Shown one piece after another: positions 1-33,730 of a DNA stretch of 33,730 bases. The DNA comes from a virus, in IMG/VR virus record IMGVR_UViG_3300030012_001764, positions 1 to 33,730 of that record. One strand, 5' to 3'. Under the pieces are notes generated by a model. That model had not been told where the DNA came from. It saw only the letters and a program-made list of their open reading frames with translations, and did not search any database. Position numbers and translations under genes: made by a program. The first letter of the stretch is position 1. The number at the start of each line of letters is the position of its first letter.

Positions 1-548
1 TTTAATGTATCCATTTTAAAAAGGTGTGTTTGATGTTTTTCTAAAGTTGTTTAATGCTCTATTGTTAACTGCTTAGGGGGAGACATTCTTAAATCTCTCA
101 AGGGGTCAACGCTTCGACAAGTAAATCCTTTACCGTCATTAAAGTTAAATAACAAAGGTTTGTTTAATATAGTACACTCACCCCCTGTAGTTCTATCCTT
201 AATCTTATCTATCGTTATCATTGTTTCGTATTTCATTTCAGGATGACTTACCAACCTATGTACTGTGAACATGTCGTCACATCTATTAAGGAATGCTTTA
301 CCTCCCTCAATAGAAGCCTTTAATGGTGCTTTTAGATGTCCTGACCACATATGGTTATCAGGATATATGTTAGTCTGTCTACCTGACTCGCTATTAGGGT
401 GAGATGAAACGTAAATCGTTTTATTTGTCTGATTGCAAAATTGACGAGTGGCATTAAGAAACTCATAGTTTCCTGTGTAACTCATGTCTCTATCTAACGC
501 AGTAAAAGGGTCTATTAAACAAGCGTCAGCATCTGATTGGTCAAATAT
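1..548. repeat. Terminal redundancy, copy 1 (diverged)
   Basis: These bases match 33176-33730 in the same orientation. By eye I count about 39 substitutions plus one 7-base deletion in this copy, near base 60. The block starts with the first 14 bases of the coiled-coil gene seen whole at 32893-33189 and continues into the 3' half of the helicase gene, so gene order is continuous across the ends. Exact direct terminal repeats of a virion would be identical; the divergence suggests a circular or permuted genome closed through two strain variants. Confidence 0.9.
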
Positions 549-941
549 CTTAAACAAGTCTTGAGGCTTATATAGTTTTGAGTTGTCTACAAACTCAAAG
601 AATTGTTCTAAGTAAGCGTAGGCTTGTTTTATTTCATCCATTGACATCTCTTTGAATGTCTTTCCCGTATAAAATTGTATAAGGTCTCTAAACATATTTC
701 CCGAAGTATTCTCTCCTGTATACATACAGAATTTAATTCCATGTTTCAACGCTAAACATAAAGCGTACCACCCGAAAATGTAAGTTTTACCTACATTATC
801 ATGCCCTTGAAATATTACTAATTGACCCTCCTTAAATCTGATGTGTTTATCTAGGTCGCATCCTATCCCTAAGCCTTGTTTTATTTTACCCTGTTTAAAA
901 TCCTGTAAGTATTCTAAATTTATTCCTTTTTGCTCTATCAT
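51..941 (-). CDS. RecA-fold replicative helicase (DnaB/Twinkle-like core)
   Basis: A 296-residue ATPase with a Walker A motif GHDNVGKT at about residues 46-53, a Walker B ACLIDPF at about 140-146, and a later VSSHPNSESGR segment like the arginine-rich motifs of phage replicative helicases. No primase domain is present, so priming is presumably by the host. It should unwind DNA at the fork after loading by the initiator encoded just upstream, which it overlaps by ATGA. The second copy at 33191-33730 shows a different C terminus: here a 7-base deletion shifts the frame and replaces the last ~15 residues with Glu-His-stop. The helicase assignment is firm at fold level; the subfamily is inferred. 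Confidence 0.8.
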   Translation of the reverse strand: MIEQKGINLEYLQDFKQGKIKQGLGIGCDLDKHIRFKEGQLVIFQGHDNVGKTYIFGWYALCLALKHGIKFCMYTGENTSGNMFRDLIQFYTGKTFKEMSMDEIKQAYAYLEQFFEFVDNSKLYKPQDLFKIFDQSDADACLIDPFTALDRDMSYTGNYEFLNATRQFCNQTNKTIYVSSHPNSESGRQTNIYPDNHMWSGHLKAPLKASIEGGKAFLNRCDDMFTVHRLVSHPEMKYETMITIDKIKDRTTGGECTILNKPLLFNFNDGKGFTCRSVDPLRDLRMSPPKQLTIEH

Positions 942-1549
942 TTTTTTAATTCTTTTTGTATGTGTGCTTTTAATTCGTCATCCGCTCGTGTTATCTCGGT
1001 CTTGTTCCACTCTTTAGAAGACCAAGTTACTAATCTTTTTTTAATATCAAATGATTTCTGTTTCTCAAACCTCATCAACCTATCGTTTTTACCCCTCTCA
1101 GTCCAATAGTCAAAGAACTGTCTTAACATCTGTTTGCTATACGTACCGACAAACTCTGTCATATCATCCATGAATTCGTATTCTCTTTGCTCTATTGACT
1201 TCTTAACAGGTTTAGATTCTTTTTTAGTTGTCTCTTCTGTCATTTGGTATGTGTCATAGTTGTTAATAGTGATAACGCTATGACGATATCTAGATGCGTC
1301 TATGCTTATCTCACCCGTTTTAACTAACTTGTTTAGACAGGTTCTAACTTGTTGAGGTGTTATAGCTAACTCATCTGCTAAAACATTCCTTCCTGATATA
1401 AAAGAGCCTCTCTTGTGTTTGTTCCCTTCGTAAGTGTATTGTGATTCGTTACATTTAAGTAAACAGTGAATAAATACTCTCATTGTGTTAGCGTCCTTGT
1501 ACCATTCCCATGAACGTAGCGCTCTATGTAATTTTAAATGTCCTTTCAT
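938..1549 (-). CDS. Winged-helix replication initiator / replisome organizer-like protein
   Basis: 203 residues. The N-terminal half (about 1-100) carries a winged-helix pattern (GRNVLADELAITPQQVRTCL, then a basic wing and YDTYQ). A charged linker with KKESKPVKK follows, and the C-terminal part has FFDYWTERGKNDRLMRFE, a pattern common in Bacteroidota phage replication proteins placed before a helicase. It probably binds origin DNA and recruits the helicase encoded immediately downstream (4-base overlap). The linker, the small C-terminal module and the position all resemble the O/DnaD-type initiator layout. Function is inferred from domain pattern and context. Confidence 0.65.
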   Translation of the reverse strand: MKGHLKLHRALRSWEWYKDANTMRVFIHCLLKCNESQYTYEGNKHKRGSFISGRNVLADELAITPQQVRTCLNKLVKTGEISIDASRYRHSVITINNYDTYQMTEETTKKESKPVKKSIEQREYEFMDDMTEFVGTYSKQMLRQFFDYWTERGKNDRLMRFEKQKSFDIKKRLVTWSSKEWNKTEITRADDELKAHIQKELKK

Positions 1550-1551
1550 TT

Positions 1552-1950
1552 TTAATCTATTTGAATGTGATTCAACTCAACGTACATACTCTCTTCTAGT
1601 CTAGTTCTGACTTGTTCCCAATCGTGTCGAGATACTGCGTTTTTTATATCGTAAACAATACTAAACTCTACTTTTTTAAACGTGTTTTCAATCTCTGACT
1701 CAATATCTTTTATGTCGTTAGATAATAATTCATCATTGAATGACTTCAACTCCTTGTACTTGTTTATAGAGTTAATTACTGACGAGTGGTCAGTATTAAA
1801 CATCTTAGCTATGTACTTTAATTTAACATCGTATCTTCTTAGGTATGACATTAAATACATTTTTTTATGGTGAGTCGTTCTACGTCTATCTTTCCTGTCC
1901 AAACGGTGTTCCGTTATTAGGTCTTGTATTTTGTTTATTAAGTTCTCCAT
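1552..1950 (-). CDS. DnaA domain IV-like DNA-binding protein
   Basis: 132 residues. Residues ~25-68 resemble the DnaA C-terminal DNA-binding domain: a basic helix, then LKYIAKMFNTDHSSVINSIN, close to the DnaA signature around DHSTV. There is no AAA+ ATPase domain; the rest is helical and charged. It is the second gene of the replication operon, starting one base inside the stop of the preceding gene (TAATG). It could recognise the iterons in the adjacent control region, compete with host DnaA, or help load the initiator. The fold match is read from the motif only. Confidence 0.55.
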   Translation of the reverse strand: MENLINKIQDLITEHRLDRKDRRRTTHHKKMYLMSYLRRYDVKLKYIAKMFNTDHSSVINSINKYKELKSFNDELLSNDIKDIESEIENTFKKVEFSIVYDIKNAVSRHDWEQVRTRLEESMYVELNHIQID

Positions 1951-2180
1951 TATTGAAATATTTGCATTTTTACGGTGTTATAATTTCTTTTAATTCTAGT
2001 AATGGCTCTTCTAACGCTATCGATGTCTCTACATATTTTAACCTTGTCCTCAGCATCTAAATACGAAAAAGAGTTGTTTATAGTGTCTAATAAATTACCT
2101 TCTTTGATTTCTGCTTTTTGGATTAACTCTTGAAGTTCTGTTAATCTTTGCAGTACTATTAGTGTTTCTTGTGTTGTCAT
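1950..2180 (-). CDS. Small coiled-coil protein, first gene of the replication operon
   Basis: 76 residues if it starts at the ATG at 2180 (MTTQETLIVLQRL). A longer frame to 2282 exists, but its extra part runs through the promoter (2210-2239) and an A-tract and looks like untranslated leader, so I chose 2180. The protein is charged and helical (heptad-like leucines over residues 6-25, then DIDSVRRAITRIKRNY) and unrecognised. It is preceded by a TTG-N19-TATCTTTG promoter and an A/C-rich leader, so it should be among the first early products. A regulator or replication accessory role is possible, not shown. Confidence 0.7.
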   Translation of the reverse strand: MTTQETLIVLQRLTELQELIQKAEIKEGNLLDTINNSFSYLDAEDKVKICRDIDSVRRAITRIKRNYNTVKMQIFQ

Positions 2181-2209
2181 TTTGCGTGTGTTTTTAAATT
2201 TGTATAGGA

Positions 2210-2239
2210 CAAAGATATGCATACTTTTTAAACCTGCAA
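2210..2239 (-). promoter_or_regulatory. Bacteroidota-type promoter P1 (replication operon)
   Basis: On the minus strand, TTG (2237-2239) is followed after exactly 19 bp by TATCTTTG (2210-2217), the host primary-sigma -33/-7 pattern. A run of A/T lies upstream. This is the only one of the seven promoters without the 18-bp tandem palindrome; an iteron (2266-2282) lies 26 bp upstream instead. Confidence 0.8.
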
Positions 2240-2265
2240 GTTTTTTTTTAATTTTTTTTTCGAGA

Positions 2266-2417
2266 ACCAAGTTAGCAACCATGAGAACACCTTGCTATTA
2301 TTGACTTAGAGGTAGGTAAGCACCAAGTAACCACCAAGTAGCAACCAAGTTTGCAACCATGGATGAGGCTAGTGTAGTATTGACTTGTAGCGTTTCAGCA
2401 ACCAAGTTTGTAACCAT
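2266..2417. repeat. Iteron array A: three full iterons and two half-sites
   Basis: Full repeats of the type ACCAAGTTTGCAACCAT lie at 2266-2282, 2343-2360 and 2400-2417. Two CACCAAGT half-sites at 2321-2328 and 2332-2339 continue in 11-bp steps into the middle iteron. Distances between iteron ends are 78 and 57 bp. The array lies between the early promoter of the replication operon and the AT-rich leader of the lysis operon. Array B (16962-17123) repeats the arrangement in mirror orientation. This fits an origin with initiator iterons or an operator for a phage regulator. Confidence 0.9.
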
Positions 2418-2418
2418 A

Positions 2419-2480
2419 GGAATATATATATAACTATATACTCATTACATTCGTATATACTTACATATATATCTAGTCCG
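2419..2480 (+). promoter_or_regulatory. AT-rich block beside iteron array A; candidate late promoter or DNA unwinding element
   Basis: A nearly pure A/T tract follows the last iteron, with TTCGTATATAC and then TACATATATATCTAGT (2462-2477). A closely similar tract with TACATATATATTAGT occurs on the minus strand beside array B, in front of the structural genes. The shared words upstream of the two late operons suggest a promoter read by a phage-modified polymerase; an unwinding element of an origin is the alternative. No TTG-N19-TAnnTTT promoter is visible here. Confidence 0.5.
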
Positions 2481-2501
2481 AAAACAAATTAATTTTGAAA
2501 A

Positions 2502-2519
2502 CTACGTAAAAACACGTAG
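2502..2519. promoter_or_regulatory. 18-bp tandem palindrome element (orphan copy)
   Basis: CTACGTAA-AA-ACACGTAG matches 13 of 16 positions of the CTACGTAG-nn-CTACGTAG element found upstream of six early promoters. No early-type promoter sits 36 bp from it on either side. It lies 37 bp before the first gene of the lysis operon, so it may act on that operon. Confidence 0.5.
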
Positions 2520-2556
2520 ACGTAAAACAATATTAAGCTAAACACGTTAATTGTGT

Positions 2557-2715
2557 ATGCATAGCCGAATATTAGCGAACATTTATTTCATATCGGGGTA
2601 CTTAAGTGCCTTAGGCTTATTTGTTCAGGATGAGTACTATTTAAAGAGTTTAGGAGTTTTTATGGCTTCATACCTGAGTTATATGTTGGTGTCTCAAATA
2701 GAAACAAAACAATGA
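2557..2715 (+). CDS. Small membrane protein at the head of the lysis cassette
   Basis: An unrecognised 52-residue frame. Two hydrophobic stretches (about residues 8-23, FISGYLSALGLFV, and about 32-46) are separated by the acidic turn QDEYY, giving a two-pass hairpin shape. Its stop overlaps the next start as ATGA at 2712-2715, which implies coupled translation with the holin gene. The position before holin and amidase suggests a second holin, an antiholin or a lysis-timing peptide; this is inference from topology and place. Confidence 0.6.
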   Translation: MHSRILANIYFISGYLSALGLFVQDEYYLKSLGVFMASYLSYMLVSQIETKQ

Positions 2716-3176
2716 GATTACAGTTATTTATTTTGTTAACCAAGTTACAAACTCAATCTATTAATATAATGAGTATTATACTCTCTTTATTGTTGCCTAT
2801 TTACGACATAATTTTACTAGTCGGATTCGCAGTTTTCTTAGATACTATTACGGGTGTTTGGTCTGCTATAAAAACAAAGCAAAAGATAACGTCAAGAGCG
2901 TTGAGTTCGATAGTTTCAAAGACGTTATTATATGAGGCTACATTGATTTTATTCTACCTAATGGACGTAACTATTCTAAACAGCATTGTTAAGAGTATCT
3001 TTAGTGTTGACTTGTTAACTACAAAAATACTAGCTTTAACGCTTTTAAGTGTTGAGATAGTTTCCATAAATGAGAACTATAAAAAAGTGATGAAAATTGA
3101 TTTATGGTCTGCATTGAAAAACTTATTTAGCAGAGCAAAAGAAATAACATCAGACGTAAAGAACATAAAAAAATGA
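2712..3176 (+). CDS. Phage holin (holin family 4-like)
   Basis: 154 residues, with at least three hydrophobic segments (about 20-50, 75-93 and 103-122). The sequence FLDTITGVWSAIKTKQKITS after the first segment is typical of Bacteroidota phage holins of the family-4 type. The C terminus is basic. Holins make the inner-membrane lesions that let the endolysin out. The start at 2712 is supported by the ATGA overlap with the preceding gene; an alternative Met at about residue 20 would remove a hydrophobic leader. The next gene, the amidase, overlaps by 4 bases. Confidence 0.8.
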   Translation: MRLQLFILLTKLQTQSINIMSIILSLLLPIYDIILLVGFAVFLDTITGVWSAIKTKQKITSRALSSIVSKTLLYEATLILFYLMDVTILNSIVKSIFSVDLLTTKILALTLLSVEIVSINENYKKVMKIDLWSALKNLFSRAKEITSDVKNIKK

Positions 3177-3586
3177 GAAAGATAGACAAGATAATAGTAC
3201 ATTGTACTGCATCACCTGAATTGAGACCTCACGATGTTAATGACATAAGATTATGGCATCAGGAAAGAGGATGGGACGACATCGGATATCACTATCTTAT
3301 ACACATAGACGGAACTATAGAAGAGGGTCGACCTATAGAGAGATACGGCATTCATACCGCAGGACAAAACTATAACTCAATCGGTGTTTGTTACGTTGGC
3401 GGAATGACTAAAGACATGAAAAGCCCAAAAGACACGAGAACAAAGGAACAAAAAGATAGCTTAATTAAACTAATACAACAATTAATATACAAATATAATA
3501 AAGACATGACAATTCATGGACATAACGAGTTCTCTAACAAAGCGTGTCCCTGTTTCGATGTTAAAAAAGAATATGCGATTTTATAG
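3173..3586 (+). CDS. Endolysin: N-acetylmuramoyl-L-alanine amidase (Amidase_2)
   Basis: 137 residues, a single-domain T7-lysozyme-type amidase that cuts the bond between MurNAc and the stem peptide. Predicted zinc ligands are H10 (IIVHCTAS), H117 (HGHNE) and C125 (ACPCFD); YHYLIHIDGTIEEGR and GIHTAG are family hallmarks. There is no signal peptide, so release depends on the holin encoded just upstream. It overlaps the downstream spanin gene by 14 bases. Confidence 0.93.
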   Translation: MRKIDKIIVHCTASPELRPHDVNDIRLWHQERGWDDIGYHYLIHIDGTIEEGRPIERYGIHTAGQNYNSIGVCYVGGMTKDMKSPKDTRTKEQKDSLIKLIQQLIYKYNKDMTIHGHNEFSNKACPCFDVKKEYAIL

Positions 3587-3995
3587 GTTTTTAATCGTTT
3601 TAACATTGTTTAGTTGTTCTAGTAGTTATCACTATCAAAAAGCACTTAAAAAAGGCTTAGAACCTCTTAAAACATCAGATACAATAAGAATATCGACTAT
3701 AGATTCAATTCCTGTTATTTATAGAGACTCAATTATATATGAAAGATTTTTTTCGTCAAAAGACACCGTTATAAAATACGAAAACGTTTATGTTCCCAAG
3801 ACTAGATTAGAGATAAGAACGGAATATAAAACAATCAGAGACACGCTTCGACTCATTGAGAGAGTAGAGAGGGTTAAAGCTAGACAGGAGGCTAGGACTG
3901 AGAGAAAAAATAAACCTAATTGGACTATAATAATAATATTTTTAATGCTATTTTTAGGTGTTATCCTTTACTTCTCACTACGTAGAACTACTTAG
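3573..3995 (+). CDS. Unimolecular spanin-like lipoprotein
   Basis: 140 residues from the ATG at 3573. The N terminus is a lipoprotein signal (hydrophobic FLIVLTL, then lipobox LFSC with Cys at about residue 15). The C terminus is a single transmembrane helix (NWTIIIIFLMLFLGVILYFS) with a short basic tail. Between lies a charged, partly coiled periplasmic region. An outer-membrane lipid anchor plus an inner-membrane helix in one chain is the topology of u-spanins, which fuse the two membranes after wall degradation. The frame also allows a start at 3516, but that would put 19 polar residues before the lipobox, so it is less likely. Confidence 0.7.
   Translation: MRFYRFLIVLTLFSCSSSYHYQKALKKGLEPLKTSDTIRISTIDSIPVIYRDSIIYERFFSSKDTVIKYENVYVPKTRLEIRTEYKTIRDTLRLIERVERVKARQEARTERKNKPNWTIIIIFLMLFLGVILYFSLRRTT
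3978..3995. promoter_or_regulatory. 18-bp tandem palindrome element upstream of P2
   Basis: CTACGTAG-AA-CTACTTAG: two 8-bp palindromes with starts 10 bp apart, 15 of 16 positions matching the consensus. It ends 36 bp before the -33 TTG of the promoter at 4032-4061. It covers the last codons and stop of the spanin gene. Confidence 0.75.
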
Positions 3996-4031
3996 AAATC
4001 AATATTTTTTAATTTTTTTTTAATGTTTCAT

Positions 4032-4061
4032 TTGCAAGTTAAGAATGTTTGTATATCTTTA
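4032..4061 (+). promoter_or_regulatory. Bacteroidota-type promoter P2
   Basis: TTG (4032-4034), exactly 19 bp, then TATCTTTA (4054-4061). The leader is A/C-rich (ATAATTAAAAACAAAACAAA) and runs to the ATG at 4086 without a Shine-Dalgarno site. It should drive the unknown gene at 4086 and the phosphoesterase independently of the lysis genes. Confidence 0.85.
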
Positions 4062-4085
4062 CACCATAATTAAAAACAAAACAAA

Positions 4086-4418
4086 ATGAATAAAATTAAA
4101 TTTAAATCAGAATTCTTATCTTTAGACCCTGTAGAGTGTACAGGTGTTTATGACCAAGAAATAGACGGAGTTACTACTATGGTAAACTTCGACTATAATA
4201 TCACATTTTACAATAAAGAATACAATGAATGCGAAATTGATGTTCATGTAAAAGAATCAACTCAATTTATAGATGAGGGAATGTGTGAAAAACACATGAA
4301 ATTGATGAAATCAGAATATATAGACTTAAAAGACCTAGTATTTGACGAGGTTAATAGTGACCCCATATATGTGGTTAACCACATACAAGAAAGCGTTGAG
4401 TATTATAATGAATTTTAA
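4086..4418 (+). CDS. Hypothetical protein (110 aa) under promoter P2
   Basis: Unrecognised. The protein is acidic, probably beta-rich in the first two thirds (alternating hydrophobic residues around GVTTMVNFDYNITFYN), and has no signal peptide or membrane segment. A helical tail contains EKHMKLMKSEY. It is the first gene behind promoter P2 and its operator, so expression is likely early. The phosphoesterase starts 13 bases downstream; the two may act together, but nothing in the sequence states how. Confidence 0.75.
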   Translation: MNKIKFKSEFLSLDPVECTGVYDQEIDGVTTMVNFDYNITFYNKEYNECEIDVHVKESTQFIDEGMCEKHMKLMKSEYIDLKDLVFDEVNSDPIYVVNHIQESVEYYNEF

Positions 4419-4431
4419 AAATAAAAAAAAA

Positions 4432-5691
4432 ATGAAAAGAATGAGATTAAGCGATTCAATCGCTAAAAAGTTAGGTTTAAATCTTAACAAAGGTAAAAGA
4501 TACAGAATAACTGACGCACAATGTGAGAAGGTTTACGAATTAAAAGGAGAGTTAAATAAAAAAGAACCTGTTTCAAGAATAGAGGCTTCTAGAGTTCAAA
4601 AAATGACAGAAAAAGACTTCGTTTTATCTGCATGGAATGACGAAGGCTTTATGATGGATATAGACCAATATTGTAGTCATTACAAACTACCTAGAGAAGA
4701 CGTAAGAGAATACAAGTTAGTTAGTCATACGGGAACACCTTACTATAATATAAAGTTTAAGGAAGTAGCTGAAAAAGAAGTCATTTCTTTTGACCTTGAG
4801 GAGTTAGTTAAAAAGCATATTAAACCCGTAGATGTGTCTAGGGTTCAAGAGGCTTATATTAGGTCTATAAAACTTGAAGATGAGAACGATTTTGATATGT
4901 TAACGTATTCAGATGTTCATATAGGTATGGATACTAACCCCGATAATAAAGCTATGTACTCTGTAGAGTGGAATAGACAGACTGCATTAAGAGACTGTCA
5001 TAGAATGATTCAAGCCACCATAGATAATCAATCTAGCACCACGTTAGTTATTGACGAACTAGGGGATTTCTTAGACGGGTATAACCAACAAACAACTAGA
5101 GGTGGTCACGCACTGCCTCAGAACATGAGTAACGAGGAAGCGTTTGATGTGGCTCTAGAGTTTAAAATGGCCCTTATTGACGGTCTAGTTAATCACTATC
5201 GGTGTATTATGATTAACAATATTTGTAACGATAATCATGCAGGTAGTTTTGGATATTTCGTAAATAAAGCATTTAAGGATATTTGTTCTGTAAAATACCC
5301 TAATGTAGAGGTGAATAATTACACTAAGTTTATTAATCATTACTATATTAACAATACTTGTTTTGTGATTACACATGGCAAAGACGATAGTTCTTTAAAG
5401 TTTGGATTTAAGCCTCATTTAGACGCTAAAGGTATTGAAAAGATTGACCAATATTTAAAGCAAAACGATGTTTACAAACATGCGAACAAGATAGTATTTA
5501 AGAAGGGGGATTCTCACCAAGCATTAATAGATATGTGTACGTCAGATGACTTTTATTATGTTAATTATCCTGCTTTGAGTCCTTCGTCTATGTGGGTTCA
5601 AAATAACTTCAAGAAAGGTCGTAGAGGATTTGTTCTAGAATCAATACACGAAGAGAGAAGTATTCACTCTTTTAACCCTATTTTTATATAA
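4432..5691 (+). CDS. Calcineurin-like metallophosphoesterase
   Basis: 419 residues from the ATG at 4432, just after an A-rich leader; the frame is open back to 4342, but that part overlaps the previous gene. Metal-binding motifs appear in the family order: D161/H163 (SDVHIG), D212 (LGDFLD), NDNH at about 266-269 (the GNHD/E position), H315 (THGKD) and GDSH at about 359-362. The N-terminal ~150 residues are basic and look like a DNA-binding or adaptor segment (AKKLGLNLNKGKRYRITDAQ). Such enzymes hydrolyse phosphodiesters; the substrate is unknown. It stands apart from the replication operon, in a two-gene unit with its own promoter and terminator. Confidence 0.8.
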   Translation: MKRMRLSDSIAKKLGLNLNKGKRYRITDAQCEKVYELKGELNKKEPVSRIEASRVQKMTEKDFVLSAWNDEGFMMDIDQYCSHYKLPREDVREYKLVSHTGTPYYNIKFKEVAEKEVISFDLEELVKKHIKPVDVSRVQEAYIRSIKLEDENDFDMLTYSDVHIGMDTNPDNKAMYSVEWNRQTALRDCHRMIQATIDNQSSTTLVIDELGDFLDGYNQQTTRGGHALPQNMSNEEAFDVALEFKMALIDGLVNHYRCIMINNICNDNHAGSFGYFVNKAFKDICSVKYPNVEVNNYTKFINHYYINNTCFVITHGKDDSSLKFGFKPHLDAKGIEKIDQYLKQNDVYKHANKIVFKKGDSHQALIDMCTSDDFYYVNYPALSPSSMWVQNNFKKGRRGFVLESIHEERSIHSFNPIFI

Positions 5692-5761
5692 AGTTATCAA
5701 CATCTCAATATATAGCTTTATAAAAGCCGTATATTTGAATGTGTGTTTTCATTTTTGTTTT

Positions 5762-5790
5762 AACCCCTTGAGAAATTGAGGGGTTTTTTT
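5762..5790 (+). terminator. Intrinsic terminator of the plus-strand unit
   Basis: The hairpin AACCCCT...AGGGGTT (7 bp, 10-base loop) is followed by a run of T ending at 5790. It lies between converging genes and points plus. The T run overlaps the stop codon of the minus-strand gene at 5789. Confidence 0.85.
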
Positions 5791-6010
5791 ATATACCTAT
5801 CTCGTCAGTCCATTCAGGAGTTGAAAGTATTAATCTGATTTCATCATGACTATATTCTATAGCCTCATCAATAAATGAGGGTTTAGTATTATACTTTATA
5901 ACGAATTTAGAGCCGTTTTTAGACCTTCTAACGGTGTTTTCATTACAGTTAGATAGTTCTACCCAATTTATATCGTTTAAGTCGCTTATATCTAAAATTA
6001 TGTACTTCAT
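5789..6010 (-). CDS. Small conserved-looking protein at the end of the virion operon (73 aa)
   Basis: A short acidic protein (MKYIILDISDLNDINW...PSFIDEAIEYSHDEIRLILSTPEW). Small proteins of this look, ending in EIxxILxTPEW, often follow fibre genes in Bacteroidota phages; the role is unknown, possibly a fibre chaperone. It is the last gene of the structural operon, 1 base after the LamG protein, and converges on the terminator at 5762-5790. Confidence 0.7.
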   Translation of the reverse strand: MKYIILDISDLNDINWVELSNCNENTVRRSKNGSKFVIKYNTKPSFIDEAIEYSHDEIRLILSTPEWTDEIGI

Positions 6011-6011
6011 G

Positions 6012-6740
6012 TTATGGTGTGTCTAAACTGTATGAATTGAAATTTTGTAAAGTTCCGTCGTTACTTTCTGAGCCGTAATCATACATAGTAGTTGAATTGT
6101 CGTTTAAATCTCCACACCTCCACCAAGATAAGGGAGGATTAGTTAAAGTTGACAGGTCAGAAGGATTACCCGAACTGTAAATTGTGCTAATATCAGAACT
6201 TCTGTCAGTATTCCAAATAGCAACTTCATCTATATTACCGTCCCAAAAAGCCCTTTGAGACTGAGAACCCCCACGACGACCTATGTATAGAGGGTCTCCA
6301 CCGTTATCAAATGTACCCCCGTTACCTGTATTCGTACCCTCTAGAGTTCCGTTTATATATATTTTAAGGTCAGAACCTGTATTTACTCCCATAACGTGAA
6401 ACCATGAACCTGTATTTACCGCCGTTGTTCCTTTGATTGATTTAAACGAGTTGTTTTTGAATATACCTATCCCTGCTGAGTTACCTGCAGAAGACATAAA
6501 TAGAAAATAACTTCTAGAGCCTGAACTCACCCCGTCCTTACCTACTGCGATTCTAGTACTTCCTGAACTTGTTGTTTTAACCCATGCAGATATTGTTAGT
6601 GTATTTGTTATTTGTACACTCGAATCATTACCGATATCGACATGGTCTAATTGACCGTCTAGTAATATACTCTTAGAGTTAGAGTAAGGTATTACAACCT
6701 CCTCTGAACCTCCTAGAATACCATGAGTTGAAAGTAACAT
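6012..6740 (-). CDS. LamG/concanavalin-like virion protein (probable fibre or adhesin)
   Basis: 242 residues, nearly all one LamG-type jelly roll: SKSILLDGQLDHVDIG, ISAWVKTT, GSWFHVMGV, KIYINGTLEGT, LYIGRRGG, IDEVAIWN, and a closing WWRCGD segment. This fold usually binds glycans or proteins. It resembles the C-terminal domain of the 1146-residue protein at 12510-15950 (same IWNxDxSSDIS...SGxPxDLS block). It lies next to an N-terminal fibre-like gene, so a receptor-binding or decoration role at the virion surface is inferred. No signal peptide is present. Confidence 0.8.
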   Translation of the reverse strand: MLLSTHGILGGSEEVVIPYSNSKSILLDGQLDHVDIGNDSSVQITNTLTISAWVKTTSSGSTRIAVGKDGVSSGSRSYFLFMSSAGNSAGIGIFKNNSFKSIKGTTAVNTGSWFHVMGVNTGSDLKIYINGTLEGTNTGNGGTFDNGGDPLYIGRRGGSQSQRAFWDGNIDEVAIWNTDRSSDISTIYSSGNPSDLSTLTNPPLSWWRCGDLNDNSTTMYDYGSESNDGTLQNFNSYSLDTP

Positions 6741-6742
6741 AA

Positions 6743-7195
6743 TTAAGCCTCTAAATTACCACCCAAATACCAAGTATCGCTGTCACATTTAATCAATGTA
6801 GCTAATGCATAACGACCAACTGTTTTAGTTTTTGAACCTTCCGAGTAAACAGTAACTCCTGTATCACCTGATATAGTTATCTGTCCTGCTCCTTTTTGAA
6901 CCATTATAACCTGAGTACCTATCTCAAAGTTAACTGATGACTCAGCAGGTACCGTCAATGTGTTAGCAGTTGCGACATCCATTTCTACCAATTTATCTCT
7001 ATCACTTAAAGCTAATGTGTAATTAGTTGATTGTGAAGATTTAGAAACTTTTGTTATTCCATGCTTAATATCTTCGCCTGTTATCTTTTTAGAGTTGTGA
7101 GAACCTGAGCCGTTATCCTCAGCTATCGCAAATAAATCATTATCCTCTAGGTTCGCACTTTTTGACGTTAACTCTGATATTTTTTTGTTTGCCAT
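6743..7195 (-). CDS. Fibre-type virion attachment protein
   Basis: 150 residues. The N terminus (KKISELT...LEDNDLFAIAEDNGSG...KKITGEDIK) is the pattern of phage fibre anchoring modules; the C-terminal part is repetitive beta (TLTVPAESSVNFEIGTQVIMVQKGAGQITISG, in two pieces) like tail-spike end domains. It probably joins the LamG protein encoded 2 bases downstream to the particle. The residues are typical of the family, but the partner is inferred. Confidence 0.7.
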   Translation of the reverse strand: MANKKISELTSKSANLEDNDLFAIAEDNGSGSHNSKKITGEDIKHGITKVSKSSQSTNYTLALSDRDKLVEMDVATANTLTVPAESSVNFEIGTQVIMVQKGAGQITISGDTGVTVYSEGSKTKTVGRYALATLIKCDSDTWYLGGNLEA

Positions 7196-7254
7196 TATTT
7201 TTATTTAAATAAGCCTTTAAGCTATTAATATTTTTTTGCTTCGGTTTGTACATT

Positions 7255-7755
7255 TTAAAGAACCCAACCGTTAAAAAAGTCCTCAGTATTAGGGTGTAAA
7301 TCTTCACCTGAATTAGTATAATACTCAGGGTATAAGCTAGGATTATTCCTAACGTGAGATTCAAACCTCTCAGAGTAAGATATTGCTATCTTTCTATGTT
7401 TCTCTGCTAAGAAATCTATCTCACTCTTAGACACGCTATCTGAATTCTCTGAGTTATGTTTAAATATACCTCCGTTTGATACTTGGTAAGCATTAAAAGG
7501 TATTATTTCTAATAAACTATAATGTATAAGCATAGGCTTAATATACTTGTTTAATAGTGTTGAATAAGGAGTTGTTAAAGTACCCCCTTCAATATCTGAT
7601 TTAATTTTATTTATCAGGTCAGTTCCTAATATTTGCTCTAAGTGTATATCCTGAGCCAACTTAATAAAACCTATCATTTTGTCAGTATCGACTGCACCAC
7701 TCAAATTCGAGTATCGTACGATGTCTTGTCTTGTTATTAATAATACTTCGCTCAT
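7255..7755 (-). CDS. Head-tail connector / adaptor-like protein (DUF6712-like)
   Basis: 166 residues, mostly helical: ITRQDIVRYSNLSGAVDTDKM at the N terminus, helices with LNKYIKPMLIHYSLLEIIPF, and a C-terminal NPSLYPEYYT segment. This is the usual look of the Bacteroidota phage DUF6712-type connector that sits between portal and tail. It directly follows the portal gene (stop and start share one base), which supports a neck role. The name rests on pattern and context. Confidence 0.6.
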   Translation of the reverse strand: MSEVLLITRQDIVRYSNLSGAVDTDKMIGFIKLAQDIHLEQILGTDLINKIKSDIEGGTLTTPYSTLLNKYIKPMLIHYSLLEIIPFNAYQVSNGGIFKHNSENSDSVSKSEIDFLAEKHRKIAISYSERFESHVRNNPSLYPEYYTNSGEDLHPNTEDFFNGWVL

Positions 7756-9545
7756 TATCCTTTGTAATTTGGGTGATGTCCTTTATCTTTTCTATCATAT
7801 TCAACTTCCTGACTTCTAGCTTTTCCTCTAGGTGTCGGGATGTAGCTTTTTGGAATACCTGCAACTTCGTTAGAAGAGGCTAAACCTTTATCTTGTCTCC
7901 AAGAACCGTCTTTGTTTTTCTTTAGACGATAGAGAACCTCTGACCAATAGTGGGAGCAATTAACTCCTCCTTTAAAGCGAAATAAATCGTAAGGTTGACC
8001 TTTGTGACCTAACTCTTGATTAACTCCACTTCTAGACGCTATATCAATGTCTTCTAGTCTGTAAACTACTCCGTTTCGAGTTCTTTGCATCATTTGAGAA
8101 CAAAAGTCTCTAGAGTTCTCTTTTGAATATTTCTCGGTGTATCTATAACGAACCTTATACTTTGATTTGTCTAATAAGGATGAGTCAGAAGGTCGGCTCT
8201 TTATAACTGAAGACAACCTCTGAATAAGGCTAAGTTTTTGGCTTCCTTCATGCTCTTCTATCCATTCGTCAATTGAACTGTTCTCTTCTGAGTATGCTCT
8301 TGAATCTACCTCTTCAAAATCATCACTCATAGACTCGCCTTTAATCTCGTTTAAAATCTTGTCACCTTCGTCTTTTGTTATACGTCTTTTGTCTCCTGAT
8401 AGATTAGTACCCTCTTTTTCTTGGTCCTCATCAATGTCTTTTTCTTGTCCTCTATCTTCTTTATCTGTAAACTCTAAAGGTTTCAATGTTTTGAAATATA
8501 AATCTAATGTAATGTTATTATAAAGTAAAATATCGTTAAAAGCATCTATTAACAAGTCTTGTACGGGTAAAATGTACATATTGTTATATAAGATAAATGA
8601 GTTTTGTAACTCTTCGGAGTTGCTCGAGAATCCATTTTTAGACGCTATCCCAAACATTAAAGGTGATACTATATTATGAGCCAACATAATCTTCTTCTCA
8701 CACTCTGTACTAATTTGATTATAAAGTTCAGGAGCGTTATCTATGTTAACAGGTTCTATAGTAGTCGCCGAATCTTTATCGTTGTTAAATGAAACTACTA
8801 ATTTCTGACCGTTTGCACCTGTCAAATTCTGCATTATTTTACGCTTAGTTTCCTGCATAGTCTTAGAGTCAGGTATACCGTTATTCATATTTAGTATAGC
8901 AGTAGGTGAAAAACCTGTCTGAGTTGTGTTCAATAAATATGAAGCAATCTCTTCCTCTAATTGAGCGTATTTAATACCCCCGAACCAATCAGGTAAAGAG
9001 AAGTATTTAAGATTAACTCCGTAGGGCTTAATATAAAGAATCTCAGAACCTTTATTAGTAGTTCCGAATGCGTTTAATTTCTTAGGAGGGAACTTTTTAG
9101 TATCCTCCCAATTATCAGAATAAAAATAATGATTTATTTGCCCGTCCTCATCGCATTTAGAAGGTCTTAAAAGATGTACGGGTATATGTTCAACCTGAAC
9201 AATTTTAGAACCGTTCTTATTATAGATAACTTGCATGGCACAATTACCTAACATCTTCAAATCTTTACACAACCTCCTTACAGTTTCTTTCTTGAATAGA
9301 CTTATTGCCGTCGCATATTCGTTAGGCTTTCTATGTCCGTCTACGGCAGATAATCCACGACCATAAATTAACTTTGAGGTGTTGTTTATAATAGCTGAAT
9401 TTGTAGTTGAATTGTTATAACGCTCTATAAGAAACTCAAAAAAGTCATTATTATCACCCCATTCAACCCACTCGTCTCGGTTGTCTTCTTTTACCGTAGG
9501 TGCTTCATAGCTACCTAACTCTAAAAATTGTAAATTATTACTCAT
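7755..9545 (-). CDS. Portal protein with fused C-terminal Cys/His domain
   Basis: 596 residues. Residues 1 to about 370 are a phage portal: W..WGDNNDFFEFLIERYNNS near the start, INNTSKLIYGRG, and SPLMFGIASKNGFSSNSEEL late in the core. An acidic hinge (DRGQEKDIDEDQEKEG) follows, then a separate domain (about 460-596) with DFCSQMM, GHKGQPYDLFRFKGGVNCSHYW and a basic end. That domain resembles a C-terminal module found on other Bacteroidota phage head proteins; its conserved Cys and His could bind metal. The portal forms the dodecameric DNA entry ring. The gene lies downstream of the capsid and tail-tube genes, far from the terminase. Confidence 0.85.
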   Translation of the reverse strand: MSNNLQFLELGSYEAPTVKEDNRDEWVEWGDNNDFFEFLIERYNNSTTNSAIINNTSKLIYGRGLSAVDGHRKPNEYATAISLFKKETVRRLCKDLKMLGNCAMQVIYNKNGSKIVQVEHIPVHLLRPSKCDEDGQINHYFYSDNWEDTKKFPPKKLNAFGTTNKGSEILYIKPYGVNLKYFSLPDWFGGIKYAQLEEEIASYLLNTTQTGFSPTAILNMNNGIPDSKTMQETKRKIMQNLTGANGQKLVVSFNNDKDSATTIEPVNIDNAPELYNQISTECEKKIMLAHNIVSPLMFGIASKNGFSSNSEELQNSFILYNNMYILPVQDLLIDAFNDILLYNNITLDLYFKTLKPLEFTDKEDRGQEKDIDEDQEKEGTNLSGDKRRITKDEGDKILNEIKGESMSDDFEEVDSRAYSEENSSIDEWIEEHEGSQKLSLIQRLSSVIKSRPSDSSLLDKSKYKVRYRYTEKYSKENSRDFCSQMMQRTRNGVVYRLEDIDIASRSGVNQELGHKGQPYDLFRFKGGVNCSHYWSEVLYRLKKNKDGSWRQDKGLASSNEVAGIPKSYIPTPRGKARSQEVEYDRKDKGHHPNYKG

Positions 9546-9870
9546 AAACTATATAATCGTTTGTCGTTGTGTTCTCTGTATATACGTCTTTGTTAACTGA
9601 ATAAGTACTATGAGCCTGATTAGTGCAAAAAACCTTGTCTTTTAATACTGTTTCTGAGCCGTTTTTAAGTTCTAAGCTATAGTATCTATCCTCAACTAAG
9701 TCAAAAGTCGCTGTAATCGAATCTACATAGTCTCCTGACGTAATAGAATCTATTGTAACCTCTACAGATGTATTAGTTGATTCGTCAGTAATATGTAAAC
9801 TGTCATAAGTCTTAGATTTAGCGATAAAGCTAAATGATTGAGGACTTGTACTCTTGTTTAGTATAATCAT
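9538..9870 (-). CDS. Hypothetical virion-operon protein (110 aa)
   Basis: Unrecognised; a beta-rich single domain (SPQSFSFIAKSKTYDSLHITDESTN...VEDRYYSLELKNGSETVLKDKVFC) resembling small structural proteins with an immunoglobulin- or fibronectin-like fold. It lies between the tail-tube candidate, whose terminator precedes it, and the portal, which it overlaps by 8 bases. It is probably a minor virion or neck component. No signal peptide. Confidence 0.65.
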   Translation of the reverse strand: MIILNKSTSPQSFSFIAKSKTYDSLHITDESTNTSVEVTIDSITSGDYVDSITATFDLVEDRYYSLELKNGSETVLKDKVFCTNQAHSTYSVNKDVYTENTTTNDYIVYE

Positions 9871-9905
9871 ACTACTATAACTGAAAAAGGCTAGATGTGT
9901 TCAAT

Positions 9906-9933
9906 AAAAAAAGGGACTCCCTAAAGAATCCCC
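9906..9933 (-). terminator. Intrinsic terminator after the tail-tube candidate
   Basis: On the minus strand, GGGATTC...GAGTCCC (7 bp including one G-U) is followed by T7. The pairing is better on the minus strand than the plus. It would cap transcripts of the abundant virion gene upstream and reduce portal expression. Confidence 0.75.
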
Positions 9934-9963
9934 TTTTAACACGAACAAAATGAAATATTTTTG

Positions 9964-10545
9964 TTATGAAGCCACGATTAGAGCATCGTCCCCTGAACCG
10001 TCGTTTACAGTATTAAATAATACTTTCAATTCAGCCTCAGTAGTACATTGCATAAATGGAGAAGGAAGCACCTCTTCACACTCGAAATTCAAAGTGTATC
10101 CGTTAAAACTGTCCAAAGATTCTCCCGATGATATAGTACCCCCAACAACATCAGAACCCTGAGCCAATCCCATTAGAAAGAACTGATTTGTCATAGTTTG
10201 GATAACTATTCTTGGACGGTCGAAACTCAATAATTTGACTGCTTTGTGAGTAGCAACGTCTTGCTTCTTAAGTTGGATGTTCAACATGCCTTTAAAGAAG
10301 GTCGTACCGTTTTCACGAGAAGAAACGATTTCCGTTTCAAAACTATTAGCCCCCTTTAGTTCATACTTGAACATAGATAATTGTGTCGCAGGTGTCCAAG
10401 TCTTAATTTCATCGGTATTGGTAGAATCGAAAGATACATTTGCCTCATCTAAATCAGAATATTTGATAAAGAAAATATTTTTCAATCCACTTACTGAATC
10501 TTTACAACCTAATTGACGTCCTGCTGTGATAAAATTACATGACAT
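9964..10545 (-). CDS. Probable major tail (tube) protein
   Basis: 193 residues. The core has KYELKGANSFETEIVSS, GTTFFKGMLNIQLKKQDVAT, PRIVIQTMTNQFFLMGLAQG and DSFNGYTLNFECEEVLPSPF, a pattern I associate with the tail-tube-type structural proteins of Bacteroidota siphoviruses. It follows the major capsid gene and has its own terminator, as expected for an abundant virion protein. A head decoration protein is the main alternative. Confidence 0.6.
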   Translation of the reverse strand: MSCNFITAGRQLGCKDSVSGLKNIFFIKYSDLDEANVSFDSTNTDEIKTWTPATQLSMFKYELKGANSFETEIVSSRENGTTFFKGMLNIQLKKQDVATHKAVKLLSFDRPRIVIQTMTNQFFLMGLAQGSDVVGGTISSGESLDSFNGYTLNFECEEVLPSPFMQCTTEAELKVLFNTVNDGSGDDALIVAS

Positions 10546-10572
10546 TTTTTTAAATTTTTTATTGTTATTAAT

Positions 10573-10600
10573 AAAAAAGGGCAGGTTATCTTACCCACCC
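10573..10600 (-). terminator. Intrinsic terminator after the major capsid gene
   Basis: On the minus strand, GGGTGGGT...ACCTGCCC (8 bp with two G-U pairs, 6-base loop) runs into TTTTTT. The stem pairs well only as minus-strand RNA. It separates the major capsid gene from the tail-tube candidate and could set their relative amounts. Confidence 0.75.
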
Positions 10601-10623
10601 TTTTTATGTTTTATAGTCTAATC

Positions 10624-11553
10624 TTAGTTAGCAGAGTTAGTAACTCCGTAAGTAACTATCTCTTCTACGTTATAGTACTGAACCGCACCTGTCATTTTCA
10701 TAACTAAACGCACATTCTCAGAACCGTCAGTCGGCTCCATGTCAATCAATTTAACAACATTCTCGTCATTTTGAAGACCACAACCGAAGAAGATGTTATC
10801 AACTGTAGTAGCGATAGCTTGACCACCTACTAATCCGTTAGCAACGAATAATTTAATACCGTCAAACATTAAATCAGTTCCTAAATCTTGGTTAGCGTAT
10901 CTGTCCAAGTAACCTGCAGAACCCAATGCTCTAACGTATGCTTTGTGCATAGCTTGAGAAATATAGATTCTTAAGTCTTCCTTTCCGTAGATAGCAGAAG
11001 GGATAGCATCAACGATTTTTCCTAACTCAGCTTCGATAGTTGAAGCAGATACAGTCGCAGAAGCAATCTCTTGTCCTGAAGGGAGGTCAGCGTCAGTAGA
11101 AAGAAGAGTCAATAAACCGTCAAATTCTCCACCGTTATTTTTATCGCCACTCCATATATTTTGCTCCATTTTAAGAGCAACTTTTGCTGAAACATGACCG
11201 ATAAGGAAGTCAGCGAAAGACTTAGGGAGTTCGTCAAATGCAGAGTATCCCATAGAAATCGCATCCCAATCCGAACGGTAGTCAGCTTTACAAAGTTGTA
11301 AATTTACTTTTAGGGATTTAGGCTCGATGACACGTTCAGTCAATGAAACTGTAGATGTAGCTTGGAAATCGCAGTCTCCGTCAGCGAGAACGTCAGTAAC
11401 TGCTAATTTTTTAACTACTGCCTTATACTTTACGTTAGGCATAACGGTGATACCACCTTTGTCAATAGTGTTTGCACTCAAAAGCGCACTTGCAATATAC
11501 TTACCTGCAAATTCGCCTTGGTAAGTACTTGTGATGTTTGTTGTTGTTGCCAT
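10624..11553 (-). CDS. Major capsid protein (HK97-fold)
   Basis: 309 residues. It shows the spine-helix and P-domain pattern of Bacteroidota phage capsids: an early TYQGEFAGKYIASALLSANT, KVALKMEQNIWSGDKNN(G), LRIYISQAMHKAYVRALG and FDGIKLFVANGL. No protease leader is evident, since the scaffold is a separate gene just upstream (11579-12262). It is flanked by scaffold and tail-tube genes and followed by a terminator. The HK97 fold is inferred from these helices and context. Confidence 0.85.
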   Translation of the reverse strand: MATTTNITSTYQGEFAGKYIASALLSANTIDKGGITVMPNVKYKAVVKKLAVTDVLADGDCDFQATSTVSLTERVIEPKSLKVNLQLCKADYRSDWDAISMGYSAFDELPKSFADFLIGHVSAKVALKMEQNIWSGDKNNGGEFDGLLTLLSTDADLPSGQEIASATVSASTIEAELGKIVDAIPSAIYGKEDLRIYISQAMHKAYVRALGSAGYLDRYANQDLGTDLMFDGIKLFVANGLVGGQAIATTVDNIFFGCGLQNDENVVKLIDMEPTDGSENVRLVMKMTGAVQYYNVEEIVTYGVTNSAN

Positions 11554-11578
11554 AATTTTGGTCTTTTAATTTTAATTA

Positions 11579-12262
11579 TTATTTATTAATTCTTTTAAAA
11601 ATCTTATTTAGTGTAGTGTTTTGGCTACCGTATTTAAATCCTGTTTTAACCTCGTTAGATGCTTCAGGATTATGAACGATAGGAGTTTCTGCAGGTTCTT
11701 CAGAAGACAATTCAACTTCTTCGTTAGCCTCTTCGTTAGCCTCTTCTTTAACCTCTTCTTCAACCTCTTCAGATAATTCAGTTTTAGGTGCTTCTAGTTC
11801 TTCGATTTTAGCTTTTAATTCTTCATTTTCTTTAACTAGGGCTTCGATATCAGAAAAGAAAGTTTCTTTAACGATTGATTCAACTGTCTTTTTAACAGGT
11901 TTAACCTCTTCTGTAGACATTTCTTCTTCTTCTTCTTTATCTCCATAACCTGCTTCTGTTTCCTCTTTTGGTTCATCTTTTGGTTCATCTTCTTTTTCCT
12001 CTTCTTTTTCCTCTTCTCCGTCTTTGATTTCGTATATGATACCTTCCTCTTCTACGCAAACGATACGACCGTCTTCCATTTTGTATTCACCTTTAGGAAG
12101 TGCGATTTTTTGCTCGTCCTCTGTTATTATGTGTACGGGTTCACCTGCTTCTAAAGTTTCAAACTCGATAGTTGTTTCACCGTCTTCTAATTTAGCCGTA
12201 GCTAACTCTAACTCCATACCTAAAATAGTACGTACTTTGTTTAAAATTTTTAATTCACTCAT
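11579..12262 (-). CDS. Capsid scaffolding protein
   Basis: 227 residues, extremely acidic: Glu-rich tracts at about 80-115 and 165-195, a short coiled coil (LVKENEELKAKIEELEAP), and a basic C-terminal end (LNKIFKRINK) of the kind that docks to the capsid. A compact N-terminal beta domain (GMELELATAKLEDGETTIEFE) precedes the acidic part. It lies immediately before the major capsid gene. The class is clear from composition, coiled coil, basic tail and position rather than from sequence identity. Confidence 0.8.
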   Translation of the reverse strand: MSELKILNKVRTILGMELELATAKLEDGETTIEFETLEAGEPVHIITEDEQKIALPKGEYKMEDGRIVCVEEEGIIYEIKDGEEEKEEEKEDEPKDEPKEETEAGYGDKEEEEEMSTEEVKPVKKTVESIVKETFFSDIEALVKENEELKAKIEELEAPKTELSEEVEEEVKEEANEEANEEVELSSEEPAETPIVHNPEASNEVKTGFKYGSQNTTLNKIFKRINK

Positions 12263-12327
12263 TTTGATTATATTATTTGATAATATTATAACTAAACACT
12301 AACTAAAGTGTTTTATTTTGTTGATAA

Positions 12328-12510
12328 CTATAGTTCGTAATCCGTTGAATTCCTTGACGTTGTTCTAGGTGTTGAAGTATTTGTGTTATTGCTATTACCT
12401 TGACCAACTAGAGAGCCTATTCCCTCTAATCTGTCCTCTTCGTCGTGAGTTCTAGAATACTTACCATTACGTCCTAGATATGCTCTTTTGGTTTTATATT
12501 GTTTTTTCAT
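12328..12510 (-). CDS. Small basic hypothetical protein (60 aa)
   Basis: Unrecognised. The N terminus is basic (MKKQYKTKRAYLGRNGKYSR), the middle is acidic, and the tail is Ser/Thr/Asn-rich and probably disordered. The start overlaps the stop of the large receptor-binding-type gene by one base (TAATG), so it is translated with it. It is followed by a gap before the scaffold gene. A minor head or fibre-assembly role is possible. Confidence 0.6.
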   Translation of the reverse strand: MKKQYKTKRAYLGRNGKYSRTHDEEDRLEGIGSLVGQGNSNNTNTSTPRTTSRNSTDYEL

Positions 12511-15500
12511 TATGGTGCATCGTTTACTAAGTCAGTAGATGTAAAATTATATCCTACTAAGTGAGCCGTTCCGATTATATCCTGTATTGTCGTTACCGAA
12601 GACTCTATCTCGTAGTAATGTTCAGGTGCAGAACTTAATAAACTTAAGTCCTGAGGGCTTCCTGAATTGTATATGTCAGAAATGCTAGAAGATTCGTCAG
12701 AGTTCCAAATAGCTAACTGATTTATTAGCATATCTTTTGGATAATTACCCGAAACTAACCTCCCTATTCTAAAGTTCTGACCTAAAACCGAACCACTATA
12801 GCCGTTATTAGCATGGCTATTAGATGTCGTTTGTAATACTCCGTCAATATAGAACTTAAATCTAGAGTAGTAATCGTTAACAAGTCTACTAGCTACACCT
12901 GTAGTACCACCGTCATAGGAAAGCATAATGTGTTGCCACGATGAAGGCGTTATACTTCCACTAGGGGTAGTTAATTGTATGTAGTTAGCGTTTGAACCGT
13001 ACCTCAATCTTAACCTTTTTAGTCCGTTGTGATTTGTTTGTCTTATCTCTATATGACCATTATTTACAACGTCATTATTACCAAAGTAAAATATAGTTTG
13101 ACCCGCATTCTCTGTAGAGCCTTTAACCCACATTGATATAGTCCAAGCGTCTGAAGAGCCTGAACCGTTAGAATCTCTCTCTAAAGATGTTACTAAAGAA
13201 GCGTTTCCACCTAAATAAGAACTAACCCCGTCCTCAAACTTCAACGATTTTGTGTTAGTATAGGTTAATTGTAGTACTCTTAACGTGACATTAAACGATG
13301 TAATACCACCTAAAGAATTAGAAGCCCTGCAACTGATAATATAGTCGTCTGATGAGCCTGAATAGGAGGGTGCAGTACCTGTAAAAACACCTGTAGATTG
13401 GTTAAGAATAGCCCATGATGGTGCATCCTCCTCTCCGTACATATTAACAATGTCACTACCTGTGTCTAATGCTATTTGACTAGAGAACACTTGCCCTTCA
13501 GTAATCTCTAACACTTGGTCGGATACGTCAGGCGCAAAGGATGTAATAGGTTGAGAACCTGCGTTTATAGTTTGTTTAGAAGGTGTTGGTATTCTACCGT
13601 AAGAGTGGCTCTCATTAGCCATGAAATATAAATGAATGTCGCTACCGTCTAGACTACTAGTTCTACTCATTATAACCTCTCCTACTCCTTCGTGATAAAG
13701 GTCTAGACTATTGTCGGTGTTATACACTAGGGATAACATTCCTATGTTTACATTACCTCCTAAACTATAGCTACCACCACCTGCAGTGGAGTAGTTAGTA
13801 GCGTTAGTGTTAAATGTCCAATCGCCACCACTAACGATGGCTTCACTTGAAGTATACCTGAACCACGAGTCTAGGTTTGCGTATGGGTTAGATTGACCAC
13901 TTGATGCACCTGTATACCCTATTCCGAAAAATTCAGACCTTCCAAAGTAGTTTAGGTTAATCATAAATTTCTCACCCGTACCGATAGAAATATTTGACCT
14001 CAATACAGTATCCTCCTCTATCCCGTCTAATATACTCGTTTCGCTACTGTCGTAATCGTGAACGATAGACCATTTAACCTCTCTTTTGATTATTACGGGA
14101 AACTTTGCATTCGGTTGATTCTGACCACCAAAGGAAATAGTTTGGGTATCACCTACTAGTGCCGTATTTGAGCGACCTATTAAAACCTCATCACTTCCTG
14201 AAATATCATATAATGACAAGTAGTTATCCGTTCCGTATCTTAACGCTAAAGTCGTATTGTTTGTCACGTTATAACCTGATGCGTACCTAGAAGCAACGTC
14301 TACTCCGAATGAAGTCTCTGCTACTCTATTTGTCCCTATATTAGTAAACCTAAACATTGTAGACCAATTAGTATTATAGGTAATTTCAGCCTCGTCCTTA
14401 GTAGACTCAGAACCTGAATAAATACCTATAATATAGTACCCATTATCGTCATGAGTCCAAGTATACTCTTCTCCTTTACCTAAGAATGAGCCATAATAAA
14501 ACGGTTGTTTGTTTTCGTATACGTTTACTATGGTAGGTGATGTTATTTCATCCCCTGAACTACCCCCATAAGAGATATACCAATTACTTGCTATCGCAGG
14601 TAACGTAGAGCCGTTAATCATGTTTGAGGCGTCTATAGTTATAACGCTTGAATCGTTCATTGTTAACTCAAGGTTAGAGCCGTTTAAAGCACCACTATCA
14701 ACAAACTTATTTTCATCTACACCTAATGTCGTTACGTCTACTGTATAACTCGTTCCGTCCTCTAGAGTTAAAGTTAGGTCGTTATTTGATAAATCAAAAT
14801 TAGTGACGGGATTACCACCACCTGATGCGAACCCTTCAGTATTTGTGAATAAGTTGTTTAATTGTGTTACTGCCTGATTCAAAACTGAATTAACCAAAGA
14901 GCCTCCGATACTAACATTACCTACAGGTAGAGATTCAATTATAATCTTCTGACCATCTTTAACTTTTAGTTTTATTGTTGAGCCATTTGCAAGGGCTTCA
15001 ACGGTGTTAATTGGATACGATGATAGTACATTATCAGAACCTAAAGAAAGGTCTTTGAAAATGATTGTAGAGCCTGTAGAGTCTAATGATACATCTATAG
15101 ATTGATATTTTAAGTAGGGTGATATTAATTCTAGGTCTTTATCTTGAAAATACCTACTAAACACCTCTATATGTCTAGGGTTACCTACTGCGTCCCCTTT
15201 AGTTACTAATAAAACTCCTTTTGATTCGTCAGTATTTATATCCATTTTAACAACCTCTGCAAAGATAGTAGTACCTGCGTGAATCTCTACAGGATGGTCA
15301 AAAAACCATTCAATAGACTGACCTATTCCATAGCTATAACTAGGTCTAAATTCTTGTAGGTAAACCTGTTTCCCTGAGACTGACAACCTATATCTTAAGT
15401 ATGTAGTATTGTGGTTTATTGGTTCTGCTAAAACAACCTTAACACCTAAACCTGCTATATTATCATTGTATAAAGTATCGCCACTATAAGCGATACTCGT

Positions 15501-15950
15501 ACCACTAACAGAACTACCATTAGGTACTGCCGTCTCCATGTCGGTATAAACACGACCACTAGGTGCTATAAATCCTGACGCCCCCTGATTTTCTGTTTTG
15601 CTTTGGTCTTTGAGACCTCCCCACATGGGAAAGAAATTTATTTCAGAACCCAAGTTAGTAAAGAATATGTTTTCAGCCCCTGAACTCATTTTGTGTTGCT
15701 CACCTAAATAAAGGGAGTTTAGAGTAGTTTCGATAGCTTTGCCACCTTCTAACTTGTTGGTTCTAGGGTTGTATTTAAAATGCTTTAATGTTAAAGCGTC
15801 CTCACTTGTTAACTCACTTTTAGACGTTTCAGAGGTGTTTACTCTTTCTTCATTAGAGTTATTTATACTTCTGTTTGCTTCTATATCATCAAATGGGTGT
15901 TGAGAGTCGTTGGTACTCTTTGAGGTGTTCCTTTTTAAATTCCTACTCAT
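12510..15950 (-). CDS. Large fibre / receptor-binding-type virion protein with Ig-like and LamG domains
   Basis: 1146 residues. The first ~60 are polar and disordered. A head-fibre-like region (about 70-130, GGKAIETTLNSLYLGEQHKMSSG) follows, then several hundred residues of beta repeats. A putative Ig/cadherin-like module comes at about 790-880 (ITEGQVFSSQIALDTGSD...WAILNQSTGVFTGTAPS), and a C-terminal LamG jelly roll at about 890-1146 (WTISMWVKGS, WQHIMLSYDGG, FKFYIDGVLQT, FRIGRLVSGNYP, LAIWNSDES). No signal peptide. The modules suggest glycan or receptor binding. The gene sits between protease and scaffold, so it may be a head fibre rather than a tail fibre. Confidence 0.8.
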   Translation of the reverse strand: MSRNLKRNTSKSTNDSQHPFDDIEANRSINNSNEERVNTSETSKSELTSEDALTLKHFKYNPRTNKLEGGKAIETTLNSLYLGEQHKMSSGAENIFFTNLGSEINFFPMWGGLKDQSKTENQGASGFIAPSGRVYTDMETAVPNGSSVSGTSIAYSGDTLYNDNIAGLGVKVVLAEPINHNTTYLRYRLSVSGKQVYLQEFRPSYSYGIGQSIEWFFDHPVEIHAGTTIFAEVVKMDINTDESKGVLLVTKGDAVGNPRHIEVFSRYFQDKDLELISPYLKYQSIDVSLDSTGSTIIFKDLSLGSDNVLSSYPINTVEALANGSTIKLKVKDGQKIIIESLPVGNVSIGGSLVNSVLNQAVTQLNNLFTNTEGFASGGGNPVTNFDLSNNDLTLTLEDGTSYTVDVTTLGVDENKFVDSGALNGSNLELTMNDSSVITIDASNMINGSTLPAIASNWYISYGGSSGDEITSPTIVNVYENKQPFYYGSFLGKGEEYTWTHDDNGYYIIGIYSGSESTKDEAEITYNTNWSTMFRFTNIGTNRVAETSFGVDVASRYASGYNVTNNTTLALRYGTDNYLSLYDISGSDEVLIGRSNTALVGDTQTISFGGQNQPNAKFPVIIKREVKWSIVHDYDSSETSILDGIEEDTVLRSNISIGTGEKFMINLNYFGRSEFFGIGYTGASSGQSNPYANLDSWFRYTSSEAIVSGGDWTFNTNATNYSTAGGGSYSLGGNVNIGMLSLVYNTDNSLDLYHEGVGEVIMSRTSSLDGSDIHLYFMANESHSYGRIPTPSKQTINAGSQPITSFAPDVSDQVLEITEGQVFSSQIALDTGSDIVNMYGEEDAPSWAILNQSTGVFTGTAPSYSGSSDDYIISCRASNSLGGITSFNVTLRVLQLTYTNTKSLKFEDGVSSYLGGNASLVTSLERDSNGSGSSDAWTISMWVKGSTENAGQTIFYFGNNDVVNNGHIEIRQTNHNGLKRLRLRYGSNANYIQLTTPSGSITPSSWQHIMLSYDGGTTGVASRLVNDYYSRFKFYIDGVLQTTSNSHANNGYSGSVLGQNFRIGRLVSGNYPKDMLINQLAIWNSDESSSISDIYNSGSPQDLSLLSSAPEHYYEIESSVTTIQDIIGTAHLVGYNFTSTDLVNDAP

Positions 15951-16849
15951 TTCTTTTTATTATCTATTGATTTTAACTTGCTTATTGCCCAATTTATACC
16001 CGAAGTACCTCCCCAACCTAACCATGCGACATATCCTCTGTCTTTCCATGGTGTAGACTTAAATTCAGCACTTACCTCGGCGTTCTTTTGGTGACGTTTA
16101 AAAGATGCCATGCGAGATATAGTTGACCTTGAGATATTCTCACCTTTTGCGAGTTGGTTAGCACGAGTCCACCCCGTTCGAGTCATTCCTTTAACCTCAT
16201 CGCCATGCTCTTCTCTCCATCTTAAAACTTTCTTAGCGTTGTTTTTAGCACTCTCGGGATAGTCATTGTAGGTCTCTAACTTTAAAAGGTCTCTAAGTTC
16301 TTGTATTTGGTTCTGAGTATACATCTTAGCTTCTAACTCGTCTGCGAAAAATCCTTCAATTGAAAAACCTTTTATCTCTTGGTTCTCTGCTTTCTTGTAT
16401 ATCTCGTCTGTAACCTTCATAGATACCATCCAAGTTCCTACGGGCAAATTCATACCGTAATCTTTTGACTTATCGTTCTCACCCTCTATAATCCAAGACT
16501 CAACTACTGTCATTCCCTTAAGATTCTTTTTATGTTCTAGCGTAGCGTTAGATTGATTCGCCTCAATAAAGAACTTTTCGGATGCCTTTCGAACTGTATC
16601 CTCACTAAAGAATATGTAGAACTCCTCTTTTGTTTTAGGATTTACCCTGAAGATTTTTTTGTTAGGGATTAAGGCAGGACCTACGAGAACTCCTCGCTTC
16701 TTATCAACTGCTTTAAGTAATGTTTGGTCGTTTAAAGCTATAAACAACTCTTCAATGGCAGGAGATTCCACTACCGAAATAGCATTAACACCTGACATCT
16801 CGTCGTTATCGTCTATAATCAACTCTACAATTTTATCTTTTTTAGCCAT
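15947..16849 (-). CDS. XkdF-like prohead protease with C-terminal extra domain
   Basis: 300 residues. Residues ~20-170 match the XkdF-type serine protease: ISVVESPAIEE near the start, LVGPALIPNKKIFR, FFSEDTVRKASEKFF, LEHKKNLKGMTVVESWII and GFSIEGFF, with the His of LEHK and the Ser of FSIEG as candidate catalytic residues. Residues ~195-300 form a second domain (YPESAKNNAKKVLRWREEHGDEVKGMTR, in two pieces; GWGGTSGINWAISKL) seen at the ends of other phage head proteins. It is the first gene of the head operon, behind the AT-rich block of control region B. Confidence 0.75.
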   Translation of the reverse strand: MAKKDKIVELIIDDNDEMSGVNAISVVESPAIEELFIALNDQTLLKAVDKKRGVLVGPALIPNKKIFRVNPKTKEEFYIFFSEDTVRKASEKFFIEANQSNATLEHKKNLKGMTVVESWIIEGENDKSKDYGMNLPVGTWMVSMKVTDEIYKKAENQEIKGFSIEGFFADELEAKMYTQNQIQELRDLLKLETYNDYPESAKNNAKKVLRWREEHGDEVKGMTRTGWTRANQLAKGENISRSTISRMASFKRHQKNAEVSAEFKSTPWKDRGYVAWLGWGGTSGINWAISKLKSIDNKKK

Positions 16850-16897
16850 ACAATAATAACTTTTTAATGACTATTTTGTTCGTTAATTTAGAATTGA

Positions 16898-16960
16898 ACT
16901 AATATATATGTATATAGATATAATACGATAGTATTATAGATATATATATATATATACTCC
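16898..16960 (-). promoter_or_regulatory. AT-rich block beside iteron array B; candidate late promoter or unwinding element
   Basis: Mirror counterpart of 2419-2480. Read on the minus strand, it carries TATCGTATTATAT and then TACATATATATTAGT (plus coordinates 16898-16912) ahead of the protease gene. The block differs from the one beside array A by small indels but keeps the order of words. Confidence 0.5.
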
Positions 16961-16961
16961 T

Positions 16962-17123
16962 ATGGTTAACATCTTGGTTGGTCATCTTCTGAAACCCACG
17001 TCCCTATTGGCCCCGTCCATGGTTGCAAACTTGGTGCAAAATAGCCCTACTTGGTGATGACTTGGTGACGGTATACCTCTATCCCACGTCAGTAAAGGGA
17101 CTCTAATGGTTGCTAACTTGGTG
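16962..17123. repeat. Iteron array B: three full iterons and two half-sites
   Basis: ATGGTTAACATCTTGGTT at 16962-16979, ATGGTTGCAAACTTGGTG at 17019-17036 and ATGGTTGCTAACTTGGTG at 17106-17123, with ACTTGGTG half-sites at 17049-17056 and 17060-17067. Spacers of 39 bp (after the first iteron) and 38 bp (before the last) equal those of array A, while their sequences differ. Nine extra bases lie between the middle iteron and the half-sites. Array B points towards the promoter at 17186. Confidence 0.9.
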
Positions 17124-17131
17124 CTAATATT

Positions 17132-17149
17132 CTACGTATTACTACTTAG
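17132..17149. promoter_or_regulatory. 18-bp tandem palindrome element upstream of P7
   Basis: CTACGTAT-TA-CTACTTAG, 14 of 16 positions matching the consensus, ends exactly 36 bp before the -33 TTG at 17186. The 36-bp interval is AT-rich and starts with a GAAAATTAATTT word shared with the element at 27116. Confidence 0.8.
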
Positions 17150-17185
17150 ATGTGAAAATTAATTTAATTTTTTTTGCTAAAAAGT

Positions 17186-17215
17186 TTGGTAGTTCGGTTT
17201 TTATAGTTAATTTTA
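17186..17215 (+). promoter_or_regulatory. Bacteroidota-type promoter P7
   Basis: TTG (17186-17188), 19 bp, TAATTTTA (17208-17215). The -7 is weaker than in the other promoters. The leader is A/C-rich (AACAACAACAAAAACAAAGC) and runs to the ATG at 17248. Confidence 0.7.
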
Positions 17216-17247
17216 CTCTCAGATAACAACAACAAAAACAAAGCAAA

Positions 17248-17475
17248 ATGACAAAAAACGAAATCGCAGACGAGATAGAGTCTAGGCTAGGGATAGACGT
17301 TAAAGAGGTGAGGATTTATAATGGTCGTTACTTCGCTATAGAACCTACTCCGATAACGTACGGGTATTGGGTTCACGAAATATTTATCAAGGGCTTAGAG
17401 ATAGACTTTAGGATAATGAATGAGGTGTCTTCAATGAAGGAAGTAGAGGAGTATTTTAGAGCCACTTTCGGATGA
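17248..17475 (+). CDS. Hypothetical early-type protein (75 aa)
   Basis: Unrecognised small alpha/beta protein: a helix (KNEIADEIESRLG), a strand (VKEVRIYNGRYFAIEP), then EIFIKGLEIDFRI and a final helix. No signal peptide or membrane segment. It is the only gene driven rightward from control region B and has an early-type promoter with the 18-bp element and the iteron array upstream. It is set apart among late genes on the other strand, so it is probably a host-takeover or regulatory protein; this is inferred from placement. Confidence 0.75.
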   Translation: MTKNEIADEIESRLGIDVKEVRIYNGRYFAIEPTPITYGYWVHEIFIKGLEIDFRIMNEVSSMKEVEEYFRATFG

Positions 17476-17534
17476 TTGTAACTCTATTATGCCTACTATT
17501 GGTGATTAATATTTACGCTAACACTCTAGACTAG
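17472..17534 (+). CDS. Possible 20-residue membrane micropeptide
   Basis: MIVTLLCLLLVINIYANTLD begins in an ATGA overlap with the stop of the 75-residue gene and is almost entirely one hydrophobic helix. It ends 4 bases inside the converging tape-measure gene. Coupled start, composition and a clean end are suggestive, but at this length chance is a serious alternative. Confidence 0.3.
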   Translation: MIVTLLCLLLVINIYANTLD

Positions 17535-19789
17535 AGAGTCGCAAAATCTTCGACTTTCCTATCTAATGCTTGAGCCGACGTTACCTCACTAGATACTACA
17601 TAAGCCTTAGTCGGTTGTTGTTGTATCTCTGCTAACTGATTGACAGAGTTATTACCCACAACGTTAAAAGACGGTGCTTGAGCAGAGCCACCCTTTGCAA
17701 CTTGAGGCGGTTCGGGGTTATTGCCACTAGAACCTTTGAATTTACTTTTAGCAATCGTCGCTATTTGTGTCGCTCCTGTAGTTGCGACAATACCTGCTTT
17801 TATAAAGTTAGCACCTGTTAAGGCGTCCTGAGGCACTGCTAATTGAGACATAATACCCTGAGCCGTACTAACAACTGCTTGGGCTATTCCGACTGCCTTG
17901 TTGACTTTAAACGCTTTTTCTTGGCTTTTTTCATCGTCCTTAGCGAAAGCCGTAGCTAACTCCCCGATAGCCCCTAGAGAGTCACTAGCCATTGATAATC
18001 TAGCGTCAGCGACTTCCTTAGCGTTAGCAATTTGCTCGTTCTTTGTTTTGGTGTTTATTTTGGATAGTTCAGCGGAACGCTCTCTCTCTATAAAAGTTGT
18101 GTCTTTACCGTACTGCTCGGCTAATTGCTTTAGAGTATCATATTTGTTATTCACTGCATTAATCTCTATCTGAGACTGCGTTAAATTCTCTGTAGCCTGT
18201 CTGTTTAAACTGTCTTTTGTGACTTGGTTTATTCTTTCTAAATCTGCTTTAGTTTGAGCCTCTATAGAGTCCCTTAATTCCTTAGCTGACTGCTCTTTCT
18301 CTTCTTTTATTTTGTCATTTTTAGCCTTCTCAATATCCAAATATTTTTTAGATATCTTTTCAGCTTGTTGGATTTCTTGTTGATTGTAAAGTTCTATTAA
18401 AGACTGTTTTTCTGTCTCTGTTAGGTTGGTGTTTGCAAGTGTATCGACTCGTAATCTTTCAAATTTATCTTTATTTATTTCTAAGTCCTTCTCGATACCT
18501 TCTTTCATTAAACTATTCTGCAGGTCTTCAATCTTTCTAGCCGCATTTTTTCTATCTTGAGTGTGTTTTTTATAGTTGTTTAATTTTGTAGTATTTGAAG
18601 CCTGAGCATTTTTAACTCTTTTTTGATTCTCTTTATTTTCGTTTACTGTTAAACTAGTCTCTAGGGATTCAATTTCTGACGTTAATTTAATTATATCTGC
18701 TCGTGTTTGTTTAGATTCGTTTTTCAGACGTTTCCCCATAAAACCTAAACTTTCAGACATTTCTATTTGTGCTTTTTCGACCTTTTTTAAGTTTTCTATT
18801 TGAACTTTTGAAGCCTCAATACTGTCCTTAATCTTTTGTTGTCTAAGTTTAAAACTGTCCTTACCTTGTGATTCTAGTAAAGCAATTTCATTGTCGTATT
18901 GTTTTTGTTTTGCGTCAAATGTAGCTTTATCTATTGCTTGCTCTACTTTCTTACGCTCCATGTATTCAGCGTGTCTTCTTTTTCTTGCCTCGTTTTGTTC
19001 ATCTTCAGCGAAATTGGTGATGCCTATAAAATCACCGACTGCCTTAAATCCGTCAATTACAGGACTGAAAAAGCTAGTTAGCTTTTCAAAGTTAGCAATA
19101 AGCAAACCGATACCGACAACAAGTACACCGATTCCCGTACTCGCTAAGGCTAATTTAAATAATTTAGTTACTTGCGTAGCTTTACCTGTTACGGCGGTAT
19201 ATATAGCTTGTGTCTTTGTGAGTGCTTTGGTTCTAATGTCCTTTAATAAGAGCATAGAAGCAGACTCTTTCTCTAGTGATTTAGCTATCGTGTTTACAGA
19301 GTTTAAAAGGGTTTGAGCCGCCATTAACTTCTGCATGGATTTCTGTAGGGCTTCAGATTCAACACCTGTCAAAGCCATAGCGCCCTGAACCGCTCCATAA
19401 CCTGCGACACCAATGGACGCTAACTCCATTACTCCGTTTAGTGTTCTATGGTCATCTGCTAATCGTTTAGTTTCGTTCTGAATATCGACGTATTTATCAC
19501 GTAATTGAGATGCTTTTTCAAGTGCCTCTCTACCAATAGGAGTCTCACGTCCGGCCGATAATGCTATGGATTGATACGCTTGAATTTGTTTGTTCATATC
19601 ACGAACATTCAAAGGGGTCTCTTTAACTATTTTATCGATATCCTGTAACTGTTTGTCAAATGATTTACCACTCTTTAGAACTGAATCGTACGCTTTTTTA
19701 GTCTGATAAAAGGACTCGTTCATAGACTTAACATTCTTAGTCGTTTTTTCTGCGTTATCCGTAAATTTTATGTTGACCTCTTTATCCAT
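17531..19789 (-). CDS. Tape measure protein
   Basis: 752 residues, largely helical and coiled. A hydrophobic segment (about 200-235, LALASTGIGVLVVGIGLLIA) is typical of tape measures. Long charged coils follow from about 270 to 600, then a second moderately hydrophobic Ala/Gly-rich region (AVGIAQAVVSTAQGIMSQL). This protein sets tail length; at about 1.5 angstrom per residue it predicts a tail of roughly 110 nm. It is the last gene of the tail operon. Confidence 0.9.
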   Translation of the reverse strand: MDKEVNIKFTDNAEKTTKNVKSMNESFYQTKKAYDSVLKSGKSFDKQLQDIDKIVKETPLNVRDMNKQIQAYQSIALSAGRETPIGREALEKASQLRDKYVDIQNETKRLADDHRTLNGVMELASIGVAGYGAVQGAMALTGVESEALQKSMQKLMAAQTLLNSVNTIAKSLEKESASMLLLKDIRTKALTKTQAIYTAVTGKATQVTKLFKLALASTGIGVLVVGIGLLIANFEKLTSFFSPVIDGFKAVGDFIGITNFAEDEQNEARKRRHAEYMERKKVEQAIDKATFDAKQKQYDNEIALLESQGKDSFKLRQQKIKDSIEASKVQIENLKKVEKAQIEMSESLGFMGKRLKNESKQTRADIIKLTSEIESLETSLTVNENKENQKRVKNAQASNTTKLNNYKKHTQDRKNAARKIEDLQNSLMKEGIEKDLEINKDKFERLRVDTLANTNLTETEKQSLIELYNQQEIQQAEKISKKYLDIEKAKNDKIKEEKEQSAKELRDSIEAQTKADLERINQVTKDSLNRQATENLTQSQIEINAVNNKYDTLKQLAEQYGKDTTFIERERSAELSKINTKTKNEQIANAKEVADARLSMASDSLGAIGELATAFAKDDEKSQEKAFKVNKAVGIAQAVVSTAQGIMSQLAVPQDALTGANFIKAGIVATTGATQIATIAKSKFKGSSGNNPEPPQVAKGGSAQAPSFNVVGNNSVNQLAEIQQQPTKAYVVSSEVTSAQALDRKVEDFATL

Positions 19790-19792
19790 TGT

Positions 19793-19942
19793 TTACTTTT
19801 TTAGCCTTCTCGCTTGTTTAATTTGCCATAGAGCGACTTTTGAGTCACTCGGTATACTATATAACCCTTTAGCTATTTGAACGTCCTTAGAAGCGTTCTC
19901 ATAGGTGTCTAATTTTAATGCTTGTAATATTTGTTCTATCAT
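19793..19942 (-). CDS. Small tail-operon protein before the tape measure (49 aa)
   Basis: 49 residues starting MIEQILQALKLDTYENASKD and ending in a basic LWQIKQARRLKK. It fits cleanly between the tail protein upstream (4-base gap) and the tape measure downstream (3-base gap), filling what would otherwise be a 157-base hole in a tightly packed operon. Unrecognised; a tail assembly accessory is likely. Confidence 0.7.
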   Translation of the reverse strand: MIEQILQALKLDTYENASKDVQIAKGLYSIPSDSKVALWQIKQARRLKK

Positions 19943-19946
19943 TTTG

Positions 19947-22286
19947 TTATGGCTGTTGTTCTATTAATACAAAACTTTCTGATTGTGAGCCGTCTATAAA
20001 TGTGTATGTTATCTTCAATACGTACTGCTCCTCTACACCACCTGATGTCTGTTCTTGGTTAACTAATGATATCCCGTCTTCAGTCTGTAGAAAGTCACCC
20101 GACTCAGTTAATAAGAATGCTTCCGAAGTTGTGTTTTCAGGTATACATACAGAGATACTTTGCTCTGATGGTATTTGAGAGGGTGTTATGCTTGTTATGT
20201 TTCCTAGTACGTCTGTAATGTCAGCTTGTATTGTATTATTTGGGAATGATACAGGTACGTCAATACATTGAGACTCTCCGTCTGTTTGTATAATTGGGAC
20301 ACTTGACGACGAACCCTCTGCAATAGTCTCCGTAAAATCCATCAATAAATCCAACTTAGCCATCTGAGAAGTTAATTCAACGTCTAAAGAATTTATAACA
20401 TATCTCTTACCTCTTATAATTAATCTATCATTAAGTTCTAATTTAGAGAGAATATCTATAGGTAACCTAGCTGAAACTTTTACATTCCTGTTTTTTAGGT
20501 TGTATAAGTTGCTTAAATATCCTTCATAATATGTTTTGTATAATGTATTGTCTACTATGTTACCCGTCCTAGTTGAGGATAAAGGCATAAAGTTCAAAGT
20601 GTAATCAATACCGTTAACAGTTAAGTCCTGACCGAATGTTAAGTATTCACTTTCTGTAGTATTAGATATTTTAACGTCTTGAGTTACTAATCCATTAGCG
20701 TATAATATTGTAGGCTTAGGGATATATTTACTCAGGTCGCTTTTTATCGTGTATCCTAAATGTAAATCAGATGACTCATAATTACCAAACATTATATTCT
20801 CAAATGGAAGTTTCACGTTGAACTCGCCACCGTCGTAATTAAATTGATTTTTAGCGTTCCCGTAACCATGTCCAAACGTATCTAAAAAGAATGCGTTAGT
20901 CACGCTTTCACTCTTTTGATATTCAAAATTAATACGTCTAAATAATGGTACTTTGTTTATTTCTACACTTTTTGAATCTACGTATTTTGTGATATCTCTT
21001 ACCGTTCCTTTTGCATAGAATGAGTCTAATGTCTCAACTTGGTAAACATCGTTGCCTAGACCGTAACAAGTCAAATTAAACATATTTAAAACACCTTTGA
21101 AAAAGTCCATTACTTTAATTTCAGGTGCTAATGATTTAAAATCAATGTCACCCGAAAGCGATACAGATGAGGTTGCCGTATATTCGTTGCTATCCGTTTG
21201 TGAGACCATTGTAGGCTCAAAGAACGCTTTACCCTCTTGTCTATAAGTTATGTTAAAGGTGCATGTTAAGGGTCTATCTGCGTATATTCTAAACGTGAAA
21301 TTTCTGTTTAGAACTTTATTAGACTCATCCTTATTAACTAGTCTAGTAGCATTCCCCGAACCTGCTAAAGTCTTAAACAAAACTCCGTTATTATAAACCT
21401 CTATATGGTAAAATGCGTTAGTGTCATTTACGTTGGCTATCTCTATGAATGTTTTATGCTTAATATTATTGAGTTGCTCTACTTGAACATGCAAAAAGGG
21501 AGGTGTTATGTTTGGAAATAACTCGTTGAAGGGTTGGTTTTCATAACTTACAGTATCGTTAGCAATATAACCACCCCCAACAATAGGACTTAATGATAAA
21601 GATTTACTCTCCGTTCTAAAGTTCATGTCTTCAGAGTTCTTAAATAACATATAAGCCTGTTTAAACCTATCCTCACCAAAAAAAGTACCCGAGAATGTTA
21701 TTCCGTATCTAGTCTGTATTTTGTTAATTATAGTTAATAAGTTTATCGCAGGGAACAACTCTGTAAAATCTATATTATCTGTTACGTTAGATAACGTCCT
21801 ATTTAGGATTAAAGGGAATTTAACACTCGCCAAACTAGATGATGTTATAGAGTTCCTTACATTAGCTTCAGTATAATCATAGTTTATATCTGATAACTCG
21901 TCAATATCGGACAATTTCTCCTCTCCAAACTTATCTTTTAAGCTAGTAAGATTACCGTAAAACGTTATCTCGTATGACTCTGCATGACCTTCTGTTACCT
22001 TCGCTTTACTCATTGATATTTGACCTTCTTTAAAAGGGACTAAATCAATCTCTATAGATGCGTTTCGTCTAAGGTTTTGGTCGTATGTCATGTTGACATC
22101 AGACTCATAAAAGTGTTCGAATATTTGATTGTTGTTAGGTGTACATGGTATGTTAAAAGATTTACTAAAGTCCGTTTTAACCTTATCAATCTCTTTAATA
22201 TTTTGCTGACTAGATTTTATATTAATTTGCTCATCATTAAACAATTCTAATCTGCGACCTTCTATGTATACTTGAACCGAACTCAT
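19947..22286 (-). CDS. Tail-tip / hub-like structural protein
   Basis: 779 residues. The N-terminal module (VYIEGRRLELFNDEQINIKSS, then DFSKSFNIPCTPNNNQIFEHF) is characteristic of a large tail protein of Bacteroidota siphoviruses placed before the tape measure on the reverse side of the operon. The central part is beta-rich. DFFKGVLNMFNLTCYGLGND at about 390-410 resembles a hub or insertion domain. A Thr/Ser-rich C terminus is probably exposed. It most likely forms the tail tip or baseplate hub. Its start shares one base with the previous gene's stop. Confidence 0.65.
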   Translation of the reverse strand: MSSVQVYIEGRRLELFNDEQINIKSSQQNIKEIDKVKTDFSKSFNIPCTPNNNQIFEHFYESDVNMTYDQNLRRNASIEIDLVPFKEGQISMSKAKVTEGHAESYEITFYGNLTSLKDKFGEEKLSDIDELSDINYDYTEANVRNSITSSSLASVKFPLILNRTLSNVTDNIDFTELFPAINLLTIINKIQTRYGITFSGTFFGEDRFKQAYMLFKNSEDMNFRTESKSLSLSPIVGGGYIANDTVSYENQPFNELFPNITPPFLHVQVEQLNNIKHKTFIEIANVNDTNAFYHIEVYNNGVLFKTLAGSGNATRLVNKDESNKVLNRNFTFRIYADRPLTCTFNITYRQEGKAFFEPTMVSQTDSNEYTATSSVSLSGDIDFKSLAPEIKVMDFFKGVLNMFNLTCYGLGNDVYQVETLDSFYAKGTVRDITKYVDSKSVEINKVPLFRRINFEYQKSESVTNAFFLDTFGHGYGNAKNQFNYDGGEFNVKLPFENIMFGNYESSDLHLGYTIKSDLSKYIPKPTILYANGLVTQDVKISNTTESEYLTFGQDLTVNGIDYTLNFMPLSSTRTGNIVDNTLYKTYYEGYLSNLYNLKNRNVKVSARLPIDILSKLELNDRLIIRGKRYVINSLDVELTSQMAKLDLLMDFTETIAEGSSSSVPIIQTDGESQCIDVPVSFPNNTIQADITDVLGNITSITPSQIPSEQSISVCIPENTTSEAFLLTESGDFLQTEDGISLVNQEQTSGGVEEQYVLKITYTFIDGSQSESFVLIEQQP

Positions 22287-23356
22287 TAGACTATATTATT
22301 CATGTAATTGTTAGCGAAATTAAACTTCAATTTGTAGTTTATGTTTCTATTGTTTATGCTCTTTTGAACGTCTATAGATTTAGTGTCTATTTTAGCAGGT
22401 CTACCATTTACCAAAACCCTCTCCGAAAGCATTATTTGTTTTATCTCTTCTGAGAAATCCTCACTAACGAAACCCGAGTTGCCTTCAATAGACTCAGAAC
22501 CGTTAAAATTAAACGAACTCATTTGAGCCTCTCTAACGCTATAATTGACTAGAGATGAATGTAGACTATTAAAATCTTTAGAAGATGCGTTAAAAGTCTC
22601 GTTTGATACCTTATAGAGGAATGTTCTAGACCACGCTCCAAACCTATTTACATAATCTATAAATATAGGAGTGTATTTTTTCTCACAAACAGGTTTAAAA
22701 GTAGCTTCAAAATCAATACCGAATGTACTGTTGACTAACTGAAATTTATTACCGTCTTCTAGGTTGGTATGGTGTACCCTTGGAAAGACTCTAACACCTG
22801 ATGTCGGTATCGTTTCGTTTGTTATAGTTCCGTCTGATAGGTTTGTATATCTTACGATATCGTTAACCTCTGTCATTATGGTTACGTCACCTGCTTTATT
22901 CTTGTCTTCTGACAGGTTGTTTAAGTCGGGCAAGTGATAAGTATATACACCTTCACTCAATAAAACCCTACCTAAATCTACATTATAACCTTCTGTAAAT
23001 AATCCGAAGCCGTCAAAGGCTTTGTATGTAATGTTGTTTAACAGAGAGAATGAACCTGATATGTCCTTAAATCTCTTTATACGTACATTTGCGTAATATG
23101 AACTATTTAAATCTACGTTGTAAGTATTGAATAATCCGTTAGTATTAGATAGGTTTATATACTCTCTAATGAATGGCGATACGTTATACGTAGTTAACGG
23201 GTCTGTCGAACTAGGCACATTTTTAGTTAGCGTGTACGTTGGTGTTGTTGGTTCAGTGTCTCCCTCTGACCATATCGTTAACTCAACTTTGCTCCCTGTC
23301 TGACCTGACTCATTGATATCTATAATGAATGGTGAGCGTGTAAAAATTCTACTCAT
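22286..23356 (-). CDS. Distal tail structural protein
   Basis: 356 residues, beta-rich: SRIFTRSPFIIDINESGQTGSKVELTIW (given in two pieces in the protein's first 30 residues), YNVSPFIREYINL, and a long middle with FGAWSRTFLYKVSNETF. Proteins with this start occur next to the 779-residue type in Bacteroidota phages and are taken to be distal tail or baseplate components. The exact role is unknown. It lies between the gp10-like gene and the hub-like gene. Confidence 0.6.
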   Translation of the reverse strand: MSRIFTRSPFIIDINESGQTGSKVELTIWSEGDTEPTTPTYTLTKNVPSSTDPLTTYNVSPFIREYINLSNTNGLFNTYNVDLNSSYYANVRIKRFKDISGSFSLLNNITYKAFDGFGLFTEGYNVDLGRVLLSEGVYTYHLPDLNNLSEDKNKAGDVTIMTEVNDIVRYTNLSDGTITNETIPTSGVRVFPRVHHTNLEDGNKFQLVNSTFGIDFEATFKPVCEKKYTPIFIDYVNRFGAWSRTFLYKVSNETFNASSKDFNSLHSSLVNYSVREAQMSSFNFNGSESIEGNSGFVSEDFSEEIKQIMLSERVLVNGRPAKIDTKSIDVQKSINNRNINYKLKFNFANNYMNNIV

Positions 23357-23358
23357 TT

Positions 23359-23892
23359 CTATTGATTTATTTCTTTAATAGTTTGGTCTATAGTTTGCTT
23401 TAATAACTTGTCAATTACTAAACCGTACTTTGAAGTAACCTCTTTAGATAACTTCTTAAAATGCTTCTCATAGGGCTTAGTAAAAAACATTGTTTTCTTT
23501 ATACCTACTTTTTGAACGTGCCTACTTAGTGCGAACTTAAGACTCTTGATAGATACGAATTGACCTTTCTCATTCCTTCCTGTAGTTAGTCCCTTCTTAA
23601 TCGCCCACTTATGAAACACTCTAGGAGGCGGTGCATTCTCAGGTCCTGACTTAAATGAGTAGTCAGATAAAGACTCACCCGATTCAGTACCCCTAACCCC
23701 TCTGTCTTTAAAGAATCCGTAGGGCTTCATTGAGAACGTAATCTGTATTGAGTTCTTAGATACGTTTACCTTGCCTTTTATAGAGTCCTGTAATGTTCCC
23801 GTTGTTGAGAATACCTTAGCGTTATTCTTAGCCTCATTAACGACCTTATTTTTAAAGTCCTCTAAATACTTAAATAACTCTTCATTTTGCAT
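23359..23892 (-). CDS. HK97 gp10-like tail/neck completion protein
   Basis: 177 residues. The pattern YGFFKDRGVRGTESGESLSD followed by PPPRVFHKWAIKKGL and a helical C terminus is that of the HK97-gp10-like proteins that complete the neck or tail end. The N terminus is helical. It follows the tail terminator-like gene by one base, as expected in the head-completion to tail-tube order. Confidence 0.75.
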   Translation of the reverse strand: MQNEELFKYLEDFKNKVVNEAKNNAKVFSTTGTLQDSIKGKVNVSKNSIQITFSMKPYGFFKDRGVRGTESGESLSDYSFKSGPENAPPPRVFHKWAIKKGLTTGRNEKGQFVSIKSLKFALSRHVQKVGIKKTMFFTKPYEKHFKKLSKEVTSKYGLVIDKLLKQTIDQTIKEINQ

Positions 23893-23893
23893 T

Positions 23894-24343
23894 TTAACAG
23901 GATGTCATTTCGTTTGGTGTTCTTACTGTCATTGATAGAGTGAAACCTGCTACAACATTCTCGAATCTATCTGTAAATGGTTCTGCTGTTGGTTCTCCGT
24001 CTAACTCGAATCCGTCTCTGTATAAGTCGCCTCTAGTCATTACGGCACAAATACGCTTCATTACTTCTAGTTGAGTATTGAGAATGTATAACTCATTGTC
24101 ATTACCCTCGAATCCTGACGATTTTTCTTTACTAAAGTTGACAACATCCATGCCTATAATAGATACATTGTATGAGGTTACTTGTGAACCTATAGTCACA
24201 TTGTTTACGATTATATGAGCCAATGGAAACAAAGTCGCTTTGCTTAAATCTAGGTCTAATATATCACCTTGTGACGTAGTTGTTACAATAGGGTCGTTTT
24301 CTAAATGGTCTTTTATTTTGTTTATTACATCGAAATACTTCAT
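23894..24343 (-). CDS. Tail terminator / completion-like protein
   Basis: 149 residues. It has an N-terminal helix (MKYFDVINKIKDHLENDP), then alternating strands (ATLFPLAHIIVNNVTIG, TSYNVSIIGMDVVNFS) and a final beta hairpin. Proteins of this pattern lie just before the gp10-like gene in Bacteroidota phages and cap the tail tube. Its ATG overlaps the stop of the -1 frame of the tail chaperone as ATGA, which supports that frame being translated. Confidence 0.6.
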   Translation of the reverse strand: MKYFDVINKIKDHLENDPIVTTTSQGDILDLDLSKATLFPLAHIIVNNVTIGSQVTSYNVSIIGMDVVNFSKEKSSGFEGNDNELYILNTQLEVMKRICAVMTRGDLYRDGFELDGEPTAEPFTDRFENVVAGFTLSMTVRTPNEMTSC

Positions 24344-24606
24344 CGCTTAGTTATTTTTTTTAGTTCTTGAGATTCTATTGTTTGCTTTTGCTTTTCAAAG
24401 GTAAGGAAGGTAAGGGATTCGTGTAGCCCCATTCTAGTGACTTCTTTAAATCTGAGTATATCTCCCTTAGAGAGTGCGTAGATTGATTGATACCATCCCC
24501 AAGTTGATGAGAATTGTCCTCTGCTTGTAAAGTCTTTTTCTGAGTCTTTTGTTCCTGCATCGAAGAGGTCAGGATAGCTTCTGATAACTCTATCCCTAAA
24601 CGACAA
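24340..24606 (-). CDS. T extension of the tail assembly chaperone (-1 frame)
   Basis: An 88-codon frame with no AUG: it opens on TTG within the T9 run and lies -1 relative to the overlapping gene at 24375-25088. It holds the conserved-looking part (WGWYQSIYALSKGDILRF, HESLTFLTFEKQK) expected of T regions. A -1 slip at TTTTTTT would join residues 1-161 of the G frame to these 88 residues (about 249 in total). The stop overlaps the next start as ATGA. An assembly error in the T run, giving one continuous gene, is the alternative. Confidence 0.7.
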   Translation of the reverse strand: MSFRDRVIRSYPDLFDAGTKDSEKDFTSRGQFSSTWGWYQSIYALSKGDILRFKEVTRMGLHESLTFLTFEKQKQTIESQELKKITKR

Positions 24607-25088
24607 AAAAAAACCGTTGACGAAATCGCAACTGACAAAGGTAACTCTTTAAATAGTTCGTGAAACTCCTCTGAGCCATCGTACTCTCTTATGCTATATT
24701 TGTCTCCTATCTTTAACTCTACAGGTCTATACATGACTGCTAACGCTTTGTGATATGTACCCCAATCTTTTAACCCCTCTTCGAGGTCGATGTATTCCCC
24801 TAAACTAATTTTTTCTAGGTTAGGAATAAAGCCCAAATCAACACCGTTAAAATCTATTCTAGTTTTGAACTCAGGTTTTGACTCAAACAACTTTGTAAAA
24901 TGGTTAGATAAATCTATTATAGATGAATACTCAATCTTTAGTACACTAGCCATAGGTATACCACAAAATATGGATACCATTTTCTGAGATATAAACTCAT
25001 TGTCGTTACTGTTATTTTGAACCTTAACTAATTCTTGGTATTGACCTACTGTAATCTCTTCTAGTGAACTTGGTACTCTTAATTTCAT
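24375..25088 (-). CDS. Tail assembly chaperone (G frame)
   Basis: 237 residues. The first ~160 carry the chaperone-like part (SSLEEITVGQYQELVKVQNN, FIPNLEKISLGEYIDLEEGL, KALAVMYRPVEL). After VFFC at 160-163 the sequence turns Ser/Gln/Lys-rich and looks unlike a folded domain, which suggests that the other frame carries the functional C terminus. Such proteins hold the tape measure soluble while the tube forms. It follows the terminase large subunit. Confidence 0.75.
   Translation of the reverse strand: MKLRVPSSLEEITVGQYQELVKVQNNSNDNEFISQKMVSIFCGIPMASVLKIEYSSIIDLSNHFTKLFESKPEFKTRIDFNGVDLGFIPNLEKISLGEYIDLEEGLKDWGTYHKALAVMYRPVELKIGDKYSIREYDGSEEFHELFKELPLSVAISSTVFFCRLGIELSEAILTSSMQEQKTQKKTLQAEDNSHQLGDGINQSTHSLREIYSDLKKSLEWGYTNPLPSLPLKSKSKQ
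24605..24613 (-). other. Candidate -1 ribosomal frameshift site (T9 run)
   Basis: On the minus strand GG-T9-G reads GTT TTT TTT TGT in the G frame; a slip by one base gives TTT TTT TTG TCG, the T frame. Nine T residues satisfy the T TTT TTT heptamer. I cannot fold the downstream RNA here. Confidence 0.6.
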
Positions 25089-25107
25089 ATATATATAACC
25101 TATTAAT

Positions 25108-26313
25108 TTAAACTATGTTATAAGAGCCTTTATGAGCGTTCGCTAACTGATAACTAACAGCGTAACGAAGAGCATCTATTCCATGATTATATTTATCGCA
25201 GGGTGTCTTAGATTTGCGCTCTAACCAACTATAATTATTAAGTTCTTTGATTAGGTCAACGCTATCCTCATCTATCACTAGGTCGTAATCCTGAAGCAAT
25301 GAGATACCGTATACAATAGAGTCCGCTCCTTTGATTGTTGGAACTACATTGTTCCCTAATGCTTTTAACTCTGATATCAGTCTAGGTTCTGCACTATCAC
25401 CAACTATAAGAGACTGACCTGCATGAGATGTATTTAAAGAGGCTATCTGAGACGTTGTAAGACCTTGCTTATACATTAGTAGCTTAACATATATAATCTT
25501 ATTAGACTTATCTATAGACGTCTTAACGAGTGTCGAGGGGTCGTTGCTGAACCCGTAGTCTTGTCCGTATACAGGTGTTGACACCTCTTTAAATTGACCT
25601 ACCGACCAATTATCGAATATAACCCCCTCAGCTTTATCTAACCAACCTCCTAGTATTTGGTGCTTATACTTGTTAGGTCTACGTTGTTTAATGTTCTCTA
25701 TTTGGCTAAGGTAACTATCGGATAGGTTCTCTTTATTGTCTAAGTATGTGGTGTGTATATAGGTTACATCGTTCTTGACTGTATTAGTTCCTGCTTGAAC
25801 TCCTCTATTCTCAAAGAACCTCTGATATATGAAATGCTCCTTTGTCGTAGGATTCAATATAAGAATCACTCTGTTATCCTTACTCTTCGCTCTGATAGAT
25901 AAGTCTATCTTATCAAAGATGTCCTCATTAACAAGTTCCTCAGCTTCGTCTAACACCCATGTAGTTACACCCTGTAATGATTTAAGGTTTGCAGTTTGGT
26001 CACCTGATGAGGTCTTAATACCTTTAAATATTATTTTGCTTCCTGTATGCAAGTTTGTTATCTCGTCCTTAGTGATATGAAAGTCTTCTACTCTATCTAA
26101 CTCCTCTAGCTTTTCAATAAACTCAGGTATAATAGATATATGAGCGGATGCCATTGTATAACGAGTGAATAGTATGACATGACCTGACTCATAGGTTAAC
26201 GCAACTAGTAATGAATTGACGCTATATGATTTACCCGAACCACGACCACCCGTAACAACAAAGTAACGGGTATCATTACCTAACGGCTTATACTTAGAGT
26301 TAATCTGAATCAC
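25108..26313 (-). CDS. terL: Terminase large subunit
   Basis: 401 residues. Walker A is GGRGSGKS (22-29), Walker B WVLDEAEEL (119-127), and the coupling motif is LILNPT (about 151-156). Nuclease acidic residues are in YGQDYGFSNDP (about 249-259, D252), IVGDSAEP (about 300) and HGIDALRYAV near the end. It packages DNA by ATP hydrolysis and cuts the concatemer. The family is of the Terminase_3 / phage T-type kind. It overlaps the small subunit by one base. Confidence 0.95.
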   Translation of the reverse strand: MIQINSKYKPLGNDTRYFVVTGGRGSGKSYSVNSLLVALTYESGHVILFTRYTMASAHISIIPEFIEKLEELDRVEDFHITKDEITNLHTGSKIIFKGIKTSSGDQTANLKSLQGVTTWVLDEAEELVNEDIFDKIDLSIRAKSKDNRVILILNPTTKEHFIYQRFFENRGVQAGTNTVKNDVTYIHTTYLDNKENLSDSYLSQIENIKQRRPNKYKHQILGGWLDKAEGVIFDNWSVGQFKEVSTPVYGQDYGFSNDPSTLVKTSIDKSNKIIYVKLLMYKQGLTTSQIASLNTSHAGQSLIVGDSAEPRLISELKALGNNVVPTIKGADSIVYGISLLQDYDLVIDEDSVDLIKELNNYSWLERKSKTPCDKYNHGIDALRYAVSYQLANAHKGSYNIV

Positions 26314-26591
26314 TAGTCTTTAAACTTAAATAACTCTTTAAAGTCTATGTTAACACCTTCAGTTGATTTGATATCAATAGATGTTTCAGGTTTACCTAGA
26401 TAGTACTCAAGGAATAATTTGCTCGCCTGAATACATTGCTTCTCGACTGCTTTGTTCTTAACCATTTTAAGCACCTCTACGACATCTTCTACTGAGTTCG
26501 CTTGTTCTAGTGCATCTCTGTATTGATTCTTCCTCTTATCGCTTCCTTTAGCCTTTGTCGAGTGTCCCCCGTTATTCTTACGCTTGTCCAT
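26313..26591 (-). CDS. terS: Terminase small subunit-like protein
   Basis: 92 residues: a basic, disordered N terminus (MDKRKNNGGHSTKAKGSDKR), then a helical core (YRDALEQANSVEDVVEVLKMV) and QASKLFLEYYLGKPETSIDI, a pattern commonly annotated as small terminase in Bacteroidota phages. It should bind packaging-start DNA and present it to the large subunit encoded next. The start is preceded by an AT-rich stretch after the terminator at 26653. Confidence 0.7.
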   Translation of the reverse strand: MDKRKNNGGHSTKAKGSDKRKNQYRDALEQANSVEDVVEVLKMVKNKAVEKQCIQASKLFLEYYLGKPETSIDIKSTEGVNIDFKELFKFKD

Positions 26592-26603
26592 ATTAAAAGA
26601 AAT

Positions 26604-26632
26604 TAACTATTAATTATTTATATAACACGAAA
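26604..26632 (-). promoter_or_regulatory. Possible late promoter before terS
   Basis: On the minus strand this stretch reads TTTCGTGTTATATAAATAA, similar to TATCGTATTATATCTATA in the AT-rich block beside array B. A promoter is needed here because the terminator at 26653 lies just upstream of the packaging genes. The match is short and AT-biased, so confidence is low. Confidence 0.3.
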
Positions 26633-26652
26633 CCCTTGAAAACGTTATGAAC

Positions 26653-26678
26653 AAAAAAAGCCACTCTCTCGAATGGCT
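26653..26678 (-). terminator. Intrinsic terminator after the P3 gene
   Basis: AGCCA...TGGCT with the 10-base loop TTCGAGAGAG, then TTTTTT, read on the minus strand. The loop sequence recurs in the terminator at 27134. Confidence 0.7.
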
Positions 26679-26738
26679 CTCTCTTCTTTCTAGAATTTCG
26701 CACAGGTCTCTAGCAACTCTTCTACGGTGCTTCTTTTG

Positions 26739-27014
26739 TTATATTTTACTAAGTATCTTTTTAGTCCAATCATTACCCAAACTCAAAACTTCTTTTTTGA
26801 ATTTTAAGTTTTTGAACTTATCCATTCTAACAACTTCATTTAGTATTTTATTTGCTCTTGCTTTGCTATCTAGTCTGTCTTTACAAAACAACTCTTCACA
26901 CTTCAACAATTTGTGGTCATCCCATGCTAGATGAAACACACTAACACTAAATACGGTTCCGTTTCCACTCCTTAATATTTTCTTGTTGATTGTAAATTGT
27001 ATTAAATTTTCCAT
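26739..27014 (-). CDS. Hypothetical protein in a one-gene cassette (91 aa)
   Basis: Starts at the ATG at 27014 (MENLIQFTINKKILRSGNG); the frame runs further upstream, but that part is the A/C-rich leader. Unrecognised: mixed alpha/beta with a basic helix at the end (KFKNLKFKKEVLSLGNDWTK). It has its own promoter (27050), the 18-bp element (27116) and terminator (26653). This layout fits an early, separately controlled effector. Confidence 0.7.
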   Translation of the reverse strand: MENLIQFTINKKILRSGNGTVFSVSVFHLAWDDHKLLKCEELFCKDRLDSKARANKILNEVVRMDKFKNLKFKKEVLSLGNDWTKKILSKI

Positions 27015-27049
27015 TTTATTTTGTTTTTGTTTTGTCATTGTTGACAAGT

Positions 27050-27079
27050 CAAAGATACGGACATTTTTTATATCTGCAA
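27050..27079 (-). promoter_or_regulatory. Bacteroidota-type promoter P3
   Basis: TTG (27077-27079), 19 bp, TATCTTTG (27050-27057) on the minus strand. The core CGTATCTTTG is shared with P4 and P5 (with A for the final G in P4). Confidence 0.85.
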
Positions 27080-27115
27080 GTTTTTTTTAAATTATTTTTA
27101 AATTAATTTTCATCT

Positions 27116-27133
27116 CTACGTATTACTACGCAT
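27116..27133. promoter_or_regulatory. 18-bp tandem palindrome element upstream of P3
   Basis: On the plus strand CTACGTAT-TA-CTACGCAT, 13 of 16 positions matching the consensus; it ends 36 bp before the -33 TTG of P3. The adjacent bases give GAAAATTAATTT towards the promoter, as at 17132. Confidence 0.8.
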
Positions 27134-27160
27134 AAAAAAAGGGGCTCTCTCGAATCCCTT
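27134..27160 (-). terminator. Intrinsic terminator after the P4 gene
   Basis: AAGGG...CCCTT around the loop ATTCGAGAGAGC, then T-rich, on the minus strand. Bases 27160-27222 between it and the gene's stop contain a further small hairpin (GCGAAAAGTCGC), so the 3' end of this transcript may be structured. Confidence 0.7.
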
Positions 27161-27222
27161 GCGACTTTTCGCCTCTCTTTTTATGGCTTGGAAATTTTCG
27201 CCCCCATTTGGTATCTTTAATG

Positions 27223-27459
27223 TTATTTAACTATGCCTCTAACCGTTTTAATAAACTCTTTCTTTGTTTGAAATCTCCACGCTTCAACTATTACTGTTAC
27301 CTCTAAATCCTCGAAGCAATCTATTGTGAAATTCTTAACACCTTCAAAACTTTCAAAAACTGAATCAATCTCTTCTTCGTTTCTACACTCGATAGTCAAT
27401 TCATATACTCTCTCGTTGTTGCTTCCGAAGTCTATGTTTATGTTGTTGTTAATTTTCAT
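27223..27459 (-). CDS. Hypothetical protein in a one-gene cassette (78 aa)
   Basis: Starts at 27459 (MKINNNINIDFGSNNERVYE); a longer frame to 27591 runs through promoter P4 and is not used. Small alpha/beta protein: strands VYELTIECRN and VTVIVEAW with a helix EEEIDSVFESFEG between, like a ferredoxin-like or RRM-like fold. Unrecognised. Its own promoter, operator and terminator suggest an independent early product. Confidence 0.7.
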   Translation of the reverse strand: MKINNNINIDFGSNNERVYELTIECRNEEEIDSVFESFEGVKNFTIDCFEDLEVTVIVEAWRFQTKKEFIKTVRGIVK

Positions 27460-27488
27460 TGTGTGTGTTTTTGTTTTGTTTACTGATG

Positions 27489-27518
27489 TAAAGATACGGA
27501 CTTTTTGCAAACCTCCAA
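27489..27518 (-). promoter_or_regulatory. Bacteroidota-type promoter P4
   Basis: TTG (27516-27518), 19 bp, TATCTTTA (27489-27496) on the minus strand. The 13-bp word GTTTGCAAAAAGT upstream is nearly repeated inside the spacer. Confidence 0.8.
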
Positions 27519-27553
27519 ACTTTTTGCAAACTTTTTTTAAAATAATTTGAAAT

Positions 27554-27571
27554 ATACGTATAACTACGTAG
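27554..27571. promoter_or_regulatory. 18-bp tandem palindrome element upstream of P4
   Basis: On the plus strand ATACGTAT-AA-CTACGTAG, 14 of 16 positions matching. It ends 35 bp before the -33 TTG of P4, one base less than in the other copies. Confidence 0.75.
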
Positions 27572-27598
27572 AAAAAAAGGGAAGTTCTCACCTCCCTT
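27572..27598 (-). terminator. Intrinsic terminator after the sigma-factor unit
   Basis: AAGGGAG...CTTCCCTT with a short loop, then T7 on the minus strand. It closes the transcript carrying the sigma factor, the 42-residue protein and the 180-residue protein. Confidence 0.7.
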
Positions 27599-27606
27599 AT
27601 CCTATC

Positions 27607-28149
27607 CTAACCTATCCTCTCCTCTTCGTATTCTTTGAAAATCTTTCTCAAGTCTGCGACCATTGACCTAACACATGAGGCACAATTAGACTCCGTATTC
27701 CGTTTGTTAAAAACCCTATTGTAAATCTTCAATAGAACTCTTTGGTCTGCGATACCTACGACTCTAGGATTCTTATCAAAGAACTCTTTAAGTGAGTTGT
27801 ATTCATCCTCGACTAAGCATTCTACTTTATAAGGGAATAACTTATTCAAGAACTCCTTACGCTTGTCACACCCACAATCGTCTCCTAATATAAACTTAGC
27901 AACCTTATCTACTCCTGTAGCTTCTAAGACCTTCTCTACGGTGTCTCCAAGTCCTTTAGATTCTTTTTTCTCTTTAACTCGCTTAACTCTCTTAACGGTT
28001 GCTTTCTGCTTGTCCTGAGCCTTCTTCATTTGTTTGTACTCTTTTGTTCTCTTGTCCATTGTATTTAATTTATTGTTAATACTTTGTTCTCTCATTTTAA
28101 GATGTTCCTCCTCACTAATATCCCCAAAATGTATTCCATTTTCTGTCAT
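27607..28149 (-). CDS. Conserved-looking phage protein with CGC motif (180 aa)
   Basis: 180 residues. The N terminus is a charged coil (about 1-70). Then comes GLGDTVEKVLEATGVDKVAKFI, then GDDCGCDKRKEFLNKLFPY. The C-terminal part has VEC and ESNCASCVRSM. I recognise the DDCGCDKRKxxLNKLFPY block as common in Bacteroidota phages, but I know of no function. The Cys pairs could bind a metal. It is the third gene of the sigma-factor unit. Confidence 0.75.
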   Translation of the reverse strand: MTENGIHFGDISEEEHLKMREQSINNKLNTMDKRTKEYKQMKKAQDKQKATVKRVKRVKEKKESKGLGDTVEKVLEATGVDKVAKFILGDDCGCDKRKEFLNKLFPYKVECLVEDEYNSLKEFFDKNPRVVGIADQRVLLKIYNRVFNKRNTESNCASCVRSMVADLRKIFKEYEEERIG

Positions 28150-28156
28150 AACTTAT

Positions 28157-28285
28157 TTATTTTTTGCCCTGTCCCCTACTTACTTTTTTATAAGCATTCT
28201 GACCTTTCGAGGCGTTCTTACTATGTACTCCTTTTCTTTTTTTCTTAGGTGTTTCGAGTCTACCACCTGACACAATCTTTGCCAT
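28157..28285 (-). CDS. Small very basic protein (42 aa)
   Basis: Begins MAKIVSGGRLETPKKKRKGV and ends KKVSRGQGKK; nearly all polar and basic. Short proteins with ETPKKKRxGVHSK occur next to the sigma and CGC-type genes in Bacteroidota phages. It fits exactly between the two neighbours (4-base gap to the sigma gene, 7 to the next). Nucleic acid binding is likely on charge alone. Confidence 0.7.
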   Translation of the reverse strand: MAKIVSGGRLETPKKKRKGVHSKNASKGQNAYKKVSRGQGKK

Positions 28286-28289
28286 TTTA

Positions 28290-28835
28290 TTAATCTATTA
28301 GTTCGTATTCTTTATTCAAATAATCTTGATAATCCTCTCCGACCTCTTCTCTTATTCTTTCCTTGCAATGTTTCAAGGTTGTGAATATAGAACTCGTTGA
28401 GATTCCTGTTTCTTTTGATATCGTTCTCATACTCTTCCCTGTCTCTTTATACAGGTTAAATAACATCTCATCATACCAATGAAAATCGGACGCAACAACT
28501 CTAACCTTGTTGAAAATCCTATCTAATGCCTCTCGACTCTCTGTATCTTCTAGTGTGCTATCTAAGTCTTTACCGATATAATCTAAAACATCTGAACTTA
28601 CTTTATTCTTGTTTGCTTTATGCTTTTTAAAATCTAGAAATAAGTTCCTTAATACAAAATACATATAACTATGCTTAACGTCTCCGTTTTGTATTAGTTG
28701 CTCTTCTTTACAGTATTTCATTATTTTAATATACGCTTCTTGCACTATGTCTTCAGCGTATGTATTCTCACCGAACCCTTTAACAACCTCTATGTATTGC
28801 TCGTGGTTCTCTGCTATTTTTTCTATCCATTTCAT
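28290..28835 (-). CDS. Sigma-70-like RNA polymerase sigma factor
   Basis: 181 residues. The region 2-like part is AEDIVQEAYIKIMKY (about 27-41) followed by YFVLRNLFLDFKKHK; the region 4 helix-turn-helix is YKETGKSMRTISKETGISTSSIFTTLKHCKERI (about 130-162, given in full here only as two halves: MRTISKETGISTSSIF and TTLKHCKERI). There is no region 1 or 3. The likely role is to redirect host polymerase to late promoters. A perfect terminator lies directly upstream, and no promoter is visible between, so its synthesis probably needs readthrough. Confidence 0.75.
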   Translation of the reverse strand: MKWIEKIAENHEQYIEVVKGFGENTYAEDIVQEAYIKIMKYCKEEQLIQNGDVKHSYMYFVLRNLFLDFKKHKANKNKVSSDVLDYIGKDLDSTLEDTESREALDRIFNKVRVVASDFHWYDEMLFNLYKETGKSMRTISKETGISTSSIFTTLKHCKERIREEVGEDYQDYLNKEYELID

Positions 28836-28847
28836 TTTATAAGGAGA

Positions 28848-28870
28848 TAAAAAGACCCCCGAAGGGGTCT
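28848..28870 (-). terminator. Intrinsic terminator between the SSB-like gene and the sigma factor
   Basis: A perfect 7-bp stem AGACCCC/GGGGTCT with a TTCG tetraloop, followed by TTTTT on the minus strand: the strongest terminator in the window. It lies 13 bases upstream of the sigma-factor start. Confidence 0.93.
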
Positions 28871-28878
28871 AATGAATA

Positions 28879-29136
28879 TTAAAACGGCATTTCGTTTGAG
28901 TCGTTTGTTGTTTGACTTGGTGTAGGTTGCTCTGAGTTTGCGTTAGGATTAACCCAAGGCTCAGAGAAACTCATACTCATCCATTCAGTTCCCTTAGCAG
29001 AAACTTTTTTCCATAGAGCCACTTCCATCTCTACTCCGTTTACTTTACATTTACCTTTAAAGTCAGGGTGATTCTCTGCTTTTTTATTGTTTGAAAAGAT
29101 TGAACCTGAATTGTCTTTTTGTTCGAATTGTGACAT
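28879..29136 (-). CDS. SSB-like small protein
   Basis: 85 residues: a compact beta domain (PDFKGKCKVNGVEMEVALWK, then GTEWMSMSFSEPW), then a Pro/Ser/Asn-rich linker and the end DSNEMPF. The acidic tail closing in PF is like the C-terminal tip of bacterial SSB that recruits partners. The domain is shorter than a full SSB OB fold. A single-strand-binding or DUF736-like role fits its place behind recombination genes. It is the last gene before the strong terminator. Confidence 0.55.
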   Translation of the reverse strand: MSQFEQKDNSGSIFSNNKKAENHPDFKGKCKVNGVEMEVALWKKVSAKGTEWMSMSFSEPWVNPNANSEQPTPSQTTNDSNEMPF

Positions 29137-29161
29137 ATTATTTATATTTATTTGTTATTAA

Positions 29162-29386
29162 TTACTTTGTTTGTTTTGCTAGTAGTTCTCGGACTAGCGT
29201 TCCGAGTTGCTCATCTGTTTTACCCTCTTGAACATTGTATCTCATCTGATGTACAAAGTCTATATCTTCTATTATACTTACCATTACTGAGGCGGCTTCT
29301 TTAGGTTCTACATTTAACTGCTTATCGATTCCAACCTCTACGGCAATCTTTTGAGCAATCTTTAATAATCTGTTACTTTGTGACAT
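29162..29386 (-). CDS. Hypothetical helical protein (74 aa)
   Basis: Unrecognised and wholly helical: SNRLLKIAQKIAVEVGID, then EAASVMVSIIEDIDFVHQM and LVRELLAKQ. No Cys, signal or membrane segment. It lies in the early operon between a small basic gene and the SSB-like gene, overlapping the former by 14 bases. Perhaps a replication accessory. Confidence 0.7.
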   Translation of the reverse strand: MSQSNRLLKIAQKIAVEVGIDKQLNVEPKEAASVMVSIIEDIDFVHQMRYNVQEGKTDEQLGTLVRELLAKQTK

Positions 29387-29510
29387 CTTTTTGTTCTTGT
29401 TTAATTGTTTGTTGATTCTTTACTTGTTCGTTTACTAACCTCTTCAAAACTTTCGTTTTCGCCCAATAGGATTTTGTACGGGTCTTTGTTGTGTTATTAA
29501 AATTTATCAT
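29373..29510 (-). CDS. Small basic protein (45 aa)
   Basis: MINFNNTTKTRTKSYWAKTK followed by a helical, Gln/Lys-rich tail. The start overlaps the stop of the secreted protein gene as ATGA (29507-29510), and the frame ends 14 bases inside the next gene. Tight coupling on both sides supports translation. Unrecognised; the charge suggests nucleic acid binding. Confidence 0.55.
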   Translation of the reverse strand: MINFNNTTKTRTKSYWAKTKVLKRLVNEQVKNQQTIKQEQKDVTK

Positions 29511-30409
29511 TTTATTTTTTTTATCGTTCCGTCAGTATAATGTATAATCTTTAAACCTGTATAGTCAATACTGACCTCTTGACCTAACAAGTTATAAATA
29601 AATTCTATTTGTTTAATCTCTTGTCCACAATTAGAATAATAACCCTCCCAAAGTAACTCACTACGACCGTCAAAATCGAATTGAATTAACCTTACGATAT
29701 GTTCACCTGTTAAGAATAACCTTAACCAATACTGTTTTAAACTTGTCGAGTAACCCGACGCAGGGATAAAGGTCTCGGAATCGATACCGTTTAACTCTGT
29801 AGTTCCCTCAGTAACACCTAAAGTTGATATGATAAAGTGTGAAGAGTTGTACTCTGAGTGAGTAGACCACCTTAATACATCGCAATCTAAAAAAGCCTCG
29901 TTTAAAACGACAGGTAAAGCATCACCTCCTGAATATAAAGACCATGATGGAATGTCATAATAATATAGACGCTCTTGAAAACAGTTGTCATAATAGGTAT
30001 TCTTACACTCATCGGTAACTAAAATAAATCTAAATTGAACACTTCCATAGGCTTCAATAAGTTTACTTTTATTCTTGTCTTTAGAGCCTGAGAACTTACC
30101 TATTCGAATCCATTTAACACCGTTAACGATGTACTCTAAGTACATAAAGTCTCTTTTTTTCTCTATAATACCCTCGACTTTGTAAGATAATTCAACCTCA
30201 CCGTTAAACTCATAAACAGGAGACAACATAAAAGTTGTGTCGTTATTGTTATAAGGTGAACCACCTGTTAATGTAGTGGTTATAACTCCGTATGGTTCTA
30301 ATCCTGCCGTATTCGTAAACGTCCACTTGTCGAAGTCGTTTTGTATATCTAACTGAGCCGTTAGGCTAGTCGTTAAAAAGGTTGTTATTGTTAAAATTAA
30401 ATATTTCAT
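29507..30409 (-). CDS. Secreted protein with type IX-like C-terminal sorting tail
   Basis: 300 residues. Residues 1-19 are a Sec signal peptide (MKYLILTITTFLTTSLTAQ, cleavage likely after TAQ or before). The main part is beta-rich with several Cys (DECKNTYYDNCFQE, FLDCDVLRW), with hints of a carbohydrate-binding or LamG-like fold. The last ~35 residues, IEFIYNLLGQEVSIDYTGLK then IHYTDGTIKKIK, follow the type A C-terminal domain pattern (YNxxGQxV...GxYxxxxxDGxxxK) that directs Bacteroidota proteins through type IX secretion to the cell surface. It lies inside the early operon behind P5, not with virion genes, so it should be exported by the infected host. Confidence 0.65.
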   Translation of the reverse strand: MKYLILTITTFLTTSLTAQLDIQNDFDKWTFTNTAGLEPYGVITTTLTGGSPYNNNDTTFMLSPVYEFNGEVELSYKVEGIIEKKRDFMYLEYIVNGVKWIRIGKFSGSKDKNKSKLIEAYGSVQFRFILVTDECKNTYYDNCFQERLYYYDIPSWSLYSGGDALPVVLNEAFLDCDVLRWSTHSEYNSSHFIISTLGVTEGTTELNGIDSETFIPASGYSTSLKQYWLRLFLTGEHIVRLIQFDFDGRSELLWEGYYSNCGQEIKQIEFIYNLLGQEVSIDYTGLKIIHYTDGTIKKIK

Positions 30410-30428
30410 TGTATTTGTGTTTTATTTG

Positions 30429-30581
30429 TTATTTATTCTCTGAGTACACCTCCCAAAGTTTATTACCGAGTCTATTGTAAAACTCTTCCTTCTTAGTTCC
30501 TTCCTTAGATTCTTCTTGTTTTTGTGATACTAAATTAAGTAACCCTAATAATTCTTGATTTGTTAATTTTACGTTTTTCAT
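30429..30581 (-). CDS. Small hypothetical protein, first gene behind P5 (50 aa)
   Basis: MKNVKLTNQELLGLLNLVSQ followed by a charged segment and YNRLGNKLWEVYSENK. It is the first frame after promoter P5 with the standard A/C-rich leader, and the secreted protein gene follows 19 bases downstream. Unrecognised, small helical protein. Confidence 0.7.
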   Translation of the reverse strand: MKNVKLTNQELLGLLNLVSQKQEESKEGTKKEEFYNRLGNKLWEVYSENK

Positions 30582-30615
30582 TTTGCTTTGTTTTTGTTTG
30601 TTATTAATTATGATT

Positions 30616-30645
30616 CAAAGATACGGCTATTTTCTAAACATGCAA
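30616..30645 (-). promoter_or_regulatory. Bacteroidota-type promoter P5
   Basis: TTG (30643-30645), 19 bp, TATCTTTG (30616-30623) on the minus strand; it drives the 50-residue gene, the secreted protein and genes down to the terminator at 28848. Confidence 0.85.
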
Positions 30646-30681
30646 GTAAAAAGCGAAAAAAGTTTTAATTAATTTCGCTCT

Positions 30682-30699
30682 CTACGTAGTTCTACTTAG
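30682..30699. promoter_or_regulatory. 18-bp tandem palindrome element upstream of P5
   Basis: On the plus strand CTACGTAG-TT-CTACTTAG, 15 of 16 positions matching. It ends 36 bp before the -33 TTG of P5 and overlaps the last codons of the DUF3310 gene. Confidence 0.8.
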
Positions 30700-30889
30700 T
30701 TTCCTCTAAGTATATCAACCTGTCTAAGTATTGCTTAGCCTTCTTTAAGTCCTCAATACCATTCTTGTCTTTCCACCTTGAAACGTACTTAATAATATTA
30801 CCTTCAAAGAATGACATATCTTTACTATGAATGTAGTTCCATGTTTCTATCCCCTTGGTATAATGCTTCGGATTCTCTACTCTACTCAT
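30692..30889 (-). CDS. DUF3310 protein
   Basis: 65 residues containing the DUF3310 pattern: NPKHYTKGIETWNYI, FFEGNIIKYVSRWKDKNGIE and DLKKAKQYLDRLIYLEE. Small phage proteins of this kind are widespread in early regions; a nucleotide metabolism or regulatory role has been proposed, but none is established. It overlaps the exonuclease gene by 8 bases. Confidence 0.85.
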   Translation of the reverse strand: MSRVENPKHYTKGIETWNYIHSKDMSFFEGNIIKYVSRWKDKNGIEDLKKAKQYLDRLIYLEETK

Positions 30890-31562
30890 TTATCTCACTT
30901 ATTAATTGATTAAAATACTCTTGACAAGCCATAGCTTTAGACTCCATTTCTATGATAGTCTCTTGACTTCTCTCAATCTCAAATATCTTTACTCTATATT
31001 TCATACTATCTTCGGTGAAGGTGTGTTTATTTCTTACGCCTATCTCGGTAAACATTAAACAATCTGAATCATTTTCATCAACATCCTTTAACGCATCTCT
31101 AACCTCTCTCTTTATAATGTACTCGGGTGTGTCTACTAAGCAATACACTAGCATAGCCTTAGACCTGTCAGCTAAGTGCATATATGTTTGAAGTTGATAT
31201 ATGTAATCTTTGTTGGGTATTGAATCTTTAAACATTGGGAATGTGTCCATGTTAAAAGAACACTTAATGTCTATAACGTAATCCTCTGTCAATATGTCAG
31301 GTGTACCCGTAAATAAATCATTCTCGAAATACTCTTCATTCTTAACTAAAAAAGGAAGGTCATCCCTAACCTCAGAGAGCAGGTCAATACCTTCTTGTTC
31401 GCACTCGTTACCTTTGTTAGTATACTTAGATGTAAAATCAATTTTACGTCCTAAAATATGTTCTTTAGCTAGTCCTTGTATATAACTCTTCGCTCCTACG
31501 GAAAGGTTAGCACCCCTAGAGGATGCCATAACCTTGCCTACTTGTGATGCTCTTAACTTCAT
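30882..31562 (-). CDS. YqaJ-type recombination exonuclease
   Basis: 226 residues with a PD-(D/E)xK nuclease core: GTPDILTEDYVIDIKCS supplies D, D and K (about 99-115); an upstream GNECEQEGIDLL supplies the conserved Glu helix; YQLQTYMHL is the conserved Gln motif. Such enzymes resect double-strand ends so that the annealing protein (ERF, next gene, overlapping by ATGA) can load. Together they form a phage recombination pair. Confidence 0.9.
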   Translation of the reverse strand: MKLRASQVGKVMASSRGANLSVGAKSYIQGLAKEHILGRKIDFTSKYTNKGNECEQEGIDLLSEVRDDLPFLVKNEEYFENDLFTGTPDILTEDYVIDIKCSFNMDTFPMFKDSIPNKDYIYQLQTYMHLADRSKAMLVYCLVDTPEYIIKREVRDALKDVDENDSDCLMFTEIGVRNKHTFTEDSMKYRVKIFEIERSQETIIEMESKAMACQEYFNQLISEINE

Positions 31563-32131
31563 ATCTTAGCAACTTTTAAAGCGTTAGATTGAAGGTCGGT
31601 AAGCATGAACTCCTTATGCAATCTCTCTACTGTATAAGTACCGTTAGAGATAGCCTTGAGACACTTCTCGAACTGAGCAGGGGTCATTGTCTTTTTATCA
31701 GATACAACCGTCTCAACGTGAGCGTAAGTGTTCTTAGGGGACTTCTTTGCAACTTGAACACCTGAGCCGTCGTTATCTACGTCAGTAACTAAACGTAAAG
31801 CACATGACAAAGCGTATCTTCTATAGTAAGTGACACCACTACCAAAACCTTGATAGTCATTCATACCCTTAAGAGTTACCTTAGGGATACGAGTCTTAGA
31901 CTCTATCGTCTCACCTGATTCAGTATGAAATACAATAGTACTAATATAGTCTCCTTGCTCATCTGAGTTAAGCAACTGAGTGACCCCTAGATTATGCTTG
32001 TCTAGTAATGGATTAATTACGTTAAAGATTGTAGGAAGGTCAGCGTATGAATAGCCGTACCCTTTTGTACCTTTGTGAATTGTTGGTACTTCGTTTTGAA
32101 ATGAGGCTAACGCCTTGAATAGATTTTTCAT
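31559..32131 (-). CDS. erf: ERF-family single-strand annealing protein
   Basis: 190 residues. ERF hallmarks: YGYSYADLPTIFNVINPLL, then GSGVTYYRRYALSCALRLVTD and DVDNDGSG. The C-terminal part is a separate helical domain (MTPAQFEKCLKAISNGTYTV). ERF proteins form rings that anneal single strands in recombination-dependent replication or end joining. It pairs with the YqaJ exonuclease downstream. Confidence 0.93.
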   Translation of the reverse strand: MKNLFKALASFQNEVPTIHKGTKGYGYSYADLPTIFNVINPLLDKHNLGVTQLLNSDEQGDYISTIVFHTESGETIESKTRIPKVTLKGMNDYQGFGSGVTYYRRYALSCALRLVTDVDNDGSGVQVAKKSPKNTYAHVETVVSDKKTMTPAQFEKCLKAISNGTYTVERLHKEFMLTDLQSNALKVAKI

Positions 32132-32152
32132 TTTATTTATGTTTATTTGTTA

Positions 32153-32314
32153 TTAAAGGTCTATCATGTTATTGTCTAGGTCTACAAAGTATTGGGTTTG
32201 ACCACCCCCATCCCTAGATAGAGTTACCAATTTACATCCTGATGTAAATGTAACTACTGTTTTAAAGTCATTTACTTTGATGTCTTTTACTGTTTGTCCT
32301 ATTAAATCTTTCAT
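32153..32314 (-). CDS. Small beta protein before ERF (53 aa)
   Basis: MKDLIGQTVKDIKVNDFKTV, then VTFTSGCKLVTLSRDGGG and a short strand end. It is the first gene behind promoter P6 and 21 bases before ERF. Unrecognised; the fold looks like a small beta barrel. Confidence 0.7.
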   Translation of the reverse strand: MKDLIGQTVKDIKVNDFKTVVTFTSGCKLVTLSRDGGGQTQYFVDLDNNMIDL

Positions 32315-32344
32315 TTTGTGTTTTTTTTGTTATTAATTATGATG

Positions 32345-32374
32345 TAAAGATACTGCTTTATTTTAGTTCTGCAA
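32345..32374 (-). promoter_or_regulatory. Bacteroidota-type promoter P6
   Basis: TTG (32372-32374), 19 bp, TATCTTTA (32345-32352) on the minus strand. It overlaps the 3' end of the NinG gene and drives the ERF/YqaJ unit. Confidence 0.85.
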
Positions 32375-32896
32375 GTTTTTTTTAAAGTTTTTTATCTTTT
32401 TTTTATAATACTCAGTAATATCACGTAGTTCTTGCTTAGTGTAAGTACGCTTTTCATGAGCCTTTCTATGTAATTCAAACAACTCCACACCACCCACTCG
32501 CTTCTCAATGCCTATCTGATACTCTAATAGGTTTCCATGTCTATGTTTATTGCAGTTTACACACTGTCCATGGATGTTGGATTCGTCGAATCTAACCGAA
32601 GGATATCGAGAACTTTCGAAATAATGCCCTGCGTCAAATTTACCCTTGAGTTTATTATCACATGAGATACATTCTTTGTCCTTATCTCTAAGTCTTATGA
32701 AGTCATTGCAATACTTTTGAGATATCTTAGTAAGGTCGCTAACCGTTTGTAACTCTTTTTTGAGTATCTTCTTTTTAGCTTTCCATTCCTTCTCTTTAAC
32801 CTCGTCAGAGAACCTCTTAAGACATTCGCTAGATGTACAAACTCTTTGTTTGGGTGCAACCTTTACGAAATCTGTTTTACAATATTTACACTTCAT
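32363..32896 (-). CDS. ninG: NinG/Rap-like recombination protein
   Basis: 177 residues. N-terminal zinc ribbon (CKYCKTDF ... CTSSECLKRF), basic middle, then ECISCDNKLKGKFDAGHYFE, QCVNCNKHRHGNLLEYQIGI, the pattern of NinG, which in lambdoid phages acts on Holliday-type branched DNA with recombination pathways. Upstream neighbour overlaps by 4 bases. The 18-bp element for P6 lies inside the coding region. Confidence 0.88.
   Translation of the reverse strand: MKCKYCKTDFVKVAPKQRVCTSSECLKRFSDEVKEKEWKAKKKILKKELQTVSDLTKISQKYCNDFIRLRDKDKECISCDNKLKGKFDAGHYFESSRYPSVRFDESNIHGQCVNCNKHRHGNLLEYQIGIEKRVGGVELFELHRKAHEKRTYTKQELRDITEYYKKKIKNFKKNLQN
32411..32428. promoter_or_regulatory. Degenerate 18-bp tandem palindrome upstream of P6
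   Basis: CTCAGTAA-TA-TCACGTAG matches 11 of 16 consensus positions. It is the weakest copy but ends exactly 36 bp before the -33 TTG of P6; coding constraint in NinG may explain the drift. Confidence 0.5.
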
Positions 32897-33189
32897 TTTA
32901 TATCTCTTTCTAAATCTACAATTTGCTCTTCTCTTTTGTCAATAGCTACTCTTAACTCTGCGTTAGCTTGTGCTAATCTGAATGAAGTTTTACATTCTAG
33001 TTGCCAATTCTCAAACAACTCACTCATGAAGATTTTAACCGTCTGAATGTCGCTAATTGAATCCTCTAGGGATTTTATCAGGTCGGTCCTGTTAGGGTTG
33101 TTTGTTCTTATCTCGTCTAATGATAATTTCATCTTTGTCTCTATTGTGTTCAAGGCAATACTTGACTCTAATTGTTTTAATGTATCCAT
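32893..33189 (-). CDS. Hypothetical coiled-coil protein (98 aa)
   Basis: Unrecognised, helical: KQLESSIALNTIETKMKLSL, IKSLEDSISDIQTVKIFMSE and ANAELRVAIDKREEQIVDLE. It lies 1 base after the helicase and overlaps NinG by ATGA, so it belongs to the replication operon. The same start codon region opens the window at bases 1-14, consistent with circularity. It may serve as a helicase or primosome accessory. Confidence 0.7.
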   Translation of the reverse strand: MDTLKQLESSIALNTIETKMKLSLDEIRTNNPNRTDLIKSLEDSISDIQTVKIFMSELFENWQLECKTSFRLAQANAELRVAIDKREEQIVDLERDIK

Positions 33190-33730
33190 TTTAAAAAGGT
33201 GTGTTTGATGTTTTTCTAAAGTTGTTTAATGCTCTGTTATCTATTGTTAACTGTTTAGGCGGGGACATTCTTAAATCTCTCAAGGGGTCAACGCTTCGAC
33301 AAGTAAATCCTTTGCCGTCATTAAAGTTAAATAACAAAGGTTTGTTTAATATAGTACACTCACCCCCTGTAGTTCTGTCCTTAACTTTGTCTACACTTAT
33401 CATTGTTTCATATCTCATTTCAGGGTGGCTTACCAACCTATGCACCGTAAACATATCATCACATCTATTTAGAAACGCTTTACCGCCTTCAATCGAAGCC
33501 TTTAACGGTGGTTTAAGGTGACCCGCCCACATATCGTTGTCAGGATATATGTTAGTCTGTCTACCTGACTCGCTATTAGGATGAGAAGAAACGTAAATCG
33601 TTTTATTTGTGTGATTGCAAAATTGACGAGTAGCATTAAGAAACTCATAGTTTCCTGTGTAACTCATGTCTCTATCTAACGCAGTAAAAGGGTCTATTAA
33701 ACAAGCGTCAGCATCTGATTGGTCAAATAT
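33176..33730. repeat. Terminal redundancy, copy 2 (diverged)
   Basis: Counterpart of 1-548. Differences are concentrated in the part matching 180-360; the first 60 bases and the last ~90 are identical. This copy lacks the 7-base deletion. Most differences are silent in the helicase frame. Confidence 0.9.
33191..33730 (-). CDS. Replicative helicase, second variant (5' part missing at window end)
   Basis: 180 residues from the Walker B side (IFDQSDADACLIDPFTALDR) to the C terminus; the N-terminal ~131 residues lie beyond the window. Compared with 51-941 it has a handful of conservative changes (for example Gln to His in CNHTNK, Ser to Ala in WAGH, Ala to Pro in LKPPLK) and a full-length end, DNRALNNFRKTSNTPF. 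It is the same gene at the other end of a circular map rather than a true second gene. Confidence 0.85.
   Translation of the reverse strand: MFDQSDADACLIDPFTALDRDMSYTGNYEFLNATRQFCNHTNKTIYVSSHPNSESGRQTNIYPDNDMWAGHLKPPLKASIEGGKAFLNRCDDMFTVHRLVSHPEMRYETMISVDKVKDRTTGGECTILNKPLLFNFNDGKGFTCRSVDPLRDLRMSPPKQLTIDNRALNNFRKTSNTPF

Follow-up and report, generated by a model that had tools for sequence, protein, structure and literature searches.

To our knowledge, only a handful of models, SPP1 among them, have been studied closely enough for two-origin replication of a phage genome to be understood in detail. Phage P4 resembles the locus described here in having two separated cis regions, ori1 and crr, with the same initiator-binding repeats; it differs in its initiator, alpha, which is a primase-helicase, and in crr, which is required in cis and is not an origin. 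In phage lambda, the middle of gene O, the initiator gene of the replication operon, holds direct iterons and, after them, an AT-rich tract (PMC7466680). In SPP1, a phage of Bacillus subtilis, oriL and oriR are both composed of direct repeats and an AT-rich DNA-unwinding element and are bound by gp38 (G38P), and a role in blocking forks and starting recombination-dependent replication is ascribed to the second origin (PMC6316719, PMC3485210).

The stretch of DNA analyzed here, referred to as the window, is 33,730 nucleotides long and appears to derive from a marine, lytic phage of the flavobacterial type. Its regions A (2265-2480, + strand) and B (16898-17123, - strand) are best explained, with a probability of about 0.77, as two origins of replication, or else two initiator-binding sites of the origin kind, that moved out of the initiator gene and were duplicated, giving an SPP1-like arrangement. 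As in lambda, direct iterons precede an AT-rich tract and the putative initiator gene belongs to a replication operon, whereas the array of the window and its group lies outside that gene and is doubled. With SPP1, the window shares two distant regions of similar make-up, each with direct repeats and an AT-rich candidate unwinding element, an initiator candidate encoded beside a helicase gene, and genes for a single-strand annealing protein, an exonuclease, a single-stranded DNA-binding protein (SSB), and a junction nuclease, a likeness judged from published descriptions of SPP1. In SPP1, oriL lies inside gene 38, approximately 12-13 kb from oriR; in contrast, A and B are both intergenic, mirror each other, and lie 44% of the genome apart, and the initiator gene of the window is free of repeats. 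Among the papers listed by searches of the open-access literature, none describes a pair of this kind for a phage of Bacteroidota.

Mirror-image arrays and AT-rich blocks

Self-alignment matches region A to region B in mirror orientation over approximately 215 bp (self-BLASTN E = 1.1e-12). The full iteron ACCAAGTTNGNAACCAT occurs on the + strand at 2266-2282, 2344-2360, and 2401-2417 in region A and on the - strand at 17106-17122, 17019-17035, and 16962-16978 in region B, the last copy with two mismatches, while half-sites of the form ACCAAGT start at 2322 and 2333 (+ strand) in A and at 17066 and 17055 (- strand) in B. A scan of the whole genome revealed no copy of ACCAAGTTNGNAACCAT with up to two mismatches outside A and B, and the reversed iteron, serving as a control pattern, had no match in the genome. 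The motif ACCAAG reaches five occurrences per 160 nt in each region, compared with a maximum of three in 300 Markov-simulated genomes. Self-BLASTN, iteron scan, and simulation together confirm the proposal of the initial annotation that two mirror-image arrays with the same parts in the same order lie on opposite strands.

The basic unit of these arrays is the ACC-box, present twice in each full iteron at a distance of 12 bp and once in each half-site, with the sequences GCAACCAAG, TGCAACCAT, and TGTAACCAT in the window. Eight boxes constitute the array of region A (2265-2417, + strand; ACC at 2266, 2278, 2322, 2333, 2344, 2356, 2401, and 2413), and eight in the same order constitute that of region B (16962-17123, - strand). 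The box intervals are 12-44-11-11-12-45-12 in A and 12-44-11-20-12-45-12 in B, and when A is aligned with reverse-complemented B, the sole large gap inside the array measures 9 nt and separates half-site 2 from iteron 2. The geometry, initially described as identical, differs at this point, where 4 nt separate the two elements in A as against 13 nt in B. The spacer after the first iteron does have the same length in both regions, 39 nt as described; the spacer between iterons 2 and 3 is also equal, at 40 nt in each region if the 17-bp iteron is taken as the unit, and the figure of 38 bp first given for it depends on the chosen iteron start. Because the contig ends (1-548 and 33176-33730) overlap by approximately 550 bp at approximately 92% identity inside the helicase gene, the window is probably a circular or permuted genome of approximately 33.2 kb with ends assembled from two strains, and the separation of A and B given above treats the contig as a circle of that size.

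At both A and B, the direct repeats adjoin an AT-rich block of low duplex stability, which is the layout of iteron-type origins. According to nearest-neighbour calculations over 60-bp segments, the candidate unwinding element of region B (16896-16955, - strand), which contains the short inverted repeat AATAC-N4-GTATT, ranks first in instability across the genome, and that of region A (2420-2480, + strand) is the third least stable, a rank that depends on segment size and drops to eighth with 40-bp segments. A 27-nt core of the A block is identical in the related contig L105, despite identities of 55% between the initiators and 45% between the DnaA-like proteins of the two phages. This conservation exceeds the plain need of a melting site, and a promoter would also account for it; when the core motif was sought as a late promoter at other positions of the window, matches were no more numerous than expected by chance. 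GC skew, considered as a means of mapping the origin, tracks gene direction and reveals no origin.

Array geometry and in-gene iterons in related phages

A scan of viral contigs with the iteron pattern returned 94 stretches, nearly all of them single chance matches, the real arrays being those of L014, L033, L062, and L034/L114. Seven arrays were read, three of the A-type (window, L062, and L105) and four of the B-type (window, L014, L033, and L114). All 56 of their boxes contain ACC, the intervals follow the pattern 12-44-(11 or 12)-(11 in A-type, 20 in B-type)-12-(44 or 45)-12, and the last box lies 9-12 nt from the AT block. Counted between box edges, the first spacer measures 38 nt in all seven arrays, with sequence identity as low as 32%. 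An eighth array, found in L241, whose initiator is 47% identical to that of the window, retains the last five boxes at 11-12-44-12 together with the AT block. Box 1 and the outward promoter are separated by strongly different distances in A, L105, and B, indicating that the fixed box intervals do not simply reflect a low indel rate. Selection on geometry, as initially proposed, is thus upheld by seven arrays that hold their intervals while first-spacer identity between groups drops to 32-53%. The 9-bp larger central gap is common to the arrays of all B-type relatives and hints that the complexes formed on A-type and B-type arrays are not interchangeable.

The two regions occur together on one record only in the window; the A and B arrays of its relatives are located on separate, short contigs, none of which spans both regions, and among the close relatives neither freely varying spacers nor a missing array, the signs named beforehand as speaking against a constrained pair, was observed. 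Among 21 relatives that have a structural or replication gene in common with the window, none showed a mirror pair comparable to A and B, and in more distant relatives the pair layout is absent and the iterons sit inside the initiator gene. Iteron-3 variants (TTTGT and ATGTT) and the spacer motifs TATTGACTT and TTTCAGAAGAT found on an A-type array in one phage occur on a B-type array in another, a shuffling that suggests gene conversion between the copies; exchange by segment inversion is ruled out by the gene order, which is unchanged on both sides of A and of B in relatives extending past the arrays.

Homologues of the O-like protein encoded at 938-1549 are present in many viral contigs, from which 79 genes were gathered. 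Periodic in-gene repeats, judged by codon shuffling (p < 0.02), were detected in 69 of these genes, with a period of 11-12 bp in 65 and of 23 bp in four, and are located around codon 109, just past the predicted winged-helix domain, a position matching that of the lambda origin in gene O. Their core is AAC(A/C): 61 of 75 linkers contain at least four copies of AACM, whereas control stretches from these genes average 1.1, and 19 of 75 contain at least three copies of AACCA, for example AGTAACCAAC and AGCAACCAGC. In contrast, no periodic repeats were found inside the initiator genes of the window, L062, L105, and L241, where an intergenic array is present instead. Three related records of 30-32 kb (G010, G012, and G008) contain, for the box searched, the in-gene cluster only. 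Since the in-gene iterons share both box core and spacing with the arrays of A and B, the origin reading is favoured, and a group with an intergenic array and no in-gene repeats is most simply explained by exit of the origin from the gene, together with its doubling. The sequences form a natural series from a candidate single in-gene origin in most relatives to a candidate paired extragenic origin in one group, along which the escape of an origin from its gene, the upkeep of two origins, and the role of geometry and near-opposite placement become directly testable. The motif (C/T)AACCA at 11-12 bp also provides a handle for finding origins in many uncultured phages.

Genes and promoters beside the arrays

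The operon to the left of region A, encoded on the - strand, comprises genes for a DnaA-domain-IV-like protein (1552-1950), an O-like/DnaD-like replication initiator with a predicted winged helix (938-1549; PHROG 2514, 8e-21, and PHROG 345, 5.5e-7), and a DnaB/primase-helicase-like replicative helicase (51-941; PHROG 18375, 1.8e-23, as well as PHROG 239 and 19). The DnaA-domain-IV-like protein, a 132-aa DNA-binding protein devoid of an AAA+ domain, matches Pfam Bac_DnaA_C (2.5e-5) with a score under the curated cut-off, which its L105 homologue exceeds (40 bits vs 31.5); its predicted fold matches the DNA-binding domain of DnaA (3pvp and 1j1v) with weak E-values and a probability near 1. The model of the O-like protein is weak, with a mean pLDDT of 56 and values of approximately 80 over residues 51-80, and its top fold matches in the PDB are winged-helix proteins with E-values of 2e-3 to 2e-2. 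Searches with phmmer for either protein among PDB sequences yielded no meaningful match, and tblastn of the 1552-1950 protein against named phages yielded none. Of the three box binders proposed in the initial annotation, the O-like protein is the favoured candidate, the DnaA-domain-IV-like protein may be a co-initiator or regulator, and nothing points to the protein encoded at 1950-2180. Short DnaA-domain-IV proteins are common in related phages, occurring in 21 of 36 records (for example, G023-G035 and, in L109, 4992-5354). In two further contigs, L103 (484-1638) and L104 (171-1325), a 384-aa ATPase replaces the O-like initiator beside a helicase of approximately 90% identity; its Pfam matches resemble those of gp24 of the Nonlabens phage P12024S, an apparent exchange of initiators.

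Holin and amidase genes lie to the right of region A. To the left of region B lies a head-protease-like gene, and to its right a 75-aa open reading frame (ORF; 17248-17475) followed by more structural genes. The statement that both regions separate early-type from late-type genes holds at A; the outer side of B leads only into the small ORF and structural genes. The genome also encodes an Erf-like annealing protein, an exonuclease, an SSB, a NinG/Rap junction endonuclease, and a sigma-like protein (28290-28835).

The consensus promoter of the host group is TTTG / TAnnTTTG (PMC2483708). An outward promoter of this type, CTTG-N19-TATCTTTG (2208-2240, - strand), is located on the outer side of A and drives the replication operon; on the outer side of B, the window contains a weak match (17184-17248, + strand) before the 75-aa ORF, and the canonical form TTTG-N19-TATATTTG is found at this position in the contigs L114 and L116. 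An early promoter beside each array is a constant feature, and one that is likely to be autoregulated through the boxes. The palindromic repeat CTACGTA-NN-ACTACNTAGA has 12 matches on both strands at six places, compared with 0.5 expected (2502-2520, 3978-3996, 17131-17150, 27115-27134, 27553-27572, and 30681-30700); it mostly lies just upstream of host-type early promoters, is likely the operator of a second regulator, and also adjoins the arrays of L105 and L241. The motif CGTTAAT lies shortly before the ATG at 3031, 5412, 21280, 23961, 25201, and 26802 in the P12024S record (L102), and weaker forms precede the inner genes of region A (2557) and region B (16849) in the window; it is possibly a late promoter or a translation signal.

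Proposed paired origins and alternative readings

The cultured Nonlabens (Persicivirga) phages P12024S and P12024L are distantly related to the window (portal 33% identical) and resemble it in having a mirror pair of AT blocks with short repeats, the blocks being 96% identical over 28 nt in P12024S. Their repeat differs from the eight ACC-boxes of the window: it is TGTAATAAT, and all four copies in the genome adjoin the AT blocks, two per side. At least four copies of this word arose in 6 of 200 simulations, so that copy number alone is weak evidence and the placement is the point. The AT blocks of P12024S are the two least stable sites of its genome and, with the ends of the record joined, lie 45% of the genome apart. 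On the inner side of one of them is the 3' end of gp23; no gene starts inward from this block, which rules out its serving there as the promoter of an inward gene. Neither a DnaA-domain-IV match nor an O-like homologue was found in P12024S/L, and the record annotation gives the pair regions no origin label.

An improbable reading of A and B is transcription control, in which the 1552-1950 protein or the O-like protein on the boxes would shut off the outward early promoters and activate inward late promoters in the AT blocks. Such a role would agree with the outward host-type promoters adjoining A (2240) and B-type regions, with the finding that the only two promoters of this kind before ORFs of at least 50 codons in P12024S lie exactly on the outer sides of its pair, and with the late-type inner genes (lysis and head), the strongly conserved AT core, and the sigma-like gene of the window. 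It does not explain why box core and spacing are those of in-gene iterons of replication initiators, why the inner side in P12024S has no gene to activate, or why the other late operon (terminase, leftward from 26591) is without such an array. Both an origin and a master early/late operator had been considered initially; the in-gene iterons and the stability minima support the former, and the latter is less supported as the primary function. DnaA arrays consist of head-to-tail boxes at 11-12 bp spacing, which the arrays of the window resemble, and the 132-aa protein has a predicted domain IV fold and is encoded next to the O-like gene in four of four group members; the arrays might accordingly be viewed as miniature oriC-like origins bound by this protein, with the O-like protein as helicase loader only. 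This is rather improbable, considering that G012 has no PF08299 match yet carries boxes of this kind in its O gene, that in-gene iterons of the O family have the same core, and that DnaA boxes (TTWTNCACA) are not enriched in the window (three matches where 4.0 are expected, all outside A and B).

Far more remote is a recombination element whose inverted copies would be used to flip the 14.5-kb segment or to pair in a site-specific manner: the inverted orientation of A and B and the exchange of iteron-3 and spacer types, as by gene conversion, would be compatible with it, and are countered by the constant gene order in relatives and by the failure to find a recombinase gene beside the arrays. 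Somewhat unlikely, and a variant of the main reading whose probability overlaps with it, is that only one region is an origin, either A with B as a fork barrier or non-replicative initiator site (similar to SPP1 oriR or P4 crr), or the reverse. Like oriL of SPP1, region A is next to the initiator operon, the central-gap difference in all B-type arrays implies complexes that are not identical, and the second SPP1 origin is thought to stall forks (PMC3485210); against this, A and B both have the full box set and an AT block, and the block of B is the least stable of all.

Under the preferred reading of A and B as paired origins, we infer initiator binding, melting, origin activity, and a division of labour between the regions from sequence features. 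The 938-1549 protein would bind the eight direct ACC-boxes, the members of each pair being one helical turn apart, so that bound box pairs lie on roughly one helix face per cluster and form a complex of approximately 150 bp. This may be a wrapped nucleoprotein complex whose shape requires the conserved box intervals. The adjoining AT block would then melt, and the initiator would recruit the helicase (51-941), followed by the replisome. In this lineage the array presumably left the initiator gene and now exists as two copies facing each other. As in SPP1, one origin may fire first and the other later, or the other may act as a fork barrier leading to recombination-dependent concatemer synthesis, a step compatible with the annealing protein, exonuclease, SSB, and junction endonuclease of the genome. 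Control of the outward early promoter at each array is probably a further role of the bound initiator.

A broader and tentative proposal is that an origin kept inside the initiator gene by most relatives moved out and was doubled into two mirror-image origins, constrained in geometry and nearly opposite, which fire as a co-ordinated pair, and that this architecture arose or persists with unrelated repeats in other flavobacterial phages, as in the mirror pair of P12024S/L and possibly the direct pair of Croceibacter phage P2559Y. In P2559Y (L238), two intergenic regions (23615-23767 and 43001-43153) are 79% identical in direct orientation, lie 19.4 kb apart in 43.15 kb, and contain AAACAATGTAAACAAT repeats as well as AT-rich blocks that coincide with minima of stability, making them another candidate origin or control pair.
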